Assembly (NCBI GenBank): GCA_019116025.1
Contig: DXCM01000072.1
Coordinates: 1-33,368 of the forward strand
Source: Candidatus Companilactobacillus pullicola
GTDB lineage: Bacteria; Bacillota; Bacilli; Lactobacillales; Lactobacillaceae
Direction: 5' to 3'
Length of the DNA: 33,368 nucleotides
The position numbers and the translations under genes are program-made. The notes below the pieces were generated by a model, which saw nothing but the letters and a program-made list of their open reading frames with translations, did not search any database and was not told where the DNA came from. The stretch's first letter is position 1. Every line of letters begins with the position of its first letter. Positions 1 to 33,368 of this stretch are shown piece after piece.

Positions 1-4
1 AATA

Positions 5-122
5 GTGTGGTGGCGATAGCGAGAAGGATACACCTGTTCCCATGCCGAACACAGAAGTTAAGCTTCTCCACGCCGAAAGTAGTTGGTGGGAAACTACCCG
101 CGAGGATAGGTAGCTGCCACGC
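5..122 (+). rRNA. rrf: 5S ribosomal RNA
   Basis: This is the 5S rRNA of the large ribosomal subunit. The internal stretch CATGCCGAACACAGAAGTTAA and the 3' segment GATAGGTAGCTGCCACGC are typical of Firmicutes 5S. The first and last ~9 bases pair (helix I), which sets the approximate ends. It is followed at once by an intrinsic terminator, as expected for the last gene of an rRNA operon, so 16S and 23S genes should lie just to the left of the window. Confidence 0.96.
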
Positions 123-130
123 TAATGATA

Positions 131-160
131 AGAGATCAACTTAGGTTGATCTCTTTTTTT
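131..160 (+). terminator. Intrinsic terminator of the rRNA operon
   Basis: The arms AGAGATCAAC and GTTGATCTCT pair around a short loop and run into seven or more T residues. It sits directly behind the 5S gene. Confidence 0.92.
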
Positions 161-596
161 GTGCTTTAAAATATGTTTTCAGAAATTATAAAAATACTTT
201 TTCAATTTATTAATTTCAGATTAGTTGTAAGAACTATTTTAAAGGGCATTTCATTTTACAAATGAAATGCCCTTTTCAAAACCCTTATTGTTTATTATGA
301 AATAAAGCTTAGCATTTTGAAAAAATACGATTCTTTCAATCTATATTTTTACTTTTTATGAAAATTATTTTTTTCTGAATTAAGGAACCATCAAGGGCTA
401 TACTTATTTAAAATAAGGCGTAAAATAACTTATTGGTATAGATAATAAAATATATTCATATTTCTATAAATATCTTGTCTATTTATTTAAGTTCCAAAAT
501 GTTGTGGGTTAGTTATTTAAAAAAATATTTACAATAATATAAATAAACACTATAAAAATTTGAGTATGTTCTATTATAATAGAATTAATTCTATCT
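161..596. other. AT-rich intergenic region with one long hairpin
   Basis: There is no gene in this 436-bp spacer. A symmetrical hairpin at 241-276 (AAAGGGCATTTCAT against ATGAAATGCCCTTT) has A residues before it and T residues after it and could end transcription from either side. The rest is poly-A/T-rich sequence without a recognisable element until the promoter of the downstream regulator. Confidence 0.6.
528..556 (+). promoter_or_regulatory. Likely sigma-A promoter of the Mga-like gene
   Basis: A TTTACA -35 (528-533) and a TATAAA -10 (551-556) are separated by 17 bp. A second TATAAT hexamer at 575-580 has no good -35 at the right distance. Transcription would start ~50 bases before the gene. 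Confidence 0.5.
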
Positions 597-611
597 ATGG
601 GGGTGGAGTTC

Positions 612-2225
612 TTGGATAGCTTTACTGACTTATTTTTATCGAAGTCCGAAATCGAAAAAATACAATTATTTAATAAAATAAAGTTAATAAGGACTAATCA
701 GCTTGCTAGCGCAGATCTTATCGGAACATATCGTAACCGAGACATTAAGGTAAAGGATATTAATTTACGAAAAGCTGCCTATCAAATGAATAAGAGTTAT
801 GGTAGCGTCTATAATACTTTTTTAGGAATTCAAGAGGATTTTAAACGAATTCTAAAGAAAAAGAAGTATTCGACTGAGGAAATGTTCGACGTTACTAGGG
901 ATGCTTATCATGCTTATTTAACGACTAATTCTGATGGTTATCTATTCTTAGATGCCATTGTAAAGGAAAAGGAAAGTTCATTTAAACATTTCTATCAAAC
1001 ACTTGATAGTAGTAAGGCAACTGTCTTACGTCATTTAAAGCCGATGAGGGGCTATTTGAAACGTTTTGGTGTCAGAATAGCTTATGAACCAATGCGCTTC
1101 GTAGGTGATGAGGAATCTATCCGTTTGGCTATCGCAGCATTGTATTGGAATGCTACTCGGGGATACGTATGGCCATTTGAAGATTTCACACAAAAGACTG
1201 CTTTTAAAGTTGTTGATATTGCGTTAGATAAATATCGTTTAAAACCAACAAACTATATTACTAAGACTTTCTATGCTTACGTCGTTATGGCTCATTTGTA
1301 TCGTATTATCGCTGGAAATCACGTAACTAACATGGATGCTTTGAATGTCATTAATTATCCTTTCCCTAACATTTTCGAAAGTGCCGGTCCAATGCTTGAG
1401 GGGGACACTGGTAGCGAAAAGGTTCGTGAATTGAAACGTGCCATTAAAGAAGATGTCAGCTATGAGGAGCAAATGTTCCAATCAGCCGATTTCTATATTC
1501 TTTTGATGTGTGTTCCAGCAACATTTGAGGTGTCAGAAGATTATCTTCAATCAGTATCAAAACAATTAGTCAGATATAATCCTTTATTTGCTAACTTTAT
1601 TGATGATTTCTTGGAATTGATTCCAATTGACGTTGAACAAACAATCTCTGATATGGCAATGTCACATAGTGAATTTTTGAGATATAAATATAATTTAACT
1701 ACATGTATTATTGGTGTATTGGCTTTGGATCATAATTATATTGAGATTCTTAACTTGTACTCTGGGTTTGGCGATGCCATCAGTAAATTGAATGATGAAG
1801 GACTGGAGAGTAAAATCTATTCAACTGTTCAACATTTGATGCTTCGTGATAAGTATCAATCATTGACTGGAAAAGCTAAACAAATTTCAGAGGCTATCTA
1901 TGCAATCGCCTATAGATTCTTCTCACTATATAATAAGAACATTCAGGTCAAAGTTTATCTTGAACTTGAATCATTCTTCTTAGTTTATTCAGATTTATCA
2001 GTGACATTACAATCATTGCCATACGCTAAGATCGTCAGTGATCCTAAAGAGGCTGATATTATTGTCACGGCCAATAGTGCTAATCCACCAGAAGACCAAA
2101 TGAATGATAATGTATGTATCTATCGTTGGATGTATAACGGTGTAGATGGACAAATGGGTGGCTTATTAAACTTAATTTACAAGATCTGGACTGAAGAAAA
2201 GGTTAACGAAAATCCAAATCTTTAG
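612..2225 (+). CDS. Mga-type helix-turn-helix transcriptional regulator
   Basis: This is a ~537-residue DNA-binding regulator of the Mga/AtxA type. The first ~90 residues resemble the HTH_Mga domain. Residues ~120-190 carry the second, characteristic Mga region, with SSKATVLRHLKPMRGYLKRF followed by GDEESIRLAIAALYW and a WPF motif. The last ~80 residues (IVSDPKEADIIVTANS) look like the EIIB-like domain that ends these proteins, often linked to PTS-dependent control. The frame is open from an ATG at 597, but a GGGGGTGGAG ribosome-binding site covers that ATG and lies 3-4 bases before an in-frame TTG at 612, so TTG is the better start. Mga proteins usually activate surface or metabolic genes; the target here is unknown. 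The next operon and the lectin/WxL surface gene are nearby candidates by position only. Confidence 0.75.
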   Translation: MDSFTDLFLSKSEIEKIQLFNKIKLIRTNQLASADLIGTYRNRDIKVKDINLRKAAYQMNKSYGSVYNTFLGIQEDFKRILKKKKYSTEEMFDVTRDAYHAYLTTNSDGYLFLDAIVKEKESSFKHFYQTLDSSKATVLRHLKPMRGYLKRFGVRIAYEPMRFVGDEESIRLAIAALYWNATRGYVWPFEDFTQKTAFKVVDIALDKYRLKPTNYITKTFYAYVVMAHLYRIIAGNHVTNMDALNVINYPFPNIFESAGPMLEGDTGSEKVRELKRAIKEDVSYEEQMFQSADFYILLMCVPATFEVSEDYLQSVSKQLVRYNPLFANFIDDFLELIPIDVEQTISDMAMSHSEFLRYKYNLTTCIIGVLALDHNYIEILNLYSGFGDAISKLNDEGLESKIYSTVQHLMLRDKYQSLTGKAKQISEAIYAIAYRFFSLYNKNIQVKVYLELESFFLVYSDLSVTLQSLPYAKIVSDPKEADIIVTANSANPPEDQMNDNVCIYRWMYNGVDGQMGGLLNLIYKIWTEEKVNENPNL

Positions 2226-2234
2226 TGAAAAAAG

Positions 2235-2263
2235 TTGCAACAATTTTCAGAATATATTATGAT
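2235..2263 (+). promoter_or_regulatory. Sigma-A promoter of the MFS operon
   Basis: TTGCAA (2235-2240) and TATGAT (2258-2263) are separated by exactly 17 bp. The predicted start near 2270 gives an untranslated leader of ~205 nt before the MFS gene. Confidence 0.65.
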
Positions 2264-2269
2264 GAGGGT

Positions 2270-2474
2270 TGTGCGATGAGTCGAGAGCCGTCGAATTAGG
2301 ACGGCACTTATGAAGGTAGGGTATCGAGCACTACTCACCGGATTTGTGAGGGATATCTATAGAAACTGGATGTGAACCGGAATCTATTTACTCATTTTGA
2401 GTACTACCAAAAAAACCATGGTTAATTTATACCATGGTTTTTTTTATAGGAAAATTTATAGAAGAGGTGAAAAA
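2270..2474 (+). promoter_or_regulatory. Structured 5' leader with terminator: candidate riboswitch or attenuator
   Basis: The leader runs from the predicted transcription start to the MFS start codon. Visible pairings are ATGAGT (2276-2281) with ACTCAT (2390-2395), closing the whole structure; a strong hairpin GCCGTC/GACGGC (2287-2305); and GGTAG (2315-2319), which can pair locally with CTAC (2330-2333) or distally with CTACC (2404-2408). That last choice is a possible switch. An intrinsic terminator follows at 2411-2445. A 21-codon ORF (2310-2375, ATGAAGGTAGGG to TGA) with an AGGA 8 bases upstream could be a leader peptide, so ribosome-dependent attenuation is an alternative to ligand sensing. 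I do not recognise any known riboswitch or T-box consensus. Confidence 0.55.
2411..2445 (+). terminator. Leader terminator before the MFS gene
   Basis: AAAACCATGGT (2412-2422) pairs perfectly with ACCATGGTTTT (2431-2441) and is followed by more T residues. It lies between a good promoter and the MFS start codon, so it can act as a conditional stop for the operon. It may also terminate read-through from the Mga-like gene. Confidence 0.85.
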
Positions 2475-3665
2475 ATGCGAGCACAAAGAATATGGTTACT
2501 ACTTTTAAATATTGCGTTCAATTTGGTAATGGGATTCATTTTACCGGTTAATACGATCTTCATTCATAAAAATCTGCATGAAACCTTGGTAACAGCAGGT
2601 TTTACTTTGATGGTCTATTCAGCTTTTATGATGATTGGTAACGCAATGGGCGGTATTATGTTTGATCGTTTTTCAAAACGTGGGACATTGTATATCGGTT
2701 ATATTATTTCTATCGTATCTTTATTAGGTATGTCAGTTCATCATGTTTGGCCTACATATGCCATTATGTTATTCATTTTAGGATTCGGAATGGGACTTAT
2801 TTATACGGCGGTCAATGCCTATACCGCGTTCGTAGCTGAACAAATGGTAGGTAATAGCCGAGTCGTCTTTAATAATATGTATTTGGCATCAAATATTGGT
2901 ATCGCTGTAGGTTCAACAGCGGTTGGATTCATATTCAAGTGGAGCATTTTTCTTACTTTCTTCATACCAATGTTGTTATTTGTTTTAAGTGCAATTATTT
3001 TGATGTTTAAAGCCAATTTATTGGAGCATGTTTCAGAACACAGTGATTCTGAGCAACAAGCCAACTTTGAAAATGACGATGTTGATCCACGAATTGAGAT
3101 TGGCTCGGAACGTTTTAATTTAAATCTCTTCATTATTTGTGCTTCTATCTTCATTGTCTGGTTAGGTTACTCACAGTGGGACAGTAACTTGTCAGCTTAT
3201 ATGTTGAATCAAGGTTACACAACACGTGAATACGGACTTGTCTTTACAATTAATGCCGGTTCATTGTTGATCATTCAACCAGTAATGAATCGTGTCATCT
3301 CAAAAATCTTTAAACTTTTGAAATATCAAATTTTTATTGGAACAGTCATTATGGGATCATCATTCTTATTATTACCAGGGGCAAAAACTTATCTAGCATT
3401 TGTAATTAGTATGTTAGTGTTAACTGTTGGTGAATCAATGGTCTTTCCAACCATACCAGCTCTGTTGAGTAAAATGTCGACGAAACGTAATCGTGGAACT
3501 TTCCAAAGTTTCTACAGCATCTTTGGATCATTAGGACGTGCGGTTGGTCCTTATGCAGGTAGTTTGATTATTACTGCATTATCATTCTCAACATTATTTG
3601 TTGGCATTACTATTTCAATGATTATCGTAGCCGTTGCTATGATAGGCGTTAAAGAATTAGCGTAA
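2475..3665 (+). CDS. Major facilitator superfamily transporter, probable exporter
   Basis: A 396-residue integral membrane protein with about 12 hydrophobic helices split by a charged loop near the middle (around LLEHVSEHSDSEQQANFEND). The loop after helix 2 carries an MFS motif-A-like sequence (GGIMFDRFSKRGTLY). The frame is open 26 codons further upstream, but those codons fall in the leader terminator, and GAAGAGGTGA sits just before the ATG at 2475, so that start is used. The family moves small solutes by proton coupling. The relation to drug-efflux MFS proteins is a general resemblance and the substrate is unknown. It is the first gene of a five-gene operon and lies directly behind the structured leader, which suggests its level is set by an intracellular signal or by translation stress. 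Confidence 0.8.
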   Translation: MRAQRIWLLLLNIAFNLVMGFILPVNTIFIHKNLHETLVTAGFTLMVYSAFMMIGNAMGGIMFDRFSKRGTLYIGYIISIVSLLGMSVHHVWPTYAIMLFILGFGMGLIYTAVNAYTAFVAEQMVGNSRVVFNNMYLASNIGIAVGSTAVGFIFKWSIFLTFFIPMLLFVLSAIILMFKANLLEHVSEHSDSEQQANFENDDVDPRIEIGSERFNLNLFIICASIFIVWLGYSQWDSNLSAYMLNQGYTTREYGLVFTINAGSLLIIQPVMNRVISKIFKLLKYQIFIGTVIMGSSFLLLPGAKTYLAFVISMLVLTVGESMVFPTIPALLSKMSTKRNRGTFQSFYSIFGSLGRAVGPYAGSLIITALSFSTLFVGITISMIIVAVAMIGVKELA

Positions 3666-3678
3666 GTGAGGGAATATC

Positions 3679-4575
3679 ATGATAATTTTTCTTTTGATAT
3701 TGTTATTACTAGTCGTTCTAATTTTGAACGCCTTTTTTTTATTTATTCAAAAAAGAGGTTCAAAGGCTTTAGGTGGTGAAGCACCTAAGGTCAAAATGGA
3801 TGAAGGATTAGTTGAACAAACAGAAATATTTTTAAAAAAGCCAAAACAAGAATGGAAAATAAATTCGAAATTTAATCATAGTCAGTTATATGGTTGGTTT
3901 ACCGATAATCAAAGTACTACAACTGTTATTCTGGTTCATGGCTTTGGTGTTGATCATAAATCTTTAGACGTACATGCCCAACTGTTTGATAGATTAGGCT
4001 TAAATATTTTGCAGATTGATAACCAGGCTGCTGGTAAGAGTGAAGGTAAGTACTTGGGCTTTGGTTATATTGAAAGTTTGGATTTATTGGAATGGATAAA
4101 GGAAGTTAATAAAAAATTTCCTAGTGGTAAGATTATTCTTTTTGGTGCTTCCATGGGAGCTGCTACAGTAATGTTGACAACTCAGTATCAATTACCAAAG
4201 AATGTTAAACTAGTTATTGAAGATTCTGGATACACGAGTGCCTCGAAAATCTTGAGTTATCATTGTCAAAAAAGGTATCATATTAAAGGCAGATATTTGA
4301 TCAAGGGAATTTCACTAGTCTCTAAAGTACGGGCTGGTTTTTCATATGCAGAGGCTGATTGTACGAAAGCTTTGGAAAAAAATACCTTGCCGATCTTATT
4401 TATGCATGGAAAAAATGATTTTACAGTTCCATTCGAAATGCGTGAAAAGTTATTAACATGTGGAAAATTCCCGAGAATGTCTTATGAAAGTCAAGGGGTT
4501 CATATCAGGAGCTACTATGTGGATTCTAAAAAATATCAAGGTGCTGTGGAAAACTTTTTGAAAGAGTACCTCTAG
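3679..4575 (+). CDS. Membrane-anchored alpha/beta hydrolase
   Basis: A 298-residue protein with one N-terminal transmembrane segment (residues ~2-25) and an alpha/beta-hydrolase domain. The oxyanion-hole region is LVHGFGVDHKS. The nucleophile elbow is FGASMGAAT (Ser in G-x-S-x-G). The acidic residue is likely in HGKNDFTVP and the catalytic His in GVHIRSYY near the end. It resembles the broad YqkD-like family of Firmicutes esterase/peptidase-like hydrolases facing the cell surface or cytoplasm. The substrate cannot be predicted. It starts 13 bp after the MFS gene with GTGAGGGA upstream and is part of the same operon. Confidence 0.8.
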   Translation: MIIFLLILLLLVVLILNAFFLFIQKRGSKALGGEAPKVKMDEGLVEQTEIFLKKPKQEWKINSKFNHSQLYGWFTDNQSTTTVILVHGFGVDHKSLDVHAQLFDRLGLNILQIDNQAAGKSEGKYLGFGYIESLDLLEWIKEVNKKFPSGKIILFGASMGAATVMLTTQYQLPKNVKLVIEDSGYTSASKILSYHCQKRYHIKGRYLIKGISLVSKVRAGFSYAEADCTKALEKNTLPILFMHGKNDFTVPFEMREKLLTCGKFPRMSYESQGVHIRSYYVDSKKYQGAVENFLKEYL

Positions 4576-4584
4576 GAGAAAATA

Positions 4585-5061
4585 ATGAAAATCAAAGTTA
4601 CCGATTTTATTGAGAATATTCAAGAAGAAAAATTTAAGCAAACTAAATTAGATATTAGTAAAGATGACTTGTTGCAAGAGGATTTATGGTCATTGAACAA
4701 GACTAAGGAACAATTGGAAAAAGATCTTGCTGATAATGAGCTCTCACAAATTATCATTCACGTTGCTGATGCTGAGTTCCCAATTGATTATTATTTGGAA
4801 ACAGGAATCATCAATTTACCTTTTGCCGATGCTAAGAAAGTTACCCACTTCTTCGATGATGATGCTGAAGCTGAGACAAAATTCTATCTCTCCACTGTTT
4901 GTGACTACCTCAATGTTTCTAAATTCCATATTGATTTAATTTCTGAAAATAGCTTAAAAAATGATGAAATTAAGCACGCAATGGATATAATGAAAGAGAA
5001 CTATGAAACTTCTTTAGAGAACTTCTCTAAAAAAGATGAAGAGGAAAAAGAGGAAAAATAA
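4585..5061 (+). CDS. Acidic cytoplasmic protein of unknown function
   Basis: I do not recognise this 158-residue protein. It has no signal peptide or membrane segment and is rich in Asp, Glu and Lys. It ends in a highly charged tail (SKKDEEEKEEK) and has a mixed alpha/beta middle (IIIHVADAEFPIDYYLETGI). A GGAGAA ribosome-binding site sits just before the ATG. Its stop codon overlaps the next start by one base (TAATG), so it is translationally coupled to the TauE/SafE permease. It may be an accessory or regulatory partner of that permease, but this rests only on position. Confidence 0.7.
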   Translation: MKIKVTDFIENIQEEKFKQTKLDISKDDLLQEDLWSLNKTKEQLEKDLADNELSQIIIHVADAEFPIDYYLETGIINLPFADAKKVTHFFDDDAEAETKFYLSTVCDYLNVSKFHIDLISENSLKNDEIKHAMDIMKENYETSLENFSKKDEEEKEEK

Positions 5062-5903
5062 TGAATTCAATGCTACTACTTTTAGTAATGGGAGTAGGAG
5101 CTGGAGTTCTTGGTGCAATTTTAGGAATTGGTGGAGGAATGATTATTACGCCGGTTCTAACTATTATGATGGGGTTAGATATTAAGTATGCAATCGGTGC
5201 TAGTATCATCTCTGTTATTGCCACGAGTTCTGGTTCCACAATTGCGTACTTAAAAGACGACATGTTAAATTTGCGTGTGGCCATGTTCTTGGAAATTGCG
5301 ACAACCGTTGGTGCTATTATGGGTGCCTTATTGGTAGGTGTATTTTCAAGTAATTTCTTATATGTCTTATTTGGTTTCTTCCTACTTTATTCAACTTACA
5401 ATATGATCCGTAAGTTGATGGATAAAAAAGGTGAGAATGTTTATACCGGACATGATCCAATCGTCGATAAATTTAAATTGGCAAGTACTTATTATGATAA
5501 AGCGGAGCAGAAACAAGTTGATTATTCAATGAAAAACGTTCCTGGTGGTTTTATCATGATGTGGGCTGCTGGTTTAGCCAGTGGTTTATTGGGTATTGGT
5601 AGTGGTGCCTTCAAGGTTATTGCTATGGATACAATTATGAAAATGCCATTGAAGCCATCAAGTGCTACTAGTAATTTGATGATGGGTGTTACTGCAGCAG
5701 CTAGTGCTACAGTATACTTCTTTAATGGTTCAATTCGTCCCGATATTGCTGCACCATTGGCAATCGGTGTTTTAGCTGGAGCAACTATTGGTGCCCGTTT
5801 GATGCAAGTCTTGAAGCCAAGAATCATCAGAATGATTTTTATTCCTATTATTCTTTACATGGGAGTACAAATGGCTCTTAAAGGATTTGGGGTGAATATC
5901 TAA
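5061..5903 (+). CDS. TauE/SafE (TSUP) family membrane permease
   Basis: A 280-residue membrane protein with about eight helices in two repeated halves. Each half starts with a glycine-rich segment typical of TSUP proteins: GVGAGVLGAILGIGGGMIITPVL near the N-terminus and AAGLASGLLGIGSGAFKV in the middle. Family members move sulfite, sulfoacetate, taurine-derived or other small organic anions across the membrane, mainly outwards; the substrate here is not known. The start overlaps the stop of the upstream acidic protein and its own stop overlaps the next start by one base. That next gene encodes a DUF1634 protein, a frequent partner of TSUP permeases, and the pair probably forms one complex. 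Confidence 0.87.
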   Translation: MNSMLLLLVMGVGAGVLGAILGIGGGMIITPVLTIMMGLDIKYAIGASIISVIATSSGSTIAYLKDDMLNLRVAMFLEIATTVGAIMGALLVGVFSSNFLYVLFGFFLLYSTYNMIRKLMDKKGENVYTGHDPIVDKFKLASTYYDKAEQKQVDYSMKNVPGGFIMMWAAGLASGLLGIGSGAFKVIAMDTIMKMPLKPSSATSNLMMGVTAAASATVYFFNGSIRPDIAAPLAIGVLAGATIGARLMQVLKPRIIRMIFIPIILYMGVQMALKGFGVNI

Positions 5904-6268
5904 TGAATAATAATACACATGAAGAAACTCGACAGGTTGAATTAGTAATTGGTAAAATTTTGCGTATCGGTGTTGTCACTTCAGCAATCGTTATTTTAAT
6001 AGGTATGGCCTTGTACTTTATGAGTGGTAGCGGCTATGCCTCAGGTGAATTTCCACGTCGATTTATGGAAATCTTTGCTGGTGTAGCGGCTGGAAAATCA
6101 TATGCGGTAATTATGCTAGGTGTCTTCCTACTTATTTTGACACCAGTATTACGTGTTGTAGTTTCTATTTACGCTTTTTATAAAGAACACGATAATCTCT
6201 ATGTAATTATTACAACAATCGTTTTAGTTATTCTGATTTTTGCTATGTTTATGGGATATCGAAGTTAG
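5903..6268 (+). CDS. DUF1634 family small membrane protein
   Basis: A 121-residue protein with three hydrophobic segments (around residues 20-40, 65-90 and 98-117). It has the DUF1634 pattern: an N-terminal RIGVVTSAIVILIGMALY helix, a central AGKSYAVIMLGVFLLILTPVLRV segment and a last helix after EHDNLYV. It is coupled by a TAATG overlap to the TSUP permease. DUF1634 genes usually sit beside such permeases, so a role as an accessory subunit is likely; no biochemical function is established that I know of. It is the last gene of the operon, followed by a strong terminator. Confidence 0.85.
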   Translation: MNNNTHEETRQVELVIGKILRIGVVTSAIVILIGMALYFMSGSGYASGEFPRRFMEIFAGVAAGKSYAVIMLGVFLLILTPVLRVVVSIYAFYKEHDNLYVIITTIVLVILIFAMFMGYRS

Positions 6269-6280
6269 TTGAAAATAAAT

Positions 6281-6335
6281 AAAAAGAGCCTGATGTGATA
6301 ATAAATGAATATCACATCAGGCTCTTTTTATTTTT
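6281..6335. terminator. Bidirectional terminator between convergent units
   Basis: The arms AAAAGAGCCTGATGTGAT and ATCACATCAGGCTCTTTT form an 18-bp stem flanked by A and T tracts. It ends the MFS operon on the plus strand and the lectin/WxL gene on the minus strand. Confidence 0.93.
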
Positions 6336-6336
6336 C

Positions 6337-8646
6337 TTAGTTATCAATAGAATCAATTAGTGACCACGATATTGTACTTGTGTAGATTCCAGCTTTATTA
6401 CCTTTATTTATCGCTAATAGTATTCCACTATCAGTGGTCCAAGAATCCGCAATATTTTTAATTTGTGTGTCATCGGTATCTTTCGTATGCGTGGCGACGG
6501 AAAAACCGTTTTTGATGCTGTGATTTTTGCCATTGGCATCTCGATAAAAAAGGTTACCTAATAATTTATTCTTATCTTTATCAGTTGAGACCAGATCGTC
6601 AGCTTGGGCTTGAACAGACCACCGACTTCCCTTTTCTCGACTGTCAACAACATTAATTTGCCATTTACCAAGTCGAGGCAGTATTTCATCAGTGAAGGAA
6701 CCGTTAATGGGTTTGAACGAAACTATGTTTTGTACATAATCAAATGCTAAATTCCCACCGACGGTGATTTGTCGCGTAATAGTATTACTGGTATTGCCAT
6801 CCTGATCTGTAACGTAGAAGGAAACCGTATTGATTTTTTCCAGTGAATCACTGCTTATTGGGAGATTAAATTTACCAGATGAATCAACGATATTTTGCAT
6901 TTCAGTAGAACTATTATTTAATTTTTGATGCACAGTTAAATTCTGATAGTAGGGATTGTTATTACTACCAGCATAAGTTACCTGGGCTGGAATATTAACA
7001 TCTTCATTTTCTTTTACCTTGATGATATTAGGGGAATCACTATCTAGATTTAATTTTCTAGACCTAATTTTAAAAGGAATAGTATTGGCATCTGTAATAA
7101 GATTATCACCTTCGAAAGAAGCATGGGCCGAAGGAACCGTTAGAGTTTCTGAAGCATTTTTTTCAGTTTTACCATGTAACTCGATGATGGCAGTCCTACT
7201 ATTAGGAGTAAGTTTATCTGGGAGTTGAAATTTAAGCTCGGAATTATTAAAAACGTTTGGATCTATTTGGTGTGGCTTGTTGTCTAATGAGTCTGGATAA
7301 GTTATTGTTCCGCTAGTGAATTTAATATGAGTAGGTACATTTATTTTTGCATTGATTTTGTCCCAATTCTTAGTCCAACCTTTATAATTCAGCGTATAAG
7401 TGTATCTAATATCACTGTTGGGATCGACGGTATTGTTACTTTCAGTGATTTCACTCCCACCTTGAGAATCGTCATAAATAGCCGGAGTTGCTTCAGCATC
7501 AACGAATGAGGGGATGGATTCGAAAACTAGTAAGTTATTTTCAGAGTATCTACCGGTAGATCCAGTGAATCCCCAGTAAAGTTTAGTATTATCTCCTGTT
7601 AGTCCAAAGTTTTTTGTATCAATATTGAAAGATGTTTGTACTACATCGTTGGTAATAGGAGCTCCTGTACTTGGATTTTTGTCGTTGTAAGCGTAAGTTA
7701 TAGTTCCTTGTGAATGATCGGTATCACTTTTAGGTGTCCAAGTAATAGTAACGTGATGCCATTGACCATCTACTAAATGAGGTCGGATTTTATAGTTATT
7801 TCCGTGATTCATTGTAATGTATCTTGGAAAATTGCTCATATCATTTATATAGGTAGTTTCCAAAGCTGGATAATTACCAGCAATATGACGATTAGAGTTA
7901 CTACTACCTCCGGAAACATCTAAGTCAAAGGAAACACCTTCACCAGTTCCAGAGGAGTTTGGTTTTTCTCGATTGACGAAAGTATCAAACTCTAAAGCCC
8001 AACTATTTTGAATGGCTGTTTTTGTAGTCTTAGCAACGGAACTATGATCACCATGGTCCCAATCAGCCCCCCAGACACCCAAAGCTTGTCCATTAACTGG
8101 AATTCCGTCTGCGGAGAGTGCAATTGAATTTTCTGCATTATTATCGTTCTGGAGAACAAAGGCCATTCCATCACCGACTAATTTTGAAGGATCCTTATTT
8201 GGATTTGTATCAGGACCAAAATAGAGCCACATTGAGGCTTTTTGGGGATGTCGAATATCAAAATAATTATCAGCGTTTCTATTACTCCATACAGCACCAG
8301 TCTGATAGGTACCATTGGTCATTTTAATTACACTGGTTCCTTTAGTATCTGGATTAGTCGATTGGGTTATTTGAGCATTATTAGTCGTACTTGAATTGAA
8401 CATATTATTTGAAGGTACAATAACCGGTCTACCCAAACGTTTTTCGGCTGCCTTTTGGAAATCAGCAACGACAAAGGCATTATTATCCCAATTCAATCCT
8501 TTAGGTGTGTGTGATAAAGCATACTCATAGTCAGCATTATCATCCGCTTTAACTATTTGGATATGATTAAATAAATAAAGTACGAGTAAAAGCATTATCC
8601 CAATAAAGATTAATAATAGTTGTTTCAAACCATTACGTTTAGTCAT
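6337..8646 (-). CDS. Secreted L-type-lectin/WxL-domain surface protein
   Basis: A 769-residue exported protein. The N-terminus has a TKRNG start, a hydrophobic segment and a signal-peptidase-like site before DDNADYEY. Residues ~30-400 resemble the legume-type lectin fold found in Lactobacillaceae adhesins (GDGMAFVLQND, ALGVWGADWD, WALEFDTFVN, GQWHHVTITW). Residues ~400-620 look like Ig-like or bacterial surface repeats. The last ~130 residues fit the WxL cell-wall-binding domain (LGKWQINVVD, SRWSVQAQA, and the final ISWSLIDS). WxL domains attach non-covalently to the peptidoglycan surface. There is no LPxTG motif. An ATG 15 bases upstream lacks a ribosome-binding site, while AAAGGA precedes the chosen start. 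No DUF916 or csc-cluster partner lies nearby, so it is an orphan WxL gene. Likely role: adhesion to glycans. Confidence 0.82.
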   Translation of the reverse strand: MTKRNGLKQLLLIFIGIMLLLVLYLFNHIQIVKADDNADYEYALSHTPKGLNWDNNAFVVADFQKAAEKRLGRPVIVPSNNMFNSSTTNNAQITQSTNPDTKGTSVIKMTNGTYQTGAVWSNRNADNYFDIRHPQKASMWLYFGPDTNPNKDPSKLVGDGMAFVLQNDNNAENSIALSADGIPVNGQALGVWGADWDHGDHSSVAKTTKTAIQNSWALEFDTFVNREKPNSSGTGEGVSFDLDVSGGSSNSNRHIAGNYPALETTYINDMSNFPRYITMNHGNNYKIRPHLVDGQWHHVTITWTPKSDTDHSQGTITYAYNDKNPSTGAPITNDVVQTSFNIDTKNFGLTGDNTKLYWGFTGSTGRYSENNLLVFESIPSFVDAEATPAIYDDSQGGSEITESNNTVDPNSDIRYTYTLNYKGWTKNWDKINAKINVPTHIKFTSGTITYPDSLDNKPHQIDPNVFNNSELKFQLPDKLTPNSRTAIIELHGKTEKNASETLTVPSAHASFEGDNLITDANTIPFKIRSRKLNLDSDSPNIIKVKENEDVNIPAQVTYAGSNNNPYYQNLTVHQKLNNSSTEMQNIVDSSGKFNLPISSDSLEKINTVSFYVTDQDGNTSNTITRQITVGGNLAFDYVQNIVSFKPINGSFTDEILPRLGKWQINVVDSREKGSRWSVQAQADDLVSTDKDKNKLLGNLFYRDANGKNHSIKNGFSVATHTKDTDDTQIKNIADSWTTDSGILLAINKGNKAGIYTSTISWSLIDSIDN

Positions 8647-8845
8647 GAATATTCCTTTCATATGACAAAATCACTCTACAAAGAAATCTTAACAAATAAA
8701 AGAATATTTAACATGCCATATAACTCTAAAAAATATTGTGTTTTTATATATAAAAAATAAATAAATAATACAAATAAATATTATTTATTTTGTGGAGATA
8801 AAAGTACTTTAAGAGAGTGAAATTAGATTGTGTGAAATATAATAG

Positions 8846-8874
8846 TTTACAATTCCTTAAAATAAGAATAGAAT
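8846..8874 (+). promoter_or_regulatory. Sigma-A promoter of the OhrR-like gene
   Basis: TTTACA (8846-8851) and TAGAAT (8869-8874) are separated by 17 bp. The start would lie ~25 bases before the gene. OhrR proteins usually repress their own promoter, so an operator is expected here, but I see no clear long inverted repeat. Confidence 0.6.
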
Positions 8875-8904
8875 GTATGCATAAATGATAAGGAGGGATG
8901 ATTT

Positions 8905-9357
8905 ATGGCAGAAAATATTGCAATCGATGCTACCAAGCCAATCCCCTTGGATGACCACTTGTGTTTCTCTCTCTATGCAACTTCACGTGCAATTCAAAAG
9001 TTATATCACGATGGACTTAGTAAAAATAATTTAACTTACCCACAATATTTGGTTTTAGTTTCTCTTTACGAATACGATAATGTTACTGTTAAAAAATTAG
9101 GTGAACTACTTTCACTTGATTCAGGTACTCTGACACCATTATTAAAACGAATGGAAAAAGAAGGATTAGTCACTCGTCAACGTAGTAAGGAAGATGAACG
9201 TGTTGTTAATGTGAAGTTAACTGATCTAGGAATTTCTAAGCGTAAAGAAGTAAATGAGTTGCCAGAAATACTTGTAGCGAAGAGTAATTTTACAGCTGAT
9301 GAATGGAATACATTAGAAGATCTATCGAAGAAATTGTTTACTAACATAACAAAATAA
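8905..9357 (+). CDS. OhrR-type MarR-family organic-peroxide sensor
   Basis: A 150-residue winged-helix repressor closely resembling Bacillus OhrR. The key feature is Cys20 within LCFSLYATSR, matching the single peroxide-reactive cysteine of OhrR (LCFLLYASSR in B. subtilis, from memory). The DNA-binding part is TYPQYLVLVSLYEYDNVTVK, then LGELLSLDSGTLTPLLKRME and the wing RSKEDERVV. Family proteins leave DNA when the cysteine is oxidised by organic hydroperoxide or hypochlorite and so release the peroxidase gene ohr. No ohr gene is in the window. A strong AAGGAGG site precedes the ATG and the gene is monocistronic. Confidence 0.87.
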   Translation: MAENIAIDATKPIPLDDHLCFSLYATSRAIQKLYHDGLSKNNLTYPQYLVLVSLYEYDNVTVKKLGELLSLDSGTLTPLLKRMEKEGLVTRQRSKEDERVVNVKLTDLGISKRKEVNELPEILVAKSNFTADEWNTLEDLSKKLFTNITK

Positions 9358-9390
9358 GGATTCACCTTAATTGGTGAATCCTTATTTTTG
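9354..9390. terminator. Bidirectional terminator between ohrR-like gene and nrdF
   Basis: AAGGATTCACC (9356-9366) pairs with GGTGAATCCTT (9373-9383), with T-rich sequence on both exits. It overlaps the stop codon of the regulator and ends the nrd operon on the minus strand. Confidence 0.9.
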
Positions 9391-9395
9391 TGGAA

Positions 9396-10421
9396 CTATT
9401 TTAATTTTTTAACTTTATTGAAGAGTGAACTGTCATCAGGAGTCTTGTTGTCACCAGTACGTCCAATATCATAATCGGAATCTTTCATGGCTTCAACTTT
9501 ACCCATTAGATAACCATTACCAACTTGTGAGAAGAAGTCATGATTACTTGTTCCAGTTGAAATACCGTTCATAACGATAGGGTTAACGTCTTCAGCATTA
9601 CCATCTGGGAATAGTGGTTCTTGTCCTAAGTTCATCAAAGCCTTATTAGCGTTATAACGAAGGAAAACGAGAACTTCATCGACCCAACCAACTTCTTTGT
9701 ACAATTCTTTAGTATATTTCTCTTCATTATCGTAGAGAGTATAGAGTAAATCGTACATCCAGTCTTTCAATTCAGATTGTTTATCTTCGCTCAATTCGTT
9801 GAAACCTAATTGGAATTTATAACCGATATAAGTTCCGTGAACTGACTCATCGCGGATGATCAACTTAATGATTTCAGCAACGTTAGCTAGTTTGTTATTA
9901 CCTAAATAATAAAGTGGTGTGTAGAATCCTGAATAGAAAAGGAAACTTTCAAGGAAGACACTGGCAACTTTCTTTTGAAGAGGTTCACCGTTTTGATAAA
10001 TATCGTTGATGAACTTAGCTTTCTTTTGAAGGTATTCGTTGTGATCTGTCCAGTCAAAAATCTCTTCAATTTCTTCGGCAGAATTCAAAGTACTGAAAAT
10101 AGATGAATAACTCTTAGCGTGAACTGATTCCATGAATTCAATATTGTTGAAAACAGCTGTTTCAGCTTGAGTACGAGTGTCCTTCAACATAGCTTGAATA
10201 CCATCTTGTGATTGAAGGGTATCTAGTAAGGTCAAACCACCAAAAACGTGTCCAACTACGGTTTGTTCAGCAGGACTAAGGGTACGCCAGTCATCTAAAT
10301 CGTTGGAAAGAGGAATACGTGTATCCAACCAAAATTGTGAAGTCAACTTTTCCCAAGTTTCCTTATCGATTTGGTCTTCCAACTTATTCCAGTTCATTGA
10401 TTTGTAATATGTATCAACCAT
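9396..10421 (-). CDS. nrdF: Class Ib ribonucleotide reductase beta subunit
   Basis: A 341-residue NrdF, the metal-cofactor subunit that makes the tyrosyl radical for deoxyribonucleotide synthesis. Family motifs are present: WLDTRIPLSNDLDDW, the metal-ligand/radical region FMESVHAKSYSSIF, the second ligand helix LESFLFYSGFY and IIRDESVHGTYIGYKF. Length is typical of NrdF (about 320-340). A clear AGGAGG lies ~10 bases upstream. It is the last gene of nrdHIEF, 15 bp after nrdE, and is loaded with a dimanganese centre with the help of NrdI in this class. Confidence 0.97.
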   Translation of the reverse strand: MVDTYYKSMNWNKLEDQIDKETWEKLTSQFWLDTRIPLSNDLDDWRTLSPAEQTVVGHVFGGLTLLDTLQSQDGIQAMLKDTRTQAETAVFNNIEFMESVHAKSYSSIFSTLNSAEEIEEIFDWTDHNEYLQKKAKFINDIYQNGEPLQKKVASVFLESFLFYSGFYTPLYYLGNNKLANVAEIIKLIIRDESVHGTYIGYKFQLGFNELSEDKQSELKDWMYDLLYTLYDNEEKYTKELYKEVGWVDEVLVFLRYNANKALMNLGQEPLFPDGNAEDVNPIVMNGISTGTSNHDFFSQVGNGYLMGKVEAMKDSDYDIGRTGDNKTPDDSSLFNKVKKLK

Positions 10422-10436
10422 TATAAAAATTTCCTC

Positions 10437-12614
10437 CTAGATAGAGCAGCTTTCGCACTCGTTACTGCCAATTTCATCGTTATTTTCGGTAAAGGTTCTA
10501 ACGTAATAAAGTGATTTGATGCCCTTATAGTAAGCATAGTTACGAAGAATACTTAAATCACGTGTTGTTTGTTTAGTATCGTCTGCAGCTTTCCAATCGT
10601 AAAGACCAGCAGGGATTTCTGAACGCATGAAGAGAGTCAAACTCATTCCTTGATCAATATGTTCTTGGGCTGAAGCATAAGTATCGATAACTTTTCGCAT
10701 ATCAGTGTCATAAGCTGACTTGTAATACTTGATAGTATCATTACTTAAGAATGGTGCTGGGAAGTATAATTTACCATTCTTCTTTTCCTGACGTTCTTCG
10801 ACCAATCTAGTAACAGGTTGTAAACTAGCACTGGTATTGTTGATGTAAGAGATAGAACCTGTTGGTGCAACAGCCATACGGTAGGCGTTATAAAGTCCAT
10901 CACGCATAACGTTGTCTTTTAGTTCTGACCAATCCTTTGGTTGAGGAATGAAGGTGTCATTGAAGAGTTCTTTGACAGCGTCAAGTTTAGGGGCGAAGCT
11001 CTTAGCTAGATACTTGTCGAAATAAGATCCGTCCGCATATTTTGATTTTTCAAAATTAGCAAAGGTTTCTTGGCGTTCTTTAGCAATATTATTGCTTTCA
11101 ACCAATGTCCAGTAGTTAAGGAGCATGAAGTAGACATTGATGAACTCAATTGCTTCAGGAGAGCCATATTCAAGATGATGGCAAGCCAAAAATGTGTGGA
11201 GTCCCATTGCACCTAAACCGATAGAATGGCTCATCTTGTTACCATTTGCTACTGGTGGTACAGCAGAGATATTTGAGGCGTCACTGACAAAAGTAAGAGC
11301 TCTAGTCATGGAACGAATTGATTGTCCGAAATCGGGACTTTGCATCATATTCAAAATGTTGGTTGAACCAAGGTTACAACTGACATCAGTTCCTAATTTA
11401 ACGTATTCTTGAGCATCATTTAGTTCTGAAGGTACTTGGACTTGTTGAATCTCAGTACAGAGGTTACTCATGATGATTTTACCGTCGATAGGATTATCAC
11501 GATTAACAGTGTCGATATTCAAGACGTAAGGATAACCTGATTCTTGTTGTAGCTTACTGATTTCGTCCTCTAGTTCACGAGCTTCGATCTTATATTTTTT
11601 GATACGATCGTCGTTAACCATGTTGTCGTATTCTTTAGTGATGTCGACGTATGAGAAAGGAACGCCGTAAACACGTTCAACTGAATAAGGACTGAATAGA
11701 TACATATCTTCATTATTACGAACTAATTCGTAATACTTGTCAGGTACGATAACACCTAATGAAAGTGTCTTTACACGGACTTTTTCATCGGCGTTTTCCT
11801 TTTTAGCAGATAGGAAGTCAATAATATCAGGATGGAAGACGTTTAGGTACACAGCGCCGGCACCTTGTCTTTGACCTAACTGGTTACTATAACTGAAACT
11901 GTCTTCTAGCAATTTCATAACGGGTAGAACACCTGATGAAGAGTTATCAACGCCCTTAATAGGTGAACCCGATTCACGCAAATTAGATAGCGTTATACCG
12001 ACACCACCACCGATTCGTGATAATTGGAGGGCACTATTGATAGTTCTACCGATACTATTCATGTCATCTGTAACTTGTAGTAGGAAACATGAAACGTATT
12101 CACCACGGCGTTTACGACCAGCATTAAGAAATGAAGGCGTTGCAGGTTGGTAGCGCTGAGCAATCATTTCAGTAGCTAAACTCTTAGCTAGTGCTTGATC
12201 GCCATTAGCGTATAAAAGAGCATTAAAAAGAATTCTCATTTCGTAATTTTCAAGGTATAAATCGCCATCATTGGTCTTTAATGCATATTGATTGTAAAAC
12301 TTGTATGCAGCCATGAAAGATTGAAATTGGAAATGTTGATCTAATAAGTAGTTATAAAGACTCTCGACAAATTCATGAGGATATTCATCAATAACTTCTT
12401 TTTCAATAAAATCGTTGTCGATCAAGTAGTCGATATGATCTTTGAAGGAATCAAATCTCTTAGTATTTGGTTCAACATTCTCAGCAAAAAAGGCTTTAAC
12501 AGCTTCCTTGTCTTTATTAAGTGGAATCTTATCATCCACGGGGATGTTGATCTCATTATTTAACTTAAAATAATGAAGTTTGGTTACATCTAGGTTATTT
12601 AATCCCAATTTCAT
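10437..12614 (-). CDS. nrdE: Class Ib ribonucleotide reductase alpha (catalytic) subunit
   Basis: A 725-residue NrdE that reduces ribonucleoside diphosphates. Diagnostic parts in order: the N-terminal region YFKLNNEINIPVDDKIPLNK; the redox cysteine in YVSCFLLQVTDDM; the radical-site motif NLCTEIQQ; the second redox cysteine in VSCNLGSTN; the MAVAPTGSISYINNTSAS loop; and the C-terminal CESC pair that accepts electrons from NrdH. The short N-terminus, lacking an ATP-cone, is typical of class Ib. The start overlaps the end of nrdI by 20 bp, and the ribosome-binding site (AAGAAAGTAG) is weak, which fits translational coupling. Confidence 0.97.
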   Translation of the reverse strand: MKLGLNNLDVTKLHYFKLNNEINIPVDDKIPLNKDKEAVKAFFAENVEPNTKRFDSFKDHIDYLIDNDFIEKEVIDEYPHEFVESLYNYLLDQHFQFQSFMAAYKFYNQYALKTNDGDLYLENYEMRILFNALLYANGDQALAKSLATEMIAQRYQPATPSFLNAGRKRRGEYVSCFLLQVTDDMNSIGRTINSALQLSRIGGGVGITLSNLRESGSPIKGVDNSSSGVLPVMKLLEDSFSYSNQLGQRQGAGAVYLNVFHPDIIDFLSAKKENADEKVRVKTLSLGVIVPDKYYELVRNNEDMYLFSPYSVERVYGVPFSYVDITKEYDNMVNDDRIKKYKIEARELEDEISKLQQESGYPYVLNIDTVNRDNPIDGKIIMSNLCTEIQQVQVPSELNDAQEYVKLGTDVSCNLGSTNILNMMQSPDFGQSIRSMTRALTFVSDASNISAVPPVANGNKMSHSIGLGAMGLHTFLACHHLEYGSPEAIEFINVYFMLLNYWTLVESNNIAKERQETFANFEKSKYADGSYFDKYLAKSFAPKLDAVKELFNDTFIPQPKDWSELKDNVMRDGLYNAYRMAVAPTGSISYINNTSASLQPVTRLVEERQEKKNGKLYFPAPFLSNDTIKYYKSAYDTDMRKVIDTYASAQEHIDQGMSLTLFMRSEIPAGLYDWKAADDTKQTTRDLSILRNYAYYKGIKSLYYVRTFTENNDEIGSNECESCSI

Positions 12615-12969
12615 TCACTACTTTCTTAAAATTTTCGACGTCTTTTTGAGTACCATTGAATTCAAATTCAAAGACAACCGGAACGTCTAATCCACTTGCG
12701 ATGTCTTTAGCAGTATGGTTGTACAGAGTATTGAAATTGCGATTGCCGCCGCCAGCAACACCTATACAATTTTGAGCATTATCTTTATATTGTAAAAAGT
12801 CGATTACAGGATCCATCATATCGTCATCGTAAGCAGGTACGATAAGAATAAATGGCCGACCCATTTGGTAAAAGGGGTCGGCGTCGGTTATTTCATATCC
12901 ATCTATTCCAAGTTTATTAACGAACCTTCTAGTCTGTCCGGTGATAGAATAATAAGCTATTTTCTTCAT
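12595..12969 (-). CDS. nrdI: NrdI flavodoxin-like assembly protein
   Basis: A 124-residue NrdI, the flavoprotein that supplies superoxide to assemble the dimanganese-tyrosyl cofactor of NrdF. Visible features are the FMN phosphate loop YYSITGQTRRFV, the IVPAYDDD segment and the flavin-contact glycine loop GVAGGGNRNF. Length is typical. It lies between nrdH (2 bp gap) and nrdE (20 bp overlap). Confidence 0.95.
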   Translation of the reverse strand: MKKIAYYSITGQTRRFVNKLGIDGYEITDADPFYQMGRPFILIVPAYDDDMMDPVIDFLQYKDNAQNCIGVAGGGNRNFNTLYNHTAKDIASGLDVPVVFEFEFNGTQKDVENFKKVVNEIGIK

Positions 12970-12971
12970 GA

Positions 12972-13202
12972 TTAACCTACAAGTTCTTTGAGGCTGTCTG
13001 GGCGAAAACCGACGATTGGATCGCTGACAGAGTTCATAACAACCGGAACACTCTTAAAGCCTTGTTGTTTTAAAAGATCCAAATATTCTGGGTCTTGATT
13101 GATGTTTCTTTCTTCAAAGGAAACGTTGTGCTCCTTTAAGTATCTCTTAGTCATCTTGCATTGCATACAGTTGTTCTTGCTATATACGATTACGTTATTC
13201 AT
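12972..13202 (-). CDS. nrdH: NrdH glutaredoxin-like electron donor
   Basis: A 76-residue NrdH-redoxin. The redox motif is CMQC after YSKNN, followed by KRYLKEHNVSFEERNINQDPEYL. The thioredoxin-fold cis-Pro region is FKSVPVVM and the C-terminal part is GFRPDSLKEL, all typical of NrdH. It passes electrons from thioredoxin reductase to NrdE. AAAGGAG lies 8 bases upstream. It is the first gene of the operon. Confidence 0.96.
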   Translation of the reverse strand: MNNVIVYSKNNCMQCKMTKRYLKEHNVSFEERNINQDPEYLDLLKQQGFKSVPVVMNSVSDPIVGFRPDSLKELVG

Positions 13203-13237
13203 AGTGATTAACTCCTTTCAACTTGCTATTCTCAATC

Positions 13238-13309
13238 AGTATAATCATTTGAAATATTAAACACAACATATAGTATTCGACATAACGACTAATACACGAT
13301 ATAGCGTGG
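13238..13309 (-). promoter_or_regulatory. nrd promoter with two NrdR-like boxes
   Basis: On the minus strand a TTGTGT -35 (13266-13261) and a TATACT -10 (13243-13238) are 17 bp apart. Two 16-bp sites resembling the NrdR consensus (ACACWATATATWGTGT) lie at 13261-13276 (ACACAACATATAGTAT) and 13294-13309 (ACACGATATAGCGTGG). Their starts are 33 bp apart, about three helical turns, as is usual for paired NrdR boxes. The proximal box contains the -35, which fits repression when dATP is high. No nrdR gene is in the window. Confidence 0.75.
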
Positions 13310-13399
13310 TTATACTACCATTATAAAAATCCCACAAACGTATGTGCCCACACAATTCTTAGCGTTTTATATCTCAATTTCAAATATTTTTCCGATTCG

Positions 13400-13408
13400 T
13401 GGTAAAAT
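13400..13408 (+). promoter_or_regulatory. Possible extended -10 promoter
   Basis: TGGTAAAAT is an extended -10 element ~65 bases before the LVIS_2131-like gene. No strong -35 is seen at the usual distance. Confidence 0.35.
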
Positions 13409-13472
13409 TAGCGTAATGACTATTATAAAGTTATGAAGCATTTAAGACAATTAATTTAGTTGGGAGAAAACT

Positions 13473-14099
13473 ATGAATTCTTGGAATTTTGTGGGAATTA
13501 TTGCATGGATTATTGTATTAGCACTGTTAATCTTTGTGGTATTTAATATTAGAAATCGTCATTTAAAAATTCTTGTTCAACAAAAGAAAAAAATTACTGG
13601 GGTAACAATTTTAACTGATTTATTGGAGATCGTGGTTGTTATTTTAGCTGTGAGTGGAATGTTATATACTAGTTTATTCACTAAGGTTGATTTAAACGAT
13701 AAGGAGAATATTGCAGTCACCTATAAATACAATCCAATGATCGTTCAAACAACTGATGATGGACAAGGCTACTACGTTAAGATCAATAAGCAGGAGTCAA
13801 GTTCATCTACAGATGTTTATCAATATTGGTTGAATAATTCTAAATATACAGTTTCAAGTCAGAATGCTACTATCTCTGACGCAACATTGCCTTTTACCGT
13901 TTCGGGGTTACGTTTGAATTGGCCAGTTAAGAAAATTAAGAAATTAGATTCTAAGTACCAAGATGCATACGTCATTACCATGCAAGCTAAGTACAAGAAT
14001 AATTTCAAGAACGGTCTAGGTTTGAAGGCTAATCGTTATGCTATGGAATACCGTGTATTAAGAGTACCCGCTAGTTCATTCATTAATGTTGAGAAATAA
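13473..14099 (+). CDS. LVIS_2131-like membrane protein of unknown function
   Basis: A 208-residue protein with two N-terminal transmembrane segments (residues ~7-26 and ~46-66) and a ~140-residue extracellular domain rich in Tyr, Lys and Asn. The opening NSWNFVGIIAWIIVLALLIF and the charged loop IRNRHLKIL resemble, from memory, the conserved lactobacillary family named after LVIS_2131. Its function is not established. GGGAGAAA precedes the ATG. It is a single gene ending at an intrinsic terminator. Confidence 0.65.
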   Translation: MNSWNFVGIIAWIIVLALLIFVVFNIRNRHLKILVQQKKKITGVTILTDLLEIVVVILAVSGMLYTSLFTKVDLNDKENIAVTYKYNPMIVQTTDDGQGYYVKINKQESSSSTDVYQYWLNNSKYTVSSQNATISDATLPFTVSGLRLNWPVKKIKKLDSKYQDAYVITMQAKYKNNFKNGLGLKANRYAMEYRVLRVPASSFINVEK

Positions 14100-14107
14100 G
14101 GGAATAA

Positions 14108-14146
14108 AAAAAGAAGCTGATTAATTAAAATCAACTTCTTTTTGTT
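14108..14146. terminator. Terminator between convergent small genes
   Basis: AAGAAG-C-TGATT pairs with AATCA-A-CTTCTT around a short loop, with an A tract before and a T tract after, so it can serve both strands. Confidence 0.8.
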
Positions 14147-14156
14147 TGAAACATAA

Positions 14157-14366
14157 TTACTTAGCTTTTTTAATCTTCTTGATACTTACAACAATTTTGT
14201 TGTTAAGTTCAGTTTTATTAGCATTATCTTTAGGATCATTTTTTACAATTTCCATTAAAGCAGAGTGTTCATAAATCTTTTCAACTTTGCCTTGGAATGG
14301 GTAATCCATATCTTCATCAACGGAGCAGTCGTAAACAGTTCCAACCTTTAAATCTTCTATTTTCAT
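14157..14366 (-). CDS. Small DUF2187-like protein
   Basis: A 69-residue cytoplasmic protein with a KOW/SH3-like pattern: IEDLKVGTVYDC, then GKVEKIYEHSALMEIV and NNKIVVSIKKIKKAK. This resembles DUF2187 proteins such as Bacillus YkvS, whose role is unknown. Length is typical. GAGGAGA lies 8 bases upstream. It is monocistronic and convergent with the LVIS_2131-like gene. Confidence 0.6.
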   Translation of the reverse strand: MKIEDLKVGTVYDCSVDEDMDYPFQGKVEKIYEHSALMEIVKNDPKDNANKTELNNKIVVSIKKIKKAK

Positions 14367-14449
14367 ATGTAAAATCTCCTCGGATTAATTACTTAACAGA
14401 CTAGTATATTAATATAGTAGAAGAAATATTTCAAACATAGGGGTTCATA

Positions 14450-15007
14450 ATGGATAAAAAAATTATTGTTATTACCGGTGCAAGCGGTACCGGCAAGACT
14501 ACCATTAGCAAATATTTGAAAAATACTTATCGTATACCAAGTGTCATCACTCACACTACTAGATTACCACGTGATGGCGAAAAAAACGGTGTAGATTATT
14601 ATTTTGAAACAGAAGATTCCTTTTTTAGGAATCATTATCTAGAAAAAGTCGAATATAGTGGTCATTGGTATGGATCTTCAGAGGAAAGTCTCAATAAAAC
14701 TTGGGAAAAATATAATATAGCCAGTATTGTCGTAGATACTCAAGGTGCCATTTCTTATAAGGAAAAATATGGGGAAAAGGCGATTGTGATATTTTTAGAA
14801 GTGGACTTCGATACCGTCGCTCAACGATTAAAATTACGCGGGGATGATCAAAAACGTCTAAATATGCGTATAAATAGCGATGAATTCCTCAGAGATTTAA
14901 GAATTCCTAAAGAATTAGAGGGAAAATCCTATAAAATTATTAATAATGACATCGAAACGACTAAGAAAAAGGTTGATCAAATACTAAAAAGTAAAAAAGT
15001 AAATTAA
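14450..15007 (+). CDS. Guanylate-kinase-like protein
   Basis: A 185-residue P-loop kinase. The Walker A is GASGTGKTT (residues 10-18). The GMP-binding motif TTRLPRDGE followed by NGVDYYF (residues 36-52) is the signature of guanylate kinases. VEYSGHWYGSS and the RLKLRGD lid also fit. The family phosphorylates GMP or dGMP to the diphosphate. The P-loop differs from the usual housekeeping form (GPSGVGKGT) and the gene stands alone rather than beside rpoZ and priA, so it may be a paralogue rather than the essential gmk. The ribosome-binding site is an unusual G-run, AGGGGTT. Confidence 0.75.
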   Translation: MDKKIIVITGASGTGKTTISKYLKNTYRIPSVITHTTRLPRDGEKNGVDYYFETEDSFFRNHYLEKVEYSGHWYGSSEESLNKTWEKYNIASIVVDTQGAISYKEKYGEKAIVIFLEVDFDTVAQRLKLRGDDQKRLNMRINSDEFLRDLRIPKELEGKSYKIINNDIETTKKKVDQILKSKKVN

Positions 15008-15020
15008 TTTGATTTTTCAC

Positions 15021-15068
15021 AATAGGGCAATAAACATTGATATATCAGTGTTTATTGCCCTATTTTTG
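15021..15068 (+). terminator. Strong intrinsic terminator after the guanylate-kinase-like gene
   Basis: AATAGGGCAATAAACA pairs with TGTTTATTGCCCTATT over 16 bp, followed by a T tract. Confidence 0.93.
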
Positions 15069-15083
15069 TCAAAGATTCCAAAG

Positions 15084-15122
15084 TGTAACATTCTTATACA
15101 ATTGTTGTAACAGTTCTGCAAT
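15084..15122 (+). promoter_or_regulatory. Four WalR-like half-sites at 11-bp phase
   Basis: TGTAAC (15084), TATACA (15095), TGTAAC (15106) and TGCAAT (15117) repeat exactly every 11 bp. WalR (YycF) of Firmicutes binds TGTWAH-N5-TGTWAH, which is the same 11-bp repeat. The second and fourth units each deviate at one or two positions. The downstream gene is an NlpC/P60 wall hydrolase, the typical WalR target class. Confidence 0.5.
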
Positions 15123-15224
15123 ATTCGGGGAGTAATATAGTGGTCGTTGAGTGATAAGAAATTAATAAATTATAAAAATTAAAAACATTTAAAAAAATAT
15201 ACCAATTCATGGGGGATTTCAATT

Positions 15225-15941
15225 TTGAATACTAACGTTAAAAAAAGTCTAATTTCATTTACAGCTGCTGCAGCAATGGCAGTTACAGGTTTAGGTCTAT
15301 CAAACGCTTCTTCAGCTAAGGCTGCAACAACTGTCCAAAATGCTCCTTCAGTTGTACGTACAAAGAACAATTCAGCACTATTCAGTACACCATCTACAGA
15401 TTCAAAGATTGCTAACCGTATTCTTGGATCAAACACAAGCTGGCGTGTAGCTAAGGCTGTTGTAGATGACAACGGTACTACATGGTATCTTGTAGGTAGC
15501 AACGAATGGTTAAGAGGTGCTGATGTAACAACTGCTAGTCAAGCAACTACAGAAGCTGCTTCAACAACAAATACTACACAAGCAACAGCTGCTAATGTTA
15601 TTAGTACTGCTAAGAAATATTTAGGAACACCTTACGTATGGGGTGGTAAGACACCAAGTGGTTTTGACTGCTCAGGTTTCACATCATATGTTTACAACGA
15701 AGCAACAGGTAAGAATATTGGTTCATACACAGTAGCTCAAGAAAGTGCCGGTACACAAGAAGCTGTTTCTCAAGCATCAGCCGGAGACCTTCTATTCTGG
15801 GGTGGCAGAGGTTCAAGTTATCACGTAGCTATCTACTTAGGTAACAACCAATACATCGCTGCACCACAACCTGGTGAATCTGTAAAGATCTCATCAATCT
15901 CAAGTTACTTCATGCCTTCATTCGCTGTTAAGGTTCTATAA
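15225..15941 (+). CDS. Secreted NlpC/P60 (C40) peptidoglycan hydrolase
   Basis: A 238-residue exported wall hydrolase. Residues 1-33 are a signal peptide ending in SSAKAA. Residues ~40-100 form one SLAP-like wall-binding module (NNSALFSTPSTDSKI to YLVGSNEWLRGADV). A Thr/Ala/Ser-rich linker follows. Residues ~120-238 are the NlpC/P60 domain with catalytic Cys in FDCSGF, His in SYHVAIYLG and the third polar position near AAPQPGE. Such enzymes cut stem peptides, usually between D-Glu and the diamino acid, during wall growth or separation. The start is a TTG: the ATG at 15209 reaches a stop after five codons, and GGGGGA lies before the TTG. WalR-like repeats sit ~105 bp upstream. Confidence 0.88.
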   Translation: MNTNVKKSLISFTAAAAMAVTGLGLSNASSAKAATTVQNAPSVVRTKNNSALFSTPSTDSKIANRILGSNTSWRVAKAVVDDNGTTWYLVGSNEWLRGADVTTASQATTEAASTTNTTQATAANVISTAKKYLGTPYVWGGKTPSGFDCSGFTSYVYNEATGKNIGSYTVAQESAGTQEAVSQASAGDLLFWGGRGSSYHVAIYLGNNQYIAAPQPGESVKISSISSYFMPSFAVKVL

Positions 15942-15962
15942 TTCAAAATTGAATAAACCCTT

Positions 15963-15988
15963 AAGACCACTTCGGTGGTCTTTTTTTG
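15963..15988 (+). terminator. Intrinsic terminator after the C40 hydrolase
   Basis: AAGACCAC-TTCG-GTGGTCTT with a UUCG tetraloop, followed by a T tract. Confidence 0.95.
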
Positions 15989-16035
15989 TATCTACGGATA
16001 AAATAATTACAAACTAGTTTTTTGAGGAGAATATA

Positions 16036-16689
16036 ATGGAAAAGTTAATCGAGGAAGCACGAGCTTTAATCAAGCCAAATATGAATGTCAGTTTTGGCGG
16101 TGGTAGAACCGTTGGACGTTTAATTAAATCAATAACTGATAAATCAATTAAAGTTTCAAGTCCATCAGAAATGACAAGAGATCTTTGTCGAGAATTGAAT
16201 ATTCCAGTAGTTCCATTGGATCAAGTAGATAAATTTGATTTAGCTTTTGATGGTTGTGATAGTTTGGATGCCGATTTAAACGTTTTAAAGAGTAATGGTG
16301 GTATCCATACGTTTGAAAAGTTGTATGCTAATTTGGCTAAAAGATATATTATCTTAGCACCAGAAGCTCGTTCTACCAAAGAACTTAATAACGATATTCC
16401 CTTGTGCTTGGAGGTTATGGAACTAGCTATACCTCAAGTAAAAAGTGAAGTTGAAAAATTAGGCGGTAAGATGGAAGTACGCCAATCTAGTGAAATGGCA
16501 GGGATAGTTAGGACCGTTAATGGTAATGCACTAGTAGATTGTCATTTCGAAGATTGGAAGAAGATTGATGAAATAGATGCTACATTAGGTCGAATGACGG
16601 GTGTTATTGGAACTTCTTATTTCAAGAACTTGGTTACCGACGCTTTGTTATCATCTGGTGATGATGTTATTCATTTACAGAGAAAATAA
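16036..16689 (+). CDS. rpiA: Divergent ribose-5-phosphate isomerase A
   Basis: A 217-residue protein of the RpiA fold, which interconverts ribose 5-phosphate and ribulose 5-phosphate in the pentose phosphate pathway. The phosphate loop FGGGRTVGRL, the acidic motif FDGCDSLDADLNVLKSNGG, the glutamate in TFEKL and the end motif MTGVIGTSYF occur in the RpiA order. They depart from the usual GLGTGST, DGADEVD and KGGGGALLREK. The catalytic Asp, Asp, Lys and Glu positions appear kept, so the enzyme may be active, but it may be a paralogue with another sugar phosphate. GAGGAGAA precedes the ATG. The gene is a single unit. Confidence 0.7.
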   Translation: MEKLIEEARALIKPNMNVSFGGGRTVGRLIKSITDKSIKVSSPSEMTRDLCRELNIPVVPLDQVDKFDLAFDGCDSLDADLNVLKSNGGIHTFEKLYANLAKRYIILAPEARSTKELNNDIPLCLEVMELAIPQVKSEVEKLGGKMEVRQSSEMAGIVRTVNGNALVDCHFEDWKKIDEIDATLGRMTGVIGTSYFKNLVTDALLSSGDDVIHLQRK

Positions 16690-16690
16690 A

Positions 16691-16757
16691 AACAGACCCA
16701 TTAAGTATTTCAAGACATGCAAATATGCTTGAATCTCTTAATGGAGTCTGTTTTTTT
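16691..16757. repeat. ATTAAGTATT hairpin repeat, copy 1 (terminator)
   Basis: A ~60-bp hairpin. CAGAC (16693-16697) and GTCTG (16746-16750) form the outer stem, CATTAAG/CTTAATG the middle and CAAG..CTTG the inner stem, followed by seven T residues. It shares the ATTAAGTATT..CAAG core with copies at 32051 and 33100. It ends rpiA, and from the other side could stop the minus-strand rarA operon. Confidence 0.85.
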
Positions 16758-16784
16758 GATATATATGTAGTAGAAATGAGTGTT

Positions 16785-16927
16785 CTTGTTCCACTCTCTA
16801 ATAAAAACGAGTTCCACAAGTCAGATTCCTGTGTTTTGCCTGACTTCACGAACTGCCTGCTTTGCAGCCAATTCGCAAAGTCCTGCAAATGCTCAGAGTC
16901 TAAATGACTTGCTCCACTCTCTAATAA
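16785..16927. repeat. Direct repeat bracketing a structured 103-bp segment
   Basis: A 20-bp sequence CTTG(T/C)TCCACTCTCTAATAA occurs at 16785-16804 and again at 16908-16927 with one mismatch. The second copy carries the stop codon of the secreted SLAP-like gene. The segment between them contains small hairpins (AAGTCAG..CTGACTT and CTGCTTTGCAG). It looks like a short insertion or a duplication of the gene end. The reading frames here have no recognisable protein. Confidence 0.55.
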
Positions 16928-17421
16928 TGTATATTCTGTATCCATTCGTTTGGCCCAACTTTACAATAGGATATTCCACGTGGTAGCTGAATTCTTTCAT
17001 CACTTGCCCATGTACCAGCAGCTAATCGGCGTCCAGTATAGGTAAATTCATAGGTTTTATGATTAAATTTCCAAATATTATGTCCGGTTGAAATAGTGAT
17101 AGGGCGATTTATACCTTTATTTATTAAAGCCACGTCGTCAGTACTGACCCATTCGTTAGTCGCAACTCGATAATAATGGTCGTTGCCTGAATTCTTGCCT
17201 ATTTTATCGGTAAGCCAATCAGTTTTGGCTTTAAGTTTACGTTTCTTTATTCGAGAAAAGTCGTAAGTAAAATCATCGTTTTGATCACTTCTGGAAACTA
17301 ATGTGGTCTTTTTGAATGTATGAACAAAACTAACAGCTTTAACTTCAGTCGGATTAGAAAAGCTAAATATTCCAACTAATAATAAACATAAGCCGAGTAA
17401 TAAATTACGTCGTTTCATCAT
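16921..17421 (-). CDS. Small secreted SLAP-like cell-wall protein
   Basis: A 166-residue exported protein. The N-terminus MMKRRNLLLGLCLLLVGIF is a signal peptide with a cut near VKA. The mature part contains two SLAP-like halves, ending in YYRVATNEWVSTDDV and CKVGPNEWIQNIHY, the same Asn-Glu-Trp pattern seen in the C40 hydrolase at 15225. SLAP modules bind wall polymers. No catalytic domain is present. It is the last gene of the yagU-symporter-rarA run, 21 bp after rarA. The ribosome-binding site is GAGGGGTTT before ATGATG, so either ATG could be used. Confidence 0.65.
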   Translation of the reverse strand: MMKRRNLLLGLCLLLVGIFSFSNPTEVKAVSFVHTFKKTTLVSRSDQNDDFTYDFSRIKKRKLKAKTDWLTDKIGKNSGNDHYYRVATNEWVSTDDVALINKGINRPITISTGHNIWKFNHKTYEFTYTGRRLAAGTWASDERIQLPRGISYCKVGPNEWIQNIHY

Positions 17422-17442
17422 ATGAAACCCCTCAATTCTGAA

Positions 17443-18780
17443 TTACTCATTATTATCGTGCTCTTGGTGCCATTTTTCAATGTATTCTAAACGTTGCTTA
17501 AAGAGACGTTCTTTACCTTGTTCGGTTGGTCGGTAGTATTTACTGTTTTCAACTTCTTTAGGTACGGTCTTCATTGATGTTAACTTGTCGGCGTAGTCAT
17601 GAGCTAACTCATAATCCTTTCCATAACCGAGGTTCTTCATAAGCTTCGTTGGAGCGTTTCTGATTTGGAGTGGTACTGGAAGATTACCATACTTCTTAAC
17701 GTCTTTCTGGGCTCTTAATAAAGCCTTATAAGTGGCATTAGATTTGGGAGCGACTGATAAATAAATTACGGTCTCAACTAAGTGAACGTTACATTCAGGC
17801 ATACCTAGAAATTGGCAGGCTTGAAAGGCATTGATTGCAACGTTTAAAGCATTTGTATCTGCCAAGCCAATATCTTCACTAGCAAAACGAACTAGACGTC
17901 GGGCAATGTAAAGAGGGTCTTCGCCGCCTTCGAGCATCCGAGTAACCCAGTAAATAGCTGAATCAGTATCACTGTTGCGCATTGATTTATGTAAAGCAGA
18001 AATAATATTATAGTGTTCCTCGCCATTTTTATCGTAACGTAGAGATTTGGTGTTGAGTAATTGACGAATATCTTCCAGGTCTACTTTGGCAACCTTATCA
18101 TGAACCGTTGAGTTGATAACGGCCATTTCTAGGGTATTCAAAGCTACTCGAGCATCACCGTTAGCGTAATTACCAATCAATTCTAAAGTGTCATCGTCAA
18201 TTTCAACTTTTAATTTTGGAAAAGCTTTAGGATTGGCGAGAGTTTTTTTCAAGAGATCGACTAAATCATCTTTAGTTAAAGACTTTAAGACGAAAACTTT
18301 ACATCTCGATAGTAACGCAGAGTTGATTTCAAATGATGGGTTCTCAGTTGTGGCACCAATCAAGGTAATACTGCCTTTTTCGACGAAAGGTAAGAAAGCA
18401 TCTTGTTGAGCTTTGTTGAAACGATGAATTTCATCAATAAAAACAATAGTCTTTTGACCCATTTCTCGATTCATTTCAGCTTCCTTCATAACCTTCTTAA
18501 TGTCATTGATACCACTAGTAACAGCACTAAAAGTAATGAAATTAGCCTTTGTCTTCTTGGCAATAATTTCAGCTAGAGTAGTTTTACCCACCCCAGGAGG
18601 TCCCCAAAAAATCAAAGAGGGGATTTTATCTTGATCGATGATTTCCTTCAAAATTTTGCCATCACCGATTAAATGTTGTTGACCGACAAAACCCTCTAGT
18701 GTAGTTGGGCGAACCCGATTAGCTAGAGGGCTATTGTTGTCATCATTTTTGTTAGTTGCAAAAAGTGATTCTTGTTGCAT
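17443..18780 (-). CDS. rarA: Replication-associated recombination protein A (AAA+ ATPase)
   Basis: A 445-residue RarA/MgsA clamp-loader-like ATPase that acts at stalled replication forks. Walker A is GPPGVGKTT (residues 60-68), Walker B with the DEIHRFNKAQQDAFLP signature follows, and the sensor 1 region is LIGATTENPSFEINSALLSRC. The C-terminal tetramerisation region contains MLEGGEDPLYIARRLVRFASEDIGLAD. All are hallmark RarA sequences and the length is full. Its start overlaps the stop of the upstream symporter by one base, an unusual partner for a repair gene. Confidence 0.96.
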   Translation of the reverse strand: MQQESLFATNKNDDNNSPLANRVRPTTLEGFVGQQHLIGDGKILKEIIDQDKIPSLIFWGPPGVGKTTLAEIIAKKTKANFITFSAVTSGINDIKKVMKEAEMNREMGQKTIVFIDEIHRFNKAQQDAFLPFVEKGSITLIGATTENPSFEINSALLSRCKVFVLKSLTKDDLVDLLKKTLANPKAFPKLKVEIDDDTLELIGNYANGDARVALNTLEMAVINSTVHDKVAKVDLEDIRQLLNTKSLRYDKNGEEHYNIISALHKSMRNSDTDSAIYWVTRMLEGGEDPLYIARRLVRFASEDIGLADTNALNVAINAFQACQFLGMPECNVHLVETVIYLSVAPKSNATYKALLRAQKDVKKYGNLPVPLQIRNAPTKLMKNLGYGKDYELAHDYADKLTSMKTVPKEVENSKYYRPTEQGKERLFKQRLEYIEKWHQEHDNNE

Positions 18781-20105
18781 TATTTACCTTCTTTATTAAT
18801 AGCTTGTTGAATTTGTTTCTCATTATATCCTAGCAAGATTAAAAACATGATTAAATATAACCCCAATGGGATCAAAGCGTAATTCAAGTTAATTGCTGAG
18901 ATAGTGGTGGCCGATTGAGCCTTGTTGGAAACGTAGCCTGATAACTCTAAAGATTCAGCGGTAATCAAACCACCCAATCCTAAACCAAGATTAACACCAA
19001 AATCGTCAGTTGATGCTAGGACACCTTCAGCTTGAATACCCATTGAAGTACCATAACGAATAGTATCGGCAATCATAATTGAGACTAAGCCGATAATAAA
19101 TCCGCCACCGATACCATTAATGAAGATACCACTGAAGATGAGGGCCAAATTTTTTGAATAGGCACCAGCAGTGATAATTACCTGACCAATAAAGGCGATA
19201 ATGATACCTAATAGCATGGTATGTTTTTTACCTAATTTGGCGGAAACAAAGTAAATAGCGACAACGCCAATTAAAGCAGTCAGAGTAAAACTATTAGCGA
19301 TTGAGACTAGATTTTCATCATGTAAGACGTATTTAAAATAGTAAATAGTCGTTTGATTTTTAATGGAAGTGGTTAGCCAATAAAGAAAGATAACGACAGA
19401 AATAACGATCCAGGGTCGATTTTGTTTAAGCATCTTCCAAACTTTAACGAGTGGCTGGTGACTGATACTGTCATCCGTATAACGTTCACGAACATGGAAG
19501 AAAGTATTCAAAATCAAAGCCAAGGAGATGATCCCGAAGAGAATGATCGTACCTAAAAATCCCTTTTGTTGGTTACCATTGCCGAAAAGATTAACTAGAG
19601 GGATGGTAAAGACGGCCACGATAATTTGGACAGAGCTACCAGAAAACTGTCTGATAACGCCTAAAAGGGTAGTTTCCTGCTCATTATTAGTCATGGTTGG
19701 CAAAATGGATGTGATAGGTAGATTAACGGCGGTATAAAAGAATCCTAATCCTAGATAAGTTATATAGGCCCAGATTAATTTTCCAGAATGTGGTAGAAAA
19801 TTAGGTGTGACGAAAGTTAGGATAGCAAAGATGACGTAGGGAAAGGAGTACCACAGGAAAAATGGTCGACTCTTCCCCCAACGAGAATGGGTGTTGTCAA
19901 TCAAAATACCGATGATCAGACTTTCAAAAACATCAGCGGCTCTGGCAACGACGAAAAGGATTGCAACTTCGCTAGCTGTCAATCCAAAAACATCAGTGTA
20001 AAAGAAGAGTAGATAAGTTGTCATCATTTGAAAGACGAGATTATCTGCGGCATCACTTAGGCCATAGCTGATTCTTTCAGTTATTGAGGTGTCCCATTTA
20101 TTCAA
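18780..20105 (-). CDS. GPH-family (MelB-like) sugar:cation symporter
   Basis: A 441-residue membrane transporter with ~12 helices. The N-terminal signature ITERISYGLSDAADNLVFQMMTTYLLFFYTDVFGL and the loop IDNTHSRWGKSRPFFLW are typical of the glycoside-pentoside-hexuronide:cation symporter family. These proteins import sugars or glycosides with Na+ or H+. No glycosidase or sugar-kinase gene is adjacent, so the substrate is unknown. It lies 8 bp after the yagU-like gene and overlaps rarA by one base. Confidence 0.85.
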   Translation of the reverse strand: MNKWDTSITERISYGLSDAADNLVFQMMTTYLLFFYTDVFGLTASEVAILFVVARAADVFESLIIGILIDNTHSRWGKSRPFFLWYSFPYVIFAILTFVTPNFLPHSGKLIWAYITYLGLGFFYTAVNLPITSILPTMTNNEQETTLLGVIRQFSGSSVQIIVAVFTIPLVNLFGNGNQQKGFLGTIILFGIISLALILNTFFHVRERYTDDSISHQPLVKVWKMLKQNRPWIVISVVIFLYWLTTSIKNQTTIYYFKYVLHDENLVSIANSFTLTALIGVVAIYFVSAKLGKKHTMLLGIIIAFIGQVIITAGAYSKNLALIFSGIFINGIGGGFIIGLVSIMIADTIRYGTSMGIQAEGVLASTDDFGVNLGLGLGGLITAESLELSGYVSNKAQSATTISAINLNYALIPLGLYLIMFLILLGYNEKQIQQAINKEGK

Positions 20106-20113
20106 AGGAGACC

Positions 20114-20626
20114 CTATTTCTGTGCAGTTAAGCGACGATAAAGTTCACGGCCGACAATATCGTTTGTCCACATCCAAGCAATGTGACCGAGTGCTTCAGA
20201 AAGATGTTCTTCAGTAGGTTGGTCTTTAGGACTAGGAACAGTCTTCATCATTGGCATGATACCAATATGAAAGGCTACCCAGATTGCTAGACCAAAGATA
20301 GCTCCGGAACCCTTTCTGATAAATGGTTTGTATTGTGATAAAACTTCATAAATAATGGCAAACGATGTGGAGAAACCAAAGTGCATCATGAAACTTGCCC
20401 AAGACATTTGGTGACCAGAATAAGTATAAGTGCCACGAGTAATACTTTGAGGAATACCCATTTGTTCCATTAAGGTTTGAGGTGGGTTAACAGCATCACG
20501 GGCAGGTGTACGTGGTGGTAAGACGTTTTCCCAACCTAGTTTAACGAATCCAGAAATGATTCCGGCAGCTGTTCCAGCAATAATAGCATCCTTTAAATTA
20601 GCTTTTTGTTCTTTACTCAAGTGCAT
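20114..20626 (-). CDS. YagU-like (DUF1440) inner membrane protein
   Basis: A 170-residue membrane protein with about four hydrophobic segments. The pattern IIAGTAAGIISGFVKLGWE, LPPRTPARDAVNPP and the later MSWASFMMHFGFSTSFAIIYE and LSEALGHIAWMWTNDIVGREL matches the YagU/DUF1440 family. In E. coli YagU contributes to acid resistance, from memory; the molecular function is unclear. A TATACT -10 on the minus strand (20668-20663) could start the operon, but its -35 is weak. It is the first gene of the four-gene run ending in the SLAP-like protein. Confidence 0.85.
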   Translation of the reverse strand: MHLSKEQKANLKDAIIAGTAAGIISGFVKLGWENVLPPRTPARDAVNPPQTLMEQMGIPQSITRGTYTYSGHQMSWASFMMHFGFSTSFAIIYEVLSQYKPFIRKGSGAIFGLAIWVAFHIGIMPMMKTVPSPKDQPTEEHLSEALGHIAWMWTNDIVGRELYRRLTAQK

Positions 20627-20740
20627 AATTTAGTACCTCGCTTCTATCATTATTTTAATCTCAGTATAAATCAGAGTGAGGATGAATTCAGGTAATAGGT
20701 CTTGCCAAAGGTAGTAAAATCAGACGTTTTGGAATATTGA

Positions 20741-20850
20741 GTCCGTTTGGTCATAAATTCTTCACATATTATTATAAATTAATTCGTAATTTGGCAATCG
20801 TATATTCATAAATTCCCGTTATTATTTAAGCATAGTCAAATAACAAAGAG
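20741..20850 (+). promoter_or_regulatory. Conserved upstream region of intergenic locus A
   Basis: This 110-bp stretch is homologous to 24106-24215. Shared blocks are TTCACA, AATTCGTA, TATATTCATAAATTC, TATTATTTAAGCATAGTCAAA and CAAAGAGGTGA. It probably holds the promoter: TATTAT (20820-20825) is the best -10, but no standard -35 is found, so an activator is possible. The conservation ends at the tiny ORF. Confidence 0.55.
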
Positions 20851-21268
20851 GTGACCGGATGAACAAACAAATTCTTTAGAAATAATCCTTTTTAAATATA
20901 CTTATTGAAAACATAAAATGAATAGAAATAAACCCCTTATAACTTATATACAAAATTAAAACCCTTATAAATTCAATTAATATATCTCCCCCCTATAAAA
21001 GATATATTTACAGATAAACTTGGAAGAAGTGACCGGATGAAATTGGAAGCTAGTTTTACTAATTAGATGATGAATTTAGATTACTCACTTAACAAATAGA
21101 ATAAACCCTTATATTAATTTAAACCCTATTTTTAAAAGTTTAATCCCCTTATTAAACACAAATAAAACTTTATTTATCTCCCCCCTTAAGATAAAAAGTT
21201 AAATAAGATATTTATCCTACATATAAATATCGTAAACAAAAAGCCTGCTTGTTTAGCAGACTTTTTTG
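20832..21268 (+). ncRNA. Locus A: two-module transcript with tiny ORFs and C-rich hairpin loops
   Basis: Predicted ~435-nt transcript, from comparison with locus B. Module 1 has AGAGGTGACCGG before a 6-codon ORF (20859-20879, MNKQIL), C-rich boxes AACCCCTTAT (20931) and ACCCTTATAA (20961), and a hairpin AATATATC/GATATATT (20979-21008) with loop TCCCCCCTATAAAA. Module 2, 178 bp on, repeats GTGACCGGATGA before a 9-codon ORF (21037-21066, MKLEASFTN), boxes at 21103, 21121 and 21141, and hairpin TTTATCT/AGATAAA (21173-21195) with loop CCCCCCTTA. A terminator follows. The C-rich loops resemble the anti-Shine-Dalgarno loops of Firmicutes sRNAs such as RsaE/RoxS or LhrC. Whether peptide or RNA matters is unknown. 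Confidence 0.5.
21238..21268 (+). terminator. Terminator of locus A
   Basis: AAAAAG-C-CTGCT pairs with AGCAG-A-CTTTTTT around TGTTT, ending in a T tract. Confidence 0.85.
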
Positions 21269-21305
21269 TTAGTTGTTAAATCTTGGAATTGTGCTTTAAA
21301 ATGCC

Positions 21306-21477
21306 GTCTTCCGCAAAAAATATGTGGGCCGCTGGAACGTAGCGGACGCGACTTGAAGCTAATAATTTTCCACTTCGTGTAAAATTATGGATCTTCAAGC
21401 TCGGTCTTCTACTAACCTTGCTTCGCAAGCTAAGTAGAATTTCGCTACTTAGGGCCCACATATTTTTTACTCCAGAC
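21306..21477 (+). repeat. 172-bp cloverleaf repeat, copy R1
   Basis: An imperfect outer stem (GTCT..CAGAC plus AAAAAATATGTGGGCC against GGCCCACATATTTTTT) encloses stem B GTAGCG/CGCTAC, stem C CTTGAAG/CTTCAAG carrying a long hairpin with a TTCG loop, and stem D TTCTACT/AGTAGAA carrying CTTGC-TTC-GCAAG. It has the same length and fold as R2 and R3 but different stem sequences. T runs on both exits mean it could also terminate transcription either way. It lies between locus A and the TetM-like gene. Confidence 0.85.
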
Positions 21478-21574
21478 TAAATCCTACTTCTTTTGTTAGT
21501 AAATCTGGATGAATATTTCTAATTTCGTTACTACAAAGTTAAAAAGTTAAAGATTAAATCATTGGAAAGGAAAT

Positions 21575-23536
21575 CTAAGCAAGTTCATTTCCTTTTTCTA
21601 GATTTTCTAATGGATAAGTATAAGGTAGGTGAGCTGTTTGTGGGACTTGGTCCCAAGCTACGGGATAGCCGGCACCGTGGGCACAGAAAACGGAATCGGG
21701 GGTATTTTCTAGATCGGAAACGGGATGATATTGTGTTTTTTCTATAATTTCATCGGCGTTGTGGCAAGGGCGATAACCGAGAACGATGCATTCTAGTTGT
21801 CCTTGACCATGTGTGTAAGCTCGAACTTGTTTACTGTAGCCTTGCATCTGAGATACTGGAGCAATACCGGTTAAGATATTGGTCTGATTATTGGTTACTT
21901 CTGGTGTGTCAAAAGTTCCATTCATCTTTTGAATATCATTCATGGCACGACCTACTTGGTCTTGATCTACTTCTAGTCGGAATTGATACCATGGTTCTAA
22001 CAATTGGCAACCGTTAAATTGTTTAAGCATCATTAATCCTTGTCTGACAGCTCGCCAAGTTGCTTCACGGAAATCGCCACCGACTGAATGGACATTGCTT
22101 GCTCGACCACTGATCAGTGTTATTTTCATGTCAGTGATTGGGGCACCGATTAGGACTCCTAAATGTTCTTTAGCGCCTAAATTAGATAAAACTTGATGTT
22201 GCCAATTTTTACCGAGGGTGTCGAGATTACATTGAGAGTCAAAGGTTAATCCGCTACCTGGTTTATCGGGTTCTAATAATAGATGAACTTCGGCGTAATG
22301 ACGTAGGGGTTCAAAGTGACCGATACCCTCAACTTTTTTAGTGATAGTTTCTTTGTAGAGAATGCTGCCTTGACTGAAATCGACATCTAAATTAAATCTT
22401 TGTAGAAGTAATTGTTGAAGGACTTCTAATTGGACTTCACCCATTATTTGTACACGGATTTCTTCAAGTTGATTGGACCAAGTTACACGAAGTTGAGGAT
22501 CTTCATCTTCTAGTTGTCTCAGAGCAGTTAAACATGTGTGAATATCGTTATCTTTAGGATCAACAGTATAGGTGAGGACTGGTTGAATTGTTGGATCACT
22601 GGCGTTAATTTCTTTGCCTAAACCTAATCCAGGAAAAGTTTCAGTTAAACCAGTGACAGCACAGATTCCTCCAGCAGCGACTTCTGGTTGTAATTCAAAT
22701 TTAGAACCATTGTAGATTCGTACTTGATTGGCTTTTTGATCTTTGAACAAAACATCCTTATTATGTAAAATTCCGCCGGTCACTTTGATCCAAGTTAAGC
22801 GTTCGTCGTTTTCATCATGAGAGATTTTAAAAACTTTGGCTCCAAAAGTGTCATCATATGTAGATTCGTTTGTCCAGTTCTCAAAGCCTTGAAGAAACTC
22901 ATCAATTCCAGAAATTTTCAAAGCTGAACCAAAGTAACAAGGGAAAATTTGACGTTTTTGAATCATGTGACGAACAGTATCGTCCGATAAAGTGCCGGAT
23001 TCTAAAAATTGATTGAGGATGTCATCGTCTTGAAGGGCAATCTCTTCGTAAATATCATCCGTTAAATCGTTAAAAGCTATACAACCAGGAGAAAGTTTAT
23101 TCTGTAATTCTTCCAGTACTTGAGTTTGGTTGACACCAGCAGCGTCAATTTTATTAACAAAAATAAAAGTTGGTATCTGATAGTTTTGGAGTAGGTTCCA
23201 AAGCGTTTTGGTGTAACCTTGAACACCATCAGTGGCAGATACGACCAAAATAGCATAATCAAGGACACTTAAAACTTGTTCAGTTTGGGATGCAAAGTCG
23301 ACGTGTCCGGGAGTATCCAAGAGTGTTAATTTCAAATTATCGTATTGTAAGTTAGCTTGATGAGAGAAGATAGTGATACCACGCTTTTTTTCAAGATCAT
23401 CTGAGTCCAAAAAAGCATCGCCGTTATCGACACGACCGAGTTTACGCAATTGACCAGCTTTGTAGAGTAAAGCCTCAGAAAGAGTAGTCTTGCCGGCATC
23501 AACATGTGCCACGATTCCAGTTACAATGTGTTTCAT
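21575..23536 (-). CDS. TetM-like ribosomal-protection GTPase (EF-G family)
   Basis: A 653-residue translational GTPase. G1 is AHVDAGKTT near the N-terminus, then the switch region KKRGITIFSHQA, G3 DTPGHVDFASQTEQVLSVLD and G4 NKID. The overall order and the absence of the EF-G insert match TetM/TetO-type ribosomal-protection proteins, slightly longer here than TetM (~639). Many lactobacilli carry chromosomal paralogues of this kind, so resistance to tetracycline should not be assumed. The frame is open to 23617, but those codons lie in repeat R2, and GAGAGGAG stands before the ATG at 23536. The gene lies between direct repeats R1 and R2, and R2 may form part of its 5' leader. Confidence 0.85.
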   Translation of the reverse strand: MKHIVTGIVAHVDAGKTTLSEALLYKAGQLRKLGRVDNGDAFLDSDDLEKKRGITIFSHQANLQYDNLKLTLLDTPGHVDFASQTEQVLSVLDYAILVVSATDGVQGYTKTLWNLLQNYQIPTFIFVNKIDAAGVNQTQVLEELQNKLSPGCIAFNDLTDDIYEEIALQDDDILNQFLESGTLSDDTVRHMIQKRQIFPCYFGSALKISGIDEFLQGFENWTNESTYDDTFGAKVFKISHDENDERLTWIKVTGGILHNKDVLFKDQKANQVRIYNGSKFELQPEVAAGGICAVTGLTETFPGLGLGKEINASDPTIQPVLTYTVDPKDNDIHTCLTALRQLEDEDPQLRVTWSNQLEEIRVQIMGEVQLEVLQQLLLQRFNLDVDFSQGSILYKETITKKVEGIGHFEPLRHYAEVHLLLEPDKPGSGLTFDSQCNLDTLGKNWQHQVLSNLGAKEHLGVLIGAPITDMKITLISGRASNVHSVGGDFREATWRAVRQGLMMLKQFNGCQLLEPWYQFRLEVDQDQVGRAMNDIQKMNGTFDTPEVTNNQTNILTGIAPVSQMQGYSKQVRAYTHGQGQLECIVLGYRPCHNADEIIEKTQYHPVSDLENTPDSVFCAHGAGYPVAWDQVPQTAHLPYTYPLENLEKGNELA

Positions 23537-23573
23537 GAATATTTCTCCTCTCAAATTTGGGTTAAGGATGCCC

Positions 23574-23745
23574 GTCGGCAGTAGAGAATCTGTGGGCCAC
23601 TGGAACGTGGTGGACACGACTTGAAGCTAATAATTTTACACTTCGTGCAAAATTATGGATCTCCAAGCTCGGTCTTCTGGTAACCTTGCTGCGCAAGCTA
23701 ACCAGAACTTCACCACTGAGGGCCCACAGATTTTCTACTGTCGAC
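23574..23745 (+). repeat. 172-bp cloverleaf repeat, copy R2
   Basis: The outer stem is GTCGGCAGTAGAGAATC... against its complement at 23721-23745, with two G-T pairs instead of G-C. Stem B is GTGGTG/CACCAC and stem D TTCTGGT/ACCAGAA. Homology with R3 continues downstream to GTAATCAA (23801-23808), through an AATTGCAGTATTT block, so the whole unit is nearer 240 bp. It lies directly upstream of the TetM-like gene, in the same orientation as R1. Confidence 0.88.
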
Positions 23746-24105
23746 TGTATTTCTGTTTCTATTGTTATTTATTAAAATTGCAGTATTTGAATTGTTTTAT
23801 GTAATCAAGTAATGATTATGATTTTTGGTTCAGAAAAATTATATAAGTAATGGAATGGGATATTAGTCCGAAACAACAAGCTTAATTGGTCTTAGATGTG
23901 AAATTATATTTATCGATTCCTAAAATAGAAAAGAAACCAGATTAAAGAATTCATCTCGGATAAAACAAATGAAGTACTCTCTAGTCCGAATAGTGCCCAT
24001 AGCGTTCCAACAGCATTCCCAATTTTCGCGGAGGACGGCAGTCACTACACTATAATCAATCAAACAGAACTTATAGTACATTTTACTATCACTTTTGTCT
24101 AAAAA
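23746..24105. other. Intergenic stretch between R2 and locus B
   Basis: No gene is seen. The first ~60 bp are the R2 downstream homology. Positions 23986-24041 are a remnant of the cloverleaf repeat. The remaining sequence is AT-rich with no element that I can name. Confidence 0.5.
23986..24041 (-). repeat. Truncated cloverleaf repeat (R4 subfamily)
   Basis: CCCATAGCGTTCCAACAGCATTCCCAATTTT matches the last bases of the window (33328-33368) in the same orientation. Read on the minus strand, its beginning TGCCGTCCTCCGC matches the left end of R1 (TGCCGTCTTCCGC). The right-hand part of the unit is missing. Confidence 0.75.
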
Positions 24106-24215
24106 AGACGGTTCGTCAAAATTTCTTCACAATTAATTATTATTTAATTCGTAGTTTACTAATCATATATTCATAAATTCTGGGTATTATTTAAGCATAG
24201 TCAAAAGCAAAGAGG
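24106..24215 (+). promoter_or_regulatory. Conserved upstream region of intergenic locus B
   Basis: Homologous to 20741-20850, with the same order of blocks ending in TATTATTTAAGCATAGTCAAA and AAAGAGGTGA. TATTAT at 24185-24190 is the best -10 candidate. The two upstream regions are better conserved than the transcripts they precede. Confidence 0.55.
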
Positions 24216-24432
24216 TGATCGATGATTACAAAACATTCTCCAAGAATTACTAAATTACATAAATAAAAAATTAACGATAAATAATCTTTTTAAACTCTAA
24301 TCTCCCTAAAAAATAGATATATCTCCTCCCCAAAGATATAAAATTTTACAAATTTAAACAGAAAGAAGAAATTGTTATGAAAAAGACAAATACAAAAAGA
24401 GCTCGCCTTATGGCAAGCTCTTTTCTTTATGT
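24196..24432 (+). ncRNA. Locus B: one-module transcript with tiny ORF and C-rich hairpin
   Basis: Predicted ~235-nt transcript parallel to locus A. AGAGGTGATCG precedes a 14-codon ORF (24222-24266, MITKHSPRITKLHK). An AATCTCCCTAAA box follows near 24299, then a hairpin TATATCT/AGATATA (24318-24340) with loop CCTCCCCAA, an AGAAAGAAGAAATTGTTATG segment like the start of module 2 in locus A, and a terminator. The loop contains CTCCTCC, which matches the ribosome's own anti-Shine-Dalgarno core. It is convergent with the opp operon. Confidence 0.5.
24395..24432. terminator. Bidirectional terminator of locus B and the opp operon
   Basis: AAAAGAGCT-C-GCC pairs with GGC-A-AGCTCTTTT around TTAT, with A and T tracts at the ends. 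It lies 39 bp past the oppF stop on the minus strand. Confidence 0.9.
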
Positions 24433-24470
24433 AAATAACTTTTAGGATTTGATTTGTCAGATGTTATTTA

Positions 24471-25400
24471 CTAATTCTTTTTAAAACTAGCAGCTTTTTC
24501 ATCGTTGCAGTATAAGAAGTGTCCGGGAAGTACTTCTTGTAGTCTTTGATCATCTTCAAATGGACGTTTGTGATCGAAATCGATTCTAGTTCTCTTAGTT
24601 TCAATTTCAGGATCAGGAACGGGAATAGCTGATAGCAAACTCTGTGTATAAGCATGAAGTGGATTGTTGTAAATTTCATCTGAGTCTGCTAATTCAACGA
24701 TTTTACCACGATACATAACGGCGATACGGTCTGAAATGTATTTAACCATTGAAAGGTCATGGGCAATAAATAGGTAAGTTAATCCTTGTTTCTTTTGAAT
24801 GTCTTGCATCAAGTTAACAACTTGGGCTTGGATAGACACATCCAAAGCTGAGATAGGTTCATCAGCGATGATGAATTGAGGATCAACAGCTAAAGCTCTA
24901 GCAATACCGATACGTTGTCTCTGTCCACCAGAGAATTCGTAAGGGTAACGAGTCATATGTTCAGGGTTCAAGTTAACCATGTCGAGCAATTCACGGACAC
25001 GTTTGTCACGTTCGTCGTCATTTTTAACTAGGTGGTGAACATCAAGTCCTTCAGCGATGATATCTTTAACCTTCATTCTAGGATTCAATGAAGCGTATGG
25101 ATCTTGGAAAATCATCTGCATTTCACGACGGAATTCCTTCATCTTAGGACCGTGACTCTTGATTTTACTAATATCTTGGCCATTGAAAAAGATATGACCG
25201 TCAGTTGGATTGTAAAGTCTGATAATACTACGTCCAGTAGTACTCTTACCAGAACCAGATTCACCAACTAGACCAAAGGTTTCACCCTTATAGATATCAA
25301 AGGAAACGTCATCAACAGCCTTAACCATGTTAGGTTTGCCAATGTTAAAATACTGTTTTAAATTCTTTACGGATACAATTACTTCTCTTTCGTCAGCCAT
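24471..25400 (-). CDS. oppF: Oligopeptide ABC transporter ATP-binding protein OppF
   Basis: A 309-residue ABC ATPase. Walker A is GESGSGKSTTGRS, the ABC signature SGGQRQRIGIARAL, and Walker B with the catalytic Glu IIADEPISALD. The Opp/Dpp C-terminal tail (LLSAIPVPDPE) is present. With OppD it powers peptide uptake, a main nitrogen source for auxotrophic lactobacilli. Its ATG overlaps the oppD stop (TAATG). It is the last gene of the operon and ends ~40 bp from the shared terminator. Confidence 0.95.
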   Translation of the reverse strand: MADEREVIVSVKNLKQYFNIGKPNMVKAVDDVSFDIYKGETFGLVGESGSGKSTTGRSIIRLYNPTDGHIFFNGQDISKIKSHGPKMKEFRREMQMIFQDPYASLNPRMKVKDIIAEGLDVHHLVKNDDERDKRVRELLDMVNLNPEHMTRYPYEFSGGQRQRIGIARALAVDPQFIIADEPISALDVSIQAQVVNLMQDIQKKQGLTYLFIAHDLSMVKYISDRIAVMYRGKIVELADSDEIYNNPLHAYTQSLLSAIPVPDPEIETKRTRIDFDHKRPFEDDQRLQEVLPGHFLYCNDEKAASFKKN

Positions 25401-26446
25401 TATTTCACATTGCCTCCTAACTTCTTAAATTTTTCGAAACGGTTAAGGATACTTGCTGGTGGTGTTACCTTTGGTGCATTTGGATGAAGTAGCCATGTTG
25501 CAGCGTAATGGTGCTTTGAAACTTTGAAGAATGGTGGTTGTTCTTCTTCATCAATCTCCATAGCGTAAGCATTACGTGGAGCAAAGGCATCACCCTTTGG
25601 TGGATTCAAAAGGTTTGGTGGTGTACCAGGAATAGAATTCAAACGATCGGACTCGTTAGTTTCTAGAGTTGGCATTGAATCTAGTAATCCCCAAGTGTAA
25701 GGATGTTGAGGATTGTAGAAAATGTCGTTAACTGAACCGAATTCGACTAAACGTCCGGCGTACATAACGGCGACACGATCAGCGATACCAGCAACAACAC
25801 CCAAATCATGGGTGATGAAGATGATTGAAGTACCGATCTTTTGTTGTAATTCTTTTAATAGATCAATAATTTGAGCTTGAACAGTAACGTCAAGGGCAGT
25901 TGTTGGTTCATCAGCGATTAGGATTTCAGGGTAATCAACGATGGCAATAGCGATAACGATACGTTGTCTTTGACCACCTGAAAATTGATGAGGGTAGTCA
26001 TTCATTCTGGCTTTAGGATTAGGAATACCTACTAAGCGTAAAACTTCTTCAGCACGCTTGAGAGCATCTTTTTTCGAAACGTTATTGTGGATCAATAGTG
26101 GTTCCGCAACTTGCTTACCAATAGTCATAGTGGGATCAAGCGATGTCATAGGATCTTGGAAGATCATAGAAATTTTATTTCCACGGATCTTGTCCATTTG
26201 TTTGTCGCTCTTTTGTAAGAGGTCATCTCCATGATAGAGGACTTCCCCTTGTGAGATTGTTCCGTTCTTAGCTAGTAATTGTAGGATCGAACGAACTGTG
26301 ATGGACTTACCAGAACCAGATTCACCAACAATTGCTAAGGTTTCACCGGCGTTTAAATGGAAGCTAACACCACGGATGGCATGAACGACACCATTATAGG
26401 TATCGAAATCAACATGCAAATCTTTTACTTCTAAAATTTTATCCAT
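25400..26446 (-). CDS. oppD: Oligopeptide ABC transporter ATP-binding protein OppD
   Basis: A 348-residue ABC ATPase. Walker A is GESGSGKSITVRS, the signature SGGQRQRIVIAIAI and Walker B LIADEPTTALDVT. The C-terminal Opp/Dpp region contains SIPGTPPNLLNPPKGDAFAPRN. In this tail family members often carry cysteines for an iron-sulfur site, but none is seen here. It forms the ATPase heterodimer with OppF. It starts 16 bp after oppC. Confidence 0.95.
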   Translation of the reverse strand: MDKILEVKDLHVDFDTYNGVVHAIRGVSFHLNAGETLAIVGESGSGKSITVRSILQLLAKNGTISQGEVLYHGDDLLQKSDKQMDKIRGNKISMIFQDPMTSLDPTMTIGKQVAEPLLIHNNVSKKDALKRAEEVLRLVGIPNPKARMNDYPHQFSGGQRQRIVIAIAIVDYPEILIADEPTTALDVTVQAQIIDLLKELQQKIGTSIIFITHDLGVVAGIADRVAVMYAGRLVEFGSVNDIFYNPQHPYTWGLLDSMPTLETNESDRLNSIPGTPPNLLNPPKGDAFAPRNAYAMEIDEEEQPPFFKVSKHHYAATWLLHPNAPKVTPPASILNRFEKFKKLGGNVK

Positions 26447-26462
26447 TGTGATTTCTCCTTAG

Positions 26463-27488
26463 TTAGTTTTCTGATGATTGTGGGTCAAAGGCATCACGTA
26501 GACCATCACCTAGAAGGTTTGTGGCGATCATGATAACACTCAAGATAATAGCTGGAGCCCACATTTGATATGGTAAGAATCTAAAGGCTTTTTGACCATC
26601 TGATAGAAGGGTACCTAATGAAGCGTTTGGAGCAGGAATACCAATACCAATGAAACTTAGGAAAGCTTCGAAGAAGATGGCATTTGGAATAGTAAACATT
26701 GTTTGAATAATAATTGTTGATGAAAGGTTAGGAATTAAGTGCTTTGTGGCAATCTTCATTGAAGGTTCACCTAAAGTTCTAGCAGCTAAAATATATTCTT
26801 GTTCTTTCAATTGGAAGGTTTGCGCCCGGACCAGACGAGCCATCGTGACCCATCCAGTAATAGCAATCGCAATAACGATTGATGTCAAACCTGGTTTTAG
26901 GATGATCATCATTAGGATAACAACGATCAAGTTAGGGATAGATGAAACAATTTCAACGATACGTTGCATGAATGTATCAGTTTTGCCACCTTTCCAACCA
27001 GAAACGATACCGTAAGGCACACCGATTAGAAGATCAACTAAAGTAGCAAGCACGGCAACAACTAGTGAAAGTCTTGTACCGTAGATAATTCTTGATAGTA
27101 AGTCACGTCCAAGGTAATCAGTACCTAGGATGTAGAAAGTACCTTTAGGAGCATCGGCTTGTTTATAAGCGTCAACCATGTGTCCACCCATATTTTGATA
27201 ACCGTTCATACCAGGGATATTTAGGTTACCCAACTTAGGAGGCAAGTTGGACATTGTAACTTGTTGTGCATTGGGATTATGTGGGGCAATGATTGGAGCC
27301 AAGATTGAAATAACAACGATGATTGAAATTAATGCCAAACATACGACAGCTACTTTATCTTTGAACAAACGACGACGAACATCCTGCATATATGTAAGTG
27401 AAGGCGTACCAATTTTTTCTTGGTCTTTATTATTTTCGTCGTGAATTAATCTGAATTTTTCCTTAGGAATTTGAGGAATCTGTTCCAT
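26463..27488 (-). CDS. oppC: Oligopeptide ABC transporter permease OppC
   Basis: A 341-residue permease with a long cytoplasmic N-terminus, one helix (~residues 48-68), a ~70-residue extracellular loop and then the BPD_transp_1 core. The core carries the EAA-type coupling loop ARTLGEPSMKIATKHLIPN and the C-terminal FLPYQMWAPAIILSVIMIATNLLGDGLRDAFDPQ, both typical of OppC/DppC. It overlaps oppB by one base (TAATG). Confidence 0.95.
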   Translation of the reverse strand: MEQIPQIPKEKFRLIHDENNKDQEKIGTPSLTYMQDVRRRLFKDKVAVVCLALISIIVVISILAPIIAPHNPNAQQVTMSNLPPKLGNLNIPGMNGYQNMGGHMVDAYKQADAPKGTFYILGTDYLGRDLLSRIIYGTRLSLVVAVLATLVDLLIGVPYGIVSGWKGGKTDTFMQRIVEIVSSIPNLIVVILMMIILKPGLTSIVIAIAITGWVTMARLVRAQTFQLKEQEYILAARTLGEPSMKIATKHLIPNLSSTIIIQTMFTIPNAIFFEAFLSFIGIGIPAPNASLGTLLSDGQKAFRFLPYQMWAPAIILSVIMIATNLLGDGLRDAFDPQSSEN

Positions 27489-28420
27489 TATTCTTTACCT
27501 CCGTTTCCTAGTCTGATTCTTGGATCGATGAGACCATAAAGGATATCAACGATTAAGTAAACTATGATCAACAAGAATGAATAGAAGATTGTAAGTCCCA
27601 TGATTGTAGGGTAGTCATTTGTAGTGATTGATTTAACGAATTGTTCACCGATACCAGGAATTGAGAAGATGTTCTCAACAACCATGGAACCAGTCATAAC
27701 TGAAACAGCCATAGGTCCGATGATAGTAACAACTGGGATCAATGAGTTACGTAGCGCATGCTTTGCAACAACGCCCCAGTTTGAATTACCTTTTGATTTA
27801 GCTAATTCAATGTAGTCACTACTCATAACATCCACCATCTCGGTTCTCATGAATCGAGCAACAGTACCTAATGGTAAAGCTGATAGGGCAAGTGTAGGTA
27901 GGATACTTGATTGGAAGTTATCCCAAAGAGCAACTGGGTAGATCTTCCATTTGTAGGCTAGGTAGAACTGAAGTAAAACGGCTAAAACGAAAGATGGAAT
28001 TGATAGACCTAGGATTGAAATGAATGTTGCAAGTGTATCAACCCATGTGTTTTTACGGATAGCAGCGAGGGCACCAAGAAGGATACCACCGATAGTACCA
28101 ACGACCATAGCTTGGGCACCAATTTGCATTGATGGAGCAAGTCTTTGACCGATTAATGATGTAACAGGTTCGTTATTGAATTGGAAAGAAGTACCAAGAT
28201 TACCTTGTAGTAATCCCCCAATGTAACGAATATATTGAACAAATACTGATTGATCCAGTCCATATTGGGCTTTAACGATCTTCAGTTGCTCCGCGGACAT
28301 ACGGTTTTGGTTGGAAAACGGAGTACCAGGAAGCATCTTCATCATGAAGAAAGTTATCGTCGCAATAATGAAAAGGGTCAAGAATAAATAAAGAATTCTT
28401 TTGAGAATATATTTAGCCAT
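27488..28420 (-). CDS. oppB: Oligopeptide ABC transporter permease OppB
   Basis: A 310-residue permease with six helices. The N-terminal KYILKRILYLFLTLFIIATITFFMM, the LPGTPF segment, the coupling loop AKSKGNSNWGVVAKHALRNSLIPV and the final IVDILYGLIDPRIRLG are typical of OppB/DppB. It pairs with OppC to form the channel. It lies 22 bp after oppA with GGGAGATT before the ATG. Confidence 0.95.
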   Translation of the reverse strand: MAKYILKRILYLFLTLFIIATITFFMMKMLPGTPFSNQNRMSAEQLKIVKAQYGLDQSVFVQYIRYIGGLLQGNLGTSFQFNNEPVTSLIGQRLAPSMQIGAQAMVVGTIGGILLGALAAIRKNTWVDTLATFISILGLSIPSFVLAVLLQFYLAYKWKIYPVALWDNFQSSILPTLALSALPLGTVARFMRTEMVDVMSSDYIELAKSKGNSNWGVVAKHALRNSLIPVVTIIGPMAVSVMTGSMVVENIFSIPGIGEQFVKSITTNDYPTIMGLTIFYSFLLIIVYLIVDILYGLIDPRIRLGNGGKE

Positions 28421-28442
28421 TATTTAATCTCCCTCAACATAA

Positions 28443-30077
28443 TTATTTTTTGTAGGCTGTAACTAGATTATAACTACCATTTGGTGTGATACGGTAACCC
28501 TTAACGTTACTTCTAGTTAAGTTAGCTTGATATGATTGATACAAAGGAATAGCGCCTTGTTCATCAGTTAAGATCTTAGTTGCTTGTAAGAGATCTTGCC
28601 ATCTAGCTTCTTCGTTTGTAGCATCGGTAGTCTTAGATTTATTGATCAAAGCATCGTATTGAGCATTTGAATACTTACCGTTGTTTTGAACGTTGCCAGT
28701 TGTAAAGATATCTAGGAAAGTAACGGGATCTGGGTAATCGGCGTTCCAACCAGTAACAACAATATCGAAGTTACCAGATGTTGATTTATCTAGACGAGAC
28801 TTAAATGGTACGTTTGATAAAGTGATCTTGATACCTGGCAAATTCTTTTCCATTTGTCCTTGAAGGTATTCGTTTTGTTTCTTGGAATTATCTGTATCAT
28901 CACCTAGAAGAGTGAAACTAAGGTTCTTTTGACCAGTTTCCTTGATACCTTCCTTCCAAAGTCTTGTGGCTTCTTTAGGATTGTATTCAGTGTATTGATT
29001 TGATGATTGAAGCATCTTTTCTTTAGTGAAATCAACTTTAGTTGTTGGGTTGAATGACATACCGACAGGAACAATAGTATGTTCGATACCACCAGTCTTA
29101 CCAAGAACGTTGTTAGTTAATTGACTACGGTTGATTGACATTGAGATAGCTTGTCTAATTTTGGCATTTCGGAAGAACTTGTATTTCTTTTGGTTCAATT
29201 CAAGATAGAAGTTAGCTGTTTGTTTATCCATTGAGAAAGTCTTGTAACTGGATACTTGACGAGCTGTATCTCCACCAAGTTTTTCGTAACGGTTGATTCG
29301 GTTAGCATCGTAAAGGTTTAAACCAGTATTGGCATCCTTAACAACGTAATATTTCAAAGTCTTTAATTTAACATTCTTAGCGTTCCAATATTTGTTGTTC
29401 TTAACTTCAGTCCAACTATTTTTAGAAACGTTCCAGTTAACTAGTTTGAAAGGTCCGTTGAAGACCATACCAGTACTACTCAAACCATATTGTTTACCAG
29501 CTTTTTCAACTGAAGGTTTGTATTGAGGGTAGAAAGTTGAACTTGCCATCAAAGTATTAAAGTATGGAATAGCATTTTCCAAAGTTACTTCAAGTTTATA
29601 TTTACCTAAAGCTTTAATACCTAAAGTATTTACAGGCTTTTTACCGGCATTGATCTTGTCAGCATTTTTGATACCGGAATAAATATAAGCGTATTGTGAA
29701 GCAGTTTTAGGATCAACGGTTCTTCTCCAAGCATAGACAAAATCATTAGCTGTAACGGGTTTGCCGTTTGACCATTGAGTGTGTCTCAAATCGAAAGTAT
29801 AAGTTTTACCGTTATTAGTTGGTTTAACAACCTTTTTAGCAATTGCAGGTTTTAATTCACTGCCATCGTATCGGTAAAGACCTTCCATTGTGTTTGTTAA
29901 GTGTTGAGCACCAATAGCATCAGTGTTCATAGATGAATCCATGGTTGCAATAACATCTCCGGAGTTAATTGCAAGTGTATTTTTACTGTCTTTTTCAGTA
30001 GCGGAACCACAACCGCTTAGAACTAATACGAATAGAAATATCGGTAACAATGCAAGTAAATACTTTTTAGATTTCAT
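28443..30077 (-). CDS. oppA: Oligopeptide-binding lipoprotein OppA
   Basis: A 544-residue substrate-binding lipoprotein (SBP family 5). The signal peptide ends in the lipobox LSGC with Cys23 as lipid attachment site. The mature protein has the family signature region YTFDLRHTQWSNGKPVTANDFVYAWRRTVDPKTASQYAYI and the late YQSYQANLTRSNVKGYRITPNG. It captures peptides outside the membrane for OppBCDF. It is the first gene of the operon, with AGGGAGG before the ATG. The 130-bp upstream region is AT-rich, with a small TTAGAA-TTT-TTCTAA palindrome (minus strand) that could be an operator; no CodY-type box is obvious. Confidence 0.95.
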   Translation of the reverse strand: MKSKKYLLALLPIFLFVLVLSGCGSATEKDSKNTLAINSGDVIATMDSSMNTDAIGAQHLTNTMEGLYRYDGSELKPAIAKKVVKPTNNGKTYTFDLRHTQWSNGKPVTANDFVYAWRRTVDPKTASQYAYIYSGIKNADKINAGKKPVNTLGIKALGKYKLEVTLENAIPYFNTLMASSTFYPQYKPSVEKAGKQYGLSSTGMVFNGPFKLVNWNVSKNSWTEVKNNKYWNAKNVKLKTLKYYVVKDANTGLNLYDANRINRYEKLGGDTARQVSSYKTFSMDKQTANFYLELNQKKYKFFRNAKIRQAISMSINRSQLTNNVLGKTGGIEHTIVPVGMSFNPTTKVDFTKEKMLQSSNQYTEYNPKEATRLWKEGIKETGQKNLSFTLLGDDTDNSKKQNEYLQGQMEKNLPGIKITLSNVPFKSRLDKSTSGNFDIVVTGWNADYPDPVTFLDIFTTGNVQNNGKYSNAQYDALINKSKTTDATNEEARWQDLLQATKILTDEQGAIPLYQSYQANLTRSNVKGYRITPNGSYNLVTAYKK

Positions 30078-30199
30078 TGTTTAACCTCCCTAAAATTATT
30101 ATTCTTAGAATGTACTAATGAACATTAAAAACAAATCGCCCTTAATTAGAAAAATTCTAATGTTTTATAAAATAATAATACATTATGTATAAAAATGCA

Positions 30200-30240
30200 A
30201 AAAAAAATAGAGCCATCTATTTGTGAGATGACTCTATTTC
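30200..30240 (-). terminator. Terminator of hflX overlapping its last codons
   Basis: On the minus strand AATAGAGTCATCT pairs with AGATGGCTCTATT (one mismatch), followed by nine T residues. The stem includes the hflX stop codon (30219-30217). Confidence 0.88.
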
Positions 30241-31512
30241 GACGTAATTATTAAATCTTTCTAATTCTTCAGGGCTAAGATTGGCGGTAATTAAAGATCC
30301 GTCATTAGTAAACTCTTTTTTGAGTACTTGAGAATTTCTTAAAATTTCTTCTGTAATTTTTTGTTTATCATAAGGAATTAAAAGGGTTGTCTCTTTATAA
30401 TTAGCGAAAATCTTTTGTTTGATCAATTGAATCAAGGTTTCGATCGACTTGCTATCGAGAGCTGAATAATAAATATTGTCGCCTTCGATAGAAGGGAATT
30501 GTTGACCAGGTTTGAGATCAGCTTTGTTGAAAGCATAAATCATTGGTTTATCAACGACGCCAACTTCCTTCAAAGTTTTTTCGGTAACTTCTAGCATATT
30601 CTTCCAATGCTCGTCACTGACATCAATGACCTGAATTAAAATATCAGCGTCTTGAGCTTCTTTTAGAGTGGTCTTGAATGATTCAACTAAGTTGTGTGGC
30701 AACTTGCTGACAAAGCCAACAGTGTCGGATAAGAGGAAACTAGTATTATCTGCCAAGTCAATACGGCGGACACTAGTATCTAGTGTTGCGAAAAGCATAT
30801 TTTTTTCGAAAACTTTACGATCGTCAGAATCTTCTTTGTTAAAATTCAATAGTCCGTTCATAGTCGTTGACTTACCAGCATTGGTGTAACCAACTAAAGA
30901 AACTAAAGGTAAAGTCGTATTTGTGCGACGTCTGCTTTGAACGTTGACCGTTTTATCGACTGTCTTAAGTTCGTTACGTAAAGCAGTGATACGTTTACGA
31001 ATAACTCGACGATCAAGTTCCAGTTTTGATTCACCAGCACCACGGTTAGCTAAACCGCCAGAAGCAGATTGTTGATCCAATGGATTACCTGACGGGTGAA
31101 TTCTTGGAAGTTGATATTGTAGTTTAGCAATTTCGACTTGAAGCTTGGCTTGTTTGGTTTGTGCTCGATTGGAGAAGACTTGAAGGATCAATTCGGTACG
31201 ATCCATGAAACTCAATTTAGTTTCTTTTTCCAAGTTTCTGATTTGGGATGGTGTTAATTCGTCATTTAAAACGATAATTTGAACGTCATCAGCATTGGCG
31301 ATTTCTTTGATCTCAGTAACTTTACCAGAACCAAAGTAAGTTGCGCCACTGACAGAATCTGATTTTTGAGTGATCGTGTCAGCAACTTCCATATTGTTAG
31401 CTTCGACTAATGAAGCAAGTTCTTGCATTGTGTACTCGAAGTCAGGTTGTAGGTGGCTAACTCCGGCGATAATAACGCGTGTTTTTTCGTATGTTAATTT
31501 AGATTCAGTCAT
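30217..31512 (-). CDS. hflX: Ribosome-associated GTPase HflX
   Basis: A 431-residue GTPase that splits or rescues stalled ribosomes, notably in heat and antibiotic stress. The N-terminal HflX domain contains ATYFGSGKV and IVLNDELTPSQIRNLE. The linker holds the glycine-rich SGGLANRGAGESKLELDRR typical of the family. The G domain shows GYTNAGKST (G1), DTVGFVSKLPHNLVESFK (G3) and NKAD (G4). The frame opens 18 bases earlier, but CAGGAGG lies just before the chosen ATG. Upstream on the minus strand AAGACA and TATACA, 17 bp apart, may be a weak promoter. Confidence 0.95.
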   Translation of the reverse strand: MTESKLTYEKTRVIIAGVSHLQPDFEYTMQELASLVEANNMEVADTITQKSDSVSGATYFGSGKVTEIKEIANADDVQIIVLNDELTPSQIRNLEKETKLSFMDRTELILQVFSNRAQTKQAKLQVEIAKLQYQLPRIHPSGNPLDQQSASGGLANRGAGESKLELDRRVIRKRITALRNELKTVDKTVNVQSRRRTNTTLPLVSLVGYTNAGKSTTMNGLLNFNKEDSDDRKVFEKNMLFATLDTSVRRIDLADNTSFLLSDTVGFVSKLPHNLVESFKTTLKEAQDADILIQVIDVSDEHWKNMLEVTEKTLKEVGVVDKPMIYAFNKADLKPGQQFPSIEGDNIYYSALDSKSIETLIQLIKQKIFANYKETTLLIPYDKQKITEEILRNSQVLKKEFTNDGSLITANLSPEELERFNNYVEIESSHK

Positions 31513-31758
31513 AAATCCTCCTGGTGGCACTATTTACCCCAGGGATAATAATGCCTTTTTATTATTTGTGTGCAATGATATTTATTCTTAAGCGCATGAT
31601 CTCAATACCATCCTTTCAATAAACTGTATAAATAATAACATGTAAGTTGTCTTCACGCTATATAATAGGTAGATAACGTTTACTTAATTAATATTTGAAT
31701 TAGAAATTGACTATATAGAGTATAATTACAAATATATTTATATTTGGGGGGATTAATT

Positions 31759-32043
31759 ATGAATGCTAATACAGAAGAGTTAATGAAATTAGTTGATGAA
31801 GCTGCTCAAGAAGAGGTTGTGAAAAATGATAAGAATCTTTATGCGGCAGTGGTTAAGGCTTATAAAGAATTGAATGAAGATCAGAATATCACGATTATCA
31901 GTGGCAATTTAAGTGGGGAAATCAATCGTTATTTGTTAACACATGATTATAAGGCACCAAAATCAGTTGTCGATTTAGGCCAGAAGTTACAGAAGTATGC
32001 GGCCAACCGTTGGGGACATGTTAATCCGATTAACTTGGGATAG
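31759..32043 (+). CDS. Small conserved-looking protein of unknown function
   Basis: A 94-residue cytoplasmic, mostly helical protein that I do not recognise. It has an acidic N-terminal helix (TEELMKLVDEAAQEEVV), a central ISGNLSGEINRYLL and a C-terminal KLQKYAANRWGHVNP. The frame can open at a TTG 15 bases earlier, but GGGGGG (31746-31751) lies 7 bases before the ATG and is the likely ribosome-binding site. A TATAAT hexamer at 31721-31726 marks a probable promoter, although the nearest -35-like TTGAAT is 20 bp away. The gene is single and ends at a long hairpin repeat. Confidence 0.65.
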   Translation: MNANTEELMKLVDEAAQEEVVKNDKNLYAAVVKAYKELNEDQNITIISGNLSGEINRYLLTHDYKAPKSVVDLGQKLQKYAANRWGHVNPINLG

Positions 32044-32050
32044 AAATGAA

Positions 32051-32117
32051 AACAGCGACTATTAAGTATTCAAGGTATTTTTACATATCCTGAATACTTA
32101 ATAGTCGCTGTTATTTT
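32051..32117. repeat. ATTAAGTATT hairpin repeat, copy 2 (terminator)
   Basis: A perfect 22-bp stem (32051-32072 with 32091-32112) starting AACAGCGACTATTAAG, with an 18-base apex that pairs a little further, then a T-rich end. It lies between two convergent small genes and can end both. It shares the ATTAAGTATT core with copies at 16691 and 33100 but has a different outer stem (AGCGAC/GTCGCT). Confidence 0.9.
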
Positions 32118-32126
32118 CTTCATAAA

Positions 32127-32327
32127 TTATAAACGTAAATCAGTTTTTTTCTTAGGCTTTGGTTTATGGAATAAACTTAGTAAGAAACAAATAATAGCTG
32201 AAATAATAAAAATAGCATCGATCAAGCCCCAGATTTGTTTAGTGGAGTGATCGATAAAAATAATTCCGACAATTAAAAGAATAACGCCGTACCAAAAATT
32301 CATGGTCTTGTAAAATTGTTTATTCAT
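32127..32327 (-). CDS. Small two-helix membrane protein
   Basis: A 66-residue protein with two hydrophobic segments (FWYGVILLIVGIIFI and LIDAIFIISAIICFLLSLF) and a basic tail (KPKPKKKTDLRL) that should face the cytoplasm. I cannot assign a family or function. The frame is open 16 codons earlier, but AGGAGA lies 6 bases before the ATG at 32327 and the upstream part looks untranslated. It is convergent with the 94-residue gene. Confidence 0.6.
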   Translation of the reverse strand: MNKQFYKTMNFWYGVILLIVGIIFIDHSTKQIWGLIDAIFIISAIICFLLSLFHKPKPKKKTDLRL

Positions 32328-32445
32328 AAATATCTCCTGAGCAGTAATTAAGGTATACTTTAAATTATACACCATCGGGTAATAGTTAATTTTGGTATCT
32401 ATTGAAGTGAAAATCGTTTATATTGATTGGTGGGTGAATAAATAA

Positions 32446-32790
32446 ATGGATCATTCAAAACAGAGATTATTGCTTTCATTGTTGGTTGAGTTCAGTAATG
32501 CTTTTTCTAAACAGATCAATGAGTCAGCGATTAACCAAAAAATGGAACATTATATTAAGGATACAGTTCGGGGATTTGTTGAAAAACAATATCGTGGAAC
32601 TATTTTTGATAAAGAGTTTAAAAAGATGGTCGAAGAAGTTAATGATGCTAGAGACAAAAACTTGGTTTTCAATTATTACACTGAAAAACTTTGGAAAGAG
32701 ATAACGCAGTTATCACAGAAGACAACTAGTTTCTCCAATGCCTATTCGATTATTGATATTCTAGGAAAAAATAAAGATGCTTTCTTCTAA
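32446..32790 (+). CDS. Helical protein of unknown function
   Basis: A 114-residue, probably all-helical cytoplasmic protein, rich in Lys, Asn and Phe, with no known motif (SKQRLLLSLLVEFSNAFSKQ, HYIKDTVRGFVEKQYRG, YTEKLWKEITQLSQKT). GGTGGGTGA precedes the ATG by ~9 bases. No clear terminator directly follows; the cloverleaf repeat R3, with T runs at its ends, begins 41 bp downstream and may play that role. Confidence 0.55.
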   Translation: MDHSKQRLLLSLLVEFSNAFSKQINESAINQKMEHYIKDTVRGFVEKQYRGTIFDKEFKKMVEEVNDARDKNLVFNYYTEKLWKEITQLSQKTTSFSNAYSIIDILGKNKDAFF

Positions 32791-32831
32791 TTAGAAATCA
32801 CGATTCTTGATCAATGTGGTTGAAATATGCC

Positions 32832-33003
32832 GTCGGTAGTAAAAAATCTGTGGGCCGCTGGAACGTGGTGGACACGACTTAGAGCTAATAATTCCGCACT
32901 TTGTGCGTAATCATGGATCTCTAAGCTCGGTCTTATACTAACCTTGCTTCGCAAGCTAAGTATAATTTCACCACAGAGGGCCCACAGATTTTTTACTACC
33001 GAC
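32832..33003 (+). repeat. 172-bp cloverleaf repeat, copy R3
   Basis: The most regular copy: the outer stem is a perfect 25-bp inverted repeat (32832-32856 with 32979-33003, starting GTCGGTAGTAAAAAATC). Inside are stem B GTGGTG/CACCAC, stem C CTTAGAG/CTCTAAG with a CGCAC-TTT-GTGCG hairpin, and stem D TTATACT/AGTATAA with CTTGC-TTC-GCAAG. Homology to R2 runs on to GTAATCAA at 33065-33072. No transposase and no clear target-site duplication are seen. Confidence 0.9.
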
Positions 33004-33099
33004 TAGATTTTTAGTTCTAATATTATTGAGTAAATTGCAGTATTTAGAGATTTTTTAGTGCTGTGTAATCAAATAGGAATTTTAATTCTTAAATAAAAT

Positions 33100-33166
33100 A
33101 ACAGCTTCCATTAAGTATTCAAGACATGTAGATGTGCTTGAATTTCTTAATAGAAGCTGTTTTTTG
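33100..33166 (+). repeat. ATTAAGTATT hairpin repeat, copy 3 (terminator-like)
   Basis: Outer stem ACAGCTTC/GAAGCTGT, middle ATTAAG/CTTAAT, inner CAAGACAT/ATGTGCTTG, then a T tract. No gene lies directly before it in this window, which suggests the element moves or is copied on its own. Confidence 0.8.
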
Positions 33167-33210
33167 TTTAGTATTTAGATTTTAAAATGATTGATAAAAA
33201 GCCTGGTTTA

Positions 33211-33368
33211 GTATGGAGCTACGAGAAAATTGACTTAGCTATGAAATCATTGTTACCGGCTTTGCCGGTTACAATGAGGCCGACTTCGAAGATCCATTAT
33301 TTTGCACGAAGTGTAAAATAATTAGCTCCGAATCGCGCCCATAGCGTTCCAACAGCATTCCCAATTTT
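33211..33368 (-). repeat. Cloverleaf repeat, inverted divergent copy R4 (cut by window end)
   Basis: Read on the minus strand this has the same layout as R1-R3: outer stem AAAATTG/CAATTTT, then GGAAC, stem B GCTATG/CATAGC, a GCTAAT junction, an arm with TTTTACACTTCGTG, ATGGATC, and stem D CATTGT/ACAATG carrying CCGGC-AAA-GCCGG. Its right end CTCCATACTAAA matches CTCCAGACTAAA of R1. About 10-15 bases at the left end lie beyond the window. Confidence 0.8.

Follow-up and report, generated by a model that had tools for sequence, protein, structure and literature searches.

The repeats found in this Companilactobacillus genome are best read as a non-autonomous family of the REPIN/MITE-like kind, without a protein gene, whose folded-DNA ends act as recognition sites for an enzyme working in trans; we consider this reading moderately probable. 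Each complete element carries two inward-facing ends of 120-172 nt, usually of different classes and each folding into a Y; we propose that single-stranded DNA, or an extruded cruciform, adopts this fold, that its three-way junction is bound by a recombinase or transposase supplied in trans, and that the element is then copied or cut and inserted in intergenic DNA. Three points of this scheme are our inference: the reading of the fold as DNA by a protein, the action of this protein in trans and the chemistry of the insertion. A bolder proposal, that the family is a distinct class of bacterial mobile DNA, limited within the genomes searched to Lactobacillaceae, with convergent single-strand three-way-junction ends usually of two classes and a recombinase new to science, is possible and in our judgement rather doubtful.

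The Y-structures of the window

The window, i.e., the whole stretch of 33,368 nucleotides that was analysed, contains three 172-bp units on the plus strand, R1 (21306-21477), R2 (23574-23745) and R3 (32832-33003), which were found again at the coordinates given by the first-pass annotation and with the stems quoted there. That annotation had treated the 172-bp unit as a whole element; it is instead one end, that is one half, of a larger element, and R3 forms such a pair with the divergent copy R4. The shape, originally described as a cloverleaf, is a Y: the outer stem is followed by an internal loop, GGAAC/TG and asymmetric, then by stem B and by a three-way junction from which two arms depart, a long one built on stem C and a shorter one built on stem D, each capped by an apical hairpin. 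R3 is a class I Y-structure, recognised by its fold and by a model match, and forms the left end of the R3/R4 element. Its outer stem P1 joins 32832-32856 (5' arm) to 32979-33003 (3' arm) over 25 bp; the GGAAC loop lies at 32860-32864, and stem B (P2), identified by fold and covariation, has its 5' arm at 32865-32870 and its 3' arm at 32969-32974. The long arm P3 (32871-32932) is made of stem C, pairing 32871-32884 with 32919-32932, and of an apical hairpin at 32888-32914, while the short arm P4 (32933-32965) is made of stem D, pairing 32933-32939 with 32959-32965, and of an apical hairpin at 32943-32955. Folded as RNA, R3 reaches -85.1 kcal/mol (z -11.5) and, folded as DNA, -51.1 kcal/mol (z -12.7); in both cases, none of 200 shuffled sequences was as stable. 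As regards stem C, the perfect forms quoted earlier do exist, but they are a minority; the usual form, CTTGAAG/CTCCAAG, carries one mismatch, at a position unpaired in 22 of the 29 rows of the own-genome alignment.

Downstream of R3, an AT-rich spacer on the plus strand (33004-33222), with a hairpin near 33090-33165, leads to R4, a class II-like Y core on the minus strand (33223-33362, the extent of the covariance model match) that constitutes the right end of the element; the element continues beyond the contig end, by which R4 is truncated at position 33368. R4 does not share the outer stem of R1-R3, as had been claimed: no like pairing is found, and in its place a 7-bp stem appears when R4 is folded as DNA and another pairing, a weak one, when it is folded as RNA. 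It was also observed that in R4 (33223-33368) the 5' arm of the outer stem is of class II and the 3' arm class III-like, as if two ends had recombined.

The R2 element (plus strand, 23556-24059, about 504 bp) has R2 itself, a class I Y-structure recognised from sequence and model match, as its left end, and a class II right-end remnant on the minus strand (23983-24059), the fold of which is mostly deleted and where the model gives no match; the corresponding place is without an element in two relatives. The element is flanked by TCAAA at 23551-23555 and again at 24060-24064, a possible 5-bp target duplication when compared with the empty sites of the relatives G311 and G316. The R2 match overlaps the longest reading of the open reading frame 21575-23617 by 27 bp; this frame has a later ATG start. 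R1, in turn, is a single class I Y-structure (model match) for which no partner end was detected in the window; it has a counterpart at the corresponding place in G311, and the two differ, by eye, by two matched double changes and by several unmatched changes too.

A terminator-like hairpin with ATTAAGTATTCAAG was noticed alone at 32061-32102, after the gene at 31744-32043, and again at 33110-33160 within the R3/R4 spacer; its pattern gives 3 matches against 0.08 expected, and it may be a separate repeat picked up by the elements. The site after the same gene exists in three states: a convergent pair in G311 (L277:12006-12467), one copy in G316 (L278:2890-3029) and, in the window, the hairpin only (32044-32128).

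Covariation and the level of pairing

The proposal of a conserved fold, with fixed junction bases and varying stems, was borne out by the own-genome and the multi-genus alignments, in which both fold and covariation are directly seen. The first of these (A2) aligns 29 own-genome copies by plain MAFFT and uses the fold of R3 as its structure. Of its 1497 cells, 97.1% are paired, and two-sided changes occur at 20 of 52 pairs; none of 500 shuffles reaches any of the five observed measures, and when the 3' partners are slid, two-sided changes are left at just 0-4 pairs. A second alignment (A4) comprises 100 matches from 67 sources, 91 of them distinct and belonging to several genera, fitted to a covariance model of this same structure; here, 49 of the 52 pairs change on both sides among the 91 distinct copies. 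Two-sided changes in A4 amount to 1118 cells versus 313.5 in shuffles, and the covariation score is 0.581 versus 0.150 for shuffled and 0.047-0.087 for slid alignments; one of the five measures, the number of further pair types, is weaker (123 versus 116.3, with 17 of 500 shuffles as high). Many stem pairs make use of three or four Watson-Crick types, both in A4 and in a third alignment (A3) of 76 of 90 rows, the 14 weakest (at most 28.8 bits, with E of 0.00027 or worse) having been left out.

Covariation this strong is normally taken as a sign of functional RNA, and the fold had been suggested to be selected either as an RNA or as a single-stranded DNA substrate; the DNA option is the one favoured, G-U being rarer than A-C, at the expense of the RNA option. 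The 4048 cells of A4 include 3880 Watson-Crick pairs, 34 G-U (0.8%), 69 A-C (1.7%) and 65 others; in A3 there are 3451 Watson-Crick, 36 G-U, 78 A-C and 53 other cells, and G-U occurs at 18 column pairs, A-C at 15. By comparison, 15 tRNAs of the same loci, a small control in which detection itself favours paired stems, give 312 Watson-Crick, 17 G-U (5.2%) and no A-C among 329 cells. Because A-C on one strand is G-U on the other, neither strand behaves as an RNA strand and the wobble pairs are without strand asymmetry, which points to a pairing kept at the DNA level, not in one RNA strand, by selection or by arm-to-arm copying.

A structured RNA, or an RNA-processing signal such as a terminator, an RNase III site or a regulatory RNA, spreading with the repeat, would be in keeping with the very stable fold, with the A/T tracts at the base of the outer stem, with the terminator-like hairpin of the spacer and with intergenic positions that often follow shortly after stop codons. 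Against it stand the wobble counts just given, an orientation relative to genes that is not fixed and the inversion of the ends, by which one transcript has the sense junction of one end only. As to orientation, 29 elements from eight own-genome stretches and the window, compared with open reading frames of at least 100 codons, lie between tandem genes in 18 cases, convergent genes in seven and divergent genes in two, the remaining two being at an edge. We hold an RNA to be quite improbable. Since the wobble-pair test points to folded DNA, those who discover RNAs by covariation may take the family as a caution and as material on which to try their methods.

The symmetry of the G-U and A-C counts is likewise produced by arm copying, as expected of an ordinary double-stranded MITE in which a DDE transposase would read short terminal repeats and the arms would be kept complementary passively by palindrome-templated repair. 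Such a MITE is also compatible with the fact that unpaired columns are on average just slightly more conserved than paired ones (mean information 1.17 versus 0.99 bits; 11 of 29 unpaired versus 24 of 84 paired columns are at least 90% conserved). Passive copying alone, however, leaves unexplained the near-invariance, in all genera sampled, of the unpaired GGAAC (97-100% conservation in 91 distinct copies) and of other unpaired bases, as well as the retention of a three-way junction over a simple hairpin; this explanation is, in our opinion, unlikely, and it is taken up again below where terminal repeats and target sites are described.

Paired ends, insertion and distribution

The convergent pairing of the Y-structures was directly observed in three genomes. 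Among listed neighbours at most 800 bp apart, 27 of 27 are convergent in the own genome (where 143 of 148 matches were used, the five weakest being left out), 26 of 26 in G258 and 22 of 22 in G302 (leaving out one overlapping opposite-strand pair, 749564/749631), which makes 75 of 75; among listed copies, 49 of 93 in G302 and three of 55 in G258 are without a partner. Convergence is a rule of the complete elements in these three genomes, not of every neighbour. Same-strand close neighbours were observed in other genera, in G135 (C1:84310 and 84483, to 84600), G038 (C11:18318 and 18645, to 18768) and G080 (C5:138477 and 138658, to 138768; C4:201760 and 202101, to 202462), and same-strand neighbours also occur in G213 (C8:49762 and 50666).

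The elements are roughly 500-600 bp long in the own genome and about 840 bp in G258, where most pairs join two matches of unequal length, about 123 nt and about 135 nt; the end units measure 120-172 nt, each with a three-way junction. An alignment of 19 own-genome elements revealed modular ends in various combinations (class I, P1 ..GTGGGCC; class II, ..GGGAATGC; class III, ..GAAAATTTGG). The two ends of an element usually differ in class, with one II-II case among 20 pairs compared, and are 58-78% identical (mean 63%, 20 pairs), while corresponding ends are 84% and 81% identical; L202, cut by a contig end, was left out of both the alignment and the comparison of ends. The presence of two classes may have a simple reason: if the inverted ends were identical they would fold together as a single long hairpin, of a kind that cells tend to delete, and differing ends may avoid this. 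In PMC3733652, a remark of a similar kind is made on heterodimers. The tag at the foot of the Y is mostly CCGTC in own-genome copies; in the G258 flanks looked at, it is CCGAC or CCGCC. The longest complete open reading frame in the spacers encodes 49 amino acids in 21 own-genome elements and 78 in 20 from G258, none exceeding 78 codons in these 41 elements. At L288:16610-16740, a class I element is seemingly nested in an older class II element, between GCTGTTGGA and GGTTCTTACTC.

Presence and absence of elements at the same site were directly observed in related genomes: the site corresponding to the R2 element is empty in G311 and G316, and the elements at C96:88635 and C16:6351 are likewise absent from both. 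Since three occupied sites are empty in two relatives, the element moves or has moved, and insertion is supported. The repeats that flank the three sites differ, being TCAAA (5 bp) at the R2 element, AGATAAG (7-8 bp) at one of the others and an A-run at the remaining one; at a fourth site, no clear repeat was made out. Duplications of 5-8 bp at two sites are what a conventional MITE would leave, as are the weak terminal repeats recognised by eye at both ends, outside the folds; yet in 20 G258 elements, no target duplication at a fixed offset rises above a shuffled-pair control. Imperfect terminal repeats are common to the 20 whole G258 elements, at the edges of the conserved blocks and outside the folds, while in the own-genome copies the element ends are blurred and the terminal repeats, judged by eye, weak. 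A known MITE whose simple terminal repeats would explain the pairing, which the first-pass annotation had named as a possible objection, is not what was found, weak repeats lying outside the folds leaving the inner pairing unexplained.

Many of the differences between relatives represent decay of old copies, through internal deletions in relatives and in plasmids; the comparison of plasmids for empty sites revealed internal deletions only. The plasmid L302, nearly identical to L239, is without the Y-structure at L239:3983-4158 and shares 8 bp at the join, a state that, judging from the sequence, resembles a palindrome deletion between short repeats. The 29 elements compared with genes above are intergenic; two of them touch an open reading frame, i.e., the R2 match and another overlapping an unsupported 312-bp frame. 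In the own-genome contigs C4, C48, C56, C59, C76 and C89, a copy lies no more than a few hundred bases from one of the contig ends, and these repeats may therefore break short-read assemblies.

The distribution of the family was established by covariance model searches, as the first-pass annotation had recommended. In the own genome, where model R1 scored 150 of 1330 candidates, 148 matches have an E-value of 1 or better and 143 are below 1e-7, which corresponds to at least 143 copies; R4 is not among the matches listed. Of 301 Lactobacillaceae genomes, 66 carry the family according to the same model, and they belong to 12 of 40 genera. Within the genus, with up to 90 candidates scored per genome, 22 of 36 genomes match (one of them eight times, the other 21 between 10 and 88 times) and 14 have none, so that copies within a single genus range from zero to at least 143. 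Model R2, the wider-set covariance model, used with strict filters and nine candidates scored per genome at the order level, matches 25 of 395 genomes and seven of 80 genera, all of them Lactobacillaceae; three weak matches to it are found in G102. Absence by model R1 is not always true absence, because G320, empty by this model, has a diverged relative with the same layout, different arms and no GGAAC loop in the alignment. Its five matches, spread over 13 kb of L280, are at 1473-1615(+), 1974-2115(-), 8699-8841(+), 10580-10718(+) and 11618-11749(-), and include one close convergent pair. In 12.5 kb of G003 (L281), no model match was obtained, and the three inverted repeats given by a palindrome search are all without the Y layout.

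Outside chromosomes, 26 plasmid records (25 + 1) from Lactiplantibacillus, Ligilactobacillus and Pediococcus match by DNA, and the fold was confirmed by the model in all six plasmid loci that were fetched. Phage records gave no DNA match to the G258 element; 25 viral contigs have an 18-base motif in common, and the fold was detected by model R2 in none of 27 viral loci. A 15-base contig scan was too unspecific and yielded mostly unrelated matches, but Companilactobacillus crustorum and C. kimchii were recognised through it as carriers of the unit.

Proposed mobilising enzyme and relation to known systems

No transposase or autonomous copy was found. Gene-sized convergent pairs are absent, among the matches listed, at 700-3000 bp in the own genome and at 800-5000 bp in G258 and G302. 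In G181, two convergent copies 974 bp apart (L180:408-1627) enclose a gene with a GIY-YIG domain (897-1199), and a ribosomal protein S2 gene follows it outside the pair; judging by gene order, the GIY-YIG gene probably belongs to the host and the copies on either side of it are separate ones. When viral contigs were scanned with this gene, 15 relatives came up. The Y1 transposase domain (Y1_Tnp, PF01797) is found in 12 of 22 carrier and in six of 14 non-carrier genomes of the genus, some of the matches being fragments or containing stops, and 10 of the 22 carriers, C. crustorum (G075, strain JCM 15951 by its copy coordinates) among them, have no match at all; a Y1/RAYT transposase was rejected as the mobiliser on account of this lack of association between Y1_Tnp and element carriage.

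The family is abundant in food bacteria, with at least 143 copies in one genome, and is without a matching Rfam entry. If an enzyme reading the junction were found, it would represent a new way of defining transposon ends and possibly a tool for structure-guided DNA insertion. Rfam families do not reach the gathering threshold on the element sequences, 5S rRNA being the only match in the window and all matches elsewhere being below threshold; consistent with the opinion that no described family has this shape, none was recognised in the literature, a search mostly without subscription papers, or in Rfam.

The REP, REPIN and BIME repeats are, according to PMC3733652 and PMC6006769, high-copy intergenic palindromes arranged in inverted pairs, often of two subtypes, and the Y elements resemble them in being high-copy, intergenic and organised in inverted, often heterotypic pairs. 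REPs are described in PMC3733652 as 20-40-bp hairpins tagged GTAG or CGTC, the CGTC families having no known transposase, and Firmicutes have no occurrence in its main text; the Y ends, by contrast, measure 120-172 nt, contain a three-way junction and carry CCGTC, CCGAC or CCGCC in place of a GTAG/CGTC foot tag. The possibility that the family is simply a REPIN, with an IS200-like tyrosine transposase of the RAYT group as its mobiliser, draws on this common layout of inverted palindrome heterodimers (PMC3733652 and PMC6006769); it is contradicted by units several times the length of a REP and by a foot tag that varies between genomes. With the Y1_Tnp counts of carriers and non-carriers set against it as well, and no association of the Y elements with Y1 transposases, this was already disfavoured and is very improbable.

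Among the MITE-like repeats of Firmicutes, bcr1, BOX and RUP are non-coding, intergenic, foldable, present in many copies and probably moved in trans. The Y elements share with these repeats, and with Efa-1, the non-coding, intergenic, foldable and multicopy character and a probable movement in trans, and differ in that the Y model is unmatched outside Lactobacillaceae (395 order-level genomes, strict filters). A survey of stem-loops in 40 genomes reports (PMC2267715) only a genic family for Lactobacillus johnsonii and, for E. faecalis, the 163-nt Efa-1, a pair of adjacent stem-loops forming a double hairpin; the Y elements differ from Efa-1, so described, by their three-way junction, their DNA-level covariation and their two distinct ends. 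With MITEs derived from DDE transposons they have in common the absence of coding capacity, the spacer reading frames being of at most 78 amino acids.

Sites defined by a fold are represented by the attC sites of integrons, in which, as is generally known, the fold of single-stranded DNA defines the recombination site with few conserved bases; attC is one imperfect hairpin, found in cassette arrays and used by the integron integrase. The Y ends, proposed as folded-DNA sites, resemble attC in this respect, and differ from it in having a three-way junction in place of the one imperfect hairpin. IS200/IS605 elements have short hairpins that do not stand in inverted orientation to one another. Recognition of their ends, as stated in PMC6006769, relies on secondary structures that single-stranded DNA forms in subterminal position; these ends are thus read as folds, as is proposed for the Y elements, with which, however, the tnpA (Y1) genes do not co-occur. 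In the absence of any match in Rfam or in the literature, and since REP/REPIN/BIME come nearest, the family is therefore filed as a so-far undescribed variant of non-autonomous palindromic mobile elements, with REP/REPIN/BIME as the nearest described kind.
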